DNA from: Alphaproteobacteria bacterium US3C007
GTDB taxonomy: Bacteria > Pseudomonadota > Alphaproteobacteria > Rhodobacterales > Rhodobacteraceae
Direction of reading: 5' to 3'
Assembly: GCA_034423775.1 (NCBI GenBank)
Contig: CP139918.1
Span: 1-64,000, forward strand
DNA length: 64,000 nt
Shown here: positions 1 to 64,000 of the stretch, piece after piece
Numbering within the stretch: the stretch's first letter is position 1
Layout: each line of letters opens with the position of its first letter
Translations under genes and position numbers: made by a program
Notes under the pieces: generated by a model
Database searches by the model: none
Told to the model about the DNA's origin: nothing
The model's input: the letters and a program-made list of their open reading frames with translations, nothing else

Positions 1-3
1 CCC

Positions 4-870
4 CTATACTCGCCCATTGAGTTTTGGTTTCTCTAATAAGGTTTCTGGGACGGGTGGGCGCATGTTTAATGCGTGATGAGGTCTGATCTGGTTGTATTGC
101 CTGAGCCAAACATTGATAGCGACCTGGGCTTGCCGTGTGGTGTGGAACCATTCAGCGTTTAGCACTTCTTTTCGCAAGGTGCCGTTAAAGCGTTCGTTGT
201 ATCCATTTTCCCAAGGGCTGCCTGGATAGATTTGCATTGGTTTGATACCGATCCTCTTCAGCCAGTCCTGTAGATGCGTGGCAATGAACTCGGGTCCGTT
301 GTCAGAGCGAATAAACTCTGGCTTACCATGTTTAATCAGCAGCGGGTGCAGTGTCTCCAAAACGTCGTTCGCATTCATTTTGGATCGCACTGCCACGTAG
401 AGCGCTTCACGGGTATATTCATCTAGAACCGTGAGCATTTTATAGCTGCACCCATTGCTAAGCTTATCGTGCACAAAGTCGATCGCCCAAATATGGTTGG
501 GATGTGTGGGCCGCAGCCTGATGATGGAGCTGTCTTTGTGATAAAGCCGTTTGCGCTTCTTGTGCCGGCGCGGCAGCTGTAAACCTTCTTCGTTCCATAA
601 GCGCTCGATCCTCTTGTGGTTAACACGCCAGCCTTCCATGCGCAGCAGGGCTGTGACTTTCCTATAACCATACCACCCATACTGTTTGGCCAGCCGGATC
701 ATCGCCAAGCGTAGTTTGGTATCATCTACTTGTTTGGCTTGATAGCGCAGACTTGAGCGGGCTACATCCAGAACAGCGCAAGCACGCCGCTCAGAAATAT
801 CCAGCTTTTGACGCGTATGAATAACAGCCTGACGAAGCTGAGCCCGCGTCAGGCCCGTGGCTTTAGATGA
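4..870 (-). CDS. IS3-family transposase OrfB (DDE integrase), copy 1
   Basis: Catalytic part of the transposase. Counting from the TTG at 708 (234 residues), the RNase-H-fold triad is D77 (in HIWAIDF), D136 (RSDNGPEF) and E172 (NGYNERF), with the 35-residue D-to-E spacing of the family. The frame is open upstream to 870 and overlaps the end of orfA (849-870) in the -1 frame. That upstream part encodes more family-like sequence (QLRQAVIHTRQKLDISERRA), so OrfB is probably made as an OrfAB frameshift product; a possible slip site is CTAAAG near 866. The protein is identical to the copy at 40819 and looks intact. Confidence 0.92.
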   Translation of the reverse strand, partial: SSKATGLTRAQLRQAVIHTRQKLDISERRACAVLDVARSSLRYQAKQVDDTKLRLAMIRLAKQYGWYGYRKVTALLRMEGWRVNHKRIERLWNEEGLQLPRRHKKRKRLYHKDSSIIRLRPTHPNHIWAIDFVHDKLSNGCSYKMLTVLDEYTREALYVAVRSKMNANDVLETLHPLLIKHGKPEFIRSDNGPEFIATHLQDWLKRIGIKPMQIYPGSPWENGYNERFNGTLRKEVLNAEWFHTTRQAQVAINVWLRQYNQIRPHHALNMRPPVPETLLEKPKLNGRV

Positions 871-1136
871 TCAAGGCTCTCCTTCAGGATCACCTTGTCT
901 AACTGCAAGTCAGCGACGATCTTCTTCAAGCGCTCGTTTTCTTTCTTGAGCGATTTCATCTCTGAAACCTGTGAACGAGAAAGGCCTCCAAACTTCTTAC
1001 GCCAGTAATAATAACTCTTATCTGAAATCCCAGCTTTGCGACACGCACTCACAACGTCCAAACCATCGTGCAAATGAACATCAATCTCGCGCAATAACTT
1101 CAACACATCTTCATCAGAATAACGCTTCCGAGCCAT
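849..1136 (-). CDS. IS3-family transposase OrfA (HTH), copy 1
   Basis: A 95-residue DNA-binding subunit. An N-terminal helix-turn-helix (about residues 5-50, with CRKAGISDKSYYYWRKKFGG) is followed by a leucine-zipper-like helix (about 58-90, ENERLKKIVADLQLDKVILK) typical of the IS407 group. OrfA binds the element ends and joins OrfB by frameshifting. The start at 1136 lies about 55 bases inside the right terminal repeat, as expected for the first gene of an IS3 element. It is identical to the copy at 41664-41951. Confidence 0.93.
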   Translation of the reverse strand: MARKRYSDEDVLKLLREIDVHLHDGLDVVSACRKAGISDKSYYYWRKKFGGLSRSQVSEMKSLKKENERLKKIVADLQLDKVILKESLDHLKPRA

Positions 1137-1190
1137 GTTTCCTTACTCCCTATGCCAAAATATACTGGCACAGTTCTAGGGGGCTAAGAC

Positions 1191-1322
1191 AGCGGCTTGT
1201 TTTTCAATGATGCCTATAACGAGCAGCCTATAGCTTGCGATGCAGAACAAATAGCTGCGCATTTTCTAACGCTCCATAAGGCTAAGATAACAGATCGGTT
1301 TGAGAAACTGCTGCCTCACTAG
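1191..1322 (+). pseudogene. C-terminal remnant of an unknown gene cut by the IS
   Basis: From the IS boundary an open frame of 43 codons runs to TAG at 1320-1322, beginning SGLFFNDAYNEQP and ending ITDRFEKLLPH. It has no start of its own and reads like the end of a soluble protein, so I interpret it as the tail of a gene interrupted by the element. I do not recognise the family. The missing 5' part would lie left of the window, or was lost by deletion or recombination at the IS. Confidence 0.45.
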
Positions 1323-1422
1323 ACTTCAACACACCCAACCTCATAAACCACCATGAAAACTTAACTTGTTTAGATTGTTTTCAAGGGTGTAGGTTTGAGA
1401 CTGAAAAGTTTGGGGTCAGACT

Positions 1423-1887
1423 ATGAGTTTTGAAGATTGGGTGACGGGGTGGGTCAACAGGCCACTGAAGCCTCAAAGACAAATGAGCAGTTGGGATTGG
1501 ACGGTTTGTTTCTTCAAGCTTATTATGTACTACAGTCCGTTCTTATTTCTGTTAATTCCGTCGGTGGATGCTTGGTTTGCGGGTCATTTCAACAGCTTCC
1601 AGCTTATTGTGTTGGCAATCTGTTTGATGTTTTCGTTTTATTTCCAAGGCTGTTGGCCAAGTGGAACTTTCCCAAGGTGGGATAGATTTGCAATAATAGT
1701 TTCATTTCCGCTTGCTTGTGTCTTTTTCGTAATTGGTCAAATCTTTGTATTTGTGGGTATGGTCGCAGGTATGTTGTTAGCTCAATTTGCGGCAACCGTG
1801 TTGGGTGTAGGGATTATTGCCCTTGTTATCTTTGTAATTATTGGAGTTTTCGGGGTTCTCTTGTTTGGGTTTAGACAAGTCTTTTGA
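1423..1887 (+). CDS. Hypothetical multi-pass membrane protein
   Basis: 154 residues with about four hydrophobic segments (roughly 28-48, 58-77, 86-112 and 118-150) after a short polar N-terminus containing DWVTGWVNRPLKP. No catalytic motif or family is recognised. It lies in the AT-rich accessory segment between the IS and tRNA-Ser, upstream of another orphan gene (1906) in the same direction. The ribosome-binding site before 1423 is weak (GGGGTCAG), so the start is the first ATG of the frame rather than a proven one. A coincidental frame is unlikely given the coherent membrane pattern. Confidence 0.6.
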   Translation: MSFEDWVTGWVNRPLKPQRQMSSWDWTVCFFKLIMYYSPFLFLLIPSVDAWFAGHFNSFQLIVLAICLMFSFYFQGCWPSGTFPRWDRFAIIVSFPLACVFFVIGQIFVFVGMVAGMLLAQFAATVLGVGIIALVIFVIIGVFGVLLFGFRQVF

Positions 1888-1905
1888 GATACAAGGGGGA
1901 AAGTT

Positions 1906-2274
1906 ATGTGCGTGCAAACCAGTCATATAAAGCTTTGTACATGCAGCAGCATGAATTTTTCGAAAGGAAATAGCTGGCAATTGAATAAAGCCGCTAGCCA
2001 AACACATGTTGTTGGCGAATGGCTATTGTTTGAAGGTTTGGCAGATTTCAGCTTACCTTCCCTTATTGCTGAGCGTTTGGTGCATGACATAAACACGCAA
2101 GACGTATTTGATTTTTTCTATCAACCAGCACTAGAGGATTTACTTATTCTCAATCTCGATCACCTTACGTTTTATTTTTTACACAATGGTGAAAAGTTTC
2201 AGCAGGTGGACGAGGATGATCTCAAATGGAAAGGCACTCTGATGCGTTCTGGAAAAGTGAAATCACAATATTAG
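1906..2274 (+). CDS. Hypothetical protein
   Basis: 122 residues, not recognised. A good Shine-Dalgarno (AAGGGGG) sits 5-6 bases before the ATG at 1906, 18 bases after the membrane-protein gene, so the two are probably cotranscribed. The sequence is mostly polar with an acidic middle (NLDHLTFYFLHNGEKFQQVDEDD is split by aromatic residues) and no evident signal peptide. A later in-frame ATG (1951) would shorten the product by 15 residues. Base composition is AT-rich, like the rest of this accessory stretch. Confidence 0.5.
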   Translation: MCVQTSHIKLCTCSSMNFSKGNSWQLNKAASQTHVVGEWLLFEGLADFSLPSLIAERLVHDINTQDVFDFFYQPALEDLLILNLDHLTFYFLHNGEKFQQVDEDDLKWKGTLMRSGKVKSQY

Positions 2275-2369
2275 GCAAGCTGTTAAATGGCCTAATAGGG
2301 CTAGAGCAGTACTGGTAGCCAAAAATATCGTTAAAGAATTTTTGCAATACGGCAATTAGTCAGCATTTT

Positions 2370-2564
2370 TCAGCCAGCTGTAAATTCGCGAATAAACTGA
2401 CAAACCTGACCATTTGATGCACAATTTGCCCTCATATAAATGCGAAAAATAAACCATACGCCCCAAATAGCCAGTGCCCAACCCCACCAACTCCATTTGC
2501 GGGGGTTCAGCGGGTTATTTGGATGAAATAGTGGTTCTTTCGATGGTTTTTTATCATCAGTCAC
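2370..2564 (-). CDS. Small single-pass membrane protein, unknown
   Basis: 64 residues. A charged, proline-rich N-terminus (TDDKKPSKEPLFHPNNPLNP) leads into one tryptophan-rich membrane helix (about residues 24-43, WSWWGWALAIWGVWFIF) and a short tail with two cysteines. The architecture suggests a small inner-membrane protein. It faces its neighbours with no operon partner. I recognise no family. The hydrophobic/polar partition supports real coding, but the length is short. Confidence 0.5.
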   Translation of the reverse strand: MTDDKKPSKEPLFHPNNPLNPRKWSWWGWALAIWGVWFIFRIYMRANCASNGQVCQFIREFTAG

Positions 2565-2673
2565 TGCTACGCCTTCGCTTTAAGTATCTATATTGAACTA
2601 ATAGTGTATTTCCTTACAAAAGATAGCAATCAAAAATCCTGTTTTGACGGTAATGATCTGAGGTGCGTTTAAC

Positions 2674-2985
2674 TTAGACTTCTGTCAGAACAGCAAAGGT
2701 TTTGCCTTTAAACTCGTGAACCATTGTTACGCCGTTAAACTCATTGGCAACATTTCTTTGGGCTTCAATCCTACCAATCATTTCTTGATACCCTTCCTCG
2801 GAGGCATAAAATGAGATTGATCCATGCGTGTAGTCATCAATTTTATACCATATATTTTCTAACCAAAATTCACTTTCTGGGTCTAATTCCTCTTTTATAA
2901 ATGCCAAATAATCCCTCATTGCTTGCTCGTCGATTGGCTTAGTTTCGTGCTTAAAGACTGTATTTAAAATAAACTTTTCACTCAT
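2674..2985 (-). CDS. Hypothetical protein, downstream member of an overlapping pair
   Basis: 103 residues starting at the ATG at 2985 (MSEKFILNTVFKHETKP). The frame is open further upstream to 3114, but that extension overlaps a better candidate gene. The start overlaps the last codons of the upstream gene by 8 bases, a pattern of translational coupling. The protein is acidic with mixed helix and strand character (DYTHGSISFYASEEGYQEMIG) and no recognised domain. It lies in the accessory segment beside tRNA-Ser. Confidence 0.55.
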   Translation of the reverse strand: MSEKFILNTVFKHETKPIDEQAMRDYLAFIKEELDPESEFWLENIWYKIDDYTHGSISFYASEEGYQEMIGRIEAQRNVANEFNGVTMVHEFKGKTFAVLTEV

Positions 2986-3169
2986 ATACACTACCTTCAG
3001 CAATGTAATTTGGCGCAGGAATACAGGCAAAATTTCCTGTAATCCCTTCAGTTCCCACTTTTTCCATTTGAGCAGCTGCGCTTGCGCACTCTTCTTTGGT
3101 ATCCATCTCACCAACTGTTAGCAGTCCATTGATGGCCACAAAAACTAACATCCAAGAATATTCAAACAT
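2978..3169 (-). CDS. Small hypothetical protein, upstream member of an overlapping pair
   Basis: 63 residues with a hydrophobic N-terminus (MFEYSWMLVFVAINGLL) followed by a polar part with two cysteines (KEECASAAAQME and NFACIPAPNY). I chose 3169 because GGGAAG lies 5 bases before that ATG; a frame-compatible ATG at 3184 is less well placed. The hydrophobic start could be a signal or anchor, with the cysteines forming a disulfide outside the cytoplasm; this is inference. It overlaps the next gene by 8 bases. Confidence 0.5.
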   Translation of the reverse strand: MFEYSWMLVFVAINGLLTVGEMDTKEECASAAAQMEKVGTEGITGNFACIPAPNYIAEGSVYE

Positions 3170-3351
3170 TTCTACTTCCCACATAACGCCAGCGTCCTGC
3201 CTCTTTAGACAGACTGACAATCCCAGAGTAACGCGGTTCAGAAATATGTGAAGTCTTTAAACAAATGGTATCAAAAGTGTAACGTAATATGTAACGTGAC
3301 AAATAAATTTTACTATTAATGCAATTAAATCAATAATTTAATAGAGTTTTA

Positions 3352-3375
3352 TGGTGCCCCCACACGGAATAGAAC
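3352..3375 (-). other. Possible attachment-site scar resembling a tRNA 3' end
   Basis: Read on the minus strand, the bases resemble the T-loop, 3' T-stem, acceptor strand and CCA of a tRNA (TTCTATTCCGTGTGGG followed by GGCACCA). The upstream half does not pair with it as a T-stem, so this is not a complete tRNA. Integrases of the tyrosine family often leave such a 3'-end copy as an att site. The parent tRNA is not in the window, and the sequence does not match the adjacent tRNA-Ser, so this is inference. Confidence 0.3.
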
Positions 3376-3559
3376 TATCAAAAAACGACGATGTTCATTC
3401 AGTGCGACTGTAAGTTGCAGGCAGATACCAGTTACTTAAACAGCAGCGCGCCAATTCCCTCGTCTAGATTAGTCTTACATAGCAAATATGGGACTCCTAT
3501 CTGACAAAGCGGGGGGTACCCCCGGGGTATGGGCTGGTTACTGCGGAAATGGACGGGCA

Positions 3560-3613
3560 GTGCAGGAATTTTCAAACAAGTCCTGCACAAATGTGGACTA
3601 AAATGTGGACTAT
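3560..3613. repeat. 8-bp inverted repeat plus 12-bp tandem direct repeat next to tRNA-Ser
   Basis: GTGCAGGA at 3560-3567 is mirrored by TCCTGCAC at 3581-3588 with a 13-base spacer. Immediately after it, AAATGTGGACTA occurs twice in tandem (3589-3600 and 3601-3612). The block lies 55 bases from the 3' end of tRNA-Ser. Repeats of this size near a tRNA end resemble integrase or excisionase arm sites, but no integrase gene is present here. Confidence 0.5.
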
Positions 3614-3667
3614 AAGCGCACACAAACCCATAAGTTACATTAATATCAATAATTTACGGGAATTTTG

Positions 3668-3757
3668 TGGCGGAGACGAAGGGATTCGAACCCTCGAGAC
3701 CCTTCCGGGCCTACTCCCTTAGCAGGGGAGCGCCTTCGACCACTCGGCCACGTCTCC
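3668..3757 (-). tRNA. tRNA-Ser(GCU)
   Basis: A 90-base class II tRNA on the minus strand, CCA encoded (3668-3670). The acceptor stem GGAGACG/CGTCTCC closes with discriminator G. The anticodon stem CTCCC/GGGAG holds the loop CTGCTAA, giving anticodon GCU, which reads AGC and AGU serine codons. A long variable arm (about TAGGCCCGGAAGGGTCTC) and the T-loop GGTTCGAATCC confirm the serine class. Its 3' end faces the accessory segment, the usual geometry for element integration. Confidence 0.97.
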
Positions 3758-4085
3758 GCTGATGGGTCTACAATTTTATCGAATAGCAAAACAAGCGGAA
3801 AATATAAGAAACCCTCACTTTTTACGATTTGTTCGTTCCTACACCCTCAGCTGACGCGCAACGCCTGCACTTTTTCTGTGCATTTTTTAAGAAACTCCAT
3901 CCAAACAACCCGCCCAGACATAGGAAATAAATCGAATGTTTGACGCATCGTGCAAAGAGATCGTCTGTTGGCAAATAAAATAACAGCAAGCGTAGCGCTT
4001 ACTGCGTATCCGCTTTGTTTCCAAAGCACAAAAAAACTCTCAATGCCTTAACAGTATAGCGTTGAAAGAGAGCATCCTACGCAAT
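3758..4085. other. Intergenic, upstream side of tRNA-Ser
   Basis: No gene is supported. This stretch must hold the promoter of tRNA-Ser, which is transcribed leftward. Short frames on both strands (for example 3847-4029) lack ribosome-binding sites and protein-like composition. A small palindrome (AAGCGTAGCGCTTA, about 3989-4002) is the only structure I noticed. Confidence 0.5.
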
Positions 4086-4244
4086 TCAGGCATCATTTGA
4101 CCAGTCACCAAACCGCCATTGACATTTTTTTGTCCAACGACGCAACCCGGCAAGTCCCTCTTCCTTTAGCTCTTTGACAGAAGCTGACATAGAACGCACG
4201 ATTTCAATAAAAGGCTTTGCAGCGTTTAAAATATGGCCCAGCAT
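4086..4244 (-). CDS. Small hypothetical protein
   Basis: 52 codons from ATG at 4244, with AAGG 4 bases upstream, ending TGA at 4086. The predicted peptide is amphipathic and basic toward the end, with helix-forming composition (MLGHILNAAKPFIEIVRSMS, then KKCQWRFGDWSND). It follows ychF in the same direction after 55 bases and could be read through from it. I recognise no family. The length makes chance occurrence possible. Confidence 0.4.
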   Translation of the reverse strand: MLGHILNAAKPFIEIVRSMSASVKELKEEGLAGLRRWTKKCQWRFGDWSNDA

Positions 4245-4299
4245 GCAACCTTATTGCGCCACGCCCCGCAGGAAGAGCAAATTGCCTGTGCGCAGCGCC

Positions 4300-5397
4300 T
4301 TACGCGTTGAACAGAAAATGCAAAACATCGCCATCTTTCACGATGTAAGATTTACCTTCAACGCGCATTTTTCCGGCTTCCTTGGATTTCTGCTCTCCCT
4401 CAAGGGCAACATAATCCTCATAGGCAATAGTTTCGGCGCGGATAAAACCGCGCTCAAAATCGCCATGGATCACCCCCGCGGCTTGGGGGGCGTAGGTGCC
4501 GCCCTTTATCGTCCAGGCTCGCGCCTCTTTAGGGCCAACGGTGAAATAGGTTTCCAATTCCAAGAGCTTATAGCCGGCGCGGATCAAGCGATCTAATCCA
4601 GCCTCTTCTAAGCCCATCTCATCCAGAAACATGGCGGCTTCTTCAGGCTCTAATTGGCTGATCTCTTCTTCAATCTGGGCGCTGATAACGACGGTTCCCG
4701 CGCCCTGCGCAGCCGCCATATCATGCACCTGTTGCGAAAAAGTATTTCCCGTGCCCGCGGTCTCTTCATCCACATTGCACACAAATAGGATCGGCTTGCT
4801 GGTCAAAAGCTGCAGCATTTTCCAAGCTTTCAGATCCTCTTCCTCAACCTCAACGCTGCGCGCTGGTTTTCCTTCTTCAAGCACCACCAAAGCGGCTTTG
4901 AGCAAGCGCTCTTGTTGCACTGCCTCCTTATCACCGCCGCGCACTTTGCGGCTAAGGCCTTGCAGGCGCTTCTCAATGCTTTCAATATCGGCCAGCATCA
5001 GCTCGGTTTCGATCGTCTCGGCGTCAGATACCGGGTCGACGCGCCCATCAACATGGGTAACATCAGAATCCTCAAAACAGCGTAGCACATGAGCGATGGC
5101 ATCGACCTCGCGGATATTTGCCAGAAATTGGTTGCCAAGCCCTTCGCCTTTTGATGCGCCTTTGACCAACCCGGCAATGTCAACGAATGTCATACGCGTT
5201 GGGACGACTTGCTTTGAACTGGCGATTTTAGCCAAAGTATCAAGCCGTGCATCGGGTACGGCCACATCGCCCACATTCGGCTCAATGGTACAGAACGGAA
5301 AATTTGCCGCCTGCGCGGCTGCGGTTTTGGTTAACGCGTTAAACAAGGTGGATTTACCAACATTTGGCAACCCGACAATACCCATTTTAAACCCCAT
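4300..5397 (-). CDS. ychF: Redox-regulated ATPase YchF (Obg-like)
   Basis: 365 residues, the usual family length. The P-loop is GLPNVGKS at residues 9-16; G3 is DIAGL. In place of the GTP-specific NKxD there is NVDEE, the change that makes YchF/OLA1 prefer ATP. A coiled-coil insert (about 130-200, IESIEKRLQGLSRK) and a C-terminal TGS domain (about 280-365, YFTVGPKEARAWTI) follow. YchF associates with ribosomes and is linked to stress responses. ATG at 5397 has GGAG 8 bases upstream; the open frame continues to 5571 but that part overlaps the trpA leader. It is divergent from trpA. Confidence 0.97.
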   Translation of the reverse strand: MGFKMGIVGLPNVGKSTLFNALTKTAAAQAANFPFCTIEPNVGDVAVPDARLDTLAKIASSKQVVPTRMTFVDIAGLVKGASKGEGLGNQFLANIREVDAIAHVLRCFEDSDVTHVDGRVDPVSDAETIETELMLADIESIEKRLQGLSRKVRGGDKEAVQQERLLKAALVVLEEGKPARSVEVEEEDLKAWKMLQLLTSKPILFVCNVDEETAGTGNTFSQQVHDMAAAQGAGTVVISAQIEEEISQLEPEEAAMFLDEMGLEEAGLDRLIRAGYKLLELETYFTVGPKEARAWTIKGGTYAPQAAGVIHGDFERGFIRAETIAYEDYVALEGEQKSKEAGKMRVEGKSYIVKDGDVLHFLFNA

Positions 5398-5593
5398 GGC
5401 TCTGCTCCTTTTAGCGCTGTTGAGGGCTTCTAGTGACAGATCTGCCCGGAGGCAAGCGGCGAAGATGCAAAAGCCGCGCTGCGACTTACGGTTTCTTTTC
5501 CAGCACAAGCTTTTTCGTGAAATGTTCGCTTGGCATTGATTTTTCGTATTCGATTGGGCATGGGAGAGCATGACGAAGCGAAAGGTGCCTAAT

Positions 5594-6385
5594 ATGACTC
5601 GGATTGACGATAAATTTGCCGCATTAAAAGCAGATGGGAAAAAGGCATTTGTCTCCTATGTCATGGCTGGAGATCCAGATTACCACACCGCGCTTGAGCT
5701 GGTGAAAGGCCTTCCCGCAGCGGGTGTGGATATTATTGAACTGGGGCTCCCTTTCACCGATCCAATGGCAGACGGCAGCACGATTCAGTTGGCGGGGCAG
5801 CGCGCGCTTGAAGCCGGCATGACCTTGCAAAAAACGCTGACTTTAGCCGCCGAATTTCGCCACCAAGATAATGTAACGCCTATCGTTCTGATGGGCTATT
5901 ACAACCCGATCTATAATCATGGTGTGGACCAATTTCTGCTGGATGCAAAAACCGCTGGAATTGACGGGTTGATCATCGTGGATTTGCCCCCCGAAGAGGA
6001 TGATGAACTCTGCGTTCCGGCGCAAGCCGCGGGCTTAAATTTTATTCGCCTCGCAACGCCAACAACGGATGCCAAACGCTTGCCAAAGGTTCTTCAGAAT
6101 ACATCAGGCTTTGTGTATTATGTGTCGATCACTGGCATCACGGGCGCCGGCGAAGCGCAAGCCCAAAACGTGGGGCCTGAAGTAGCGCAAATTAAAGCAA
6201 ACACGGATCTGCCGGTTATCGTTGGATTTGGCATCAACACCCCTGAAGCGGCGCAAAGCATCGCTGAAATTGCCGATGGCGCCGTGGTAGGGTCCGCGAT
6301 TGTCAGTGAATTGGCCAATGGCAAACCAGTCGCAGAGGTGTTGGCGTTTGTCAAAACCCTCTCAGATGGGGCGCATCGCGGTTAA
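5594..6385 (+). CDS. trpA: Tryptophan synthase alpha chain
   Basis: 263 residues. TrpA splits indole-3-glycerol phosphate to indole and glyceraldehyde-3-phosphate, passing indole to TrpB. The catalytic residues fall at the same numbers as in E. coli: E49 (GVDIIELG) and D60 (DPMADGS). The phosphate-binding loop at the end of the barrel is visible (GFGINTPE, then GAVVGSAIV). Start 5594 has GAAAGG about 9 bases upstream; an ATG at 5570 is in frame but has no such site. trpB is not adjacent in the window. It runs convergently with the MaoC gene, 17 bases apart. Confidence 0.97.
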
Positions 6386-6402
6386 AGCTCTGTTGGCATG
6401 AC

Positions 6403-6840
6403 TTATGCGGCCAGAAGAAGCATTTGCGTGGCCAAAAAGCTGCTCACGATTTTTTGAGTTTGGTTTCGGATCACAAACCGAGTTTTGATAAATCCGCGAT
6501 CTGGCTTGCTGCGTGAGTGGCGCGCCTCTTCTACCGTAATCGCGCAGGTTAAAATATCGCCTGGATAGACCGGAATAAACCAGCGCACCTCATCCACCCC
6601 TGGCGACCCGATTGAACATTTTTCAAACAGCCTGGTGCGAAAAACCGCTTCAAATCCGATTAAAACGGTGTGCCAGCCGCTGGCGATGATCCCACCATAG
6701 GGGGACGCTTCGGCCTGCGCGTCATCGAGATGAAACGGCTGAGGATCCCAGTCTTGCGCGAAGGCAAGAATTTGCGCTTTCGAAATCTGTTTTGGTTCGG
6801 CTTCAAAATGAAACCCGACCACAAAATCTTCAAAATACAT
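6403..6840 (-). CDS. MaoC-family (R)-specific enoyl-CoA hydratase-like protein
   Basis: 145 residues forming one hotdog fold. The hydratase-2 signature is present (residues about 30-58: DWDPQPFHLDDAQAEAS, then YGGIIASGWH), with the Asp and His that hydrate trans-2-enoyl-CoA thioesters. The substrate is unknown; relatives serve fatty-acid, PHA or C5-acid metabolism. The rest of the fold is recognisable (VDEVRWFIPVYPGD). It is a stand-alone gene between trpA (convergent) and the lactate dehydrogenase gene (divergent, 88 bases away). Confidence 0.88.
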   Translation of the reverse strand: MYFEDFVVGFHFEAEPKQISKAQILAFAQDWDPQPFHLDDAQAEASPYGGIIASGWHTVLIGFEAVFRTRLFEKCSIGSPGVDEVRWFIPVYPGDILTCAITVEEARHSRSKPDRGFIKTRFVIRNQTQKIVSSFLATQMLLLAA

Positions 6841-6928
6841 CGCCCGCTCCTGCTCTGGTGTTTTATAGGTTAACGATGTTATATCGCCTGTAGATATGAC
6901 CGCGACAACCCAGTAAGGTAAAGCTTAA

Positions 6929-8092
6929 ATGCCTGTAATCACCAATATTTACGATCTTAAAAAAATCTATGCGCGCCGCGTGCCCCGCATGTTTTATGAT
7001 TACACGGAATCTGGAAGCTGGACAGAGCAAACCTTTGATGAAAATGTAACTGACTTTCAACAGCTTAAACTTCGCCAGCGGGTTGCAGTTGATATGACAG
7101 GGCGCAGCACCACCAGCACCATGGTGGGGCAGCAGGTTGCCATGCCCGTGGCTTTGGCCCCGATTGGCATGACTGGAATGCAATCTGCCGATGGCGAAAT
7201 AAAAGCCGCGCGGGCGGCCGAAAGCTTTGGCGTGCCCTATACCTTGTCCACAATGTCAATCTGTTCAATCGAGGATGTCGCGGCCCATACTGAGGCGCCT
7301 TTTTGGATGCAGCTTTACATGCTGAAGGACAATGATTTTAATGATCGCTTGGTCGAGCGCGCGCGCGCCGCAAATTGCTCTGCCTTGGTTCTCACGCTGG
7401 ATTTACAGATCTTGGGCCAGCGTCACAAAGACATTCGCAACGGGCTGTCGGCACCGCCCAAACTGACGCCCAAATCGATCGCCAATTTGGCCACAAAATG
7501 GGGCTGGGGCACAGAAATGCTGGGCACGAAGCGGCGGTTTTTCGGCAATATTGTCGGCCATGCCAAAGGCGTCAGCGACCCAAGCAGCCTATCCTCTTGG
7601 ACAGCCGAGCAATTTGATCCGGCGCTTGATTGGGACAAGGTGGCCCGATTAAAGGATGTCTGGGGCGGCAAAGTCATTTTAAAAGGCATTTTAGATCAAG
7701 ACGATGCCAAGATGGCCCTGAAAGTGGGCGCGGATGCGATTATCGTCTCCAACCATGGCGGGCGGCAATTGGATGGCGCGCTAAGCTCGATCAAAGCGCT
7801 TCCAGGCATTGTTGAAGCGGTGGGCGATAAGATTGAAGTGCATATGGATGGTGGCATCCGCTCTGGCCAAGATGTTTTGAAGGCCTTAGCGCTTGGGGCG
7901 AAAGGCACCTATATCGGGCGCTCGCATATTTATGGGCTTGGGGCAATGGGCCAAGAAGGCGTGCGCAAAAGCCTTGAGCTTATTCACAAAGAGCTCGATA
8001 TTTCCATGGCACTATGCGGCCATAAACGGGTTCAGGACCTAAATCGCAACACGTTGTTGATCCCGAAAGGGTTTGCGGGGGATTGGGAATAA
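6929..8092 (+). CDS. lldD: FMN-dependent alpha-hydroxy-acid dehydrogenase, L-lactate dehydrogenase-like
   Basis: 387 residues, the length of respiratory L-lactate dehydrogenases. FMN and substrate residues can be followed: YDYTESGSW near residue 23, PIGMTGM at 79-84, a QLYMLKD strand, LKGIL at 251-255, and the active-site motif SNHGGRQLDG with catalytic H276. A phosphate-binding end (DGGIRSGQDVLKALALGA, YIGRS) completes the TIM barrel. These enzymes oxidise L-lactate or a related 2-hydroxy acid at the membrane and pass electrons to quinone. Which 2-hydroxy acid is used cannot be told from sequence; no lactate permease or regulator is beside it. Confidence 0.9.
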   Translation: MPVITNIYDLKKIYARRVPRMFYDYTESGSWTEQTFDENVTDFQQLKLRQRVAVDMTGRSTTSTMVGQQVAMPVALAPIGMTGMQSADGEIKAARAAESFGVPYTLSTMSICSIEDVAAHTEAPFWMQLYMLKDNDFNDRLVERARAANCSALVLTLDLQILGQRHKDIRNGLSAPPKLTPKSIANLATKWGWGTEMLGTKRRFFGNIVGHAKGVSDPSSLSSWTAEQFDPALDWDKVARLKDVWGGKVILKGILDQDDAKMALKVGADAIIVSNHGGRQLDGALSSIKALPGIVEAVGDKIEVHMDGGIRSGQDVLKALALGAKGTYIGRSHIYGLGAMGQEGVRKSLELIHKELDISMALCGHKRVQDLNRNTLLIPKGFAGDWE

Positions 8093-8197
8093 AACCGGCG
8101 TTCCCCCTTAACGCCCCCCCCCCGCTGGGGCGACTTCATAATTCTGTATTTTGGCCTTTTAAACCGTAAATAACTGGTTTATATGCGCGTCTTCATT

Positions 8198-8222
8198 GGG
8201 GTCACAGCCTTGGAGGGACCCC
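8198..8222 (+). promoter_or_regulatory. Hairpin in the rplY 5' leader
   Basis: GGGGTC (8198-8203) can pair with GACCCC (8217-8222) around a 13-base loop, ending 23 bases before the rplY start. No U-run follows, so it is not a simple terminator. It may affect rplY mRNA stability or translation, but nothing here shows function. Confidence 0.3.
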
Positions 8223-8245
8223 TTGCATTTATTATGGAGAGAATT

Positions 8246-8887
8246 ATGGCTGGAGAGATTCCAAATCTTGAAGTTTTGCCACGCACGGGGACAGGCAAGG
8301 GCGCCGCTCGTCAGGCGCGGCGCGATGGCATGGTGCCGGGTGTTGTCTATGGAGGCGGCGTTGATCCGCTGCCCATTCAAATCCCATTCAACGTGTTGTT
8401 TAAGCGCCTGAAAGCGGGGCGCTTTTTATCAACGCTGTTTAACTTAAAAGTTGAAGGCCATGAGGATGTTCGGGTGATTTGCCGGGATGTACAGCGTGAC
8501 GTCGTAAAAGATCTGCCAACCCATCTGGATCTGATGCGCTTACGCCGCACCTCAAAAATCAACCTATTCATCCCCGTTGAGTTTCTAAATGAAGACGTAT
8601 GTCCGGGGATCAAGCGCGGAGGCTATTTGAACGTCGTACGCCCTGAAGTTGAATTGGTGGTTACCGCGGGCGACATTCCCGAAAAGCTCACCGTCGACCT
8701 TGCGGAGGTTGCCGTGGGGGATGTGATTACGATTTCTGCAATCAGTCTTCCAGAGGGGGCACGCCCCACGATTGACCGCGATTTTGTAATCGCCAATCTA
8801 TCGGCGCCGGGTGGCATTTCTGCGTCCGAGGAAGAAGAAGCCGAAACCGAAACAGGCGATGCACCCGCAGAAGACTCCGCGGAATAA
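8246..8887 (+). CDS. rplY: Large ribosomal subunit protein bL25 (TL5/CTC type)
   Basis: 213 residues, the long form. The N-terminal 5S-rRNA-binding beta barrel (about 1-95; [34 protein letters not shown]) is followed by the TL5 C-terminal domain and an acidic tail rich in Glu and Asp (about 188-213). It binds 5S rRNA in the central protuberance. The start [10 protein letters not shown] at 8246 has GGAGAG 5 bases upstream; an in-frame ATG at 8183 is not preferred. The order rplY-pth is common in proteobacteria because both act in translation. Confidence 0.96.
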
Positions 8888-8924
8888 GACAACTGCGTTT
8901 TCGCAGGCGGTCAGTAAAAATTTG

Positions 8925-8953
8925 AAAAGCAGAGCAACCGCTCTGCTTTTTTT
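8925..8953 (+). terminator. Rho-independent terminator after rplY
   Basis: The stem AAAGCAGAGC/GCTCTGCTTT (8926-8935 with 8940-8949, loop AACC) is followed by a T-run to 8953. It separates rplY from pth, so pth probably has its own promoter in the 60 bases that follow. Confidence 0.9.
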
Positions 8954-9016
8954 ATGCGCTTTGCGTTTCGAACGGGCAGCGCTATAGACACCATATCGCT
9001 GAGCAGGAGCGTTTAC

Positions 9017-9712
9017 ATGCAACTATTCGTCGGATTGGGTAATCCCGGTTCAAAATACGCCCAGAACCGCCATAATATTGGATTCATGGCGCTTGATAAA
9101 ATCGCCTCTGAAAATGGGTTTTCACCTTGGAAAAAAAAATTTAACGGCGTGATCAGCGAAGGCCGCTTGGGATCAGAAAAACTGGTTTTGTTAAAACCGG
9201 AAACCTTTATGAACCTGTCCGGACAATCGGTCGGAGAGGCGATGCGGTTTTTTAAGCTGACGCCCGATGAGATCATTGTGTTTCATGATGAATTGGATTT
9301 AGCACCGGGAAAATGCCGCCTAAAAACAGCGGGCGGCCATGCGGGGCATAATGGCTTGCGCTCAATCCACCAGCATATCGGGGGTGATTATCATCGCGTG
9401 CGCTTGGGCATCGGGCATCCAGGGCATAAAGACCGCGTGGCCGGATATGTGCTTCATGATTTTGCCAAAGCAGATCAGGCCTGGTTAGATGATTTACTCA
9501 GCGGTATTGGCGAGGGCGTTGTAAAATTAGCTGGTAAAGATCCGGCAGGCTTTATGAATAAAGTCGCGCTCAAAGCGCAGGCGCAAAAACCCCAAAAACC
9601 AAAAGCGGCCCAGCCGCACAAGAACGAAGCCGCCCTTGAAAAACCACAATCGCCAGATAAGGAAGATCCCGTAAGAAATCCACTTCAAAGGTTGATCGAT
9701 AAATTCAAATAA
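9017..9712 (+). CDS. pth: Peptidyl-tRNA hydrolase
   Basis: 231 residues. Pth frees tRNA from peptidyl-tRNA that drops off ribosomes. The start MQLFVGLGNPGSKYAQNRHN places catalytic His at residue 19; the FHDELDLAPG stretch carries the partner Asp, and GGHAGHNGLRSI is the conserved RNA-binding loop. AGGAG lies 7 bases before 9017, which settles the start over the in-frame ATG at 8954. Compared with the E. coli enzyme (about 194 residues) there is a basic, Lys/Pro/Gln-rich C-terminal tail from about residue 190, seen also in other alphaproteobacteria. Confidence 0.97.
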   Translation: MQLFVGLGNPGSKYAQNRHNIGFMALDKIASENGFSPWKKKFNGVISEGRLGSEKLVLLKPETFMNLSGQSVGEAMRFFKLTPDEIIVFHDELDLAPGKCRLKTAGGHAGHNGLRSIHQHIGGDYHRVRLGIGHPGHKDRVAGYVLHDFAKADQAWLDDLLSGIGEGVVKLAGKDPAGFMNKVALKAQAQKPQKPKAAQPHKNEAALEKPQSPDKEDPVRNPLQRLIDKFK

Positions 9713-9720
9713 CGAATTCC

Positions 9721-10762
9721 AATCACTTTCACCAGCAAGCCGAAGCCTGCAGCGCTTTAGGCTCATGCTTTATGCGCAGACTGTTGCATCTGCTTACCGA
9801 TGGCGATTTATACCCCGTTACACTTATCAACCGGCTAAACATCTGGTCTGGCGGTCCTGCACCTGATAAATACAACTGCTCAAACTGGCTGCAGGGCTGC
9901 ATGCGTTGCTCCTGAGCGGCCAGAACCCAGCGCTTAAGGCGTGTTATAAGCCCCCCCCCCACAAACCGCGCCACTGGTAAAACTGCGCATGGCAGTTAAA
10001 GCGGCGCTGCGCAATCACGCAACGCATATCTTGCAATGGCTAAACTATATCCCGCAAACAAATGAAATCCGGCGCTACGCCGTGTTGGTTGCCACCGCGT
10101 TGATTATAGAGCGGCGTTTAAACCTGCCGCTGATTGTGTCAGAGCTGGGGGCAAGCGCTGGATTAAACCTCTTATTTGACCGGTTTGCGCTATCCTCTTT
10201 TGGGTTCACATATCAGCCCCATAAGGCCAAGTTGACGCTCACGCCCGATTGGCGGGGCCCAGCGCCCCCACCGGGCAGAGCCAAAATCGCCGGGCGCTCC
10301 GGCGTTAATCTGTCGCCGATAAACCCTCGGAGCTCTGAAGGATTTTTGAGGCTTTGTGCCTATACTTGGCCGGACCAAACCGAACGCCGACAGCAATTGG
10401 CGCGTATTTGCCCCGCGCAGCGCCTTGCCATTGCGCAAGGTGATGCAGCTGATTGGCTTCGCCTCCGGCTCGCAACGGGATATCCTGGGCATCTCCATTT
10501 GGTCTTCAACACAGTCGCGAGGCAATATTTTTCTCTCCAAACGCAACAAAACTGCAGGCAAGCGCCAGAAACCGCCAGACAACAGGCAAGCAGCGCAACC
10601 ACAATGGCACATTTTTCAATGGAAGCTGATCGCCAAGGTTTAGGCGCGGCATCTTGCTTCACTTTATGGCCGGGCGAACATGTGATTGAACTGGGCCGAG
10701 CAGATTTTCACAGGCGCTGGATCACATGGGTCGGAAATCGCCCGTTTAAGGGCTTGTCTTAA
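9721..10762 (+). pseudogene. DUF2332 family protein, frameshifted
   Basis: The DUF2332 sequence is spread over three frames. Frame A carries the N-terminus (HQQAEACSALGSCFMRRLLHLL, split here by reading) from about 9730. Near 9865 it continues in frame B as LAGLHALLLSGQNPALK. At the ten-C run 9951-9960 it passes into the frame that is open from 9962 to 10762 and contains the core (QTNEIRR, SELGASAGLNLLFDRF, WPGEHVIELG). One more C would repair the second break. No ATG, GTG or TTG start is seen for frame A. The biochemical role of DUF2332 is not established. Confidence 0.75.
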
Positions 10763-10805
10763 GCTGGCTGATCGCTAAGTTTCCCCAAAATAGGAGCCAA
10801 TGATC

Positions 10806-11174
10806 ATGCAAAAAGATCCAGAAATTAATGTCCTTGGCGCTGCGCTGGCCGCCTGTTCACAGGATCCGGTCACGGGCTTTTTTCGCGACGGGCATTGTAA
10901 CACCTGCGAAGCGGATCAAGGCAGCCACACCGTCTGCGCGGTGATGACGGCCGAGTTCTTGGCCTATTCAAAATATTTTGGCAATGATCTTAGCACGCCG
11001 CGGCCGGAATATGGCTTTGTAGGCTTAAAACCCGGTGACCATTGGTGCCTTTGCGCAGGCCGGTTTTTGCAGGCCCATGAAGAAGGTTGCGCGCCAAAAG
11101 TCAATCTCTCTGCCACGCATGCGCGCGCCTTAGAAATCGTTTCGCTTGAGATTTTACAAGCCTATCAGCTCTAA
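10806..11174 (+). CDS. DUF2237 family protein
   Basis: About 122 residues. The family pattern is clear: NVLG near the start, DPVTGFFRDGHCNTCEADQG, HTVCAVMTAEFLAYSKYFGN, GLKPGDHWCLC and a final HARALEIVSLEILQAY. Function of DUF2237 is unknown; conserved Cys and His (HCNTC, HWCLC, GC) could bind metal, which is inference. AGGAG lies 9 bases before the ATG at 10806 but only 3 before that at 10800, so I prefer 10806. It is convergent with proS. Confidence 0.9.
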   Translation: MQKDPEINVLGAALAACSQDPVTGFFRDGHCNTCEADQGSHTVCAVMTAEFLAYSKYFGNDLSTPRPEYGFVGLKPGDHWCLCAGRFLQAHEEGCAPKVNLSATHARALEIVSLEILQAYQL

Positions 11175-11198
11175 TCCTATGCCGCCTGCCGTGACAGG

Positions 11199-12536
11199 CT
11201 AAAGCGCCGCGTAAATCTGCGCAATCGCTTCGACAGCCTGCTCCAGTGGAAGTTCTTGGCTTTCTCCAGTTTTGCGCGCCGTCAGCTCGACCACACCATT
11301 TTTCAAACCACGCGGCCCTACGGTGATCCGCCAAGGTAGGCCAATCAAGTCCATGGTGGCGAATTTGCCGCCTGCCCGCTCTTGCCGATCATCATAAAGC
11401 GGTTCAAGCCCCAAAGCTGTGAGGCTGGTATAGAGCGCTTCGCAAGCTGCATCTGTTGCCGCATCCCCCTGCTTCAAATTCACAATTCCACAGTGATAAG
11501 GCGTGACGGCTTCTGGCCAAATGATTCCATTCTCATCATGGCTGGCCTCGATAATCGCACCAATCAAACGCGACACGCCGATCCCATGACTGCCCATATG
11601 GACCGGCACCCGGACGCCTTGATCATTCACCACATTGGCGCCCATCGCTTCAGAATATTTGGTTCCAAAATAAAAAATCTGCCCAACTTCTATACCGCGA
11701 CTGCTGCACCGGCGCTCTTCGGGCAAAGCGTCAAAGAGGCTGGCATCATGGGTTTCATCGGTGCGCGCATAGGGGGTGGTCCATTCCTCTACGATTCCGG
11801 CACATTCCTCCCAGTCATCATAATTCACCGCGCGATTGCCCAAAGTCAAATCTAGGATCTGGCTGTCATAAAACACTTCAGACTCGCCCGTATCCGCCAA
11901 CACCAAAAATTCATGCGTGTCATCGCCTCCTATCGGGCCGCTATCGGCGCGCATCGGAATTGCCTTCAGCCCCATCCGCTCATAGGTGCGCAGGTAACTG
12001 ACCATATGGCGGTTATAGGCATGCATGGCGCTGGGCTTATCGATATCAAAATTATAACCATCTTTCATAAAAAATTCGCGCCCCCGCATCACACCGAACC
12101 GGGGCCGGATTTCATCGCGGAACTTCCATTGAATGTGATACAGCGTCATCGGCAGGTCTTTATAACTGCCCACATGGCTGCGAAAAATATCCGTAATCAG
12201 CTCTTCATTGGTTGGCCCATAAAGCATGTCACGCCCATGGCGATCCTGAATACGCAACATTTCTTGCCCATAATCATCAAAGCGCCCACTTTCACGCCAA
12301 AGGTCCGCCGATTGCAGCGTCGGCATGAGCATTGGAATATGGCCGGCGCGCACTTGCTCTTCGTGCACAATATCTTCCAATTTGCGCAACACTTTGAACC
12401 CGAGCGGCAACCATGAATAAATGCCGGCGCTCGATTGCTTAATCATGCCGGCCCGCAACATCAAACGGTGGCTCACAATTTGTGCGTCAGCAGGGTTTTC
12501 TTTCAAAACGGGGATAAAATAGCGGGACAGGCGCAT
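11199..12536 (-). CDS. proS: Proline-tRNA ligase (short alphaproteobacterial form)
   Basis: 445 residues. It charges tRNA-Pro in the cytoplasm. Class II motifs are present: motif 1 region ([20 protein letters not shown]), motif 2 ([20 protein letters not shown]) and motif 3 ([13 protein letters not shown]), then an anticodon-binding domain (about 345-445, [20 protein letters not shown]). The editing insertion of the E. coli-type enzyme (about 570 residues) is absent, as is normal in this class. AAAGGACC precedes the ATG at 12536; upstream codons to 12602 are not family-like. Confidence 0.97.
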
Positions 12537-12798
12537 CAAAGGTCCTTTGCAATAAAAAAACGGTCGAGCGCTCTGTTTAAGAAGAAAACATCCGTTCCAC
12601 AAGCCTTGCTCTGTCTGCCAGCGGCTTGCATGGCGCTGGCGCCATCTGGTTCAGATCCGTTGCAATCTTGTAGAGCCGGGGAGGCAGATCAATCGTTTAA
12701 ATCAACGGCAGCCCTGTTGAAGATATGTAAGCCTATAGTTTCCGTTTGGAGCATGGGGCGGGGCGGTGTATCATTTCGTTGAACATAAAGGAAAGCCT

Positions 12799-13230
12799 GT
12801 GAACTGTTTCCCCAAAAAGCCTTTTTATATCACGCTGATGCTGTCTTGCCTTCTGCCTATGCACGCGGCCTTTGCAAATTCCCAGCACAGGGCGGTTGTA
12901 ACAATCTGCGAAACCGCGCTTCAAACCAATGATCAGGGCACCATTCAATCTATGGCGCTTCAGATGAAAAATTGGCGGAGTTTGCGGGATGATACCCTGA
13001 TAAGGCGCGCGGAAACATGCCTTCAAACGGGCCTTGATACAGGGTATTTTTATTCTAAACCAAACGAAAGGTTCGAAATCAAACAGGCAAGCGTGGCGAA
13101 CAAAAACCTCCTGAAAGATATCGAAAAGCTGCATAAAGATTTGCTTGGCTTATGCCTTTCTTTGGCAAAGCAAACGCCCAAAGCCGCCTTGGAGCATCCG
13201 ATCTGCACAGCCCTGTGGAGCGCAAATTGA
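12799..13230 (+). CDS. Hypothetical exported protein
   Basis: 143 residues from a GTG start at 12799, which has AAAGGAAAG 3 bases upstream; an ATG at 12766 has no such site. The N-terminus is a signal peptide (FPKKPFYITLMLSCLLPMHAAFA, cut around residue 26 by the AxA rule). The mature part is helical with four cysteines that could form disulfides. No family is recognised. It is a lone gene, divergent from proS. Confidence 0.65.
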   Translation: MNCFPKKPFYITLMLSCLLPMHAAFANSQHRAVVTICETALQTNDQGTIQSMALQMKNWRSLRDDTLIRRAETCLQTGLDTGYFYSKPNERFEIKQASVANKNLLKDIEKLHKDLLGLCLSLAKQTPKAALEHPICTALWSAN

Positions 13231-13716
13231 CGGATCAAGGCTGCCATTTCAGACAGTTGGTATTTTTGGCAGGCCGCTGCTTGGGCCGCCCTCATGGGCT
13301 ATGGCATCCCTAGGGGAATCCGCCGGTCTTTTGGCGTTTTTGATGAGGTGTTGAGAATAGGGGGTGAGATAATCACTCGAGGCATAGATATGTGCTCACC
13401 GAAACCTCAAGCTCTGGCGGGAAAACCCCACATATAAATAAGTTGGTGCTAAAATAAATAACACCCCCTATTCACCTAAGAGGCTAAGCGCCCTTTAAGG
13501 CAAGACTTTGTCATTATAGCGGAAACTTAAAGGCTTATAGGGCAAATTATCTAGATTCTTGGCTATTTTACACCTCAAAGCCTTGCACCGCTCTGGTTTT
13601 CCTGTAGAAGGCACATCTGTTTTCGCACTTACTTTTATCGCACGGTCCCTCGTGGGTGGACGCGAAAACCTCATAGCCGCCCTTTGAAACGTGCCAAAAA
13701 TAGAACTGGAGAGCGC
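13231..13716. other. Intergenic region upstream of rpsF
   Basis: No gene is supported. A 46-codon frame without a start (13250-13437) is open but not protein-like in composition. The stretch contains a spaced 12-bp inverted repeat (13355-13473). It should also hold the rpsF promoter and its leader, about 13500-13716, where ribosomal protein autoregulatory structures occur in many bacteria; I could not confirm one by eye. Confidence 0.5.
13355..13473. repeat. Spaced 12-bp perfect inverted repeat
   Basis: GAATAGGGGGTG at 13355-13366 is the exact reverse complement of CACCCCCTATTC at 13462-13473, separated by 95 bases. The intervening DNA has no gene. It could be a decayed small mobile element or a protein-binding pair. 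Confidence 0.5.
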
Positions 13717-14082
13717 ATGCCCCTGTATGAGCATGTCTTTATTTCGCGTCAGGATTTATCCAGCGCGCAGGCCGAAGGCCTTGTTGAACATTTCACAACA
13801 ATCCTTGCAGATAATGGCGGAAACGTCGTTGAAAGCGAATATTGGGGTGTTAAAACGATGGCCTATAAGATCAATAAAAATCGCAAAGGCCATTATGCGA
13901 TGCTAAAATCGGACGCACCTGCGCCTGCGGTGCAAGAGATGGAACGGCTGATGCGTCTTCATGAAGACGTGATGCGGATTTTGACGATCAAAGTTGAAGA
14001 GCACGCCGAAGGACCATCTGCACAGATGCAACGCCGCGATGATCGTGGTGACCGCGGTGAACGCCGCGAACGTCGCGATTAA
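13717..14082 (+). CDS. rpsF: Small ribosomal subunit protein bS6
   Basis: 121 residues. bS6 pairs with bS18 in the platform of the 30S subunit. The S6 ferredoxin-like fold is recognisable from MPLYEHVFISRQDLS through YWGVKTMAYKINKNRKGHY, followed by a basic, repetitive tail (RRDDRGDRGERRERRD). GGAGA lies 5 bases before the ATG at 13717, preferred over the in-frame 13684. It begins the rpsF-rpsR-rplI operon. Confidence 0.97.
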   Translation: MPLYEHVFISRQDLSSAQAEGLVEHFTTILADNGGNVVESEYWGVKTMAYKINKNRKGHYAMLKSDAPAPAVQEMERLMRLHEDVMRILTIKVEEHAEGPSAQMQRRDDRGDRGERRERRD

Positions 14083-14106
14083 GTTTGTAGAAAAGGACGA
14101 TAGATC

Positions 14107-14334
14107 ATGGCAACCAAACCTTTTTTCCGCCGCCGCAAAGTCTGCCCTTTTTCTGGCGATAAAGCTCCGGCGATCGATTATAAAGATACAAAACTATTGC
14201 AACGCTATATCTCAGAGCGCGGCAAGATTGTTCCATCACGGATCACGGCTGTGTCAGCCAAAAAGCAACGAGAGCTTGCCCGCGCAATCAAACGCGCACG
14301 GTTTCTTGCTCTTTTGCCATATGCTGTGAAATAG
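14107..14334 (+). CDS. rpsR: Small ribosomal subunit protein bS18
   Basis: 75 residues, full length. Conserved bS18 features are a basic N-terminus with [12 protein letters not shown], the [19 protein letters not shown] core and the RNA-binding [20 protein letters not shown] segment. It binds bS6 and 16S rRNA. It starts 25 bases after rpsF with AAAGGA upstream and precedes rplI by 13 bases, so the three are one transcript. Confidence 0.98.
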
Positions 14335-14346
14335 GGAGATCTGATC

Positions 14347-14976
14347 ATGCAAGTAATCCTTATGGAACGCGTGGCCAAATTGGGCCAAATGGGTGATGTG
14401 GTTGATGTAAAACCAGGCTATGCGCGCAACTTCCTATTGCCGCAAGGCAAAGCCCGTAGCGCGTCAAAAGACAATATCGCAAATTTCGAAGCCCAAAAGG
14501 CGCAGTTAGAAGCGCGCAACTTGGAAACCAAGAAAGAAGCGGAAGATCTGGCCTCGCGCCTCGATGGACAACAATTCGTAGTGCTCAGATCGGCCTCTGA
14601 TGCAGGGGCTCTTTATGGCTCTGTGACACCGCGCGATGCGATGGAAGTGGCAACGGCCGGCGGTTTCAGTGTAGATCGCAAACAGATCGCCTTGGTCCGT
14701 CCGATCAAAGAGCTGGGCCTGCATGAGATGCTCGTGCGTCTTCATCCAGAAGTTTCTGCTACGATCGTTCTGAACGTGGCGCGCTCAGCCGAAGAAGCCG
14801 AACTGCAAGCCTCTGGCAAATCGATCCAAGAATTGGCCGCAGAAGAAGAAGCTGCTGCCGAGTTTGAAATTGCAGAGCTGTTTGACGATATCGGCGGTGC
14901 AGCCGCAGAGGATGAGTTTGACAGCGCGGCCCCCGCCGCTCCAGCTGCAGATGACGAAAGCAATCAAGACGGCTAA
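14347..14976 (+). CDS. rplI: Large ribosomal subunit protein bL9
   Basis: 209 residues, longer than the roughly 150 of E. coli. The N-terminal L9 domain ([35 protein letters not shown]) and long helix (about 42-75) are followed by the C-terminal rRNA-binding domain (about 80-150). An acidic Ala/Glu/Asp-rich extension (about 155-209) is extra, as in other Rhodobacteraceae. bL9 binds 23S rRNA at the base of the L1 stalk. It is the last gene before a strong terminator. Confidence 0.97.
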
Positions 14977-15006
14977 CACGCCTAAATGATATACAACTTC
15001 GTTAAG

Positions 15007-15040
15007 GGCGCCCCGCATACACGTCGGGGCGCCTTTTTTT
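15007..15040 (+). terminator. Rho-independent terminator of the rpsF-rpsR-rplI operon
   Basis: The stem GGCGCCCCG/CGGGGCGCC (15007-15015 with 15025-15033) has a 9-base loop and is followed by seven T (15034-15040). Confidence 0.95.
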
Positions 15041-15208
15041 ATCAGATGCCCATAATTGTTGAGGAAGGATGCAGCCCGCCCCAACAAAACCAAAGAAAAT
15101 CATGCACGCCTTGCCAAAAAACAGAGGTATCTTTCTAAAAGTTTCAAAAATTACTTGGGCTTTGATAATTTTCGAAAAGAATTGGCCAGCTTTTTATTTG
15201 ATTGCGTA

Positions 15209-15237
15209 TTGACCTTCCTTAGACGCCTGCTTAGTTT
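15209..15237 (+). promoter_or_regulatory. Predicted sigma-70 promoter of ilvB-ilvN
   Basis: TTGACC (15209-15214) and TAGTTT (15232-15237) are separated by 17 bases. The predicted start of transcription, near 15244, lies about 24 bases before the leader peptide, the layout expected for an attenuated biosynthetic operon. Confidence 0.6.
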
Positions 15238-15267
15238 AAGGAAAATTCAGAGAATGAGGCTGGAGCA

Positions 15268-15300
15268 ATGAAAATTTTGATTTCTGTGGTGGTGCGATAG
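15268..15300 (+). CDS. ilvBN leader peptide
   Basis: Ten codons, ATG AAA ATT TTG ATT TCT GTG GTG GTG CGA then TAG, giving MKILISVVVR. TGGAG lies 4 bases upstream. Six of ten residues are Ile, Leu or Val, the end products of the pathway controlled by ilvBN. A terminator hairpin (15341-15365) lies between this peptide and ilvB. This is the standard design of ribosome-mediated attenuation, in which scarcity of branched-chain aminoacyl-tRNA stalls the ribosome at the Val/Ile codons. Confidence 0.8.
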   Translation: MKILISVVVR

Positions 15301-15340
15301 AGCGAGGCGTAAAGATCCTTTTGATCATTCGTCCGTCGCA

Positions 15341-15365
15341 CCCCGAATAATCGGGGTTTTTTTTT
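15341..15365 (+). terminator. Attenuator terminator upstream of ilvB
   Basis: CCCCGA/TCGGGG (15341-15346 with 15351-15356, loop ATAA) is followed by nine T. Alternative pairings are available: GGTGCGA at 15291-15297 (end of the leader peptide) with TCGCACC at 15336-15342, and GCGAGGCG at 15302-15309 with 15330-15339 (two bulges). The first overlaps the terminator's left arm. Which one is the antiterminator I cannot decide by eye. Confidence 0.82.
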
Positions 15366-15425
15366 GAATTCAGAATATTAGGAAGGCTGCTGCATTGCAG
15401 CGATAAGGTTAAACTGGAGATGAAT

Positions 15426-17183
15426 ATGACGCGCCAAATGAGTGGAGCAAAAATGGTTGTACAAGCCCTAAAAGATCAGGGCGTCGATACTATCTTTGGA
15501 TATCCAGGTGGAGCGGTGCTGCCGATCTATGATGAAGTATTTTTGCAAAACGATATTAAGCATATTCTGGTGCGGCATGAGCAAGGCGCTGTACACGCCG
15601 CAGAAGGTTATGCGCGCTCAACCGGCAAGCCCGGCGTTGTGCTGGTGACCTCTGGGCCAGGCGCCACAAATGCGGTGACCGGGCTGACAGATGCGTTGAT
15701 GGATTCAATCCCGCTGGTTGTTTTAACTGGGCAGGTTCCAACCTTTATGATCGGCTCTGACGCGTTCCAAGAGGCCGATACGGTGGGCATCACTCGCCCC
15801 TGCACCAAGCATAATTGGCTGGTTCGAGACACGGCGGATTTATCCTCTACGATCCACGAGGCTTTTCACATCGCAACGTCGGGCCGCCCTGGCCCGGTTT
15901 TGATCGATATTCCCAAAGATGTACAATTTGCCGAAGCCACCTACACGCCCAAAACAAAAGTGGCTTCAAAGCATTACAACCCACGCGTCAAAGGCGATAT
16001 GGACCAAATCACCAAATTGGTGGAAGCGTTGGAAACGGCTGAGCGGCCGATCATTTACTCGGGTGGTGGTGTCATTAACTCTGGCCCTGCCGCGAGCACC
16101 TTGCTGCGCGAATTGGTGGCAGCAAGTGGTTTTCCAATCACCTCAACCTTGATGGGGCTAGGGGCATATCCCGCTTCGGGTGAGAACTGGCTTGGCATGT
16201 TGGGCATGCATGGTCTTTATGAAGCCAATCTGGCCATGCATGATTGCGATTTAATGATCAATATAGGGGCGCGCTTTGATGATCGGATCACAGGGCGCTT
16301 GGATGCGTTCAGCCCCGGCTCGCTCAAAGCGCATATCGATATTGATCCCTCCTCAATAAATAAAGTGATAAGAACCGATATCCCGATCATCGGGGATGTG
16401 GGCCATATCTTAGAGGATATCCTGAAGCTGTGGAAATCGCGCGGCCGCAAGACCAACGCCGCGGCCCTTACAAAATGGTGGGCGCAAATCAACGAATGGC
16501 AAAAAGTGCGTTGCCTCGATTTTAAGCCCAATACATCCACCATCAAACCGCAACATGCATTGACGCGCCTAGAAGCGCTGACAAAGCATCGCCAAGATCG
16601 CTATATCTGCACTGAAGTTGGTCAGCATCAAATGTGGGCGGCGCAATATTTGGGATTTGAGCACCCAAATCAATGGATGACCTCAGGGGGCTTGGGAACG
16701 ATGGGCTATGGGTTTCCTGCATCAATTGGCGTGCAAATCGCCCATCCAGATGCGCTTGTGATCAACGTGGCAGGCGAAGCCAGCTGGTTAATGAATATGC
16801 AAGAAATGGGCACTGCGGTTCAATATCGCGCCCCAGTTAAGCAGTTTATCTTAAACAATGAACGCCTTGGGATGGTTCGCCAATGGCAAGAATTGCTGCA
16901 TGGAGAGCGGTATTCGCAAAGCTGGTCGGAAGCCCTGCCCGATTTCGTTAAATTGGCAGAGGCGTTTGGGTGCAAAGGTATTTTATGCAGCGATCCGGCT
17001 GATCTAGATGATGCAATTATGGAAATGTTGGCCTATGATGGTCCAGTGATTTTTGATTGTTTGGTTGAAAAGCACGAAAACTGTTTTCCTATGATCCCAT
17101 CAGGGCAGCCACATAATAAGATGCTTTTGGGTGAGGCCTCAACGCAAGACGCAATCGATAGCACAGGCGCCGTGTTGGTGTAA
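15426..17183 (+). CDS. ilvB: Acetolactate synthase large subunit
   Basis: 585 residues. It joins two pyruvates, or pyruvate and 2-oxobutyrate, in the first common step of valine, leucine and isoleucine synthesis, using ThDP, Mg and FAD. The ThDP-activating Glu is in [14 protein letters not shown]; the FAD domain has [15 protein letters not shown]; the metal site is [10 protein letters not shown] followed by [15 protein letters not shown] replaces the usual GDG/GDA, a change I recall from other Rhodobacteraceae. ATG at 15426 sits 6 bases after GGAG, whereas that at 15420 touches it. It is followed by ilvN after 33 bases and controlled by the leader at 15268. Confidence 0.97.
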
Positions 17184-17216
17184 CCAGCGGTTTATCCGCG
17201 CAGTAAAGGAAATGGC

Positions 17217-17774
17217 ATGTCAGCTTTAAAAATCGAAAAGGGTTCATCAAAGCATTCGGCGTATAACTTGCGCGCCAATTATGCTGAAATGGAAGAACCG
17301 CATACTCTAACGATTTTGGTCGATAATGAGGCGGGCGTGCTTGCGCGGGTGATTGGTTTATTTTCAGGCCGTGGATATAATATCGATAGCCTAACGGTTG
17401 CCGAGGTTGACCATCAAGGCCAGCTTAGCCGGATCACAATCGTAACCACAGGGACACCTCAAGTGATCGAGCAAATCAAAGCCCAGCTGAGCAGAATTGT
17501 GCCCGTGCATGAAGTGCGTGATCTCACCGTGGAAGGCCAATCGGTCGAGCGCGAATTGGCTCTGATAAAAGTATCGGGAAACGGCGAAAAGCGGGTTGAG
17601 GCGCTGCGCCTTGCAGATATTTTTCGCGCGAATGTTGTAGACAGCACGCTAGACAGTTTTGTGTTCCAAATAACCGGTACCATCGAAAAGGTAGACGCGT
17701 TTGCGGATCTAATGCGCCCTCTTGGTTTAACTGAAATAGCGCGCACGGGCGTGGCGGCGCTTTCGCGCGGCTAA
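17217..17774 (+). CDS. ilvN: Acetolactate synthase small (regulatory) subunit
   Basis: 185 residues. An N-terminal ACT domain (about 25-105: HTLTILVDNEAGVLARVIGL, GRGYNIDSLTVAEV) binds valine for feedback inhibition, and an ALS_ss_C domain (about 108-182: ELALIKVSG, DSFVFQITG) follows. It sits 33 bases after ilvB with AAAGGA before the ATG, so the two are one operon. Longer than the E. coli IlvN, it resembles IlvH in size. Confidence 0.96.
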   Translation: MSALKIEKGSSKHSAYNLRANYAEMEEPHTLTILVDNEAGVLARVIGLFSGRGYNIDSLTVAEVDHQGQLSRITIVTTGTPQVIEQIKAQLSRIVPVHEVRDLTVEGQSVERELALIKVSGNGEKRVEALRLADIFRANVVDSTLDSFVFQITGTIEKVDAFADLMRPLGLTEIARTGVAALSRG

Positions 17775-17910
17775 ACTGCAATGGTTTTTGGACGCTGAGG
17801 GTGCTTTTGGCGTTCGACCGGCTATCTTGACTACGGTGACGCTTGGTCTCTTTTAAAGCAAATTGTTAAGACTGGATTTAGCAAGTAATTAAGCCGCGGT
17901 TTCGCGCCTG

Positions 17911-18138
17911 CTATTCGTTTACGATCCTTGGTTGCGCCTTACTTTGCGGCGCATGCTGCAAACATGCCAATAAATCTGGGGGTAACTCCGTCTGAGGGCC
18001 AAGAGCTTCTACGGTTAACATGAAAGCCCAAAGGTCATCGGGGCCACACCGTAACACAAGATCAGAACCATGTGCCGCATTATACGCATCTAAAGCCTCT
18101 TGCACGCGCCTATCGTATAAAATTTGATGAATGCCCAT
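17911..18138 (-). CDS. Small hypothetical protein
   Basis: 75 residues from ATG at 18138, which has AAGGATG 6 bases upstream; an earlier frame start at 18228 has no such site. The sequence (MGIHQILYDRRVQEALDAYN onward, with PDDLWAFMLTVEALG) is acidic and helical with no membrane segment. No family is recognised. It shares its direction with the next hypothetical gene (18342) but is separated by 200 bases. Confidence 0.55.
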   Translation of the reverse strand: MGIHQILYDRRVQEALDAYNAAHGSDLVLRCGPDDLWAFMLTVEALGPQTELPPDLLACLQHAPQSKAQPRIVNE

Positions 18139-18341
18139 TTGATTACATCCTTTTTTCCATTTTATTTTCCTGCGCCGCACATACAAAAGGTTAGGTTTTT
18201 TGCATGGCTCACTCAGGCTTTGACACATCCCTGACGAAGGTTTAGCCGCGCTTAAGACGCTTTCGTCTTGGGTTTAGATTTCTGCTTCGCTAAGCCAATT
18301 GCATCGTAGGGAACAGTAGTGCAGTTTTATAATCCCGCGCT

Positions 18342-18704
18342 TCAAGCCACCTCATAAGCTTCAGCACCCGGATCCGTTGGTTCAACGCATCTGAATTGAA
18401 CAATGTTCCCCGAGGGGCGCGCAACCGCAGCGACAGAAGAAGAACCCGCTTTCAATTGCTCGGCAAGATGCGGATATTTCTGACGGCTGACCCATTGTAA
18501 ATCGCGGGCGAGCCGTAAATCAGCTTGCTCATCTACGGTGAAAGACACCATATCGCCACTTTCATAGGCAAATACCTGATTTTTGCGAGATAACTCACCT
18601 TGAAGCGTCTCCTCAGCTTTGAAAAATGCCAAACGCCCATGATCCTCACACCAGATAATTGCGCGCTTCGATACGTGTTCACTCCAAATAATAACGCCGT
18701 TCAT
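18342..18704 (-). CDS. Hypothetical protein
   Basis: 120 residues when started at ATG 18704, which has AAAGGA 7 bases upstream. An ATG at 18755 would add 17 residues (ARFSRKISSWLGKDD) but has only a weak site. A beta-rich first half (NGVIIWSEHVSKRAIIWCED, GRLAFFKAEE, MVSFTVDEQADLR) recalls small single-domain beta barrels, without a cold-shock RNA-binding motif. Function unknown. It is divergent from the XRE-type regulator at 18923. Confidence 0.6.
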   Translation of the reverse strand: MNGVIIWSEHVSKRAIIWCEDHGRLAFFKAEETLQGELSRKNQVFAYESGDMVSFTVDEQADLRLARDLQWVSRQKYPHLAEQLKAGSSSVAAVARPSGNIVQFRCVEPTDPGAEAYEVA

Positions 18705-18922
18705 CACATCATCCTTTCCTAACCATGAACTGATTTTGCGGGAAAAGCGGGCCATACTCTATCTTTGAATCTGAACACTGACTTGCAATTTGTGTCGAAA
18801 AACTTCAACATAGTTTCATATTGTGTCGCCGCTGACGCGACAAAGCATAAATTTACACGTTAAACGATCAGTGCACCCGTTAGGGTTGATTTTATTTAGT
18901 ATTTTAAATTTAAACGCGATAA

Positions 18923-19741
18923 ATGAAAATGATAGAAAACCATTCAGAAAGATCCGAGTCGCCAGCCGAACTTCGTGCCATGTTTGGGCGAAATCTGCGC
19001 CTCTTATGCCAGCCCTACGCGTCGGTCTCGGCGCTATGCCGCGAATTGGGCATCAATCGCACCCAATTTAACCGCTACCTATCGGGTGAAAGCTTTCCAC
19101 GGCCAGATATTTTACAAAGAATCTGCGCATATTTTAAAGTGGATGCACGTATTCTGTTACAGCCCCTGCACGAAGTGCAAAACAGTAATACGGATGTGAT
19201 TTTTAGCAATGAGATGGAAGATTTCCTCACCGCAGCCTCAAGCCTTGTCAACACAAACAGCTTTCCCAGCGGCTTTTACCGCTTCTCGCGGCGCAGCTTT
19301 GTGGATGATCAACGTTTTATCCAAGGCTTGATTTTTGTCTATCGTAAAAACAAGAAATGCTTTTTACGCGGCATGGAAGCCAAAGAGGCCATTTCGGGGC
19401 AAGGCTTAGCAAGTCTGCCAAAAATTCGCGAATTTCGAGGCTTTGTAATCGCGCAGGAAGGGGGCATAGCGGCTTTGGTTTTTCGCCGCGGGTCGATGAG
19501 TTGTTCTTTTAATTTTTTAACGCCGGTTCCCTCATTTGAAAACAATTACTGGCTTGGATATAGCACCCGCACAGTGCAAGAAAAACCCACCGGCGATCGT
19601 GTCACCCGGTTGGTTTACGAGCATCTTGGGCAAAACCGATCCGCAATCCTATCAACGGCGCGGAATGCAGGGTTTTGCGAGGCCGATGATTTGGTTCCCT
19701 ACCACAAAACTTTGCTCAAACCCGAGGACGGTTTTTCTTAA
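18923..19741 (+). CDS. XRE-type HTH transcriptional regulator
   Basis: 272 residues. The N-terminal helix-turn-helix (about 18-70) reads GRNLRLLCQPYASVSALCRE, LGINRTQFNRYLSGESFPRP and ILQRICAYFKVD, a typical Cro/CI-like domain. The roughly 190-residue C-terminal part (from about residue 90) is not a peptidase or cupin and is not recognised; it may sense a ligand. Start 18923 (or the ATG at 18929) lacks a strong ribosome-binding site. It ends 100 bases before the Rieske oxygenase gene in the same direction, so it could control it; this is inference. Confidence 0.82.
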   Translation: MKMIENHSERSESPAELRAMFGRNLRLLCQPYASVSALCRELGINRTQFNRYLSGESFPRPDILQRICAYFKVDARILLQPLHEVQNSNTDVIFSNEMEDFLTAASSLVNTNSFPSGFYRFSRRSFVDDQRFIQGLIFVYRKNKKCFLRGMEAKEAISGQGLASLPKIREFRGFVIAQEGGIAALVFRRGSMSCSFNFLTPVPSFENNYWLGYSTRTVQEKPTGDRVTRLVYEHLGQNRSAILSTARNAGFCEADDLVPYHKTLLKPEDGFS

Positions 19742-19841
19742 ATTAGGTGAGTTGCGGCATCGACAGGTCGCGAATTGGCGCGCACGGAACCAGATTTAAA
19801 GACTTGACTGCCACAAGGCTTCAAGCAAACCGGTGAGGCAA

Positions 19842-21029
19842 ATGATGGAACCATTTTCTGATTTAGAGGCAGTCCAAAACCCCGTTGCACGGGCCAGAGG
19901 GCTTGCAAACGCACATTACACGGACCTGTCCGTCTATGAGGTTGAAAAACATGCCTTGCTATTTCGGCAATGGGCAGGCTTGGGCGTTGCCGCAGATATT
20001 CCACAGATAGGGGATGCAAAGCCAGTTGATTTCTTAGACGTGCCACTGGTGATGATACGCGATCGCTCAAATCGCGTTAGAGTGTTTCAAAACATCTGCA
20101 GGCATCGTGGTATGATCTTGATCGACGCGCCTAAAAAAATCGAAGGGGCAATCAGATGCCCCTATCATAGCTGGTGCTATGCCACAGATGGTCGATTGAT
20201 CAGCACCCCCCATGTGGGCGGTCCGGGTATAAATACCCATGAAGATATAGATCGCGACGCGCTAGGATTGATCGAAGTTGCGAGTTATATTTGGCGCGAT
20301 ATTATCTGGGTCAACCTTTCAGGCACGGCGCCCGCGTTTGAAATAGCAATGGCCGAGCCAATGGAACGCTGGTCTGAATTTGACCAACCGCTTTTTCATG
20401 GCGGCGCAGATAGCCGTTTTGAGCTTGCGTTGAACACCAACTGGAAATTGGCGGTTGAGAATTATTGCGAAAGCTATCACTTGCCGTGGGTGCATCCCGG
20501 GTTGAACAGCTATTCGCGGCTCGAAGATCATTACAACATTCAATCCGCGGGGTGTTATTCTGGCCAAGGCACCACCGTCTATCGGCAATTAACCGGGAAT
20601 CGGGCCGAAAAATTCCCTGATTTCAAAAATCTAAGTAGCAAATGGAACCAAGCCGCTGAATATCTGGCCATTTATCCAAATGTGCTTCTGGGCACCCATC
20701 GTGATCATGCTTTTGCGGTGATTATCGCGCCCTTAGGGCCTGAAAAAAGTATCGAGCATGTACATTTATATTATGCCACAGACGCAACCGAACCAACCTT
20801 GCGGGCACAGAACACCGCGCAGTGGAAATCTGTCTTGGAAGAAGATATTTTTGTGGTCGAGGGGATGCAGCGCGGGCGCCATGGACCGGGGTTTGACGGA
20901 GGGCGTTTTTCGCCCGCGATGGATGCTCCGACGCATTGCTTTCACGCTTGGGTGGCTAAGACGCTGACAGAAGCACAAAACGAACCGGCCCAGCATTCGC
21001 CCGCCTCTGCCTTTGCTCCTGCACCGTGA
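19842..21029 (+). CDS. Rieske non-heme iron oxygenase, alpha subunit
   Basis: 395 residues. The Rieske [2Fe-2S] site is C86-x-H88 (NICRHRGM) and C106-x2-H109 (RCPYHSWCY). The mononuclear iron site is in NWKLAVENYCESYHLPWVHP, with H213 and H218. The bridging residue before them is Glu (E210) where naphthalene-type dioxygenases have Asp; carnitine oxygenase CntA has Glu as well. Overall style resembles CntA, GbcA and choline monooxygenase, so a quaternary-amine substrate is likely but unproven. GAGG precedes ATG 19842/19845. No reductase or ferredoxin gene is adjacent. Confidence 0.88.
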   Translation: MMEPFSDLEAVQNPVARARGLANAHYTDLSVYEVEKHALLFRQWAGLGVAADIPQIGDAKPVDFLDVPLVMIRDRSNRVRVFQNICRHRGMILIDAPKKIEGAIRCPYHSWCYATDGRLISTPHVGGPGINTHEDIDRDALGLIEVASYIWRDIIWVNLSGTAPAFEIAMAEPMERWSEFDQPLFHGGADSRFELALNTNWKLAVENYCESYHLPWVHPGLNSYSRLEDHYNIQSAGCYSGQGTTVYRQLTGNRAEKFPDFKNLSSKWNQAAEYLAIYPNVLLGTHRDHAFAVIIAPLGPEKSIEHVHLYYATDATEPTLRAQNTAQWKSVLEEDIFVVEGMQRGRHGPGFDGGRFSPAMDAPTHCFHAWVAKTLTEAQNEPAQHSPASAFAPAP

Positions 21030-21238
21030 TGCAGCTCGATATTCAGGTGCAAGCGGCGCATGGCCGCCAAGATTCCGCCGCATTGGCAGAGCTCTATGCC
21101 GCCGGCAGCGCCACGGCTCAAACGCTTGACGAACAATGCTTTCTTGCAACTCAAGCCTATATTTTTGCGCTTGAAAGCAACCATCCCCTGGCCGAACAGC
21201 TGCATGCGTTTTTGGTACAAAACAGGCGTGACGCTTAA
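21029..21238 (+). CDS. Small protein coupled to the Rieske oxygenase
   Basis: 69 residues starting in the TGATG overlap with the oxygenase stop, implying translational coupling. The sequence (MQLDIQVQAAHGRQDSAALA, then DEQCFLATQAYIFALESNHP) is Ala-rich and helical, and resembles a tetratricopeptide-type helical pair. It has no metal motif and is too small for a beta subunit. I recognise no family. Coupling suggests a partner role for the oxygenase, which is inference. Confidence 0.6.
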   Translation: MQLDIQVQAAHGRQDSAALAELYAAGSATAQTLDEQCFLATQAYIFALESNHPLAEQLHAFLVQNRRDA

Positions 21239-21308
21239 GCGATTTGACAAGCCTCAGGCTTTGCAGCATTCCCGCAGTACTACCTGAGTGAGACGGTGCT
21301 TAAAAGCC

Positions 21309-22373
21309 ATGGTTTTAAAAACAACAGCCGCGCTGATTAGCCTGGGGGCGCTTGCCGGCTTTATCTGCAGCAAAACCCTTTTGCCATTACCATGGATGCT
21401 GGGTCCGTTAGTGGCAACGGCTCTTATTAGCATTTTGGGATGGGGAAATATTCCTTCTTCTTATCAATTCCCGCATAGGTTTCGTATGCTGTTCATTGCC
21501 GTGATTGGCGTAATGATTGGCAGCCAGATCACTTGGAAAGTGATACAACACGTGCCCAATATACTGCCCAGCTTGCTTGGGTTAATCGCGTTTATCGGCC
21601 TAGCTTTGAGCGTCAATTTTTTGATTTTCAGACGCTTGGGCCGATATGATCCTGCAACGGCGTTTTTTTGCAGCGCCCCGGGCGGCTTATTGGAAAGCAT
21701 TGCGCTTGGAGAAACATATGGCTGTGACAGCCGCATTTTAACCCTGCAGCAATTTCTAAGGGTAATTTTTGTTATCATCCTGGTTCCAAGCGGTCTGTCG
21801 CTTTGGATGGGAAGCCCTGTGGGCAGCGCTGCCGGCCTTGCCTTGCCCGGATCTGACCCTTCGCTGTTTACAACTCAAAACCTCTTACTCACGCTGGTGG
21901 TTGGTTTGATCGGTTTATATTTGGGGCGCCGGCTGAAATTGCCAGCGGGGCAACTCATTGGGCCCGCTTTAGCCGCAGGCCTGCTCAACCTGTCCGGCTA
22001 TGGCAGCGTACAATTGCCCAATAGCCTGTTGATCATCGCCCAGATCATAATCGGGGTCAGCTTGGGAAGCCGGTTTGTTGGATTTGGCTACGCCGCGCTA
22101 AGGCGCAGCGCCAGCCTTGGATTGTTAAGCGCGCTGGCCATGCTGAGCCTCGCGCTTTCCCTCAGCGCGCTGCTCTCGCTTTATACCGGTTTGCCATTTG
22201 ACGTTTTGCTGATCAGCTTTTCGCCGGGCGGGGTGACAGAAATGTCATTGATCGCTCTTAGTCTGCAAACCAGCCCAGCCTTGATCACGGTGCATCACAT
22301 ATTTCGGATCACAGCCACTGTTATTCTGATCACTGGGGTAAGCCGCTTTAGCGCGGTCTTTAAAAGACCTTAA
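21309..22373 (+). CDS. AbrB-family membrane protein (ammonia monooxygenase-annotated family)
   Basis: About 354 residues with 9-10 hydrophobic segments. It shows the internal duplication of the family: each half carries a [12 protein letters not shown] or [14 protein letters not shown] motif followed by hydrophobic helices and a [25 protein letters not shown] motif. The family is a predicted transporter of unknown substrate; the ammonia monooxygenase label in databases is historical. Start 21309 (MVLKTTAA) is the first ATG; a GTG at 21288 is also possible. The gene overlaps the end of murC by 4 bases tail to tail. Confidence 0.85.
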
Positions 22374-23776
22374 AGATGGGAACCGGACAAACGTTCGGGC
22401 AAGCGATTGGCCCAAGCACTGATCGTGCCCGCGCCAAGGCACACGACAATATCGCCTGACCCCGCCTGCGCCCGCACCAAGGCTTCAAGCGCATCTTCTG
22501 ATGCCAAAGCCCGGGCATCCCTATGCCCATGGCGCAAAAGCCCATCCACCAAATCATCGCGGCTGGCCCCCACGATCGGCGCCTCACCAGCGGCAAAAAT
22601 ATCACCAATGGCCACAACATCCGCATCATTAAAACAGGTGCAAAAATCATCGAACAAACTGTGCAATCGGGTGTAGCGATGTGGTTGGTGCACGGCGATC
22701 ACTTTTCCAGAGCAGCTTTGCCGAGCTGCTTTTAATACAGCAGCAATTTCAACCGGATGATGCCCATAATCATCGATGATAGTAACGCCATTGACCTCAC
22801 CAACTTTCGTAAAGCGCCGGTTCACACCTTTAAAACCGCTTAACGCCGCGCGAATTTCGGCGGCGCTGAGCCCCAAATGCCGCGCCACAGCAATCGCCGA
22901 TAGCGCATTTGATACATTATGATCCCCAGGCATCGGCAAATGACAGCCCGTGATTAGGGTGTCTTCACCTTGCAAAGCCACGTCAAAAAAGGCTGATCCA
23001 TCCTTATATTGCAGATTCAGACAGCGCACATCAGCTTGGGCATTAAACCCATAGGTAATCACTTTGCGGTCGGTTATTTTTCCTACCAATGCCTGCACTT
23101 CAGCGTGATCCGTGCAGCACACCGCCACCCCATAGAAAGGGATGTTAGAGATAAAGTTCAAAAAACCAGCTTTCAGTGCCTCAAAATCCCCCCAATGCTC
23201 CATATGCTCGGGATCAATATTGGTCACGATAGCAATGGTGGCTGGCAAGCGGGTAAAGGTACCATCGCTTTCATCTGCTTCCACCACCATCCATTCGCCC
23301 TGCCCCAATCGTGCGTTGGAGCCATAAGCGTGGATAATCCCCCCGTTGATGACCGTAGGGTCAAGACCTCCCCCATCCAAAAGCGCAGCAACCATCGTTG
23401 TGGTTGTGGTTTTGCCATGCGTGCCCGCAATCGCCACGTTGGATTTGAGCCGCATCAATTCGGCCAGCATCTCGGCCCGCCGCACAATCGGCAAGCTGGC
23501 AACCCGCGCCGCGTCCAGTTCAGGATTGCCCGCTTTGATCGCCGAAGAAATCACAATCACCTCTGCCGCGCCCAAATTATCTGCGCTTTGCCCGATAAAA
23601 ATCGTTGCACCCAGCGCTTCAAGCCGCGCCGTGATTTTGCTTTCCTTCAAATCTGAGCCCTGCACTTGATAGCCCAGATTAAGCAAAACCTCCGCAATCC
23701 CCGACATGCCTATGCCGCCAATCCCGATAAAATGAATTGGCCCAATATCGATCGGCAATTTGGTCATCGCGCTCAT
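22370..23776 (-). CDS. murC: UDP-N-acetylmuramate-L-alanine ligase
   Basis: 468 residues. It adds L-Ala to UDP-MurNAc, the first Mur ligase step. The N-terminal Rossmann-like loop is [11 protein letters not shown] (about 16-26), the ATP loop is GTHGKTTTT (about 118-126), the central acidic signature is [10 protein letters not shown], and the C-terminal domain has [12 protein letters not shown] and HQPHRYTR. It overlaps murG by 4 bases (ATGA). Here the cluster stops: the next gene is a convergent AbrB protein rather than murB. Confidence 0.97.
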
Positions 23777-24873
23777 GACTTTGCCGCCTCAATCACTTTA
23801 TGCATCAACGCCGCCAGCTGGTCGGTGGCGTTTTCAATCCCTGACTTGCCCGCCGATTGGGCCATTTTCAAGGCTACCTCCGGCTTGTCAAAAAAATCGG
23901 TCAGGATTGCATTCAAAGGCCCCACTTCAAAATCAGCTTCTTTACACAAAATAGCCGCCCCAGCTTGCACCAAAACGGAAGCGTTCGAGCTTTGCTCATC
24001 GCGCAGCGCGATTGCCAAGGGCACCAATATAGACGGTCGCCCAATCACGGCAATATCTGCAACCGAAGACGCCCCTGCCCGACTGATCACCAGCTGCGCT
24101 TCGCTCATCCGCGTGGCAATGTCCTCAAAAAACGTTTCGACCTCTGCCGTGATCCCATTCTCAGCGTAAAACTGAGACACGCGTGGCTGGTCTTCAATCC
24201 GCGCTTGATGGCTGACCCTGAGGTTTTGCACAACATTCCAAGGCAAATCCGCCAAAGCTGGCGGCACCACATCCGATAATATGCGCGCGCCTTGGCTGCC
24301 CCCGATCACCAAAACCGATAACGGGTAATCCCCAGGCACGATGTAAGGCGCCTTGGCGCGGGCTCTGACAGCCGCGCGCACCGGATTGCCCGTGTGATGA
24401 CCATTAACACCTTCCGGAAGCGCAGTGGGCCATAAGCCACAGGCAACCGCATCTACACGTTTGGCGAAAATCTGGTTGACCCGCCCCAAAACGCCATTTT
24501 GTTCATGCAGCAAACGCGGACATCTTAACACCCATGCGGCGCTAAGCGTGGGAATACTGGGATATCCACCAAAGCCGATCACCACGGTGGGGCGATCGAT
24601 CAGCATCGTGATCAGCGCCGATAAAATTCCAAAAAAGATCTGAAACGGTACAATCAGTTTTGCAAAAATTCCTCCGCGGGCAAATGTTGAAGAGGAAAGG
24701 ACAACCCGCTTCACCTCGGAAGGAAAGCCTTTTGCATAGCGCGCTCCGCGCCGATCCGTTGCCAGTTTCACGCGCCAGCCCTGCGCCAGCATATGCTCTG
24801 CAAGGGCCTGTGCCGGGAACATATGCCCACCGGTGCCCCCGGCAGCCAGAACCAAAAGCGGTTTGCGGCTCAT
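23773..24873 (-). CDS. murG: UDP-GlcNAc:lipid I N-acetylglucosaminyltransferase
   Basis: 366 residues. MurG converts lipid I to lipid II on the inner face of the membrane. The GT28 fold shows the N-terminal glycine-rich loop [12 protein letters not shown] (about 10-21), the second loop [11 protein letters not shown], the UDP-binding GGSQGAR (about 195-201) and the acceptor helix region [12 protein letters not shown]. It overlaps ftsW and murC by 4 bases each, typical for the dcw cluster. Confidence 0.97.
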
Positions 24874-26033
24874 GACCGGGCTCCAAGCAGATCAGACACA
24901 TCTTTCTGCGGCCGCTTTCGCGTGAAAGCCAGTACCATACCAATCGCAATACCGCCTGCAATCAAGGACGATCCACCGTAGCTTACGAAAGGCAAAGTCA
25001 TACCTTTTGCGGGTAAAAGGCGCACAGCCACCCCAATATTAATCATCGCTTGCACGCCAAACATGCAGACCAAACCAGCCCCCGCCAATCGGTTGAACGC
25101 GTCGCGCTCGCGCAGCAAGCGAAATAAGGAATTGATCACAATACTGGCAAAGATCGCAATGATCAGCACAACCATCACAAAGCCATATTCTTCGGCGGCG
25201 ACCGCGATGATAAAATCTGTATGCGCATCGGGCAATGACCATTTAACCTGCCCTTCCCCGGGCCCAACCCCAAAGATCCCGCCCTCTTGAATGGCATTGG
25301 CGGCATAGCCCAATTGAGTCCGCGGATCAATATCTGCGGACAGAAACCCATCAATTCTGCGCGCAAAATGTTCCGACATATTATAGGCGAACGCCCCCGC
25401 GGCGCTGACAAGACTGGCCAATACCAACAAAAGTGAAAGCGGTGCACCGCCAATAAAATAAACAACGCCCCAGCCGAATAAAATTAGACAGGCTTGCCCA
25501 AAATCTGGTTGCATCACCAATAAAGCCGCCACGGTAACCGCCAGAAGGAACGACCAAAGCCTCCCGGGGGGGCCGTTGATTTCATCGGCTGCAGAAATCA
25601 ACCAAGCTGTCACCACGATAAAACCAGGCTTCAAAAACTCAGAGGGTTGCACGCTTGCAAATCCAAGCGCATACCAGCGCACCGCGCCTTTGCCAAAATC
25701 TGTTCCAAAATACGGCAGAAGCATAACAGCCACAAAAGCCCCGATAAATCCCAAAACGGCCAAGCGACGCACCAAACGCGTCGACATCATCGAGGTGATC
25801 AGCATTGCCAACAGGGCTAAGCCGCCGAACATTACTTGCCGGTGGACATAATGAAACGGCTGAAATCCATTTTTCTCTGCCAGCGGAGGAGAGGCGGCAA
25901 AACCAAGCAATATCCCTATGCCGAACAAGATTAGCACGGCGGATAAGCTCCATTTATCGATCGTTCTCCACCATTTTGAAAGTAACGGCTCATCCCGATG
26001 CACCGGGGCTGATCCATAGACCATTTCTGTCAT
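24870..26033 (-). CDS. ftsW: Lipid II polymerase FtsW (SEDS family)
   Basis: 387 residues with about ten membrane helices. SEDS landmarks include [19 protein letters not shown] near residue 115-135, [10 protein letters not shown], and the last-helix segment [15 protein letters not shown]. FtsW polymerises septal glycan with the transpeptidase FtsI (32941). It starts the murC-direction part of the cluster. Upstream is an opposed flavoprotein gene, so ftsW-murG-murC must have a separate promoter in 26034-26175. Confidence 0.96.
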
Positions 26034-26175
26034 ACGACGCGCCTAACCTGCCTGTTCAAACCTGCTTTGCCCCATTGATGGGATCTTGAGCCAAACATAC
26101 GCAATATATTGTCTCAAGACCAGATAAAAAGCTTCACTCTTGTCAAACCGAGCAAAACCCTGCATCGGATCATCT

Positions 26176-27369
26176 ATGCAATTTGATACACTCATAATCG
26201 GAGCAGGTGCGGCCGGCCTGATGTGCGCAACGCAGGCGCAGGGGCGGATTTTGGTGATCGATCACGCCAAAGCCCCCGGCGAAAAAATTCGCATTTCAGG
26301 CGGTGGTCGCTGCAACTTTACCAATCTTAACATTCAACCCGATCGGTTTTTATCCAATAATCCCCATTTTCACAAAAGTGCACTCAGCCGCTACACACAG
26401 TGGGATTTCATCAATTTGGTCGAAAAACATAAAATTGCCTATCATGAAAAAACGTTGGGCCAGCTGTTTTGCGACATTAGCGCCAAACAGATTATCACAA
26501 TGCTCCTGGATGAGCTGGATGCGCGCGGCGCAGAGTTGTGGATAAACACGCGCCTAACAGCTCTTAACAAAACCGATCAGGGCTTTGCGTTAAACCTTGA
26601 GCGCGAGGGGCAACGATACGCCATAAGCTGCCGCAATTTGGTGATTGCCTGCGGTGGCAAATCTATTCCCAAAATGGGTGCCACCGGGCTGGCTTATGAC
26701 ATTGCGGCACAATTTCAAATGAACGTGACCAGAACGCGCCCGGCGCTGGTTCCATTGACCTTTGAGCCAGAGCACTTCAAGCCTTTGGCAGGCATTGCCA
26801 TTGAAGCCCGCGTTTCAAACGCAAAGACCAGCTTTGACGAGGCGGTTCTTTTCACCCATCGCGGCCTGTCTGGGCCGGCAATATTGCAACTTTCCTCTTA
26901 TTGGGAAGAAACCGAAGCGTTTGAGATCGATCTCTTTCCCAACAGTTCGATTTATGAGGCGTTGCGCGCACAGCGCCAACAAAAAGGCGCGCGAAACGTA
27001 TCCACCATCTTGGCGGGGTTTATGCCGGCGCGCCTGTCTGATTTCATCGTGCAGGATCTGGGATTAACTGGAAATCTAGCCGATCAATCTGATAAAGCGC
27101 TTCATGCTTTGGCGCGGCAGCTTCATGCATGGCAGCTCAGGCCCGCCGGCAGCGAAGGCTATCGTACGGCAGAAGTCACCTTGGGCGGGGTGGACACAAA
27201 CGGGCTGTCCTCAAAAACCATGATGAGCAAAACCGTATCCGGGCTTTATTTCATAGGAGAGGCTGTGGATGTCACAGGCTGGCTGGGCGGATATAATTTC
27301 CAATGGGCCTGGTCTTCAGGATGGGCCGCAGGGCAAGCGATTGCACATCAGCCCGAAGCGCCGCGCTGA
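26176..27369 (+). CDS. BaiN/HI0933-type FAD-dependent oxidoreductase
   Basis: 397 residues. The FAD-binding Rossmann loop is IIGAGAAGLMCA (about 8-18), followed by the family signature GGGRCNFTN (about 46-54). The C-terminal FAD contact reads GLYFIGEAVDVTGWLGGYNF and QWAWSSGWAAG. Family members act on unsaturated steroids, flavonoids or other compounds; the substrate here is unknown. The start MQFDTLII is chosen because the Rossmann strand begins there. The gene faces against the dcw cluster, between murD and ftsW. Confidence 0.92.
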   Translation: MQFDTLIIGAGAAGLMCATQAQGRILVIDHAKAPGEKIRISGGGRCNFTNLNIQPDRFLSNNPHFHKSALSRYTQWDFINLVEKHKIAYHEKTLGQLFCDISAKQIITMLLDELDARGAELWINTRLTALNKTDQGFALNLEREGQRYAISCRNLVIACGGKSIPKMGATGLAYDIAAQFQMNVTRTRPALVPLTFEPEHFKPLAGIAIEARVSNAKTSFDEAVLFTHRGLSGPAILQLSSYWEETEAFEIDLFPNSSIYEALRAQRQQKGARNVSTILAGFMPARLSDFIVQDLGLTGNLADQSDKALHALARQLHAWQLRPAGSEGYRTAEVTLGGVDTNGLSSKTMMSKTVSGLYFIGEAVDVTGWLGGYNFQWAWSSGWAAGQAIAHQPEAPR

Positions 27370-27387
27370 ATTCGGTTTTGACATCCG

Positions 27388-28779
27388 TTACAACGCCGCA
27401 ACCTGTGCTACGAAATCTTCGCCGCGCTGCTCAAAACTTTTATATTGATCAAAGCTGGCCGCGGCTGGCGCCAGCAAAACCACATCCCCCGGTTGCGCTT
27501 GTGCATTGGCGGCCTTAACGGCCACATCCATTGTCTCACAAATTTCATAAGGGCAGGGCAACTGGGCCGCGAAGGCTGCCGCCTCGGCACCAATGACATA
27601 GGCTTTGCTCACAGCGCTTGCCGCGCCTTGCAACCCGTCTAAGCCGCCTTCTTTTTCTGCACCGCCGCAAATCCAACGTATATTTGCAAAAGCCATCAAT
27701 GCTTTTTTGGCACTCTCAACATTGGTGGCTTTGCTGTCATTTACAAACCGCACCTGATTAATTTCAGCAACCAATTGTGATCGATGGGGCAAACCAGCGA
27801 AACTTGCCATCGCGGTTTCGATATTTTTAGGCGAGAGGCCCAGCGCGCGGCAAACCGCGTAGGCCGCGCAGGCGTTTTGATGGTTATGCGCTCCGGGAAG
27901 GGCGGCGTGTTGGCGTAAATCAAAAGCGGCAACCTGTCGGCCTTTGCGATATTCCGATAAGAACCCTTTGCGGGCAAACACCATCCACCCTGTCCCGGTT
28001 AATTTTCTGCAGGCCGATACTTGAAGCACGCTGTCATCATTGCGCCCTTGTTGCAGTTGCGCCGCCAAAAAGCGGCCCTCAGCATCATCAATGCCGATCA
28101 CAGCCCGATCCGGCCCGCCTTCTGCGAAAAGCCGGCGCTTTGCCGCAAAATACCCGCCAAGCCCCCCGTGGCGATCAAGATGATCGGGGGATAAATTCGT
28201 AAAAACGGCAATATCGGGCGTTAAGCTGCGGGCAAGTTCGGTTTGATAGCTGCTCAGCTCCAAAACGATTACTTCGCCTGAGCGCGCCGGCTCAAGATCC
28301 ATAACGCCGCGACCGATATTCCCCGCCAGCTGCGTGAGCATGCCGTTTTGCTCTAAAATATGATGGATCAGCGCGCATGTGGTGGATTTTCCGTTAGAGC
28401 CTGTCACCGCAACAATTTTGGCAGGGCGATCAAACTCATCCCACGCGCGCGTTGCAAAAGAGCGAAAAAACAAGCCGATATCATTATCAATGGTCACACC
28501 TGCAGCCTGCGCCGTAGCGATCACCGGATGCGGCTTTGGATAGAGATGCGCAATGCCAGGACTGACGATCAACAGGTCAATCTGCGTCCAATCTGCGCGC
28601 GCGCCCAAATCTTCTAAAATAAGATTTTGCGCCTCGGCGGCTTGACGCGCCGGCGCTTGATCATCCCACACGCGCACTTCAGCGCCACCAGCGCGCAACG
28701 CTAGCGCCGCGGTTAAACCCGAACGGCCCAGCCCGAGCACCGCTACGTTTTTGCCCGTCACACCCTGCGCTGGAATCAT
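27388..28779 (-). CDS. murD: UDP-N-acetylmuramoyl-L-alanine-D-glutamate ligase
   Basis: 463 residues. It adds D-Glu to UDP-MurNAc-L-Ala. Domain 1 begins [19 protein letters not shown]; the ATP loop is [16 protein letters not shown] (about 128-135); the central domain has [10 protein letters not shown] and [13 protein letters not shown]; the C-terminal domain has [16 protein letters not shown] and CGGAEKEGG. It lies 110 bases downstream of mraY and is cut off from ftsW by the opposed gene at 26176. Confidence 0.97.
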
Positions 28780-28889
28780 ATTACACCCTTCTAACTGGCA
28801 ATTATGCCCATAATTATCGCCTAAGCGGGATCTGACAAGCGGTTAAAACACGGGGCAACCCCCTCGCGAACATGCCCCCGGCAAAGGCG

Positions 28890-29972
28890 TTAGCGCACCT
28901 TTAAGGTCGCCAAACCAATCATCGCAAGAATCAGCGCAATAATCCAAAACCGGATCACGATTGTTGGCTCGGCCCATCCTTTTTTTTCGTAATGATGATG
29001 AATGGGCGCCATTAAGAACACCCGCCGACCCGTGAGTTTGAATGACAAGACCTGAATGATCACCGACAGCGCCTCAAGCACGAATAAACCCCCAATAATC
29101 GCCCAAACGATTTCATGTTTGGTGATCACTGCGATACTGCCCAGCGCGCCGCCCAAGGCCAAAGATCCAGTATCACCCATAAACACCGCTGCAGGCGGCG
29201 CGTTATACCACAAAAACCCCATGCCACCGCCGATCAATCCGGCGCAGAAAATTAGAATTTCGCCTGTTCCAGGCACATAATGAACATCAAGATAAGTGGT
29301 AAAATCGACCCGACCAACGGCGTAAGCGATCACGCCCAGCGCCCCTGCGGCGATCATAGCGGGCATAATTGCAAGCCCGTCGAGCCCATCGGTTAGATTG
29401 ACCGCATTCGCCGAACCGACGATCACCAGCATCGCAAAGGGTAAGAATAAGAAACTGAAATTTACCAAAAGATTTTTAAAAACTGGCAAGGCAACCTGAT
29501 ATTGAAGCGGATCAGGATGAAAAGAGGTGGCAAGATAGGCCGCAATCGCCGCAATTGCAAAGCCCAAAGCCAACCGCAGCTTGCCCGGAACACCTGCCGC
29601 GGTTTGCCGGCTGACTTTTGCATAATCATCAGCAAAACCAATCAACCCGAAAGAAAAGGTTACAAAAAGCACAATCCAAACAAACCCGTTGTCAAGCCGC
29701 GCCCAAAGCAGAGTAGAGCTCAGCACGGCCAAAAGGATCAACAAGCCCCCCATCGTGGGCGTGCCCGCTTTGGCAAAATGCCCCTCTGGGCCATCGGCGC
29801 GAATGGGCTGCCCTTTGCCCTGACGGCGGCGCAACACATTGATCAAGGGCGGACCGAATAAAAAACCAAATATCAGCGCGGTGAAAAACGCTCCACCGGC
29901 GCGAAAGGTAATATAGCGGAAAAGGTTAAAAGCATCTCCGCCGTCTGACAGAGCTGTTAGCCAATACAGCAT
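28890..29972 (-). CDS. mraY: Phospho-MurNAc-pentapeptide transferase
   Basis: 360 residues with ten membrane helices. MraY makes lipid I from UDP-MurNAc-pentapeptide and undecaprenyl phosphate. Signatures: [13 protein letters not shown], the paired acidic site [37 protein letters not shown] and the histidine loop [13 protein letters not shown]. The start [13 protein letters not shown] at 29972 overlaps the murF stop by one base (TAATG); the open frame to 30005 is inside murF. Confidence 0.98.
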
Positions 29973-31387
29973 TATCGTTTCCTTTCCACCGGGCGCGCCG
30001 CGCAATCGGGTTCGAATTGGCTGATTATTTTGATCGCGTCAACCACTTGCCGCAAACCGCTGCTCAAAGAGGCCTTTACCAAAATGCAATCATCAGCCTG
30101 CAGCAAATCTTCAACACAGGCCGCCATCTCTTCGGCATTGGCAAAATGCTGCCCGCGCTTTTCCACCGGCAAGCTGCGATGCAAGGCCGCCATCAACGGG
30201 CCTGCCGTATGAATAAGGTCAACATTTTTTATGGCGGGCAGTCGCGCCAAGGCGCTGTGATGCGCCCGCTCATCCAGACCCAATTCTTTCATATCACCCA
30301 AAAAAGCCACCCGCCGGGATGACGTGGCTTGCGCCAAAACATCCAGCGCTGCCTGCATCGAGACAGGGTTTGCATTATAGGCATCATCGATCAATTCAAC
30401 CGCGCCAAAGGACGCGTTCAACTGGTGGCGCAGCCCCCGACCTTCTGCAGGCTGCCACTGCGCCAGCGTTCGCGCTGCTTTTTCAACATCCGCGTTCAGT
30501 TTAGACAAGAGCGCCAACGCACCCAGCGCATTTAAGGCAAAATGCCGCCCCACCGTTTGCAGTTCAAACTTTAGGGATAAATCCCCAATACTGGCCATCA
30601 CCTGCGTCAGGCCATTTTTTAAGCTCAGTTGCGCAATCCTGGCTTGCGCCGCACCGGTCCCGAACCAAAGGCTCTGGCATCCCTGTGCTGCGACCGCCTG
30701 CTCCATCACCGATATGCAGGGCGCTTCGGCATTTAAAACCGCATATCCTCGCGTAGAAAGGCCCTGCACGATCGCGGCTTTCTCACGCGCGATACCCTCA
30801 AGGCTTTCAAAGGCTGCCAAATGCGCCGGCGCCACTGTGGTGATCAAAGCCGCATCCGGGCGCACCAAACGCGCCAAAGGCGCAATTTCCCCTGGATTGC
30901 TCATGCCAATTTCAACCACTGCAAAAGCCGCGTCGCGCGGCAAGCTGGCCAAAGTTAAGGGCACGCCCCAATGATTGTTGTAACTGGCGTAAGAGGCATG
31001 GGTTTTGCCCTGAGCTTGCAGCATCACACGCAGCATTTCTTTGGTAGATGTTTTTCCCGCTGATCCAGTGATCGCGATCACCTGCGCCGCGCTGCGCTGG
31101 CGCGCCGCACGGGCCAACCCCTCAAGCGCAATTTGAACATCCTGAACATAAAGAAGGTTTTCATCGCTTAAAACATCTGCAGGTCGGCGCGAGACAAGTG
31201 CTGCTGAAGCGCCCTTTTGCAGCGCATCAGCAACGAAATCATGGCCATCGCGCTGATCCGCAAGCGCCACAAACAAATCCCCTGCCCGAAGGGTGCGGGT
31301 GTCAATCGAAACACCCTCAGCCTGCCACTTTCCAGCAGTCTTTCCGCCCGTAGCCAAAGCTGCGTCTTGTGCGCTCCATAAGCTCAT
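29972..31387 (-). CDS. murF: UDP-MurNAc-tripeptide-D-Ala-D-Ala ligase
   Basis: 471 residues. It completes the pentapeptide by adding D-Ala-D-Ala. The ATP loop is [14 protein letters not shown] (about 105-113), the central region has [16 protein letters not shown] and [18 protein letters not shown], and the C-terminal domain has [17 protein letters not shown] and FLGDMKELG. It overlaps murE by 4 bases and mraY by 1. Confidence 0.97.
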
Positions 31388-32892
31388 ACAAGCCCTCCAT
31401 CCAGCGCGGCCACGGCCAAACTGGCCTGCTCAACATCATCAAAAGGCAAAATATCATCTCCGATCACTTGACCGGTTTCATGCCCTTTGCCAGCAATCAA
31501 CAGCGCATCACCTGGCTTAAGCATATCAACCGCGCGCAAGATAGCTTCGGCGCGATCCCCCACTTCTTTTACCTGCGCTGGCTCTGACATGCCGCTGATC
31601 ACCATTTTGCGAATTTCGCTTGGATCTTCGCTGCGCGGATTATCATCGGTCACAAACACAAAATCAGCCGCGCCTGCAGCCGCAGCCCCCATCAATGGCC
31701 GTTTGAAGGGATCGCGATCCCCGCCGGCCCCAATCACCGCCACCAGACGCCCCAAAACATGCGGTCTTAAAGCGGAAATAGCCTTTTCAAGCGCATCGGG
31801 TGTATGCGCATAATCGACAAAAACCAGCGCTCCATTTTCACGCTGCGCCGCCAATTCCATCCGGCCCCGCACGGTCGTGAGATGCTCTAAAGTCTCAAAC
31901 ACCGACGCAGCCTTTGCGCCGGCAGCAATCACCAAAGCCGCGGCCATCAGAACATTTTCAGCTTGAAATTTTCCACGCAGCGGCAGGCTGACAAGCCGCG
32001 GTATTTCCTGATAGGTAAATCGCATATCCTGCCCGGTGGCGGTAAAGCGCAAATTATCGATGCGGATATCAGCTTCGGGACAGTGCCCAATCGTGATCAT
32101 CGCTTGATCTGATTGTTCAAGCCGCGCTGCCAGCTCAGCCAGCTTAGGATCATCAATATTTAAAACAGCGGGCTGATCTTGCAGTAACAGCCGATCAAAT
32201 AAACCCGTTTTGGCGCTAAAATAATCCTCAAAATCTTTGTGATAATCCAAATGATCTTGCGTGAAATTGGTAAAGCCTGCAGCGCAAAGTTTCACCCCGT
32301 CCAGCCGGCGCTGCTGCAAACCGTGGCTGGAGGCTTCAATTGCCGCATGCGTCACCCCGGCCAACGCCGCTTTTGCCAAAAGCGATTGCAAAAGAAGTGC
32401 ATCCGGGGTGGTGTGAGATAGCGGCGCCGTAAACGCCCCTTGCACACCATTGGTGCCCAGATTGATGGCCTGACAATCAAGCTCTGTCCAAATTTGTCGG
32501 CAAAAATGCGTCACGGATGTTTTTCCATTGGTGCCGGTCACCGCAACAATCTTTTGTGGCTGCGCCTCAAACCAAAGGGCCGCGGCAGATGCAAGCGCGG
32601 CGGCCGGATCCTCAACAACCACCATCGCGACCGATATCTCTGCCAAAGATTGGCGCATAAGAGCGTGACCGTCTTGGTCGGTCAGAACTGCAGCTGCTCC
32701 ATGCTCAATCGCTTGCGCTGCAAATTCAGCCCCGTGGCTTTGCGTGCCAGGCAAAGCGATGAACAGGCCCCCCTCCTGCACCAGCCGGCTGTCAATAAAC
32801 AGCCCCGAAAGTGGCTTTGAAAATGGCCTTAAAGCGGTGAGACCCAGCTCAGCCAGGGATTTCAACGCAGCGCCCTCAGCATCCGAAGACAT
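31384..32892 (-). CDS. murE: UDP-MurNAc-L-Ala-D-Glu:meso-diaminopimelate ligase
   Basis: About 502 residues from ATG 32892; the frame is open to a GTG at 32916. It adds the third stem amino acid. The ATP loop is VTGTNGKTSVTHF, and the motif DDNPRSED contains the DNPR signature that predicts meso-diaminopimelate rather than lysine. The start is uncertain: none of the in-frame starts has a good ribosome-binding site, while an excellent one serves an out-of-frame ATG at 32924 whose stop overlaps an in-frame TTG at 32865. Starting at TTG 32865 gives MKSLAELGLT, a typical family N-terminus. Confidence 0.95.
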   Translation of the reverse strand: MSSDAEGAALKSLAELGLTALRPFSKPLSGLFIDSRLVQEGGLFIALPGTQSHGAEFAAQAIEHGAAAVLTDQDGHALMRQSLAEISVAMVVVEDPAAALASAAALWFEAQPQKIVAVTGTNGKTSVTHFCRQIWTELDCQAINLGTNGVQGAFTAPLSHTTPDALLLQSLLAKAALAGVTHAAIEASSHGLQQRRLDGVKLCAAGFTNFTQDHLDYHKDFEDYFSAKTGLFDRLLLQDQPAVLNIDDPKLAELAARLEQSDQAMITIGHCPEADIRIDNLRFTATGQDMRFTYQEIPRLVSLPLRGKFQAENVLMAAALVIAAGAKAASVFETLEHLTTVRGRMELAAQRENGALVFVDYAHTPDALEKAISALRPHVLGRLVAVIGAGGDRDPFKRPLMGAAAAGAADFVFVTDDNPRSEDPSEIRKMVISGMSEPAQVKEVGDRAEAILRAVDMLKPGDALLIAGKGHETGQVIGDDILPFDDVEQASLAVAALDGGLV

Positions 32893-32924
32893 CGTCGGGT
32901 TTGAAAACCAAGACACCGGACCAT
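32862..32924 (-). other. Short upstream reading frame overlapping the murE start region
   Basis: GGGAGGG lies 9 bases before the ATG at 32924, which opens a 20-codon frame ending TGA at 32862-32864. The TGA overlaps an in-frame murE TTG (TTGA). Either ribosomes are delivered to murE by coupling through this frame, or a single-base change has shifted the original murE start. The peptide (MVRCLGFQTRRCLRMLRALR) is not recognised. Confidence 0.4.
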
Positions 32925-32940
32925 AGGTCTGCGCCCTCCC

Positions 32941-34755
32941 TTAATTACTGGATGCGAAGGTTATAGCAGCCTGTGGCTGGGTTTCAATCTGCGGGCGCAG
33001 CCCCAAAAGCGGTGCGATGCGGGCAATCAGCTCACTGGCAACGGGAACGGCCGTCCAACCGGCGGTTCGGCGGGGCTTTTTGCCCGAGCGTTCTTCTGGC
33101 TCGTCAAGCGTTACGACCAACACATATTTAGGATTATCTGCCGGAAAAACCGAAGCAAACGTGGCCAAGACCTTATCCTTGTAATAGCCGCCACGCGGGT
33201 TTGGCTTATCAGCTGTGCCCGTCTTACCAGCAACCGCGTAGCCCGGCAGTCGGGCAAAGGAAGCCGTGCCCTGCTTGCCGTGCACAACTTCGCGCAACAT
33301 AGCCAAAGACGCGCTGGCCACCTCTGGTGAGATCAGCCGTTCTTTTTCACCAGAGCGCGGCGCATCAAACAAGGTTGGCTGCACTTTAAATCCGCCATTG
33401 GCGATGGTGGCATAAGCACTGGCCAGATGCAGCGGCGTCGCCGAAAGGCCATGGCCATAAGAAATCGTCATCGCGGAGAGCTCGGACCATTTTGGAGGCA
33501 AAATTGGTTTGCCACCGCTGGCTTCAATCATCTCAAACGGGATTGGCGTCAGCAGACCAAGCTGCCCCAAAAAGATCTGTTGGCGCTCGGCGCCGATCAA
33601 CTGTGCAATCCGCGCCGTTCCGATATTACTTGAACGGATGATGATATCTGCCACTGACAGCTCTTTATCAAGATAATGGTGGTCACGGATGGAAAACCGG
33701 CCCCACCGAATAGGGCCTCGAATATCGATAATGGTTTGCGGGTTAACCAGCCCAAGCTCCATCGCTTGCGCTGCGGCAAAAATCTTAAACGTAGAGCCTA
33801 ACTCATACACGCCCTGAACGGCGCGATTGAACAAAGGGCTGTCGGCAGCTTGCCCCTGAACCGGCGGCGCCGGGCGATCATTGGGATCAAAATCGGGCAA
33901 AGACGCCAATGAAATCACTTTTCCGGTCTCAACTTCCATGAGCACCGCCGCCGCGCCTTTAGCATTCATTAATTGCATACCGCCCCATAAAACCTGTTCG
34001 GTTGCGGCCTGAACCGATAAATCAATCGATAATTTCAGAGCTGTGGCGGATTGGCTGGGATCACGCAAACGCGCATCATAAGATTTTTCTACACCCGCAA
34101 CGCCCACAACCTCGGCCGAATGCACGCCCTCGCGGCCAAAGCTGGTGCCCCCCAAAATATGCGCGGCCAAGTTTCCATTGGGATAAAGCCGCATTTCACG
34201 GGGCCCAAACCGCAACCCCGGATCGCCAATATCATGCACCCGCTGCATTTGCTCTGGGCTTATCTTTTTCTTAATCCATAAAAACTTTCGCCCATCTGTG
34301 AAACTTTTAGACAGTTTTTCCGCGTCTAAATCGGGAAAAATACGCGCCAAAGCCTGCGCCGTGCCGGCCGCATCCACCAGATGCGGGGTTTCAACGTATA
34401 AGGAATGGGTTTCCATATTGGTCGCAAGAATGCGGCCCTTGCGATCCACGATATCGGCCCGTTGCGCCACAATTGACAGGCCCAAATCTTGCGCGGTGGG
34501 CTCAGTCGGCTCAGCGCTGGATAACATGCCAATACGCACAACCAATACCGCATATAAGCACAAGAAAATCCCCCCCAGCACCAGCATACGCCCCTGCGCC
34601 GTGAGGCGGGATTTATCGCGCGTTGCAAGATGCCGCGCCTTGATATTGTCTTGTTCGATTTGGCGCGTATCTTCGCCACGCGCCCGCGCCGGCAAAATCT
34701 GACTGAGCGGACGCAATGGGCTGCGCAGTCCCGAAAATTGGCTGAAATCAGTCAC
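32941..34755 (-). CDS. ftsI: Septal peptidoglycan transpeptidase FtsI (PBP3)
   Basis: 604 residues from a GTG at 34755. A basic cytoplasmic N-terminus and one membrane helix (about 55-80, MLVLGGIFLCLYAVLVV) precede the PBP dimerisation domain and the transpeptidase domain. Active-site motifs are STFK (LGSTFKIFAAAQAM), SSN (IIRSSNIGTARIA) and KTG (AVAGKTGTADKPN). FtsI crosslinks septal peptidoglycan with FtsW. The start overlaps the ftsL stop by 8 bases; codons further upstream belong to ftsL in another frame. Confidence 0.97.
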   Translation of the reverse strand: MTDFSQFSGLRSPLRPLSQILPARARGEDTRQIEQDNIKARHLATRDKSRLTAQGRMLVLGGIFLCLYAVLVVRIGMLSSAEPTEPTAQDLGLSIVAQRADIVDRKGRILATNMETHSLYVETPHLVDAAGTAQALARIFPDLDAEKLSKSFTDGRKFLWIKKKISPEQMQRVHDIGDPGLRFGPREMRLYPNGNLAAHILGGTSFGREGVHSAEVVGVAGVEKSYDARLRDPSQSATALKLSIDLSVQAATEQVLWGGMQLMNAKGAAAVLMEVETGKVISLASLPDFDPNDRPAPPVQGQAADSPLFNRAVQGVYELGSTFKIFAAAQAMELGLVNPQTIIDIRGPIRWGRFSIRDHHYLDKELSVADIIIRSSNIGTARIAQLIGAERQQIFLGQLGLLTPIPFEMIEASGGKPILPPKWSELSAMTISYGHGLSATPLHLASAYATIANGGFKVQPTLFDAPRSGEKERLISPEVASASLAMLREVVHGKQGTASFARLPGYAVAGKTGTADKPNPRGGYYKDKVLATFASVFPADNPKYVLVVTLDEPEERSGKKPRRTAGWTAVPVASELIARIAPLLGLRPQIETQPQAAITFASSN

Positions 34756-35104
34756 GTTCCACCGACCTTTCCGCCACATCAACCGGATCAACCAGCAATA
34801 AATTAAAGCTGGGCAAAAGCGGGTAGGAAACATGCTCAACAATGCCAAAATGATCCGCACGCAAAGGCAATAATTGCAACCGATCAAAGTTCAGATTGGC
34901 CAAATCTTGTAACCGCTCGGGCCGATTTTGATAGGCCCATTCGGCTTTTAAAATGGCCAAGCGGGCCCGCTGCTTGCCTATTTCAGCCTGCAACTGCTCG
35001 GTGTGAGTTATGGCCGCTTGCGTTTTTATGTTTTCCGTATAGGCCCAATAGGCCAACGCGATCACAGCGCTTGCCGTGGTGATATAAAGAAAACTGCGCA
35101 TCAT
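34748..35104 (-). CDS. ftsL: Cell division protein FtsL
   Basis: 118 residues. A short N-terminus, one membrane helix (about 2-20, [19 protein letters not shown]) and a coiled coil (about 30-60, [20 protein letters not shown] then [15 protein letters not shown]) match FtsL, including the conserved [15 protein letters not shown] stretch of alphaproteobacteria. It forms the FtsQLB divisome complex. The start overlaps the rsmH stop (ATGATG); 35101 is an equally possible start. Confidence 0.93.
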
Positions 35105-36102
35105 AGCGGCAAATCCATGAGCGGCATTCCCAAATCCGAGGGTTTAACAACCCCGCCCGCCGCGCTGTCGGTGCGCCGCGCAATTCGTAACTTCGCAGAG
35201 CGTGCGCGGGGGTTTTGTGCAATTTCTTCGGGCGTTCCCAAAATTGGCTTGCGCGAAACCAATTCAAATTGGATGGGCAATGGCGCGCTATGCGGCGCGT
35301 AACGATTGTTTGAGCCTGCACGGCCCGCGCGCATTTGGAAAAAACGTTTAACCATGCGGTCTTCAATTGAATGAAAGCTCACAACGCAAAACAAACCGCC
35401 TGCCCGTAACGCACGCTCGCCTGCAAGCAAGCCTGCGAAAAGCTCACCATATTCATTATTCACTGCGATGCGCAGCGCCTGAAAGCTGCGCGTCGCCGCG
35501 TGGGATTGCCCAGGTTTGGTGCGCGGCAGCGCCTTTTCGATTAGCTGCGCCAGATCCAACGTGGTTTTAAAAGCGGCGTCACTGCGGCGTTGCACAATCG
35601 ATTTGGCAATTCTGCGACTGGCGCGTTCTTCTCCGTATAAATATAGCAGATTGGCAATATCGGCTTCGGGCAAACCATTCACCAAATCAGCCGCGCTGGG
35701 GCCCGACTGGCTCATCCGCATATCCAGCGGGCCATCGCGCATGAATGAAAACCCCCGCTCAGCCTGATCAAGCTGCATGGAAGAGACCCCAAGGTCCAAA
35801 ACGATCCCATCCAGCTCTTGCGCATAGTCATCAAGCTTCGAAAACAAGCCCGGAATAAACTCTAAACGGCTTTGCAAAGCCGTCGGCCAAGCCCGCGGCA
35901 GATCAAAAACCGCAGGATCGCGATCCACCGCAAAAACCTTTTCAGCCCCGGCCTCTAACAGCGCACGCGTATAGCCGCCGGCGCCAAAAGTACCGTCCAA
36001 CCAGCGGCCCGAAACCGGAGCGATCTGCGAAAGGATTTGCTCGATCAGAACCGGTATATGAGGCTTGTCTGACTGTGCAATCGCCACAGATGCTACCCTC
36101 AC
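35101..36102 (-). CDS. rsmH: 16S rRNA m4C1402 methyltransferase
   Basis: 333 residues. RsmH methylates C1402 of 16S rRNA with S-adenosylmethionine. The N-terminal [10 protein letters not shown] and the SAM-binding [17 protein letters not shown] (about 36-52) are diagnostic. Further family blocks: ILDLGVSS-type [28 protein letters not shown] and [13 protein letters not shown]. It overlaps mraZ and ftsL by 4 bases. Confidence 0.97.
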
Positions 36103-36596
36103 CCTTCCTGACCGCCATCCAAAAAGCTTAGCGGATCAAAATCATCGGGCTGGTCGCTCAACCACGCCTCGGTTTTGGCCTGATCCTCGCTGTAGCTGTC
36201 AGGGTTCCAAATTTGAAACGTGTCACCGGCGGCGATAAAATAAGCCTCGCCCTCAACCGCAATTTTCTGACGCAACTTGGCAGGCAAGACCAAACGACCC
36301 GTCTCATCAACAGAGGTAGGATGGCTTTGTCCGTGAAATAACCGCTCCAGCGTTTTTCGCCCCACCGATCCGCGCGGCAATTGATCAATTTTACGATCCA
36401 CCTCTTCGATGGCCTCAACCGTATAACATTCCAGAAAGGGTCGGCGCGCATCGCCGTAGACAATGACCAATTCGGGGGGCAAGCCTTCTTGCCAATTGGG
36501 ATCGCAGGCTTGGATCACGCGGCGAAATAGCGCCGGGATTGACACCCTGCCCTTCGCATCGATCTTATGCAGACTTTCGCCTCTAAATCTTCGCAT
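36099..36596 (-). CDS. mraZ: Transcriptional regulator MraZ
   Basis: 165 residues from ATG 36596 ([20 protein letters not shown]). Two MraZ/SpoVT-AbrB half-domains are present, each with the DxKGR or DETGRL pattern (residues about 11-16 and 98-104). MraZ represses its own operon by binding repeats near its promoter. Several TTGGG elements lie just upstream of the start (within about 36597-36660), but their spacing does not clearly match the published 10-base phasing. The frame stays open to 36740; that extension is not family-like. Confidence 0.95.
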
Positions 36597-37232
36597 TCGC
36601 GCCCAACGCCTTTCCCCAACACCCTTTAAAACAAAGCGGCGGATCAGGAGACATACACCCAATCCGCCAATCTTGCTCCGCGGGGCGGAAACGTCCGGCG
36701 GCGCAGACCTGGGGGGGGAGAACGTGAGCGCGCCGGACATCTTGCTGCGGTAAAGTCGGGGCCTGCATGAAACCTGCCAAAGGAATTCGGATCTTAGCGT
36801 CCGTATTTTGATATCCCGCTTTACCTATGGCCATTGATGCCATGTCAGTCGCCTTATATCAAGAAAAATTTGGGATTTTATGGTAAATTATGGGAAAATA
36901 ATACAAGTTGAAATTGAGACTCAAAACAGATCACCCAAATCCTCCCACATAGTGTATGCACCATATAAAAAAATACTAAATGTAGATTTATTTGTGAGGG
37001 AAGCATAACGTGCAAAAATCCGCCCTCACGGTTCAATTCCCACAATTTTGCAGAAGAACTGGTAGAGTTTCTTGAATAGACAGATATATTTCGAGCTTTC
37101 TGACGAAAAAATTGCGATAGATAGGCCTCAAATAGACACTTCCCACGAATTCCCAATTCTTGTGGAATTTGCGTTCTTTAAGGCCCCAGCGCCGTTAAGC
37201 TTTCGTGCAAGGCCCTGCGCAAACACGCCCAA
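36597..37232. other. Intergenic region, mraZ promoter side and AT-rich spacer
   Basis: The part next to mraZ must hold the promoter of the division cluster; I could not fix a convincing -35/-10 pair. The middle (36840-37150) is AT-rich and contains only spurious frames, such as 36878-37156 on the minus strand. I see no RNA gene here. The right end abuts the mrp stop codon. Confidence 0.5.
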
Positions 37233-38297
37233 TCAGGCCATACCGCCTTGTACAAGACGTGCGGCCAACGCCCCATAGGCTTCGGCCACCGGGCCAGTGC
37301 CCGCCGCGACGGGACATCCCGCATCGCCCGCTGTGCGCGTCTCAAGATCGATCGGCAATGCCGCCAAGAGCGGAAGATTGAGCGCCTCGGCCTCTTTTGC
37401 CACGCCGCCATGCCCAAAAATTTCACTGGGTTCCCCGCAATGTGGGCAATGAAACACCGACATATTTTCGATCAGCCCAAGCACGGGTGTTTTCAATGTG
37501 GAAAACATATCCAGCGCTTTGCGCGCATCTATCAGCGCAACATCCTGCGGCGTTGACACCACAATCGCCCCGCTGACTTCTGATTTTTGGCACAGCGTCA
37601 GCTGCACATCGCCGGTTCCAGGCGGAAGGTCAACGATCAAAACATCTAGCTCCCCCCAGGCCACTTGTGAAATCATTTGCTGCAAGGCGCCCATTAGCAT
37701 CGGCCCACGCCACACAATCGCTTTGTCAGGGTCAAGCATCAGGCCAATCGACATCATCGTCACCCCATGGGCCTGGAGCGGTATAATGGTTTTACCATCC
37801 GGGCTGGCCGGGCGCTGTTGCACCCCCATCATACGCGGCTGCGATGGCCCATAAATATCCGCATCCAACAAGCCCACGCGGCGGCCCTGCTTGGCCAAAG
37901 CAACCGCCAAATTTGACGAAACGGTGGATTTTCCTACCCCCCCCTTTCCAGAGGCGATGGCCAGAATGCGCGCCACACCCGCCGGCTTCATCGGCGCCGC
38001 CTGCGGCTTGGGGTGGCCCCCAATTTTCAATTGAGGCGGCTCGGGCTTTTCGGCAGCGCCACTATGTGCGGTTAAAATGACGCTGGTTTTATTGACACCG
38101 GCCAAGGCGGTAACGGCCTCAACCGCTTGCTGCCGCAGCGACTCTAGCGCGCCGGCCACCGCAGCAGATGGGGCTTCGATCACAAATTGTACATGGCCCT
38201 CGTCGATCGTGAGCGCCCGCACCATATCAAGCGCGACGATAGATTGGCCGTTTGGCATCTTAATTTTGTCTAATTCTTGAATAATTTGATCGCGCAT
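37233..38297 (-). CDS. mrp: Iron-sulfur cluster carrier protein Mrp/ApbC
   Basis: About 354 residues. An N-terminal MIP18/FSCA (DUF59) domain (about 1-85) is followed by a MinD-like P-loop ATPase with the deviant Walker [11 protein letters not shown] (about 115-124). The cluster-binding CxxC is in [14 protein letters not shown]. It carries Fe-S clusters to apoproteins. The start may be 38297 (AAAGGCAAGAAC upstream) or 38312 (GGAAAGCG upstream). It is a single gene, divergent from the DUF1127 gene. Confidence 0.95.
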
Positions 38298-38514
38298 GTT
38301 CTTGCCTTTCATCGCTTTCCAGCCGACATGCCGAATTTAGAATAAACATGCAAGCCGGATCATATATCCGCCTGCGCGACTTAGCGCCCCAACCCCAATC
38401 ATGCAAATGCTGCATAGCGGCATTGCAGGCTTATCTATTGTGCAATCGCAGAATAAATTTATCTCTCTTATCACCAGAGACGCAGAGACAACTCTTCTCA
38501 TAAAGGATAATAAT

Positions 38515-38730
38515 ATGGCTTACACAGCTGACAGTTCATTTGCCAAACCAGCCGCATTTGGCGGCATTTTCGCAGCCCTCAACAAACTGACCGAAGCAAT
38601 GCAGCGTCGGCGGGTTTACCGCACAACCGTGAACGAGCTAAGCGCGTTAAGCGATCGCGATCTCTCCGATTTAGGGGTAAGCCGCGCGTCAATTCGCCGT
38701 TTAGCACTGGACGCGGCCAACGCGCTTTAA
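38515..38730 (+). CDS. DUF1127 small protein
   Basis: 71 residues with AAAGGA 7 bases before the ATG. The C-terminal DUF1127 motif is RTTVNELSALSDRDLSDLGV followed by SRASIRRLALDAA. Small Arg-rich DUF1127 proteins in alphaproteobacteria have been linked to phosphate and carbon metabolism through RNA turnover, but that role is not established for this one. Upstream codons to 38401 are not family-like. Confidence 0.88.
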   Translation: MAYTADSSFAKPAAFGGIFAALNKLTEAMQRRRVYRTTVNELSALSDRDLSDLGVSRASIRRLALDAANAL

Positions 38731-38738
38731 AAGGCAAC

Positions 38739-38769
38739 TCGAAAATCCCTACCTCCCAAGGGTTTTCGA
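38739..38769 (+). terminator. Hairpin after the DUF1127 gene
   Basis: TCGAAAATCCCT (38739-38750) pairs with AGGGTTTTCGA (38759-38769), one base bulged, around an 8-base loop. No long T-run follows, so it may be an mRNA 3' stabiliser or a weak terminator. Confidence 0.5.
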
Positions 38770-39104
38770 TCTTCGGCGGCTGCTCTTGTCCTCCCACAAG
38801 CGCGGCCGCAACTATATTAAGGGGCTGCGCGCAGCGGCACCTTTTGCAGCTTCGCGCGTGGCGGCGCGTCACAAAAACAACGCAGGTCTTGCCATCGCCC
38901 TGCCACGCTTCGTCCCGGTCCAATGGACGGCTCCGCCTGCTAAAGTTCGGTTGGTCTCTATTGCTAAAATATACATGTCGTCAAAATTAACCCTTGATCT
39001 ACGGTAAAAATTCGCTTTCGCTGAAAGCAGAAGCGCGCATATTTAGGCAAAACTGCAAAGATTGGCCGGCGCATGTCTTCTTAAATTATGATAGGATATC
39101 TCGC
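38770..39104. other. Intergenic, no gene seen
   Basis: Between the DUF1127 hairpin and the cyclic-nucleotide-domain gene I find no convincing coding or RNA gene. The first half is GC-rich and the last 100 bases are AT-richer, the likely promoter area for 39105. Confidence 0.5.
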
Positions 39105-39479
39105 ATGGCTGTCTTCTTTAACTTTAAGGCCGGACAAACAATTTACAAAGCCTCCACGATGCCCGACGGCGCCTATATCGTGCATTCGGGCGAGGTGGAT
39201 CTCGTATCGCCCGGCCATATGCATCTGACCACATTGCACGCGGGCGAAATTTTTGGCGAAATTGGTCAATTGCTCGACGAACGGCGAACGGTGAATGCCA
39301 TTGCGCGTACCGATTGCATTTTAACGCATGTCTCTTCGGCAGTGCTGACCCAAAAAATGGAAAAAGTAGACCCCGCAATTAAGGGCATTATTCGCGCCTT
39401 GGCAACCCGCCTGACCGAAGCCAATAGCACGAATGAAAAGATCTGGAGCGAACTTCAGATGTATAAATCCTTAACCTGA
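39105..39479 (+). CDS. Stand-alone cyclic-nucleotide-binding domain protein
   Basis: 124 residues from ATG 39105, which has AGGA 9 bases upstream. Only a CRP/FNR-like effector domain is present: FKAGQTIYKASTMPDGAYIV, GEIFGEIGQLLDERRTVNAI and a C-terminal helix. There is no DNA-binding helix-turn-helix. The glycine-rich phosphate cassette has GEIGQLLDERRTV, close to the GELAL..RAAT pattern, so cyclic nucleotide binding is possible. Partner unknown. Confidence 0.82.
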   Translation: MAVFFNFKAGQTIYKASTMPDGAYIVHSGEVDLVSPGHMHLTTLHAGEIFGEIGQLLDERRTVNAIARTDCILTHVSSAVLTQKMEKVDPAIKGIIRALATRLTEANSTNEKIWSELQMYKSLT

Positions 39480-39653
39480 CGGGGCGGATCAGACCCGCAA
39501 GCGGGCGCGGCGTTGAGCTTTTAAATACGAACAAAAAGCACTCACTTTTGAAATAAACCGCACCCCTGCCCGTGAACAGCCTTGCCGCGGGATGGTTATG
39601 GGCGCTGGCTATGCTAGATAAGAGGGCGTAATCGCAAAAAAAGAGACCTCAGG

Positions 39654-40631
39654 ATGAGCAAAAAAATCATAATAGAAGAATTTGGCGGGGCCGATCAATT
39701 AAAGGTCATCCAAGAACAGGTTGGTGAGCCGGGGCCGAATGAAGTGCGCATTGCGCATAAAGCCTGCGGCTTGAATTTCATCGACATCTATCAGCGCACG
39801 GGGCTTTACCCGATGCCCCTGCCGCATACATTGGGCACAGAAGCCGCCGGCCTTGTTGACGCGGTTGGCAGCAATGTCACGCATCTGAACGCGGGCGATC
39901 GGGTCGCCTATGCGTTCAACGCCCCTGCCGGCGCCTATTGTGAAATGCGCGTTATGCCCGCAGATCAGGTTTGCGTTTTGCCTGACTCGATCAGCTTTGA
40001 AGAAGGCGCTGCAATGATGCTGAAAGGCCTGACGGTTCAATATCTTTTCCACCGCACCACGCCCTTAAAAGCCGGCGATACAGTTTTGTTCCACGCGGCG
40101 GCGGGCGGGGTGGGCTTGATCGCCTGCCAATGGGCAAAATCTGAAGGAATCACGTTGATCGGCACTGCAGGCAGCGATGAAAAATGCCAACATGCGCTGA
40201 ACCACGGCGCGGCACATTGTATAAATTATCAACGTGAAGACTTTCCAAACGAGGTTCGAAAACTGACCAACGGCCTAGGCGTTGATGTGGTGATGGACTC
40301 GGTCGGAGCAGATACATTTGACAAGTCTCTCGCCTGTTTGAAACCATTCGGGATGATGATCACATTCGGCAATTCATCTGGAAAGACCCCCCCGTTCGAC
40401 CTAGCGCAGCTTGCGCCGCTTGGATCGTTGAAAATTACCAGACCCTCAGTTTTCACCCATATCGCGCAGCATGAAACCTGCCAAACCATGGCGCGACATT
40501 TATTCGATAAAGTCACCACAGGTGCGGTAAAGATCCGGATTGACCAACGCTTCGCCTTGCAGGATGTTGCCGCCGCGCATCGGTCGCTGGAAAGCCGCCA
40601 AACAACGGGCAGCACGGTGCTCACAATCTAA
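39654..40631 (+). CDS. qor: NADPH:quinone oxidoreductase (zinc-free MDR family)
   Basis: 325 residues. The medium-chain dehydrogenase fold lacks the zinc-binding cysteines. The N-terminal barrel has KACGLNFIDIYQRTGLYPMP (the Qor signature) and the nucleotide-binding motif is AAAGGVGLIACQWAK (about 146-160). Qor reduces quinones with NADPH. A weak AGACCTCAGG site lies before 39654. The gene is followed by a new short reading frame broken by the IS at 40808. Confidence 0.93.
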   Translation: MSKKIIIEEFGGADQLKVIQEQVGEPGPNEVRIAHKACGLNFIDIYQRTGLYPMPLPHTLGTEAAGLVDAVGSNVTHLNAGDRVAYAFNAPAGAYCEMRVMPADQVCVLPDSISFEEGAAMMLKGLTVQYLFHRTTPLKAGDTVLFHAAAGGVGLIACQWAKSEGITLIGTAGSDEKCQHALNHGAAHCINYQREDFPNEVRKLTNGLGVDVVMDSVGADTFDKSLACLKPFGMMITFGNSSGKTPPFDLAQLAPLGSLKITRPSVFTHIAQHETCQTMARHLFDKVTTGAVKIRIDQRFALQDVAAAHRSLESRQTTGSTVLTI

Positions 40632-40779
40632 ACCCAACACCGGTCAACCTGAAACCGCGCCTGTAACAAAATATAAACCCAGCGCATCGAACCTATACTT
40701 TTGAATTAAATTATAATCAAAGGTATATTTTTGGTGTTATTTCCTGTAGAAAGGCCCTTCAACATATTCGGAGGTTCTT

Positions 40780-40807
40780 ATGAAACGCATGCGGAGTAAA
40801 CAGCTGT
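40780..40807 (+). pseudogene. First codons of a gene cut by IS copy 2
   Basis: GGAGG lies 5 bases before the ATG at 40780, a strong start signal. Nine codons (MKRMRSKQL) follow before the IS left end at 40808. The signal suggests a real gene whose body is displaced or deleted. The segment right of the IS (42007) is the tail of a Hint-domain protein, which may or may not be the same gene. Family unknown. Confidence 0.4.
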
Positions 40808-40818
40808 TGTCTAGCCCC

Positions 40819-41685
40819 CTATACTCGCCCATTGAGTTTTGGTTTCTCTAATAAGGTTTCTGGGACGGGTGGGCGCATGTTTAATGCGTGATGAGGTCTG
40901 ATCTGGTTGTATTGCCTGAGCCAAACATTGATAGCGACCTGGGCTTGCCGTGTGGTGTGGAACCATTCAGCGTTTAGCACTTCTTTTCGCAAGGTGCCGT
41001 TAAAGCGTTCGTTGTATCCATTTTCCCAAGGGCTGCCCGGATAGATTTGCATTGGTTTGATACCGATCCTCTTCAGCCAGTCCTGTAGATGCGTGGCAAT
41101 GAACTCGGGTCCGTTGTCAGAGCGAATAAACTCTGGCTTACCATGTTTAATCAGCAGCGGGTGCAGTGTCTCCAAAACGTCGTTCGCATTCATTTTGGAT
41201 CGCACTGCCACGTAGAGCGCTTCACGGGTATATTCATCTAGAACCGTGAGCATTTTATAGCTGCACCCATTGCTAAGCTTATCGTGCACAAAGTCGATCG
41301 CCCAAATATGGTTGGGATGTGTGGGCCGCAGCCTGATGATGGAGCTGTCTTTGTGATAAAGCCGTTTGCGCTTCTTGTGCCGGCGCGGCAGCTGTAAACC
41401 TTCTTCGTTCCATAAGCGCTCGATCCTCTTGTGGTTAACACGCCAGCCTTCCATGCGCAGCAGGGCTGTGACTTTCCTATAACCATACCACCCATACTGT
41501 TTGGCCAGCCGGATCATCGCCAAGCGTAGTTTGGTATCATCTACTTGTTTGGCTTGATAGCGCAGACTTGAGCGGGCTACATCCAGAACAGCGCAAGCAC
41601 GCCGCTCAGAAATATCCAGCTTTTGACGCGTATGAATAACAGCCTGACGAAGCTGAGCCCGCGTCAGGCCCGTGGCTTTAGATGA
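40819..41685 (-). CDS. IS3-family transposase OrfB, copy 2
   Basis: Same protein as the copy at 4-870: D77, D136 and E172 triad counted from TTG 41523, with the frame open upstream to 41685 and overlapping orfA in the -1 frame. One silent difference (41038) from copy 1. Expected to be active together with OrfA by frameshifting. Confidence 0.93.
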   Translation of the reverse strand, partial: SSKATGLTRAQLRQAVIHTRQKLDISERRACAVLDVARSSLRYQAKQVDDTKLRLAMIRLAKQYGWYGYRKVTALLRMEGWRVNHKRIERLWNEEGLQLPRRHKKRKRLYHKDSSIIRLRPTHPNHIWAIDFVHDKLSNGCSYKMLTVLDEYTREALYVAVRSKMNANDVLETLHPLLIKHGKPEFIRSDNGPEFIATHLQDWLKRIGIKPMQIYPGSPWENGYNERFNGTLRKEVLNAEWFHTTRQAQVAINVWLRQYNQIRPHHALNMRPPVPETLLEKPKLNGRV

Positions 41686-41951
41686 TCAAGGCTCTCCTTC
41701 AGGATCACCTTGTCTAACTGCAAGTCAGCGACGATCTTCTTCAAGCGCTCGTTTTCTTTCTTGAGCGATTTCATCTCTGAAACCTGTGAACGAGAAAGGC
41801 CTCCAAACTTCTTACGCCAGTAATAATAACTCTTATCTGAAATCCCAGCTTTGCGACACGCACTCACAACGTCCAAACCATCGTGCAAATGAACATCAAT
41901 CTCGCGCAATAACTTCAACACATCTTCATCAGAATAACGCTTCCGAGCCAT
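41664..41951 (-). CDS. IS3-family transposase OrfA, copy 2
   Basis: 95 residues, identical to the copy at 849-1136: N-terminal helix-turn-helix, then a leucine-zipper-like helix. Its 3' end overlaps orfB by 22 bases. It lies just inside the right terminal repeat. Confidence 0.93.
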   Translation of the reverse strand: MARKRYSDEDVLKLLREIDVHLHDGLDVVSACRKAGISDKSYYYWRKKFGGLSRSQVSEMKSLKKENERLKKIVADLQLDKVILKESLDHLKPRA

Positions 41952-42006
41952 GTTTCCTTACTCCCTATGCCAAAATATACTGGCACAGTTCTAGGGGGCT
42001 AAGACA

Positions 42007-42388
42007 CTCTGCGGAAACCGGATCCAAAGAAATATTTATCTCTGCAAAGGATTTAATCGGCGTCCCGGGCATAGAAATCGCAATCGACCTGACCGAAATC
42101 ACCTATTGGCATTTTATCTGCGATCAACATCAAGTGGTGTTTGCAGAAGGTGCCGCGTCCGAAAGCTTGTATACCGGGCCAGAGGCATTAAAGATGCTTG
42201 GCGCGGAAGCGCGCGCAGAAATATACCAGATATTCCCGCAACTTCGCGACGCCCCGCCCCACTATGCTCCAAAACCCGCCCGTCCGATCTTGTCGCAGGA
42301 GGATAGTAAATCACTTATTTTTCGGCATTATCGCTCGCGGACTGCGCTTTGCCGCCAAAATTCGGACGCTGGCATGCGCCCCGTTTAA
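42007..42388 (+). pseudogene. C-terminal remnant of a Hint-domain protein
   Basis: The open frame leaving the IS encodes the second half of a Hint_2 (hedgehog/intein-type) domain as found in Rhodobacteraceae: LIGVPGIEIAIDLTEITYWH, DQHQVVFAEGAASESLYTGP and EALKMLGAEARAEI, ending in a basic tail. The N-terminal Hint block with the catalytic Cys is missing. The frame is fused through the IS end to a spurious plus-strand frame of the IS and has no start. It is a disrupted gene. Confidence 0.75.
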
Positions 42389-42564
42389 CCCAACTCTAAA
42401 CGTTCGCACTTAATCTCAAACAAATCTTTCTTGCCTCGTTTTTCAGCAGGGGTAGAGGTATATCCGTAATTGCCGGGGGAAGCCAAAGACCGCGCCGTAT
42501 TATGCGTTGATTAGCAGGATGTGGCGTGTATTCTATTGCAAAGAAAGTGCAAGAGGGCGGCCCT

Positions 42565-43191
42565 ATGAAGATCAAAGACTATTTTGCCGAAAAACGCAGC
42601 AGAGTTGCAGATTGGTATACGCAAGATACATCGGATATCCCGTTATACTGCAAAGTAACCGATAAAGTTTTGGATATGATCGTCACTTTATCCGATCCGC
42701 GCGAAGCCAGCCTTGCCGTGGTCGACGAAAATAACCACGTGGTCGGCATCGTCACCGGGCGCGATATCGTTTTATATATGGGCACGCATCGCGTGATCGA
42801 AGAAAACCTTACCGTAGATGCCCTTATGACGGCAAATCCCAAAACGGGCACGCCGGAGATGCTGTGCATAGACGCCTTGAAAATAATGATCGAGGGGCGT
42901 TTTCGTAACCTTCCGATCGAAGTTGATGGCAAATTCGTTGGAATCCTTTCAATATTAGCGGCTGCAAAAGGCCGTTTGATGGAAACCATGGCGAAGAATA
43001 CAGAAGCCTATGAATCACTAAAGTCGCTCAGCGATGGCATGCCAGAAATAGATATCGAGAATACGACACAAGACGCGTTTAAATTAGTTTCTGACAGCAA
43101 GACGCCATTCGTTTCCGTTAAAGAAAACAATGAAATCATCGATTTTTTGATGGATTATGATTTAAGACGCCTTTGGTTGAAAAAACAGTGA
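42565..43191 (+). CDS. CBS-domain pair protein
   Basis: 208 residues. Two CBS motifs form one Bateman module (about 25-80 and 90-145: ASLAVVDENNHVVGIVTGRD, RNLPIEVDGKFVGILSILA), which in other proteins binds adenosine nucleotides. A further region (about 155-208) is unassigned and may start another CBS repeat. No enzyme domain is attached. GAGGG precedes ATG 42565. It is followed by lipB after 47 bases. Confidence 0.85.
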   Translation: MKIKDYFAEKRSRVADWYTQDTSDIPLYCKVTDKVLDMIVTLSDPREASLAVVDENNHVVGIVTGRDIVLYMGTHRVIEENLTVDALMTANPKTGTPEMLCIDALKIMIEGRFRNLPIEVDGKFVGILSILAAAKGRLMETMAKNTEAYESLKSLSDGMPEIDIENTTQDAFKLVSDSKTPFVSVKENNEIIDFLMDYDLRRLWLKKQ

Positions 43192-43238
43192 CCCAAAGGT
43201 AGATTTGCCAAAATAGCAAATCAAAATCATAAGAGACA

Positions 43239-43898
43239 ATGCTGCCGATTGAATGGAACATTAGCGATGGGCTGACAGGGTACCTGCAGGCTGTTCAGGT
43301 TATGGAGACGCGCGCCGATGCTATCGCTAAAGGCGATGCGCCGGAAGCCATTTGGTTGGTTGAACACCCCGCGCTTTACACTGCGGGGACCAGCGCCAAT
43401 CGCGAGGATTTGATTGACGCGAACAGATTTCCTGTGTTCAGCAGCAAACGCGGCGGGCAATATACATATCATGGGCCGGGCCAGCGGGTTGTCTATGTGA
43501 TGCTCGATTTAAACCGGCATGGCAAGGATGTGCGCGCATTCGTACAAAAGCTAGAGCGGTGGGTAATCTCCACATTGGCCTGCTTTAACGTGCAAGGAGC
43601 CATTCGCGACGGTCGTATTGGCGTGTGGGTTGATCGACCGGAAAAGCCGTTAACGCCGGCAGGATTGTGCCAAGAAGATAAAATAGCCGCGATCGGGATA
43701 CGGCTTCGAAAATGGGTCTCGTTTCACGGGCTCTCGATCAATGTTGATCCCGATTTATCGCATTTCGAGGGGATCATACCCTGCGGCATTCGCGAGCATG
43801 GCGTGACAAGTTTGGTGGATCTTGGGCTTCCCGTAAGCATGGCGGATCTTGATATGGCTCTGAAAGACCAGTTTGAAAAACAGTTTTTGACACCCTAA
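43239..43898 (+). CDS. lipB: Octanoyl-(acyl-carrier protein) transferase
   Basis: 219 residues. LipB moves octanoate from ACP to lipoyl domains. Signatures are [21 protein letters not shown], the catalytic Lys in [11 protein letters not shown] and the catalytic Cys in [14 protein letters not shown]. Length and motif order are standard for the family. It lies between the CBS protein and ctaD in the same direction; AAGAGA precedes the ATG. Confidence 0.96.
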
Positions 43899-44083
43899 AC
43901 GCATCAGAAAGCGGGCCCACCGCAGGCATGACAACACAGCCCGGATAAGGCCGCGTCATTTTTTCCCACCCTGCGGCAAAGTCATACATTGCCGAGCCCG
44001 CAAATGCGCATTAAAAGCAAGCCTAAGCCAAGGGATTATCAAACTGTTTAATTCCACCACAATAACTCAATTAGGAGGCAATT

Positions 44084-45757
44084 ATGGCAGATGCAGCCAT
44101 TCATGGCCACGAACATGAAGATCAACGAGGGTTTTTCACGCGTTGGTTCATGTCTACGAATCATAAAGACATCGGAATCCTGTACCTGATCACATCGGCA
44201 TTTGTTGGATTCGTATCGGTTGCCTTCACCGTTTATATGCGGCTTGAATTGATGGATCCGGGCGTTCAATATATGTGCCTCGAAGGCGCACGGATGTTTG
44301 CAGATGCATCCACCCCTTGTACTCCGAACGGCCACCTTTGGAATGTTTTGATCACTGGTCATGGTATTTTGATGATGTTTTTCGTGGTTATTCCGGCGTT
44401 ATTTGGCGGATTTGGTAACTACTTCATGCCCTTGCAAATTGGTGCACCGGATATGGCATTTCCGCGCATGAACAACCTTTCTTTCTGGCTTTATGTGGCC
44501 GGTACGACGCTGGCGATCTGCTCGGTTTTAGCGCCAGGCGGCAATGATCAACTGGGCTCTGGTGTGGGCTGGGTTCTGTATCCACCGCTCTCGGTGAACG
44601 AAGGCGGTATGTCGATGGATCTGGCGATCTTTGCGGTGCATGTCTCGGGCGCCTCTTCCATTCTGGGTGCGATCAATATGATCACCACTTTCTTGAATAT
44701 GCGTACCCCCGGGATGTCGCTGTTCAAAGTGCCGCTGTTTTCATGGTCAATCTTCGTGACAAGCTGGCTGATATTGCTGTCGCTTCCGGTTCTTGCTGGC
44801 GCGATCACCATGTTGTTGACGGATCGTAACTTTGGCACAACCTTCTTTGATCCTGCCGGTGGCGGAGACCCAATATTGTACCAGCATATTTTGTGGTTCT
44901 TTGGACATCCAGAGGTTTACATTATCATCCTTCCCGGATTTGGCTTGATTAGCCACGTAATCGCAACCTTTTCGCGCAAGCCCGTATTTGGCTATTTGCC
45001 CATGGTATGGGCGATTATCGCGATTGGTGCTTTGGGGTTTGTTGTCTGGGCGCATCACATGTACACCGTCGGCATGTCGCTGACTCAGCAATCCTATTTT
45101 ATGCTGGCCACTATGGTGATCGCGGTGCCCACAGGCGTTAAAGTGTTCAGTTGGATCGCCACCATGTGGGGCGGATCGATTGAATTCAAAACGCCAATGC
45201 TATGGGCGTTTGGCTTCTTGTTCCTGTTCACAGTGGGCGGGGTCACCGGCATTGTTCTGGCGCAAGCGGGCGTAGACAGAGCGTATCATGACACGTATTA
45301 CGTGGTGGCACATTTCCACTATGTGATGAGCCTTGGTGCCGTGTTCACCATCTTTGCCGGGATTTACTACTATTTCGGTAAGATGACAGGGCGCGCTTAT
45401 CCTGAATGGGCTGGTAAGTTGCATTTCTGGATGATGTTTATCGGTGCAAACCTGACATTCTTTCCCCAGCACTTCTTAGGCCGTCAGGGTATGCCACGTC
45501 GCTATATCGACTATCCGGAAGCCTTTGCCTATTGGAACCAATGGTCGAGCTGGGGGGCATTCCTGTCTTTCGCCTCGTTCATCTTCTTCTTTGGTATCAT
45601 TGCCTATTCGCTGCTGCGCGGGGCGAAAGTGACCGAGAATAATTATTGGAACGAATATGCTGATACGCTGGAATGGACGCTTCCCTCACCGCCTCCAGAG
45701 CACACGTTCGAAATCCTGCCGAAGCAGGAAGAATGGGACAAAGCCCCTAGCCATTAA
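44084..45757 (+). CDS. ctaD: Cytochrome c oxidase subunit I (aa3 type)
   Basis: 557 residues with 12 membrane helices. The heme and Cu-B ligands are visible: FGHPEVYI with the Cu-B His-Tyr pair, [10 protein letters not shown] (Cu-B histidines), and [17 protein letters not shown] (heme a and a3 histidines). K- and D-channel segments are present. AGGAGG sits 5 bases before the ATG. ctaC and ctaE are not adjacent; ctaD is alone, as is common in this group, with a strong terminator after it. Confidence 0.98.
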
Positions 45758-45803
45758 CAAAAATGGGCTGATATTGGTGCGATCGCGCCTCGAAAAGAAA
45801 CAC

Positions 45804-45846
45804 CCCTCGCCTTTGCTTATATAAGCTCAAAAGGCGAGGGTTTTTT
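45804..45846 (+). terminator. Rho-independent terminator after ctaD
   Basis: CCCTCGCCTTT (45804-45814) pairs with AAAGGCGAGGG (45830-45840). The inner part GCTTAT/ATAAGC extends the pairing. Six T (45841-45846) follow. Confidence 0.95.
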
Positions 45847-46069
45847 GTATCAAATGCGATGGTAAATGGCCCATATAAAGTGATCGCTTCTATTAGAACG
45901 GGCGAATGATCCAAGCCCCCATATGGCAATTTACGAAGACGGCCCGTTTTGTAGATAAAAACGCGCTAAATAAACGCATTTAAATGGATTTTTTAAACGC
46001 AAATCCGGCCAGACCCTTTTCTTTGCATATACGCGCAATAACTTGGAAGGTGAGAGGTGGGTAGGTAAA

Positions 46070-46591
46070 ATGCCATATATTTGGTTAGAACAGACAGAGG
46101 ATAAAGCGCAGGCCAGCTTAGAGCTGTGGCCGCATCGCTCTTTGCCGCCACAGGGCTTTGCCGCTTTCATCATGACGACCTTCATCTTGATTACGCTTCC
46201 GCTTTACGCTTTGCTGGGTACAAAACTCTTTTGGGCCCTACTCCCCTTCTTAATGCTCACCGTTTGGGCGATCTGGTGGGCGTTGCGGCGCAACTATTTT
46301 GACAGCCAGATATTAGAGCAATTGAGCTTCACCGCCGATAATTTGCGCTTGGTGCGCCAAGAGCCAAAAGGCGAGATTAAATCATGGGAGTGTAACGGAT
46401 ATTGGGCACAGGTGCATTTATACGGCACCGAAGGACCGCTTCCCAATTACGTGACCCTAAGCGGAAATGGAAGAGAGGTTGAAATAGGAGCTTTTTTAAG
46501 CGAAGACGAACGCAAATCTCTTTTTAAAGAATTAAAGTCTGCCCTGGCCAACTATCACAATCCTGAAAGAAGCGCACACGATCCTGTGTAA
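46070..46591 (+). CDS. DUF2244 membrane protein
   Basis: 173 residues from ATG 46070 (MPYIWLEQTEDKAQASLELW). Two adjacent membrane helices (about 32-50 and 53-72, FIMTTFILITLPLYALLGTK and ALLPFLMLTVWAIWWAL) split the chain, as in DUF2244. The rest is a beta-rich domain ending in EIGAFLSEDERKSLFKEL. In many alphaproteobacteria it lies near ctaD, but its role is not established. AGGT precedes the start. Confidence 0.88.
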   Translation: MPYIWLEQTEDKAQASLELWPHRSLPPQGFAAFIMTTFILITLPLYALLGTKLFWALLPFLMLTVWAIWWALRRNYFDSQILEQLSFTADNLRLVRQEPKGEIKSWECNGYWAQVHLYGTEGPLPNYVTLSGNGREVEIGAFLSEDERKSLFKELKSALANYHNPERSAHDPV

Positions 46592-46813
46592 CCTGAATAT
46601 GACAAACAATATGCTTATGCAGCCAGCTAACGCCCCTTCTAAACCTCAATGAACCAAAGTGCTGCTTGCAGGCAAACTTCCTAATATTTAAATTCACATG
46701 AGACAAAAAAATAGTGTTGTTACTCTAAGCTTTGTTAACCCGATAACTTAATTTGATACGATACCTCATCAGCTTACAGGTGCCTGTTCTATAAAAAACT
46801 AGGCCTTATATAT

Positions 46814-47458
46814 TTAATCTAGTGAAAATATTTCAGTAATATCGCGGTCAGTGAAGCTAACCGGATTATTTGACATACGTTCCATATTTGCCTGTTTGGC
46901 AAGAAAAGCCCGTTGCTCTACTGTCTCTGCTCCAATCATCGTAAGTTTATGTGGAACACCGAGACTTATTATAAAATTTTCCAAAATCGTGTCAGCCTGT
47001 TTAGCAACTTCAATATCTAAGGATTTCATCAATTTCTGCATGATTTCTTGTAAATGCTTGCTTCCTCTCGCATCGCTAACCTGCTCTCTATGGGCTGTGG
47101 CATGCATTTTAAATATTTTGGGCAGCGTTAACCAAACCGCATGCTCATGGGGTATCCCATGATGATTGGTAATCCCATAGGACCATGCATGCGCCGCGGT
47201 TGTTTTAGAAATATTGATTGCATTCCCTGCTCGATATGCTGCGTTTGACATGCCCTGTAACGTCAACGGATTTGCATCGCCTTCTACAACGCTCTTAAGG
47301 TTTTTTGCGCATAATTCAACGGCTTCAAATGCATAGCCGCGGCTTTGTTCTGTAGACCCTGCAGCCCAAGCGCTTTCTATCGATTGTGCCAATGCATCAA
47401 GACCGTTACATGCTTTCTGATATGGCAAACATGTGTCAATCAGGATTCCGTCATAAGT
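46814..47458 (-). pseudogene. C-terminal part of an iron-containing alcohol dehydrogenase, probably phosphonoacetaldehyde reductase
   Basis: About 214 codons are open, with TTG at 47428 the first start. The frame begins inside the protein (ILIDTCLPYQKACNGLDALA). Family members are about 380 residues; the N-terminal Rossmann part is missing. The iron-site histidines are in AAHAWSYGITNHHGIPHEHAVW and HATAHREQ. The segment AINISKTTAAHAWSYGITNH resembles the phosphonoacetaldehyde reductase (PhpC) group more than other Fe-ADHs. An in-frame TAA at 47459-47461 blocks extension, so the gene is truncated. Confidence 0.65.
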
Positions 47459-47498
47459 TTAACATTAGCACTATATACAATAGAAAAATGTGATGAAG

Positions 47499-48311
47499 CT
47501 ACTTAGTAAAAATTCCGTTATTTGTGAACGTTTTTTTTGAAGAGCGTGTCTGTTCTAATATCGCACGATTCTTTTGCAGCTGAGATCTATTCACATAACC
47601 CCGATCATGATGGAGGTGGTAAAGCGGAGCAGTGTATCGCAAGTGGCGTCCTTTGACCCCCAAATTAATCAGTCTTGCACCAAACTCTTTATCCTCTCCA
47701 CCATACGCCATTTCTGTATCGAAACCATTAACTTTCAGAATATGGTCTCTAAACGTAGATGCATTCCCCCCTGCCCAAGAACAGCGCACCGGGGATAAAG
47801 AATCTAATACACACATAGCTCGATAATCAAACGACATTGATTTTAATTTTTCTGAAATTGACCTTGGTTGCCATCCTACTGGTAGCCATTGTTTGGACCA
47901 AGATATTTCTCTTTGATCAAGTATCTTATCTGAGAAACATTTCGTTAGCCTTATTACCGAGCCAGTTGCGAAGTGACCCTCTTTAGCTCTTTTCAAATGC
48001 CTTGAAATAAAACAAGGATGCATTACGCAATCGTCATCAATAAAAATTATGTAATCCGCTTGGCTGGAATACACCGCATCGTTAAGGATAAGGTTTTTTC
48101 GAAACCCTAAGTTTTTGTGCCATATATGGCGAATTTTTAAGCTGGGGTTTGCATACTGAAAATTTTGAATAACATTTTCTGTATCGCGATCTGAACCATC
48201 GTCGGCAATGCAAATTTCGCTTGGCAAACAATGCTGTTTTAGGAGAGATTGCAGAACAGTCGCCAAATACCTCGGTTTCTGGAAAGTCGCTATAACAAGT
48301 TCTGTAATCAT
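47499..48311 (-). CDS. Family 2 glycosyltransferase
   Basis: 270 residues. The GT-A fold is clear: ELVIATFQKPRYLATVL at the start, the nucleotide-binding IADDGSDRDT (about 34-43), the DxD-type FIDDDCVMH (about 90-98), and the acceptor motif MAYGGEDKEFGARLINLGVK (GED). The C-terminal half resembles the galactosyltransferase-type (Glyco_transf_7C) segment. The sugar is unknown. It is the outermost glycosyltransferase on the left side of the polysaccharide locus. Confidence 0.88.
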   Translation of the reverse strand: MITELVIATFQKPRYLATVLQSLLKQHCLPSEICIADDGSDRDTENVIQNFQYANPSLKIRHIWHKNLGFRKNLILNDAVYSSQADYIIFIDDDCVMHPCFISRHLKRAKEGHFATGSVIRLTKCFSDKILDQREISWSKQWLPVGWQPRSISEKLKSMSFDYRAMCVLDSLSPVRCSWAGGNASTFRDHILKVNGFDTEMAYGGEDKEFGARLINLGVKGRHLRYTAPLYHLHHDRGYVNRSQLQKNRAILEQTRSSKKTFTNNGIFTK

Positions 48312-48812
48312 TTAGCATCCAAGTAGTCAGTTCGGCATCATTTGTTAAAAGTTTTCGTTCACTAACGGAAGTGGCAATTTTTGGTTCGGTACAAACGTTT
48401 CAATAATACCAACTAAATCAGCTGGTTACGTCTATAGGATTATTAAAGGTAAATACCGCAACTCCTTTCTGACTCTATTTTTGAAACATGAAATCCGGTA
48501 GATAGCATTAGTGACGCGATCGATAAATTAATTGCAATTTAAAACGCCGTGGAGGTATTTCTTGTATACTAATAGAGTGAGCTTGTGACGCCAAGCTAAA
48601 TAATGATAAACTCGAAAAGAACACTTACACGCACTCATGTCACCGCTCTGAGATTATTCTATTTTTATTGATTATGCCACTTGCTAATAAGCCGTATAAA
48701 ATTATTAAGCTATTTGAATTTCTAGAGGTCAACGCTTTAAATAGGCATTTTTAGCAGTTTGTTTTTAGTAATAATGCATAAAGCGCGTCGACTAAAATAT
48801 GGTAAATTCTGA
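48312..48812. other. AT-rich intergenic region between divergent glycosyltransferases
   Basis: No gene supported. The two flanking genes point away from each other, so promoters for both should lie here. I saw no clear hairpin or repeat. Confidence 0.5.
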
Positions 48813-49988
48813 ATGATCACAATAATCGAAAAACATCTTGATAAGACTGGCGGACATTGGCTGTCGCAAATTAAGGCCGTAGAAAATCTTGCGAAAGATG
48901 AAAATTTGATCATTCTGACGGCATGCAATTCGAATGTACTTTTGCCACCCGCCTATATTATCAAACGTGTATTATCGACCCGACAAGAGCAAAAGAAAAA
49001 AAAATTAAAAGCACTCCAACATGATGTTTCTGTTCTCAAAAATATAATTCGCCAATCAAATGATAGCAAAAATTTTCGCATCCTAGTACCAACTGCTGAA
49101 AAACATGAGCTCCTAGTCTGCATGGACCTGCTTGCTCAAAATAGTACTAAGATAGTCTTCACTCTAAGAGTTCTTACTTATCAGTGCGTCAACAAACTCA
49201 CTAAATCTCAGCGAGCAAGCCTACAAAGCTATGTCGAGGCCGGATTAATCAGCATTGTCACCGAAACGGAAGCTTTATCCGAGCTATTACGAAGTAAATA
49301 CCAAATCAATGCGCAAAATAAATTTTTATTGCCCTGCTCTGTTGATCCGAAGGACAAAGCACCTCACCATGAGGCAAGCATTAGCTCACATTTTAAGATT
49401 GGCTATCTTGGAGGGGGACGAAAAGAACAAGGCTTAGACAAATTACCACAAATTTTTGCAGATTTAAAAAACTTGCTCAACAATTTCGATAAAGAGCTGT
49501 CATTTGAGTTAGTGATGCAAACGCCAAAGCACAAAACAAGATTACGAAAGGTAATTCATGATTATAAAATGCGTCGTAGTCTACGAAATACTGTAAAGCC
49601 TCAAAAAAAGATAAACCTCACTCTCCTGCCCGAAGAATTATCGACTGAGAAATTTGTCTCTACCATTCATTCGGTAGATTTTTTGCTTATTCCCTACAAC
49701 TTAAAAGCCTATCAGGCCCGCGGATCGGGTATCATCATCGATGGTGTACTGGCCGCAAAACCTATTGTTTATACAAATGGGATCGGGATGGAGGAGTTTC
49801 TAATCTTCGGCAATGCAGAGGCGGCTACAGATAGTGCTGATTTTGCGTTAAAAATCATGGCTATGGTGCAAAACTTTGATGCATATCGCGCCAAAACACT
49901 CCTTGCACGAGACGCTATATTAGCACAGATACAAAAGTCGGCAGATACTCTTGCAGAAGGCCGATCACCAAATTACGGTGATATGTAG
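48813..49988 (+). CDS. Glycosyltransferase, GT4-like (GT-B fold)
   Basis: 391 residues. The N-terminal half starts MITIIEKHLDKTGGHWLSQI with a donor/acceptor loop; the C-terminal half begins FKIGYLGGGRKEQGLDKLPQ, a typical GT-B second domain. The ending IIDGVLAAKPIVYTNGIGME carries a donor-binding glutamate in place of the E-x7-E motif. A basic middle segment (RKVIHDYKMRRSLRNTVKPQ) is unusual. It is the only plus-strand gene in this locus. Donor and acceptor are unknown. Confidence 0.75.
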   Translation: MITIIEKHLDKTGGHWLSQIKAVENLAKDENLIILTACNSNVLLPPAYIIKRVLSTRQEQKKKKLKALQHDVSVLKNIIRQSNDSKNFRILVPTAEKHELLVCMDLLAQNSTKIVFTLRVLTYQCVNKLTKSQRASLQSYVEAGLISIVTETEALSELLRSKYQINAQNKFLLPCSVDPKDKAPHHEASISSHFKIGYLGGGRKEQGLDKLPQIFADLKNLLNNFDKELSFELVMQTPKHKTRLRKVIHDYKMRRSLRNTVKPQKKINLTLLPEELSTEKFVSTIHSVDFLLIPYNLKAYQARGSGIIIDGVLAAKPIVYTNGIGMEEFLIFGNAEAATDSADFALKIMAMVQNFDAYRAKTLLARDAILAQIQKSADTLAEGRSPNYGDM

Positions 49989-50168
49989 ACTTAGTTTGAA
50001 ATTTCCTGATCTGAAAAAACTTAAAAGCATTATCAGGTTACTCACCTTGTAAAGATAAATCTCATTTCCTTCAAAATTACAGATTACGACTCTATTTATG
50101 GAAATCTAAATCTTGTCCGAGAAAGTTCAACCCACAGGTGGACTGACCTCTTTAAGGCAATTTTAGAT

Positions 50169-51347
50169 TCACTCTTCGTCATAGGGACGAGCAACCGTCA
50201 GGAAGGCTTCGGTGACCCGCATAATATCTTCATCTGTAAGATTGTGATGATTCGGAAGGTAAATTCCAAAATCATGTATTTTATCGGCATTAGGTAATTC
50301 GGACATTCCATTCGACCGCAACCAAAATGGGTGTTTACCTATATTACCGCAAATTAATGGTCGGCACTCGATATTTTGTTGTTTCAAAAATTCAAATATT
50401 TCGAGACGGTTTGTTACCAAAGTTCCATAGGCAAAGGAGGAAAGCTTTTGGGTTGGTCCTGTCTGGCAAAAGAAATTTGGCAAGTTTGTTTTATAAAGTT
50501 CGAAATTTTGTTCTCGTTTTTCAATAATACCATTTAGTTTTTTTAATTGGGATCGGCCAATAAATGCTTGAAGATCTGTCGAGCGTAAATTGAAACCTGG
50601 ATAATAAAAAGTATACAAATTACGAAATGCATCAATGTCATTTTGCAATGTTAAAACTTTTCGTCGATCCTCTGATAGATCGCGTGACCACCCGTGTGAA
50701 CGTAGTGATAACATAATTTGATGCAAGTCAGAGTCATCTGTCACGACCATTCCGCCTTCGATAGTTGAAATGTGATGTCCATAATAAAATGAAAATGAGC
50801 CTGCCACTCCATGTGAGCCAAGCTTTTTTTCGCCATATGTGCTCCCTAGTGCCTCACAAGCATCTTCGAGCATTAGCACACCGTAACGATCGCAGATTTG
50901 TTTGATTTCCTTAAGGTGGTTGGCATGACCAAGTACATGAACAAGAATTAGAATGGATGGTTGCTGAGTCTTACAGAGAAACTCAAGGTGGTTTAAGTCC
51001 AACCCTAAATTTTTTGAGTCACAGTCGCAAAGCGATACATCAAAGCCAAATTGCATCAGTGGAGAAACCGTTGTTACCCAGCTAACCGCCGCCGCTATTG
51101 CCTTGTTATTTCGCAAAAGACCTGCCTCTTTGAGGGCAAATATCATAAGTAGATTAGATGATGAACCCGAGTTAGTGAAGATTGCATGCCGAGATCCCAT
51201 CCAATCTTTGAACTCTTCTTCAAACGCTATTGTTTGCTCAGATTTTGTGAGCCTGTTTCCATCCAGCATCCATTCCGATAATGCTTCTAATTCAGGCATT
51301 GTTATTGTGTCGTCAGCTAAAAGTACTTCGTTGCTTGCACTTAGCAT
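50169..51347 (-). CDS. colD: GDP-4-keto-6-deoxy-D-mannose 3-dehydratase (ColD type)
   Basis: 392 residues from ATG 51347, which overlaps the upstream stop (TGATG). The DegT/DnrJ fold is complete: GSSSNLLMIFALKEAG, EDACEALGSTYG (D162, PLP N1) and SFSFYYGHHISTIEGGM. The residue that is the PLP Lys in aminotransferases is His191 here, as in ColD and the E1/RfbH dehydratases. E1/RfbH enzymes are longer, with an iron-sulfur site not seen here. Because Gmd and ManC are in the same cluster, the substrate GDP-4-keto-6-deoxymannose is available. Expected product: GDP-4-keto-3,6-dideoxymannose. Confidence 0.87.
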   Translation of the reverse strand: MLSASNEVLLADDTITMPELEALSEWMLDGNRLTKSEQTIAFEEEFKDWMGSRHAIFTNSGSSSNLLMIFALKEAGLLRNNKAIAAAVSWVTTVSPLMQFGFDVSLCDCDSKNLGLDLNHLEFLCKTQQPSILILVHVLGHANHLKEIKQICDRYGVLMLEDACEALGSTYGEKKLGSHGVAGSFSFYYGHHISTIEGGMVVTDDSDLHQIMLSLRSHGWSRDLSEDRRKVLTLQNDIDAFRNLYTFYYPGFNLRSTDLQAFIGRSQLKKLNGIIEKREQNFELYKTNLPNFFCQTGPTQKLSSFAYGTLVTNRLEIFEFLKQQNIECRPLICGNIGKHPFWLRSNGMSELPNADKIHDFGIYLPNHHNLTDEDIMRVTEAFLTVARPYDEE

Positions 51348-52156
51348 CAATTGAACCCCGTTAATCTGCGTAAAATTCGTAAAGCTTTCATCTCGCGATA
51401 ATAACGCTTTACCTCTTTGTAAGCACGTTTAAGTTGCTCTTTTTTGCTCGCATCTTGATGTGCATCGATAGTGATCGAAGTATCATGCATCCTAAAAGTT
51501 GCAAGGGGCAATTTCACATAGCCAATATGTGTATATCGCAACATTGATAGTAGAGTAACTAAACAGTCTGGCCCCACCCCATGATATTCAGATTTGGAAA
51601 GAGGTAACCGCCCTTGATAGAGCGCATCCAAAAGGATTTGTTTTCTATAAACAGCAGCGCCAGGAGAAATCAAAGACCGTAGTATACGACGCTCAATTTT
51701 TCTTTTCGGATAGATACCAGTTGTTGGCAGCCAATCAGAGAACATTTTCTTATCGAGCCCACCTTTGTTTTCGTCAACAAGATTTACTGCGCTAAAGGCA
51801 AATCCAACTTTTTCATCAAAAACAGCCATGCTTTCTCTAATAAAGTTTACGTCTATCCAATCATCATCAAATTGTAGGTGAACAAAATCACCGTTGGCAT
51901 GAAGGACTCCATCAAGCCAACAAAAGTGAGGTCCAAAATCTCTGTCCCGTTTTATATAATAAACACGGTCTCCATAAGAAGACACAATTTCATCTGTATT
52001 ATCGGTAGAGCCATGATTTACAATGATGACCTCAACATCATGGCTCTGTGCAAGCGAGCTATCAATTGCTTTTTGCAAAATCTTTGCACGATTAAAAGTC
52101 GGAATGACAATGCTCACCAGCGATTTGTCGCCGCCTGTACGTTTAAGTTCAATCAA
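51347..52156 (-). CDS. Family 2 glycosyltransferase
   Basis: About 269 residues from a TTG at 52156, which has GGAG 7 bases upstream (52159 is also possible); the frame is open to 52201 inside the SDR gene. The GT-A core is VSIVIPTFNRAKILQKAIDS, the nucleotide motif VNHGSTDNTDEI, and DxD-type QFDDDWIDVN. It overlaps the SDR by 8 bases and abuts colD (TGATG), so it is translated with both and may transfer the 3,6-dideoxy sugar made by them. Confidence 0.87.
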   Translation of the reverse strand: MIELKRTGGDKSLVSIVIPTFNRAKILQKAIDSSLAQSHDVEVIIVNHGSTDNTDEIVSSYGDRVYYIKRDRDFGPHFCWLDGVLHANGDFVHLQFDDDWIDVNFIRESMAVFDEKVGFAFSAVNLVDENKGGLDKKMFSDWLPTTGIYPKRKIERRILRSLISPGAAVYRKQILLDALYQGRLPLSKSEYHGVGPDCLVTLLSMLRYTHIGYVKLPLATFRMHDTSITIDAHQDASKKEQLKRAYKEVKRYYREMKALRILRRLTGFN

Positions 52157-52952
52157 CAAGCTTCTCCATGAATGAGGCAAGAAGAGTCGTGTCCGCCACA
52201 AGATTGTCTCGCGCTCCCAAATGAGCGATATTCAAAGGCTCTGTCGAAAATGATTGAGCAAAATCACGGATCGTTGTAGGTTGGCCTGATCCAATATTTA
52301 TTATGCCGGCGTATTTGTTGATTGCCAAGTCTACGATAATCTTAGCAGCTTGCTGCGCAGTTAAAAAATCGCGAACACTGTCAGCGCCATATAAGTCGAA
52401 AGAACGATTGAAATCATGTGTAGCAAGACGCCTTAAAATACTAGGTCGTAGATATGACCCGGTTTGTTTAGGATCATGGATAGAAAACACTCGACCGATA
52501 CACAGGCAAATATCATATGCCAAACAAACATCTTTGGCGATAGTTTCGGAAACTAACTTAGTGCGCCCATAAAGAGAAATAGGCTCAGTTTTAGAATCTT
52601 CAGAAACTGTGTTAGTTTGCGGAGCATAGACATGCGCCGATGAACAGTAGAAAAGACTGGGCTTATGCTCAATTTCAGCGATTGCATTGAGAAGATTGAT
52701 CGTACCACCAACGTTCACTAAATATGCATTTGAGGGATCTTTTTTTACTTTGTCTACAGCTACTTTAGCAGCTAAATGAATAACCGTATCCAGTTTACCC
52801 GCTTCTTTGATGAAGGCCTTAGTATTGGCGCTATCTGTCAAATCGCCATAGAAGCAAACAATCTCGATAGATTCACCCCTTGACTGAAGTGCATTAACTA
52901 CATGACTTCCGACAATTCCACCACTTCCTGTTACCAAAACTCGTAGTACCAT
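52149..52952 (-). CDS. Extended SDR, NAD(P)-dependent sugar epimerase/reductase
   Basis: 267 residues, shorter than Fcl or Gmd. The cofactor loop is VTGSGGIVGSHVVNAL (about 7-22), followed by HLAAKVAVD, the active-site Ser in YCSSAHVYAP and the YGRTK of YxxxK. A C-terminal half with SVRDFLTAQQAAKIIVDLA and NIGSGQPTTIRDFA binds the sugar. Position between colD's partner glycosyltransferase and the locus edge suggests it reduces the 4-keto-3,6-dideoxy sugar (a ColC-like role), but it is not an obvious ColC. Confidence 0.8.
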   Translation of the reverse strand: MVLRVLVTGSGGIVGSHVVNALQSRGESIEIVCFYGDLTDSANTKAFIKEAGKLDTVIHLAAKVAVDKVKKDPSNAYLVNVGGTINLLNAIAEIEHKPSLFYCSSAHVYAPQTNTVSEDSKTEPISLYGRTKLVSETIAKDVCLAYDICLCIGRVFSIHDPKQTGSYLRPSILRRLATHDFNRSFDLYGADSVRDFLTAQQAAKIIVDLAINKYAGIINIGSGQPTTIRDFAQSFSTEPLNIAHLGARDNLVADTTLLASFMEKLVD

Positions 52953-53389
52953 CTATTCCTATAACCCTCGAACCGTTGGCATTATTTAATTAGAAGAAGT
53001 CAGCAAAAGTTACCAGAGTAGAATATTCAATTTGAACCTATGATCAGTAAAGAATTTTTTTATTGGCCGATTTGCTTTTGATCCTACAGCAGTGATCAAA
53101 CCTTTTACCGCCTAAGCAATAAAGTTGGGGGAATAAAGACGTAAGTAAAACGGGAAAGTCATCGTAATGTGAATAAATTTGAAAGATCGTCAATAAAGCT
53201 CAATGTCCACTAGATTTCCGAGTCATTAGTGCAACATCATGAGAAATCATTGTACGAACAGTGAAGAATTATTGTGGTACGGACTAAATGCAAGGCGCAT
53301 CATTAAACTAGGGTCTTATCCAATGTCCGTAATCTTTTTGAATTCACAAAAAACTTTACAATTGCCTATTGTACATTCGATGTTTTACT
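52953..53389. other. AT-rich intergenic spacer between two sugar-nucleotide gene groups
   Basis: Nothing protein-like is visible on either strand. It separates fcl-gmd-manC from the SDR-GT2-colD group. Both groups are read leftward, so a promoter for the SDR group probably lies here. Confidence 0.5.
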
Positions 53390-54343
53390 TCAGCACTCTC
53401 CAGTTAAAGAGGTAAAATTTTCATAAGTAATCTCCAATCCCATTTTCAAACTAATAGTATTGGAAAATCCCAACCTTTTTAAAAATGCTGTATCCAGCAG
53501 TTTTCTTGGCGGTCCATCTGGCTTGGTTCGATCAAACACAAGGGCTCCAGTGAACCCAATTACATCTTTCACTGTTTCAGCTAGCTCTCTAATCGTAACA
53601 TCTGTCCCAGTACCTACATTGATATGCGACAGCATTGGTTTCGTAGCGTCTAATAAAGTTTCCGTATCCAGGTAATGCACAAACAAACTCGCTTTAGCCA
53701 TGTCGTCTACATAAAGGAACTCTCGCCTTGGCCTTCCCGACCCCCATACCACTACTTCATCTAGGTTGTTTTCTTTCGCCTCGTGGAACCGTCTGATGAG
53801 TGCCGGAACAACATGACTATTCTCTGGATGATAGTTATCTCCTGGTCCAAATAGGTTCGTTGGCATCACAGAGCGATAATCCCTGCCATACTGACGATTG
53901 TAACTCTCGCACATCTTAATGCCTGCGATCTTCGCAATCGCATAAGGTTCATTTGTTGGCTCTAGTACGCCCGTAAGAAGCGTTTCCTCTTTCATCGGCT
54001 GTTCCGCCGCACGTGGATAAATACAAGATGAACCAAGGAAGAGTAGTTTTTGCACATCGTTTATATGCGCTGCATGGATGACATTGTTTTGGATCTGGAG
54101 GTTTTGGTAAATAAACTCTGCCGGATAGGTATTATTCGCGTGAATGCCTCCAACCTTAGCCGCGGCTAGAATAACTTCATCAGGCTTTTCTGAGTTCATA
54201 AACTCATGAACTGCTGGCTGATCACATAAATCTAGCTCATCGCGCGCGCGCGTGATGATTTCAACATCTGCTTGCTTTTGTAATTGTCGGCATATTGCAC
54301 TGCCAACCATACCCCTGTGACCTGCTACAAAGATCTTTTTCAT
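53390..54343 (-). CDS. fcl: GDP-L-fucose synthase
   Basis: 317 residues from ATG 54343, which has GAGG 7 bases upstream. Fcl (WcaG) epimerises and reduces GDP-4-keto-6-deoxymannose to GDP-L-fucose. Signatures: [12 protein letters not shown] (NADP loop, residues about 5-16), [26 protein letters not shown] and the YAIAK catalytic Tyr/Lys. It is directly after gmd (9 bases), completing GDP-L-fucose synthesis. Confidence 0.95.
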
Positions 54344-54352
54344 CACGTAGCC

Positions 54353-55471
54353 TCAGTTTTCGATCGATACAGGAAGTTCAAGATCATGCTCTTTCAGAAG
54401 CGCAAGACGCCGCGCCGCCTTATGGTCTTCTGCAACCATTTCTTTACACATTTCTTGCGCAGTTATCTCAGGCTCCCACCCCAATTCAGCTTTTGCCTTA
54501 GATGGATCTCCCAAAAGGGTCTCAACTTCTGCAGGCCTGAAGTAACGCGGGTCAATTCTGACAATTACTTGTCCGACTGAGATCTTCGGTGCAAGATCGC
54601 CTGAGATGCCAGTGACGACACCAACCTCATCTAAACCTGTCCCTTTGAACTCTATATCAATACCAAGTGCATTTGCTGACCAAGTAATAAATTCTCGCAC
54701 CGAATATTGCTTGCCTGTCGCAATTACATAATCTTTGGCTTCATCTTGCTGCAGCATCATCCATTGCATACGGACATAATCCTTTGCGTGTCCCCAGTCG
54801 CGCAATGCATCAATGTTTCCCATATGCAGGCAGCTTTCTAGCCCAATTGCAATATTGGCTAATCCCCGCGTAATTTTACGCGTAACAAAAGTTTCGCCTC
54901 TGCGGGGGCTTTCGTGATTAAATAAGATACCGTTGCAAGCATACATTCCATATGCCTCTCGGTAGTTTACACAGATCCAATAGGAATACAGTTTCGCAAC
55001 CGCATATGGCGAACGCGGATGAAAAGGCGTCGTTTCTTTTTGCGGTGTTTCTTGAACTAATCCATAGAGCTCAGACGTGGAAGCTTGGTAGAATTTTGTT
55101 TTCTGCTCCAAACCTAAAAACCTAATGGCCTCAAGCATACGCAACGTGCCAACGCCATCTACATCAGCAGTATATTCAGGGCTTTCAAAGCTTACAGCAA
55201 CATGGGACTGAGCACCCAAGTTATAGACCTCATCAGGCTCAATATCGCGAAGGATACGCGTTAAATTTGAAGTGTCAGACAAATCGCCGTAGTGAAGTTT
55301 GAAGCGGCTATTCTCTACGTGTGGGTCTTGGTAAATATGATCTATGCGCTGTGTATTGAAGAGAGAAGAGCGTCGCTTGATGCCATGTACTTCATAGCCT
55401 TTCTCGAGCAGAAATTCCGCAAGATAAGAGCCGTCTTGGCCAGTAATACCTGTAATTAATGCGCGCTTCAT
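54353..55471 (-). CDS. gmd: GDP-mannose 4,6-dehydratase
   Basis: 372 residues. Gmd converts GDP-mannose to GDP-4-keto-6-deoxymannose, the branch point for L-fucose and for 3,6-dideoxy sugars. The Rossmann loop is [16 protein letters not shown] (about 6-21), followed by [15 protein letters not shown], the active site [16 protein letters not shown] and the YAVAKLY catalytic Tyr/Lys. It is 12 bases after manC in the same direction. Confidence 0.97.
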
Positions 55472-55483
55472 TTTATGTCTCTT

Positions 55484-56914
55484 CTAATTACGAGCGTATA
55501 CATCTTCATATCGAATAATGTCATCCTCGCCTAAGTAAGTTCCAATTTGTACTTCGATTAGGACCATTGGAAGCTTGCTGGGGTTTTCCATGCGGTGTTT
55601 GGCACCTAGTGGCACATAGACTGATTGGCCTTCGCTCACAAGTTTGACCTCATCGTCAATTGTGACTTTTGCCGTTCCTTCAACAACAATCCAATGCTCT
55701 GACCGATGCTTGTGGCTCTGTAAGCTCAGCGCCGCTCTAGGCTTTACACAAATGCGCTTAACCTGAAAACGCTCACCTAAAGCCAGGCTCTCAAACCAGC
55801 CCCATGGGCGATGATCCTTCGGGAATATTTCTGCTTGAGCGATGTCTTTTGACTTAAGCAATCCTACAGCTTTTTTAACATCTTGCGCACGCTCTTTGGG
55901 AGCGACAAGCACCGCATCGGGCATAGCGATTGCCATAATGTCATTCAATCCTAGGCCAACCACCTGCTGGCTACCGCTCTCAGAGCGCAGTAAGCTATTC
56001 GAGCATTCAATCGCATGTGCAGTTTCAGAGGTAACATTGCCTGATGTGTCTGGCTCACTCTCTAACCAGACTGCATCCCAGCCTCCCAGATCAGACCATT
56101 TTGAAGCATAAGGAACTGCAACGAGGTTCTGCGCTTTCTCCATAATGGCATAATCGATACTGATACCCTCGATCTTGGACCAAGGCTCTGCAGCCAGGCG
56201 TAAAAAACCTAAGTCTGCTGAGGCTTCATTTATGGATTGTGAAACCAGATCTAAAGCTTCTGGCGTGTAGGTCCTAAAGGCATCAATCATATCCTGCGCA
56301 CGGAATAAAAAGATCCCAGCATTCCAAAGATAGTTACCAGCCTCCACCATCTGCTTCGCATTCTGCAAATTAGGTTTTTCGACAAAGGTTTTGAGATCAG
56401 ATGAACCGTAATCATCAAGGGGATCTATCGAGAGTTCTAAATATCCATATCCTGTCTCTGGGTGTGTTGGCTTAATGCCAAATGTAACCATCTTTCGATT
56501 TTGGGCATGTGTTAAACCCACCTTAATTGATTCATGGAAGTCATTCGTGTCAGGTATCACGTGATCAGATGGTGCAACCAGTAAGACGGCTTTTTCATCT
56601 CTGGAAAGCGCGAAAATGCTGGCTGCTAATATGGCAGCAGCAGTATTTTTTGGTTCTGGCTCAATTAAAATGGGGCCGGGGTCAATACCAATTTCTTGTA
56701 ATTGATCGCCAATAATGAAACGGAGGTCAGAGTGCGTAAGTGTAATGTGCGGAGCAAAATCTAGTGTGCTGGAGGATGTCAGTCGCTGTGCACTCGATTG
56801 AAACAGTGTCTTATCTCCAATAAGCTTCGAGAACTGCTTTGGGTATGATTTCCGTGATAATGGCCAAAGGCGCGTTCCAGACCCACCAGCGAGTAAAACG
56901 GGATATATTGCCAC
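55484..56914 (-). CDS. manC: Mannose-1-phosphate guanylyltransferase / mannose-6-phosphate isomerase
   Basis: About 476 residues from GTG 56914 (AAGG 8 bases upstream); the frame continues to a TTG at 56932. The N-terminal guanylyltransferase has YPVLLAGGSGTRLWPLSRKS and FVEKPNLQNAKQMV. The C-terminal type II isomerase cupin (about 345-476) has HRPWGWFESL, QSHKHRSEHWIVVEGTAKV and the metal His/Glu. It makes GDP-mannose, the precursor for Gmd. It is the first gene of manC-gmd-fcl. Confidence 0.96.
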   Translation of the reverse strand: MAIYPVLLAGGSGTRLWPLSRKSYPKQFSKLIGDKTLFQSSAQRLTSSSTLDFAPHITLTHSDLRFIIGDQLQEIGIDPGPILIEPEPKNTAAAILAASIFALSRDEKAVLLVAPSDHVIPDTNDFHESIKVGLTHAQNRKMVTFGIKPTHPETGYGYLELSIDPLDDYGSSDLKTFVEKPNLQNAKQMVEAGNYLWNAGIFLFRAQDMIDAFRTYTPEALDLVSQSINEASADLGFLRLAAEPWSKIEGISIDYAIMEKAQNLVAVPYASKWSDLGGWDAVWLESEPDTSGNVTSETAHAIECSNSLLRSESGSQQVVGLGLNDIMAIAMPDAVLVAPKERAQDVKKAVGLLKSKDIAQAEIFPKDHRPWGWFESLALGERFQVKRICVKPRAALSLQSHKHRSEHWIVVEGTAKVTIDDEVKLVSEGQSVYVPLGAKHRMENPSKLPMVLIEVQIGTYLGEDDIIRYEDVYARN

Positions 56915-57515
56915 AAAGATCACCTTTTCCAAATAGGGAACCGTTATCTCTTGTATTCATTCTTGTCTAGTTTTGATCGTTTCGGAGAGCTTATGTAAAT
57001 AACTAAAATATTTTCTATTCAACTTAAGGAAATTTAAAATTCTTCAAAATTGACCTTTTCGCTTATCCGAACTCTCAATTCCATGGTATGCTTTGTATAA
57101 CCGAGAGTTGCGCCTGTGAGCAACTCCAATTGACTAGTTCCAATGCTATATTTGAGCAACAGACGCCTAGATGGCGAAAATGCGAATGAACCCGCGAGGC
57201 ATTGTAACAAATTTAAAACAAACTCAGGTTTTGATAGGGAACGCGTATGCTTCATAAATAGAAATTCAACGACGTAGTTTATACGTGCACACTCATTAGA
57301 CTAAGCACAAGCGGTATGGTAGACTTGGCGTTGGTTAATAATCTAATGATCAGGTACTAAACGCACTTTTATGAAAAATAGTTAAAAGGTAAGCTGTCGA
57401 GATGATAAATTTCAATCGCCCGCCTCCTTAATCAAAGAAAATTCAAAGAACGATTTGCGAAGCTGTTCCAGATAAGGAGCGCCTCGCAGCTTGATAAAAT
57501 CCACTCGGATTTTCT
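56915..57515. other. AT-rich intergenic region at the edge of the polysaccharide locus
   Basis: No convincing gene. A 73-codon minus-strand frame (57034-57255) has no good ribosome-binding site and no recognised family. The stretch marks the change from the AT-rich polysaccharide locus to core genes, and should hold the manC promoter near 56950. Confidence 0.5.
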
Positions 57516-57977
57516 CTAAGCCGTCAGCCTCTCTTTCACCAAGGGGCCAACGTGGCCAAAATCCATCTGACCGATATATTTGCTTTTCAAAACTCCCATG
57601 ACGCGCCCCATATCCCGGATAGAACTGGCGTTCATGTCTGCAATCGCTGTCTCAACCGCAAGAGAAATTTCATCCGCGCTCAACTGTTTGGGCAAAAACT
57701 CTTCAATAACCTTAATTTCAGCCATTTCCCGCTCGGCCAAATCCAACCGGCCAGCCTCTTCATATGTGCGGGCGCTTTCCTGACGCTGCCGAGTCATTTT
57801 GCCAAGGATTGCCATGACTTCGGTTTCGTCAACGCCGTCATCATTGCCATCCGCGCGCGCCGCGATATCTCTGTCTTTGATCGCCGCGCTGATCAAGCGC
57901 ACGGTCGAAAGACGCTCGGCATCTTTTTCTTTCATCGCTTGCTTCATTGACGCAAGTATTCGGGCGCGAAGGTCCAT
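57516..57977 (-). CDS. GatB/YqeY domain protein
   Basis: 153 residues. The YqeY family signature runs along the chain: KQAMKEKDAERLSTVRLI, AAIKDRDIAAR, RQRQESARTYEEAGRLDLAE, EIKVIEEFLPKQLS and MGRVMGVLKSKYIGQMDFG. The domain is related to the tail of GatB and is thought to bind tRNA; its role is not established. It is divergent from carA, with 163 bases between them. Confidence 0.93.
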   Translation of the reverse strand: MDLRARILASMKQAMKEKDAERLSTVRLISAAIKDRDIAARADGNDDGVDETEVMAILGKMTRQRQESARTYEEAGRLDLAEREMAEIKVIEEFLPKQLSADEISLAVETAIADMNASSIRDMGRVMGVLKSKYIGQMDFGHVGPLVKERLTA

Positions 57978-58140
57978 AAAACACCTCTAATATCGTGACG
58001 GCCGCAAGCAGTAGAGAAAACCACAGCCAAGAGCAAGCACAGATTAAAAATCAGCAAGGAATCGCCGAGGCAGAGCCGCTTGACGCTTACGGCACAACTC
58101 ATTAGGTTGCCGCAAATTTACTCCTCAAGAAAGTGAAAAA

Positions 58141-59304
58141 ATGGCCTCCTCTTTCAGATCTGAGCCGACCGCCTGCCTCGCATTGGCCGATGGCACTGTA
58201 TTTTATGGCAATGGCTTTGGTGCCCCAGGGGAAGCTGTGGCAGAATTGTGCTTTAATACCGCAATGACAGGGTATCAGGAAATTATGACTGATCCGTCTT
58301 ATTGCGGCCAAATCATAACCTTTACCTTTCCACATATCGGCAATGTCGGGGTGAATAATTCAGACGATGAAGCGGTGGATCCGGTTGCCGCGGGGATGGT
58401 GGTGAAATGGGATCCAACGCGCGCCTCAAATTGGCGCGCACAAACAGAATTATCAGATTGGCTGCGCGCCCGCGGCCGCATTGCGATTGGCGGCATCGAT
58501 ACCCGCCGCTTAACGCGCGTAATCCGCCAACAAGGGGCTCCGCATGTCGCCATAGCCTATCATCCTGAAGGTAACATAGACCGCGAGGCTTTGATCGCAA
58601 AAGCCCGCGGGTTCAACGGGCTGGAAGGCATGGATTTGGCCAAAGAGGTCACGTGCCGCCGAACCTATCACTGGAATGAGCAACGTTGGACCTGGAAAGA
58701 TGGGCACAAGCCTCAGCAGCGCGCCCAACATAAAGTTGTGGCGATTGATTATGGGGCCAAGCGTAACATTTTACGCTGTTTGGCCTCTGCAGGCTGTGAT
58801 GTCACCGTGATGCCAGCAACAACGACGGCACAAGAGGTTTTGGCGTTACAACCGGATGGGGTGTTTTTATCAAATGGCCCAGGCGATCCCGCTGCAACCG
58901 GCCGCTATGCCGTGCCGATGATACAAGAAATCCTTGAAAGCACCAATTTGCCAATATTTGGTATTTGTCTTGGCCACCAAATGCTGGCTTTGGCGCTTGG
59001 CGGAAAAACCATAAAGATGAACCATGGTCATCACGGTGCCAACCATCCTGTGCGCGATCAAGAAAGTGGTAAAGTTGAAATCACGTCGATGAATCATGGG
59101 TTTGCTGTCGATGGGCAATCGCTGCCTGAGGGCGTGGTTGAAACGCATATCTCGTTGTTTGACGGATCAAATTGCGGGTTAAAAATGCAGAGCCGCCCGG
59201 TGTTTTCGGTTCAACATCATCCCGAAGCGAGCCCGGGTCCGCAAGATAGTTTTTATCTGTTTGAACGTTTCGCTGCCTCGATGAAGGCAAAGGTTAACGC
59301 GTAA
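58141..59304 (+). CDS. carA: Carbamoyl-phosphate synthase small chain
   Basis: 387 residues. CarA releases ammonia from glutamine and channels it to CarB for arginine and pyrimidine synthesis. The N-terminal domain has GTVFYGNGFGAPGEAVAELC, and the class I amidotransferase domain (about 190-385) has the Cys nucleophile in GICLGHQM and the His/Glu in FSVQHHPEASPGP. carB is not in the window. It is divergent from the YqeY gene. Confidence 0.97.
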   Translation: MASSFRSEPTACLALADGTVFYGNGFGAPGEAVAELCFNTAMTGYQEIMTDPSYCGQIITFTFPHIGNVGVNNSDDEAVDPVAAGMVVKWDPTRASNWRAQTELSDWLRARGRIAIGGIDTRRLTRVIRQQGAPHVAIAYHPEGNIDREALIAKARGFNGLEGMDLAKEVTCRRTYHWNEQRWTWKDGHKPQQRAQHKVVAIDYGAKRNILRCLASAGCDVTVMPATTTAQEVLALQPDGVFLSNGPGDPAATGRYAVPMIQEILESTNLPIFGICLGHQMLALALGGKTIKMNHGHHGANHPVRDQESGKVEITSMNHGFAVDGQSLPEGVVETHISLFDGSNCGLKMQSRPVFSVQHHPEASPGPQDSFYLFERFAASMKAKVNA

Positions 59305-59408
59305 ACCTTTAGGTTAATCTTAATTATTTTGGCGTTCTGTGCCTTATGGCACATAAATTCAGCTTGCAAAGGCCTGCCGCCGCGACCTCAACCTTAACCT
59401 CTGTTTAG

Positions 59409-61289
59409 ATGCCTGAATTTGGTAAAAAACTGGGGCAGATACTTCTTGAACAAGGCAAAATTTCTGCGCCGAAGCTCAGGCTTGCCTTGCACCAACAAAG
59501 CCTACACCCCTGCCCTTTGGGCGAGCTTTTGGTATCAGAAAAAACAGTCTCTCATTACAATATAGCAAAAGCCTTGGCGCAGCAGCAGGGTCTAAACCAC
59601 GCGGAAACCCCCGATAAGCCTTCAGTTTTTCCTAAATCGGCAGCAGGTTTCTGGTTAAAGACAGGATTGGTTCCTTGGCGGTTTACAAATGGCCATTGGC
59701 AGATTGCTTGCGCAAATGTTCAGGATTTTTACAAAAATTTTAGAGAATTGCGCCAGATATGCGGTGATTTTAGTCTTGTTCTCGCCAGCCCTGCACAAAT
59801 TCGAAGCCAAACGCTTCAGCTTTTTTCCGCGCAATTGCTTGAGCAGGCAGAAACAGGTTTGCCCAGCCATCAAAGCTGCCGATCACTCAATCTGAAACTC
59901 CCATATCTTATCGCCCTGTGTTGCGTTTTGGCGGGTTTGCTGCTGCGCAGCGAGCTCACTGCGATAGTGAGCCTATTCCACATTTTCTTGGGCGTGGCCT
60001 TGGCAAGCTTAAGCCTGTCAACCATCTTGAAAATCACAATTTTTATTGGCGCGCTTGGCCACAAACCAGCCTCTGCAGCGCCATCCAACCGGCCCCAAGT
60101 TCTGCCCCGTATCACAATTTTGATCCCGTTGCTCGAAGAACCAAGGATCCTGCATCACCTTCTCTATCACTTGCAAAGGCTTGACTATCCGCGCACGCAT
60201 CTTGAGGTTATGTTGATTTTGGAAGATGATGATGTGGAAACCCAAACCGCATTATTAGCGACCGATCTGCCAAGTTGGTGCTGCGTTATAACGGTGCCAA
60301 AAGGGCGTGTAAAAACCAAACCACGCGCGTTAAACTTTGCCTTTGGCTTCAGCAGCGGTGACATTATCGGCGTTTTGGATGCCGAAGATGCCCCGGAAAA
60401 AGATCAGCTTTTAAAAGTTGCCAACCAGTTCGCTATGGCCGATCCCCGTCTCGTTTGCCTTCAAGGGCGTTTGGATTTTTACAACGCGCATAAAAATTGG
60501 CTAACACGCTGTTTTGCTTTGGAATATGCGGCATGGTTTCAGGTTATTTTACCCGGGTTGGCACGGCTTGGGTTTGCGCTTCCGCTTGGGGGAACCAGCA
60601 TGTATATCCGGCGCGCGGCCCTGATTGATTTAAAGGGCTGGGATGCTTTTAACGTTACCGAAGATGCTGATCTGGGCCTGCGGTTGTCACGAGCGGGCCT
60701 ACGATGCGCGTTGCTCGATAGCAAAACCTTTGAAGAGGCCACCAAAACGCCGCGAACTTGGATCACACAGCGCTCACGTTGGCAAAAGGGCTATATTATG
60801 ACCTATTGGTGCCATAATCGATCTCCAAAGCGGCTGCTGGCTGATCTGGGTATTTGGCGCTGGGTTGGGGTGCACGCATTATTCGTTCCTGCGATTGCCA
60901 CCTTCCTTTTTGCGCCGCTTTTTTGGATATTCTGGTGCGTGGCGGCAGGGCTGATGGCGCGGCAAGATCTGGCGCTTTCCCACGGCTATAGCAATGCAAT
61001 CGGTGCGCTATTTGCATTGGCCTTGCTGGTCGATGGTGCGATCGGGGTTATGGCGGTGGAAAAATCAGGGCATAAAGGTCTCAAACGTTGGCTGCCGCTG
61101 CAACTTGTATATTTCACAATGGCCACCCTATCGGCGTATAAAGCGCTCTATGAGCTGATCGTAAACCGCTTTTATTGGGCGAAAACCGCGCATGGTGATC
61201 AATTGAGTCAAAGCTGGGGTGGCTTATCTTCCCCCTATGTCGCCTCAGATTTTTGTTTCAAACGGGTGACAAAAGCGGAAGATAAATGA
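59409..61289 (+). CDS. GT2 family polysaccharide synthase with N-terminal MshEN domain
   Basis: 626 residues. Residues 7-59 fit the tandem MshEN pattern: two 24-residue motifs (7-30, starting KLGQILLEQGKIS; 36-59, starting PLGELLVSEKTVS) with a 5-residue linker. MshEN domains bind cyclic di-GMP; motif 2 lacks the first Arg/Lys and the Gly at position 10. Two membrane helices (about 163-210) precede a GT2 domain with VLDAEDAPEKD, TEDADLGLRL and QRSRWQKGY, the D,D,D,QxxRW set of processive synthases. More helices follow (about 485-590). The polymer is unknown. Confidence 0.85.
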   Translation: MPEFGKKLGQILLEQGKISAPKLRLALHQQSLHPCPLGELLVSEKTVSHYNIAKALAQQQGLNHAETPDKPSVFPKSAAGFWLKTGLVPWRFTNGHWQIACANVQDFYKNFRELRQICGDFSLVLASPAQIRSQTLQLFSAQLLEQAETGLPSHQSCRSLNLKLPYLIALCCVLAGLLLRSELTAIVSLFHIFLGVALASLSLSTILKITIFIGALGHKPASAAPSNRPQVLPRITILIPLLEEPRILHHLLYHLQRLDYPRTHLEVMLILEDDDVETQTALLATDLPSWCCVITVPKGRVKTKPRALNFAFGFSSGDIIGVLDAEDAPEKDQLLKVANQFAMADPRLVCLQGRLDFYNAHKNWLTRCFALEYAAWFQVILPGLARLGFALPLGGTSMYIRRAALIDLKGWDAFNVTEDADLGLRLSRAGLRCALLDSKTFEEATKTPRTWITQRSRWQKGYIMTYWCHNRSPKRLLADLGIWRWVGVHALFVPAIATFLFAPLFWIFWCVAAGLMARQDLALSHGYSNAIGALFALALLVDGAIGVMAVEKSGHKGLKRWLPLQLVYFTMATLSAYKALYELIVNRFYWAKTAHGDQLSQSWGGLSSPYVASDFCFKRVTKAEDK

Positions 61290-61876
61290 TGTTTCAACGC
61301 CTGATACGCCGCGTCTTCATCGCGTGTGACAATCGCTGTAACAATCGCCTGATGTTCTTTCATCGCCTCTAAGCCGCGCCCATCTGCGGCAAGCGACGTG
61401 GTCGCCATCAGCGCCATTGAACGGTGAACGAGATCGAGCTGCTGCACCAAATACCGGTTATGCGTTGAAAGATGAATTTGCTTGTGAAACCGCCGATTGG
61501 CCCGCGCCAAAGCTGAAGGATCATCGACCAGTTCAAAATCTTGCTCGACCATTTCAACCAGCACCCGCTGTTCTTCATTGGTCGCAGTGCGCGCCGCCAA
61601 TTTTGCCGCCAGCCCCTCTAATTCAGCGCGCACAACATACAGATCTGCGATTTGATTGTGATCCAGAGACGAGACAAAAAGGCTGCGGCCATCCCGATTC
61701 AGAAGCGATTGTGTTTCCAACCGCTGCAGCGCCTCGCGAATGGGCGTACGTGAGACGCCGAAGCGCTCTGCCAAATCGCTTTCAACCAACCGATCACCTG
61801 GTTTAAAAACCCCCATATCAATCGCCTCTAAAATCAGCGTATATGCGTCTTTTTGATGTAATCGGTTAAGGGCCAT
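61235..61876 (-). CDS. GntR-family (FadR/FCD) transcriptional regulator
   Basis: 213 residues. The winged helix (about 5-75) reads LVESDLAERFGVSRTPIREA and LQRLETQSLLNRDG; the FCD ligand domain (about 85-205) has the metal-binding His residues in NRRFHKQIHLSTHNRYL and LKHHLSSA. FCD regulators respond to organic acids. The last 55 bases overlap the end of the glycosyltransferase gene tail to tail. It is divergent from the HAD gene, about 90 bases apart. Confidence 0.93.
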   Translation of the reverse strand: MALNRLHQKDAYTLILEAIDMGVFKPGDRLVESDLAERFGVSRTPIREALQRLETQSLLNRDGRSLFVSSLDHNQIADLYVVRAELEGLAAKLAARTATNEEQRVLVEMVEQDFELVDDPSALARANRRFHKQIHLSTHNRYLVQQLDLVHRSMALMATTSLAADGRGLEAMKEHQAIVTAIVTRDEDAAYQALKHHLSSAFVTRLKQKSEAT

Positions 61877-61968
61877 ATTGCACTCCGGTGATAAGTGCCT
61901 AATTTAGCGATTTACGGTTTTGGAAAGCAACCCCAACAGGGCAGCTTTTACAAGAAGGATTGACCATC

Positions 61969-62613
61969 ATGCCGCAGAAGCTGCGCCACATCCGCCATTG
62001 GGTCTTTGATCTGGACAACACACTCTATCAGCCCTCTATCCGGCTATTTGATCAAATCGAAGTGAAAATGCGGGATTACATCGTATCAAACCTTCAGCTG
62101 ACCCCGGAAGCGGCGGATACGCTGCGCGATGCTTATTGGCGGCGCTATGGCACAACCTTGGCCGGTTTGATGCAGGAACATGATATAGACCCCGATCCAT
62201 TCCTAGAACAGGTACATGATATCGATTTTTCGAACCTTCCCAAAAGCGACGCGTTGGCGAAAGCCATTGAGGCGTTGCCGGGGCGCAAAATTATTTATAC
62301 GAACGGAACCGCGCCGTACGCCCGGCACGTGGTGAATGCTTTGGGCTTGGCGGGACAATTTGATGCGTTTTATGGGGTTGAGCACGCGGCTTATCATCCC
62401 AAGCCCGCCTCACAGGCCTATGCCATTATTTTCGACGGCGAAGACTTGCAGCCGACACAAGCCGCCATGTTTGAAGATGATCCTCGCAATTTAGACGTGC
62501 CACATCAGCTGGGCTTGAAAACGATCTTGGTGAATGCCTCTCAAACCGGGAATAAACCCCATATTGATTACCAAACGGATGATCTCGTGCAGTTTCTGCG
62601 GCAGATCGTCTAA
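61969..62613 (+). CDS. HAD-family hydrolase, pyrimidine 5'-nucleotidase type
   Basis: 214 residues. HAD motifs are HWVFDLDNTLYQPS (motif I, both Asp), IYTNGTAPYA (motif II Thr) and MFEDDPRNLDVPHQLGLKTI (motif IV). A short helical cap (about 25-100) fits the SDT1/pyrimidine 5'-nucleotidase subfamily. AAGGA precedes ATG 61969 by 9 bases. The substrate is likely a nucleoside monophosphate, by family. Confidence 0.9.
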   Translation: MPQKLRHIRHWVFDLDNTLYQPSIRLFDQIEVKMRDYIVSNLQLTPEAADTLRDAYWRRYGTTLAGLMQEHDIDPDPFLEQVHDIDFSNLPKSDALAKAIEALPGRKIIYTNGTAPYARHVVNALGLAGQFDAFYGVEHAAYHPKPASQAYAIIFDGEDLQPTQAAMFEDDPRNLDVPHQLGLKTILVNASQTGNKPHIDYQTDDLVQFLRQIV

Positions 62614-62684
62614 GCCCGTCGCTTCCGTTGGACTTGTCCTGATATCAGGTTATGTGTTGGGAACGCAAGAAAGGCAGGTGCGTG

Positions 62685-63899
62685 ATGGAAAAAGCTGATA
62701 TATTTATCTCTGGTGGTGGTCTGGCAGGATTGATTGCAGCGATCGCCTTCGGCAGGGCTGGCTTTTCGGTCATATGCGCAGATCCGATCCCACCCGTTAT
62801 ATCCCGAAACGAAGATAATTCTGACTTACGAACAACTGCTTTCCTGCAACCCTCAAAGGCGTTTTTAGACAATATTGGCCTTTGGTCTGTGCTTGAACAT
62901 CATGCCATGCCGCTTGACGTAATGCGCATTATTGATGCAGGCGGTCCTGAAACAACGCCCGAACCGCGCCAAATCAAAGATTTTAAAGCCTCTGACATTT
63001 CAGAGCAACCCTTCGGCTGGAACGTTCCAAACTGGCTGTCGCGGCGCGAAATTTCTCAGGCTTTAGAGGCAGAACCGCGGGTTCAATTTTTACCCGGCGT
63101 AGCCAGCACAAAGCTGTTCACCCGCGATCAAGAGGCCAAAATCAGCTTAAGCAATGGCACGCAGGTCAAGGCCCGTTTGGTTCTTGGAGCAGATGGGCGC
63201 AGCTCTGAAATCCGAAACCAGGCTGGAATTTCTGTGAGCACCACGCGGTTTGGACAAAAAGCATTGGCGTTTGCGGTTACGCATCCTATTCCCCATCAAA
63301 ACGTGTCAACGGAAATCCATCGCAGCGGTGGCCCGTTCACGCTGGTGCCGCTTCCAGATTATCAGGGGCAACCCTCTTCTGCGGTGGTTTGGATGGAAAC
63401 CGGGCCGAATGCGCTGGCCTTATCAAACATGCCCACCGAGGCTTTTGAAGCAGAAATGGGCGCGCGGTCTTGCAACCATCTTGGGCCTTTGCGTCTGGTG
63501 ACCCGGCGCAGCCTTTGGCCGATCATCAGCCAATTGGCAAACCGTCTAAGCGGACAGCGCGTGGCATTGATCGCCGAAGCGGCGCATGTTGTTCCCCCCA
63601 TTGGCGCGCAAGGTTTGAATATGAGTTTGGGGGATATCGATGCCTTGCTCACGCTGGCCAAAGCCGAGCCTGCGCGTTTGGGGGATGCTGAAATGCTGGA
63701 TCGCTACCACCGCCAACGCATTGGTGATTTGCGCCTGCGCGTTGCCGGTGTTTCCCTGCTAAATTCAGCCTCGCAGGCGCAGGCTCAGGCGCTGCGCGAT
63801 GCGCGGGCGCTTGGCCTAAATGCGCTGCACAGCCCAGCGCCGCTGCGCAAAGCGATGATGCGTCTTGGCTTGCAAACAGGCGCCGCCTACAGCACTTGA
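62685..63899 (+). CDS. UbiH/UbiF-type FAD-dependent monooxygenase
   Basis: 404 residues. The FAD loop is IFISGGGLAGLIAAIAFGRA (about 6-25), followed by the DG motif LVLGADGRSSEIRNQAG and the GD motif VALIAEAAHVVPPIGAQGLN, in which AEAAH replaces the usual GDAAH. These enzymes hydroxylate the ubiquinone ring or similar phenols. The position hydroxylated cannot be told from sequence. AAAGG and AGGTG lie before ATG 62685. Its stop overlaps the next gene by 13 bases. Confidence 0.9.
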   Translation: MEKADIFISGGGLAGLIAAIAFGRAGFSVICADPIPPVISRNEDNSDLRTTAFLQPSKAFLDNIGLWSVLEHHAMPLDVMRIIDAGGPETTPEPRQIKDFKASDISEQPFGWNVPNWLSRREISQALEAEPRVQFLPGVASTKLFTRDQEAKISLSNGTQVKARLVLGADGRSSEIRNQAGISVSTTRFGQKALAFAVTHPIPHQNVSTEIHRSGGPFTLVPLPDYQGQPSSAVVWMETGPNALALSNMPTEAFEAEMGARSCNHLGPLRLVTRRSLWPIISQLANRLSGQRVALIAEAAHVVPPIGAQGLNMSLGDIDALLTLAKAEPARLGDAEMLDRYHRQRIGDLRLRVAGVSLLNSASQAQAQALRDARALGLNALHSPAPLRKAMMRLGLQTGAAYST

Positions 63900-64000
63900 T
63901 CGAGCACCCGTTGAAGCCGCGCCACCGTTGCATCGACATCGTATAATTTATCTAAGCCAAAAAGCCCAAGCCGGAAGGTCATGAAATTTTCCGGCTCATC
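63887..64000 (-). CDS. C-terminal end of a class V (alanine-glyoxylate type) aminotransferase, partial
   Basis: 37 codons and a TAG, cut by the window edge. The tail FRLGLFGLDKLYDVDATVAR followed by LQRVLDQVL matches the end of PLP-dependent class V aminotransferases of the alanine-glyoxylate/serine-glyoxylate type in Rhodobacteraceae. It overlaps the end of the UbiH-type gene by 13 bases, tail to tail. Too little is present to judge substrate. Confidence 0.65.
   Translation of the reverse strand, partial: DEPENFMTFRLGLFGLDKLYDVDATVARLQRVLDQVL

Follow-up and report, generated by a model that had tools for sequence, protein, structure and literature searches.

A conserved gene cassette with a ColD-like 3-dehydratase, predicted to make a GDP-linked 3,6-dideoxyhexose other than colitose, in Alphaproteobacteria bacterium US3C007

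Introduction

Does a protein of the DegT aminotransferase fold that has a histidine in place of the usual lysine make a 3,6-dideoxyhexose in this bacterium and, if so, which one? These rare sugars are found in terminal positions on O-antigens and other surface glycans, where they form strong recognition epitopes, and two of the enzymes that lead to them, ColD and E1, have a catalytic histidine where aminotransferases have lysine. The gene lies in the window, the whole stretch of 64,000 nucleotides that was analyzed (CP139918.1, positions 1 to 64,000). A preliminary description had proposed that a ColD-type dehydratase together with manC, gmd, and fcl provides a sugar such as colitose for a surface glycan. 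The features of the locus are as follows.

50169 to 51347, minus strand: His-type DegT-fold protein, 392 residues from ATG, predicted PMP-dependent GDP-4-keto-6-deoxymannose 3-dehydratase with predicted catalytic H191
51347 to 52201, minus strand: GT2 glycosyltransferase (PF00535), predicted dideoxyhexosyltransferase of the cassette, in the same position in 7/7 cassette loci
52149 to 52952, minus strand: short extended-SDR protein, 267 residues, predicted from active-site residues and a profile match to be a C4-ketoreductase in the place of ColC
52953 to 53389, no strand: gap of 437 bp from fcl to the SDR gene, without an open reading frame of 100 residues in the ORF list
53390 to 54346, minus strand: fcl, GDP-L-fucose synthase (NF047922, 513.1 bits, cut-off 500), with the Fcl Cys and His kept
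54353 to 55471, minus strand: gmd, GDP-mannose 4,6-dehydratase (TIGR01472, 580.6 bits, cut-off 415), source of GDP-4-keto-6-deoxymannose
55484 to 56932, minus strand: manC, bifunctional mannose-1-phosphate guanylyltransferase/mannose-6-phosphate isomerase (TIGR01479, 542.5 bits, cut-off 372.95)

Results

A predicted histidine-type dehydratase without the E1 cysteines

The assignment of the first gene to the DegT fold, with the motif GHHISTIEGG placing a histidine at the lysine position, is borne out by the match to Pfam PF01041 (242.2 bits) and by alignment to ColD and E1. H191 is the first histidine of the pair when residues are numbered from the ATG, although a TTG start (50169 to 51350, minus strand) is also open. 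In its alignment column ColD has His (2gms), 3b8x has Asn, and 2r0t has Lys, while structures 3bcx and 3bb8 show His and Lys, respectively, at the equivalent E1 residue, 220, such that the residue swapped in the ColD and E1 variants corresponds to H191. The histidine pair occurs in 41 of 52 aligned DegT-family rows, two of which are the window protein itself, and Lys occupies the first position in 11. His-type proteins are not very rare: matches were found in 37 of 385 sampled genomes of the class, its own included (E ≤ 1e-40), and the pair is present in all 30 of the loci given from those 37 genomes. In a PDB search the best match is ColD (214.4 bits), followed by E1 (154.7) and PerA (110.2), and the identity to ColD is 33%. 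The AlphaFold model of the protein is poor, with a mean pLDDT of 43.8.

Like E1/RfbH, the CDP-4-keto-6-deoxyglucose 3-dehydratase, the window protein has His for Lys within the same fold family, but it lacks the E1 cysteine cluster: between residues 164 and 294 there is no Cys, whereas Salmonella RfbH has four at 251-261. The score against the E1/RfbH model NF011936 is 216.9 bits, under the cut-off of 423, and ColD itself reaches 262.8. Moreover, CDP-glucose 4,6-dehydratase is over its cut-off in none of the seven genomes that contain the cassette described below, and on these two grounds, the missing cysteines and the missing dehydratase, an E1-type CDP route was rejected. The resemblance to ColD of E. 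coli O55, the GDP-4-keto-6-deoxymannose 3-dehydratase of structure 2gms, includes the DegT fold family, His for Lys, the absence of iron-sulfur cysteines, and shared HGW[ST]R and R-x(4)-GN stretches; the differences are the low identity, the position in trees, and a partner that is not ColC. From its sequence, motifs, and trees, the open reading frame is predicted to encode a PMP-dependent sugar 3-dehydratase of the kind that lacks the E1 iron-sulfur cysteines.

The trees place the dehydratase in the His-type group (support 100/99 with 53 rows, and 100/100 with both 40 and 39 rows), and in all three the ColD clade does not include the dehydratases of the cassette. The label "ColD-type" holds for the predicted mechanism; as to descent, union with the ColD/ColC group was not rejected at 0.05 by the AU test (p = 0.076) in spite of the tree topology. 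Neither was joining the protein with RfbH (p = 0.142) nor making it the most basal member of the His-type group, in one group with the four aminotransferases (p = 0.147). Placement beside PerA (p = 0.00019) and beside ArnB with two Lys-type relatives (p = 7e-5) was rejected. The earlier proposal of a His-type 3-dehydratase among GDP-sugar genes is supported, and the phylogeny named beforehand as evidence to the contrary, a position among perosamine-type aminotransferases, was not recovered. The candidate of a perosamine-type aminotransferase was rejected on these AU tests and on the Schiff-base lysine expected of a PerA-type enzyme, which the alignment shows to be absent. A version in which such an enzyme has lost its lysine, or is dead, would fit the shared fold family and the pipelines that annotate His-type relatives as aminotransferases; we consider it very improbable given the AU results, the histidine pair kept in 7/7 cassette members that are 68-98% identical to the window protein, and a gene order that is likewise kept in 7/7 loci.

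A three-gene cassette with an SDR in the place of ColC

The genes manC, gmd, and fcl are all over their NCBIfam cut-offs and on the minus strand with the dehydratase, as had been reported, but they are not directly beside it, being separated by the SDR gene, the GT2 gene, and the 437 bp gap. The SDR and GT2 genes had been overlooked in the preliminary description. The GT2 stop and the dehydratase ATG overlap by one base; the GT2 start is uncertain, the listed TTG start lying within the SDR gene. A similar gap between fcl and the SDR gene is seen in L011. The order SDR-GT2-dehydratase is kept in all seven cassette loci (the window, L011, L012, L013, L081, L082, and L083). An Fcl-like ColC was found beside the dehydratase in none of the seven, in contrast to the 11 other ColD-type loci, the remaining matches of the bacterial-family sample, all of which have a ColC-like neighbor, and to E. 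coli O55, where ColC adjoins ColD.

The SDR shares the extended SDR fold and the S/T-Y-K residues (S105, Y128, and K132, as in the SDR active site) with Fcl and with ColC, the GDP-L-colitose synthase, but it is shorter, scores only 42 bits against the Fcl model, and lacks their Cys and His. The Cys column has an invariant His (His107), and the His column has Tyr in 6/7 and otherwise Phe. When a profile of the seven members was searched against the PDB, GDP-6-deoxy-D-mannose reductase (Rmd, 6x3b), which is likewise without the Cys and His of Fcl, came first with 86.6 bits, a narrow lead of 5.5 bits, the next three matches having 80.2-81.1. This likeness is limited, as about 87 bits is a low score, His107 stands where Rmd has Asp, the window SDR alone places Rmd seventh (51.1 bits, best 61.5), and many SDRs tie in a fold search.

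With an SDR of a kind other than Fcl/ColC, L-colitose is an improbable product, and the earlier suggestion of colitose as the likely product is not upheld. In an ordinary colitose pathway a divergent ColD would be followed by the cassette SDR, through its His/Tyr pair, or by the neighboring Fcl, either of which would epimerize C5 and reduce C4 to give GDP-L-colitose. This reading draws on the mechanistic resemblance to ColD, on the AU result for union with the ColD/ColC group, on Fcl being adjacent to the cassette in the window, L011, L012, and L082, and on the residues of the SDR, as the invariant His107 and the Tyr in 6/7 mean that C5 epimerization by another residue pair is possible. We nevertheless regard it as unlikely. 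Apart from the missing ColC, the fcl gene scores as a true fucose synthase (513 bits against NF047922, compared with 304 for ColC of E. coli O55), in agreement with the L-fucose that had been predicted alongside the dideoxyhexose; no Fcl/ColC match was seen in the 19 kb examined around L013, L081, and L083; and the sister species G002, where the cassette is lost, still has manC-gmd-fcl.

Probable supply of the nucleotide sugar

Gmd is over its cut-off in six of the seven cassette genomes, and its gene is within the flanks of the window, L011, L012, and L083, with a piece in L082; in genome G648 the gmd beside the cassette is a broken piece only. GDP-4-keto-6-deoxymannose is favored as the substrate because of this supply and the absence of CDP-glucose 4,6-dehydratase. 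A dehydratase acting on another nucleotide sugar, be it a 4-keto-6-deoxyhexose (dTDP-linked or otherwise) or a 4-keto-6-deoxyheptose, beside gmd, fcl, and manC as unrelated neighbors, is in our judgment a distinctly unlikely alternative. No gmd was found in the 19 kb examined around L013 and L081, and dTDP-glucose 4,6-dehydratase (RmlB) is over its cut-off in 5/7 cassette genomes, which leaves room for a dTDP substrate in those five; a heptose is the substrate of the C. jejuni C3-dehydratases, according to PMC10440746. It is opposed by the frequency of Gmd and its nearness to the cassette, by the lack of a CDP route in all seven genomes, and by G042, where Gmd is over its cut-off and neither RmlB nor the CDP enzyme is.

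Discussion

We lean toward the view that the SDR, GT2, and dehydratase form a self-contained cassette that would make and transfer a GDP-3,6-dideoxyhexose, probably not colitose, from an intermediate fed by the neighboring manC-gmd. The protein family, the histidine in the lysine position, the lack of the E1 cysteines, and the kept gene order are read directly from the sequences, while we infer the substrate, each reaction, the product, and its transfer. In the proposed mechanism, Gmd would produce GDP-4-keto-6-deoxymannose and the dehydratase would bind PMP with no Schiff base to a lysine. Its H191 would accept a proton, upon which the C3 hydroxyl would depart, and the enzyme-bound dehydration product would be hydrolyzed to GDP-4-keto-3,6-dideoxymannose, with glutamate regenerating the PMP and no iron-sulfur reductase partner involved. 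The cassette SDR would then reduce the C4 ketone and the GT2 enzyme would attach the finished 3,6-dideoxyhexose onto a glycan of the cell surface, while fcl would serve a separate route to GDP-L-fucose. A D-series product, 3,6-dideoxy-D-arabino- or D-lyxo-hexose, is favored but not settled.

To our knowledge, tyvelose-type sugars have so far come from CDP pathways, and searches of one open-access collection returned nothing on "GDP-tyvelose" and nothing pairing "dideoxyhexose" with "Roseobacter". We put forward, tentatively and as something we would not yet call probable, a mobile GDP-linked route in which a deep-branching ColD-like dehydratase, its own Rmd-like C4-reductase, and a glycosyltransferase yield, in GDP-activated form, a sugar of the tyvelose type or the C4 epimer of that sugar, such that the choice of ColC or the SDR sets the dideoxyhexose displayed by marine alphaproteobacteria. 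PMC10440746 offers a parallel in the GDP-3,6-dideoxyheptose pathways of C. jejuni HS:5 and HS:11, which also combine a GDP-linked C3-dehydratase with a separate C4-reductase. There, the C4-reductases gave GDP-3,6-dideoxy-D-arabino- and D-lyxo-heptose in vitro when the C5 epimerase was omitted. These pathways differ in using a heptose substrate, a separate C5 epimerase, and dehydratases 62-67% identical to ColD (PMC10440746).

If this proposal is correct, a single gene swap, an Rmd-like SDR for ColC, would decide which 3,6-dideoxyhexose arises from the same intermediate, and it would do so in common marine bacteria of the Rhodobacterales type, whose surface sugars grazers and phages act on. The cassette would represent a compact enzyme set for a predicted GDP-activated 3,6-dideoxyhexose distinct from colitose; it could also serve as a marker that separates true colitose loci from look-alikes annotated as "DegT aminotransferase".

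Gene organization and distribution of the cassette

A minus-strand run in the window (56932 to 50169) carries manC, gmd and fcl followed, after a gap of 437 bp, by SDR, GT2 and DegT-family genes, which we refer to as the cassette. The preliminary description listed the DegT protein along with manC, gmd and fcl and overlooked the SDR and GT2 genes.

Cassette genes in the window
52149-52952, minus strand: SDR, third gene from the end of the run, after the 437 bp gap
51347-52201, minus strand: GT2, between the SDR and the dehydratase
50169-51347, minus strand: His-type DegT protein, last gene of the run

The three genes are tightly packed, with the GT2 stop codon and the dehydratase ATG sharing one base, and those at loci L012 (Ascidiaceihabitans) and L013 (Pseudooceanicola) likewise overlap, by 1-14 bases. 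Scanning genome contigs identified three carriers, L011 (98%), L012 (79%) and L013 (71%), and 394 genomes sampled from L012's family yielded 16 matches at E <= 1e-60. Five of these were cassette-type, two of them belonging to the L011 and L012 genomes, and the remaining 11 were at 33-40%. With the window, the scan and the family sample provide seven cassette loci, and the order SDR-GT2-dehydratase is kept in all seven. None of the seven contains a protein closer to ColC than to Fcl, whereas a ColC-like neighbor (44-53% identity to O55 ColC) lies at each of the 11 non-cassette matches of the family sample. The cassette SDR is rare: in a class-wide sample of 385 genomes, one has a match at E <= 1e-25, that of the window itself.

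The dehydratase

According to the part of PMC8987622 that deals with these enzymes, His in place of Lys is the hallmark of the 3-dehydratases, a [2Fe-2S] cluster is present in E1 and SpnQ and not in ColD, and ColD works by hydrolysis with PMP restored via glutamate. In the window dehydratase H191 occupies the lysine position of the family, and Cys is absent from residues 164 to 294, the region of the four-Cys set of RfbH. Its top PDB match is ColD (214.4 bits), followed by E1 (154.7), 9wvy, another putative 3-dehydratase (116.5), and then aminotransferases (PerA, 110.2). By the traits listed in that review, the protein fits the ColD side of the 3-dehydratases.

Three trees (53, 40 and 39 rows, with four cassette proteins in the first and seven in the others) place the window dehydratase inside the His-type group (100/99 or 100/100), with PerA and ArnB separate. 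The cassette dehydratases form a single clade (100/100) on a long branch and lie outside a clade of 22 or 29 rows that holds ColD (100/98 or 100/99). When a cyanophage row is included it is the sister of the cassette clade (100/96, 98/98), a meeting of long branches that the tool flags; when it is left out, a fork unites the cassette and ColD clades (94/95). The AU test rejects joining the cassette with PerA (p 0.00019) or with ArnB, L005 and L008 (p 7e-5), but not its union with the ColD/ColC group (p 0.076), with RfbH (p 0.142) or with all four aminotransferases, the deepest position in the His group (p 0.147). Hence the conclusion that the window dehydratase is not an aminotransferase is firm; that it is distinct from ColD is no more than likely.

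The SDR as a putative reductase

The cassette SDR keeps the Ser/Thr-Tyr-Lys set (S105, Y128 and K132, with Thr for Ser in L013). The Cys position of Fcl/ColC is His107, and the His position is Tyr in six and Phe in one of the seven SDRs, whereas Rmd (6x3b) has Asp and Phe at these sites. A profile of the seven SDRs has Rmd as its top PDB match (86.6 bits), with the next three close behind (80.2-81.1), and with the window SDR as a single query Rmd is only seventh. Scored on a small panel of 13 SDRs, this profile gave 98.8 for a Haladaptatus SDR, 85.5 for Rmd, 33.2 for the window Fcl and 31.2 for ColC. We infer that the cassette SDR is a C4-reductase without C5 epimerization of the Fcl/ColC type. 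Since its His/Tyr pair may permit other epimerase chemistry, the D configuration of the product is favored rather than shown.

Substrate supply and fcl

Gmd exceeds the cut-off in six of the seven cassette genomes and CDP-glucose 4,6-dehydratase in none; in genome G042 Gmd alone does so, without RmlB or the CDP enzyme. The seventh genome, G648, has only a broken gmd piece adjoining the cassette (G648:C2:582039-582443), which contains stop codons, and no other gmd over the cut-off. Because RmlB is over the cut-off in five of the seven, a dTDP route is conceivable in those five.

The window fcl (513.1, cut-off 500) scores far above O55 ColC (304.4) and three ColC-like proteins encoded on plasmids (291.5-310.2), and that of L012 narrowly misses the cut-off (495.9). 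The window gene most likely leads to GDP-L-fucose. In G002, a sister species of the same genus (L022, 9232-12649), manC, gmd and fcl are retained and window 50253-52639 is replaced by ~3.0 kb encoding an IS integrase, a methyltransferase of the FkbM type and an ORF of 299 aa that lacks a Pfam match, so the fucose genes persist there without the cassette. At the edges, 104 SDR residues (95% identity) and 27 dehydratase residues (89%) survive, with none of GT2 at this locus.

Relation to known chemistry

In the sections of PMC8987622 on these sugars, colitose arises via Gmd, ColD and ColC, and CDP routes lead to tyvelose, paratose and abequose. PMC10440746, in its part on Campylobacter jejuni, describes GDP-3,6-dideoxyheptoses made by a C3-dehydratase, a C5-epimerase and C4-reductases, with D-arabino and D-lyxo products in vitro when the epimerase is omitted. 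The chemistry that we propose for the cassette thus has precedent. The novelty lies in the set of genes, in the way it links reductase, transferase and dehydratase, and in the swap of ColC. The term GDP-tyvelose was not found in the open literature searched, subscription journals being outside that search.

Other His-type loci and neighboring features

A Haladaptatus plasmid (L030, locus 3977-7107) has an archaeal run of gmd, SDR and His-type dehydratase; its SDR, the top scorer of the 13, likewise has neither the Cys nor the His of Fcl/ColC. In Synechococcus phage ACG-2014f (KJ019148; L029, locus 3044-6161), gmd stands in a run with an Fcl/ColC-like gene, which scores 420 bits against NF047922 (cut-off 500), and with a His-type dehydratase that carries the annotation 'hypothetical protein'. 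This run is a predicted phage-borne 3,6-dideoxyhexose module. The L035-L060 loci (e.g., L046, L051, L058) represent a distinct His-type clade common in alphaproteobacteria, in which IG[FY]R[IVM]ITGG replaces the ECRP...GN stretch; most lack a complete match to Gmd or ColC within ~1.5 kb.

Further features of the window
48813-49988, plus strand: 391 aa protein, no Pfam or NCBIfam match
46814-47428, minus strand: iron-containing alcohol dehydrogenase (PF25137), C-terminal part only
4-708 and 40819-41523, minus strand: two copies of the same IS-type integrase-core transposase, 234 aa

A relative (29%) of the 391 aa protein, likewise without a Pfam match, lies directly downstream of the L012 dehydratase. 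The alcohol dehydrogenase part persists as an ORF in G002 and is in shorter pieces in L011.
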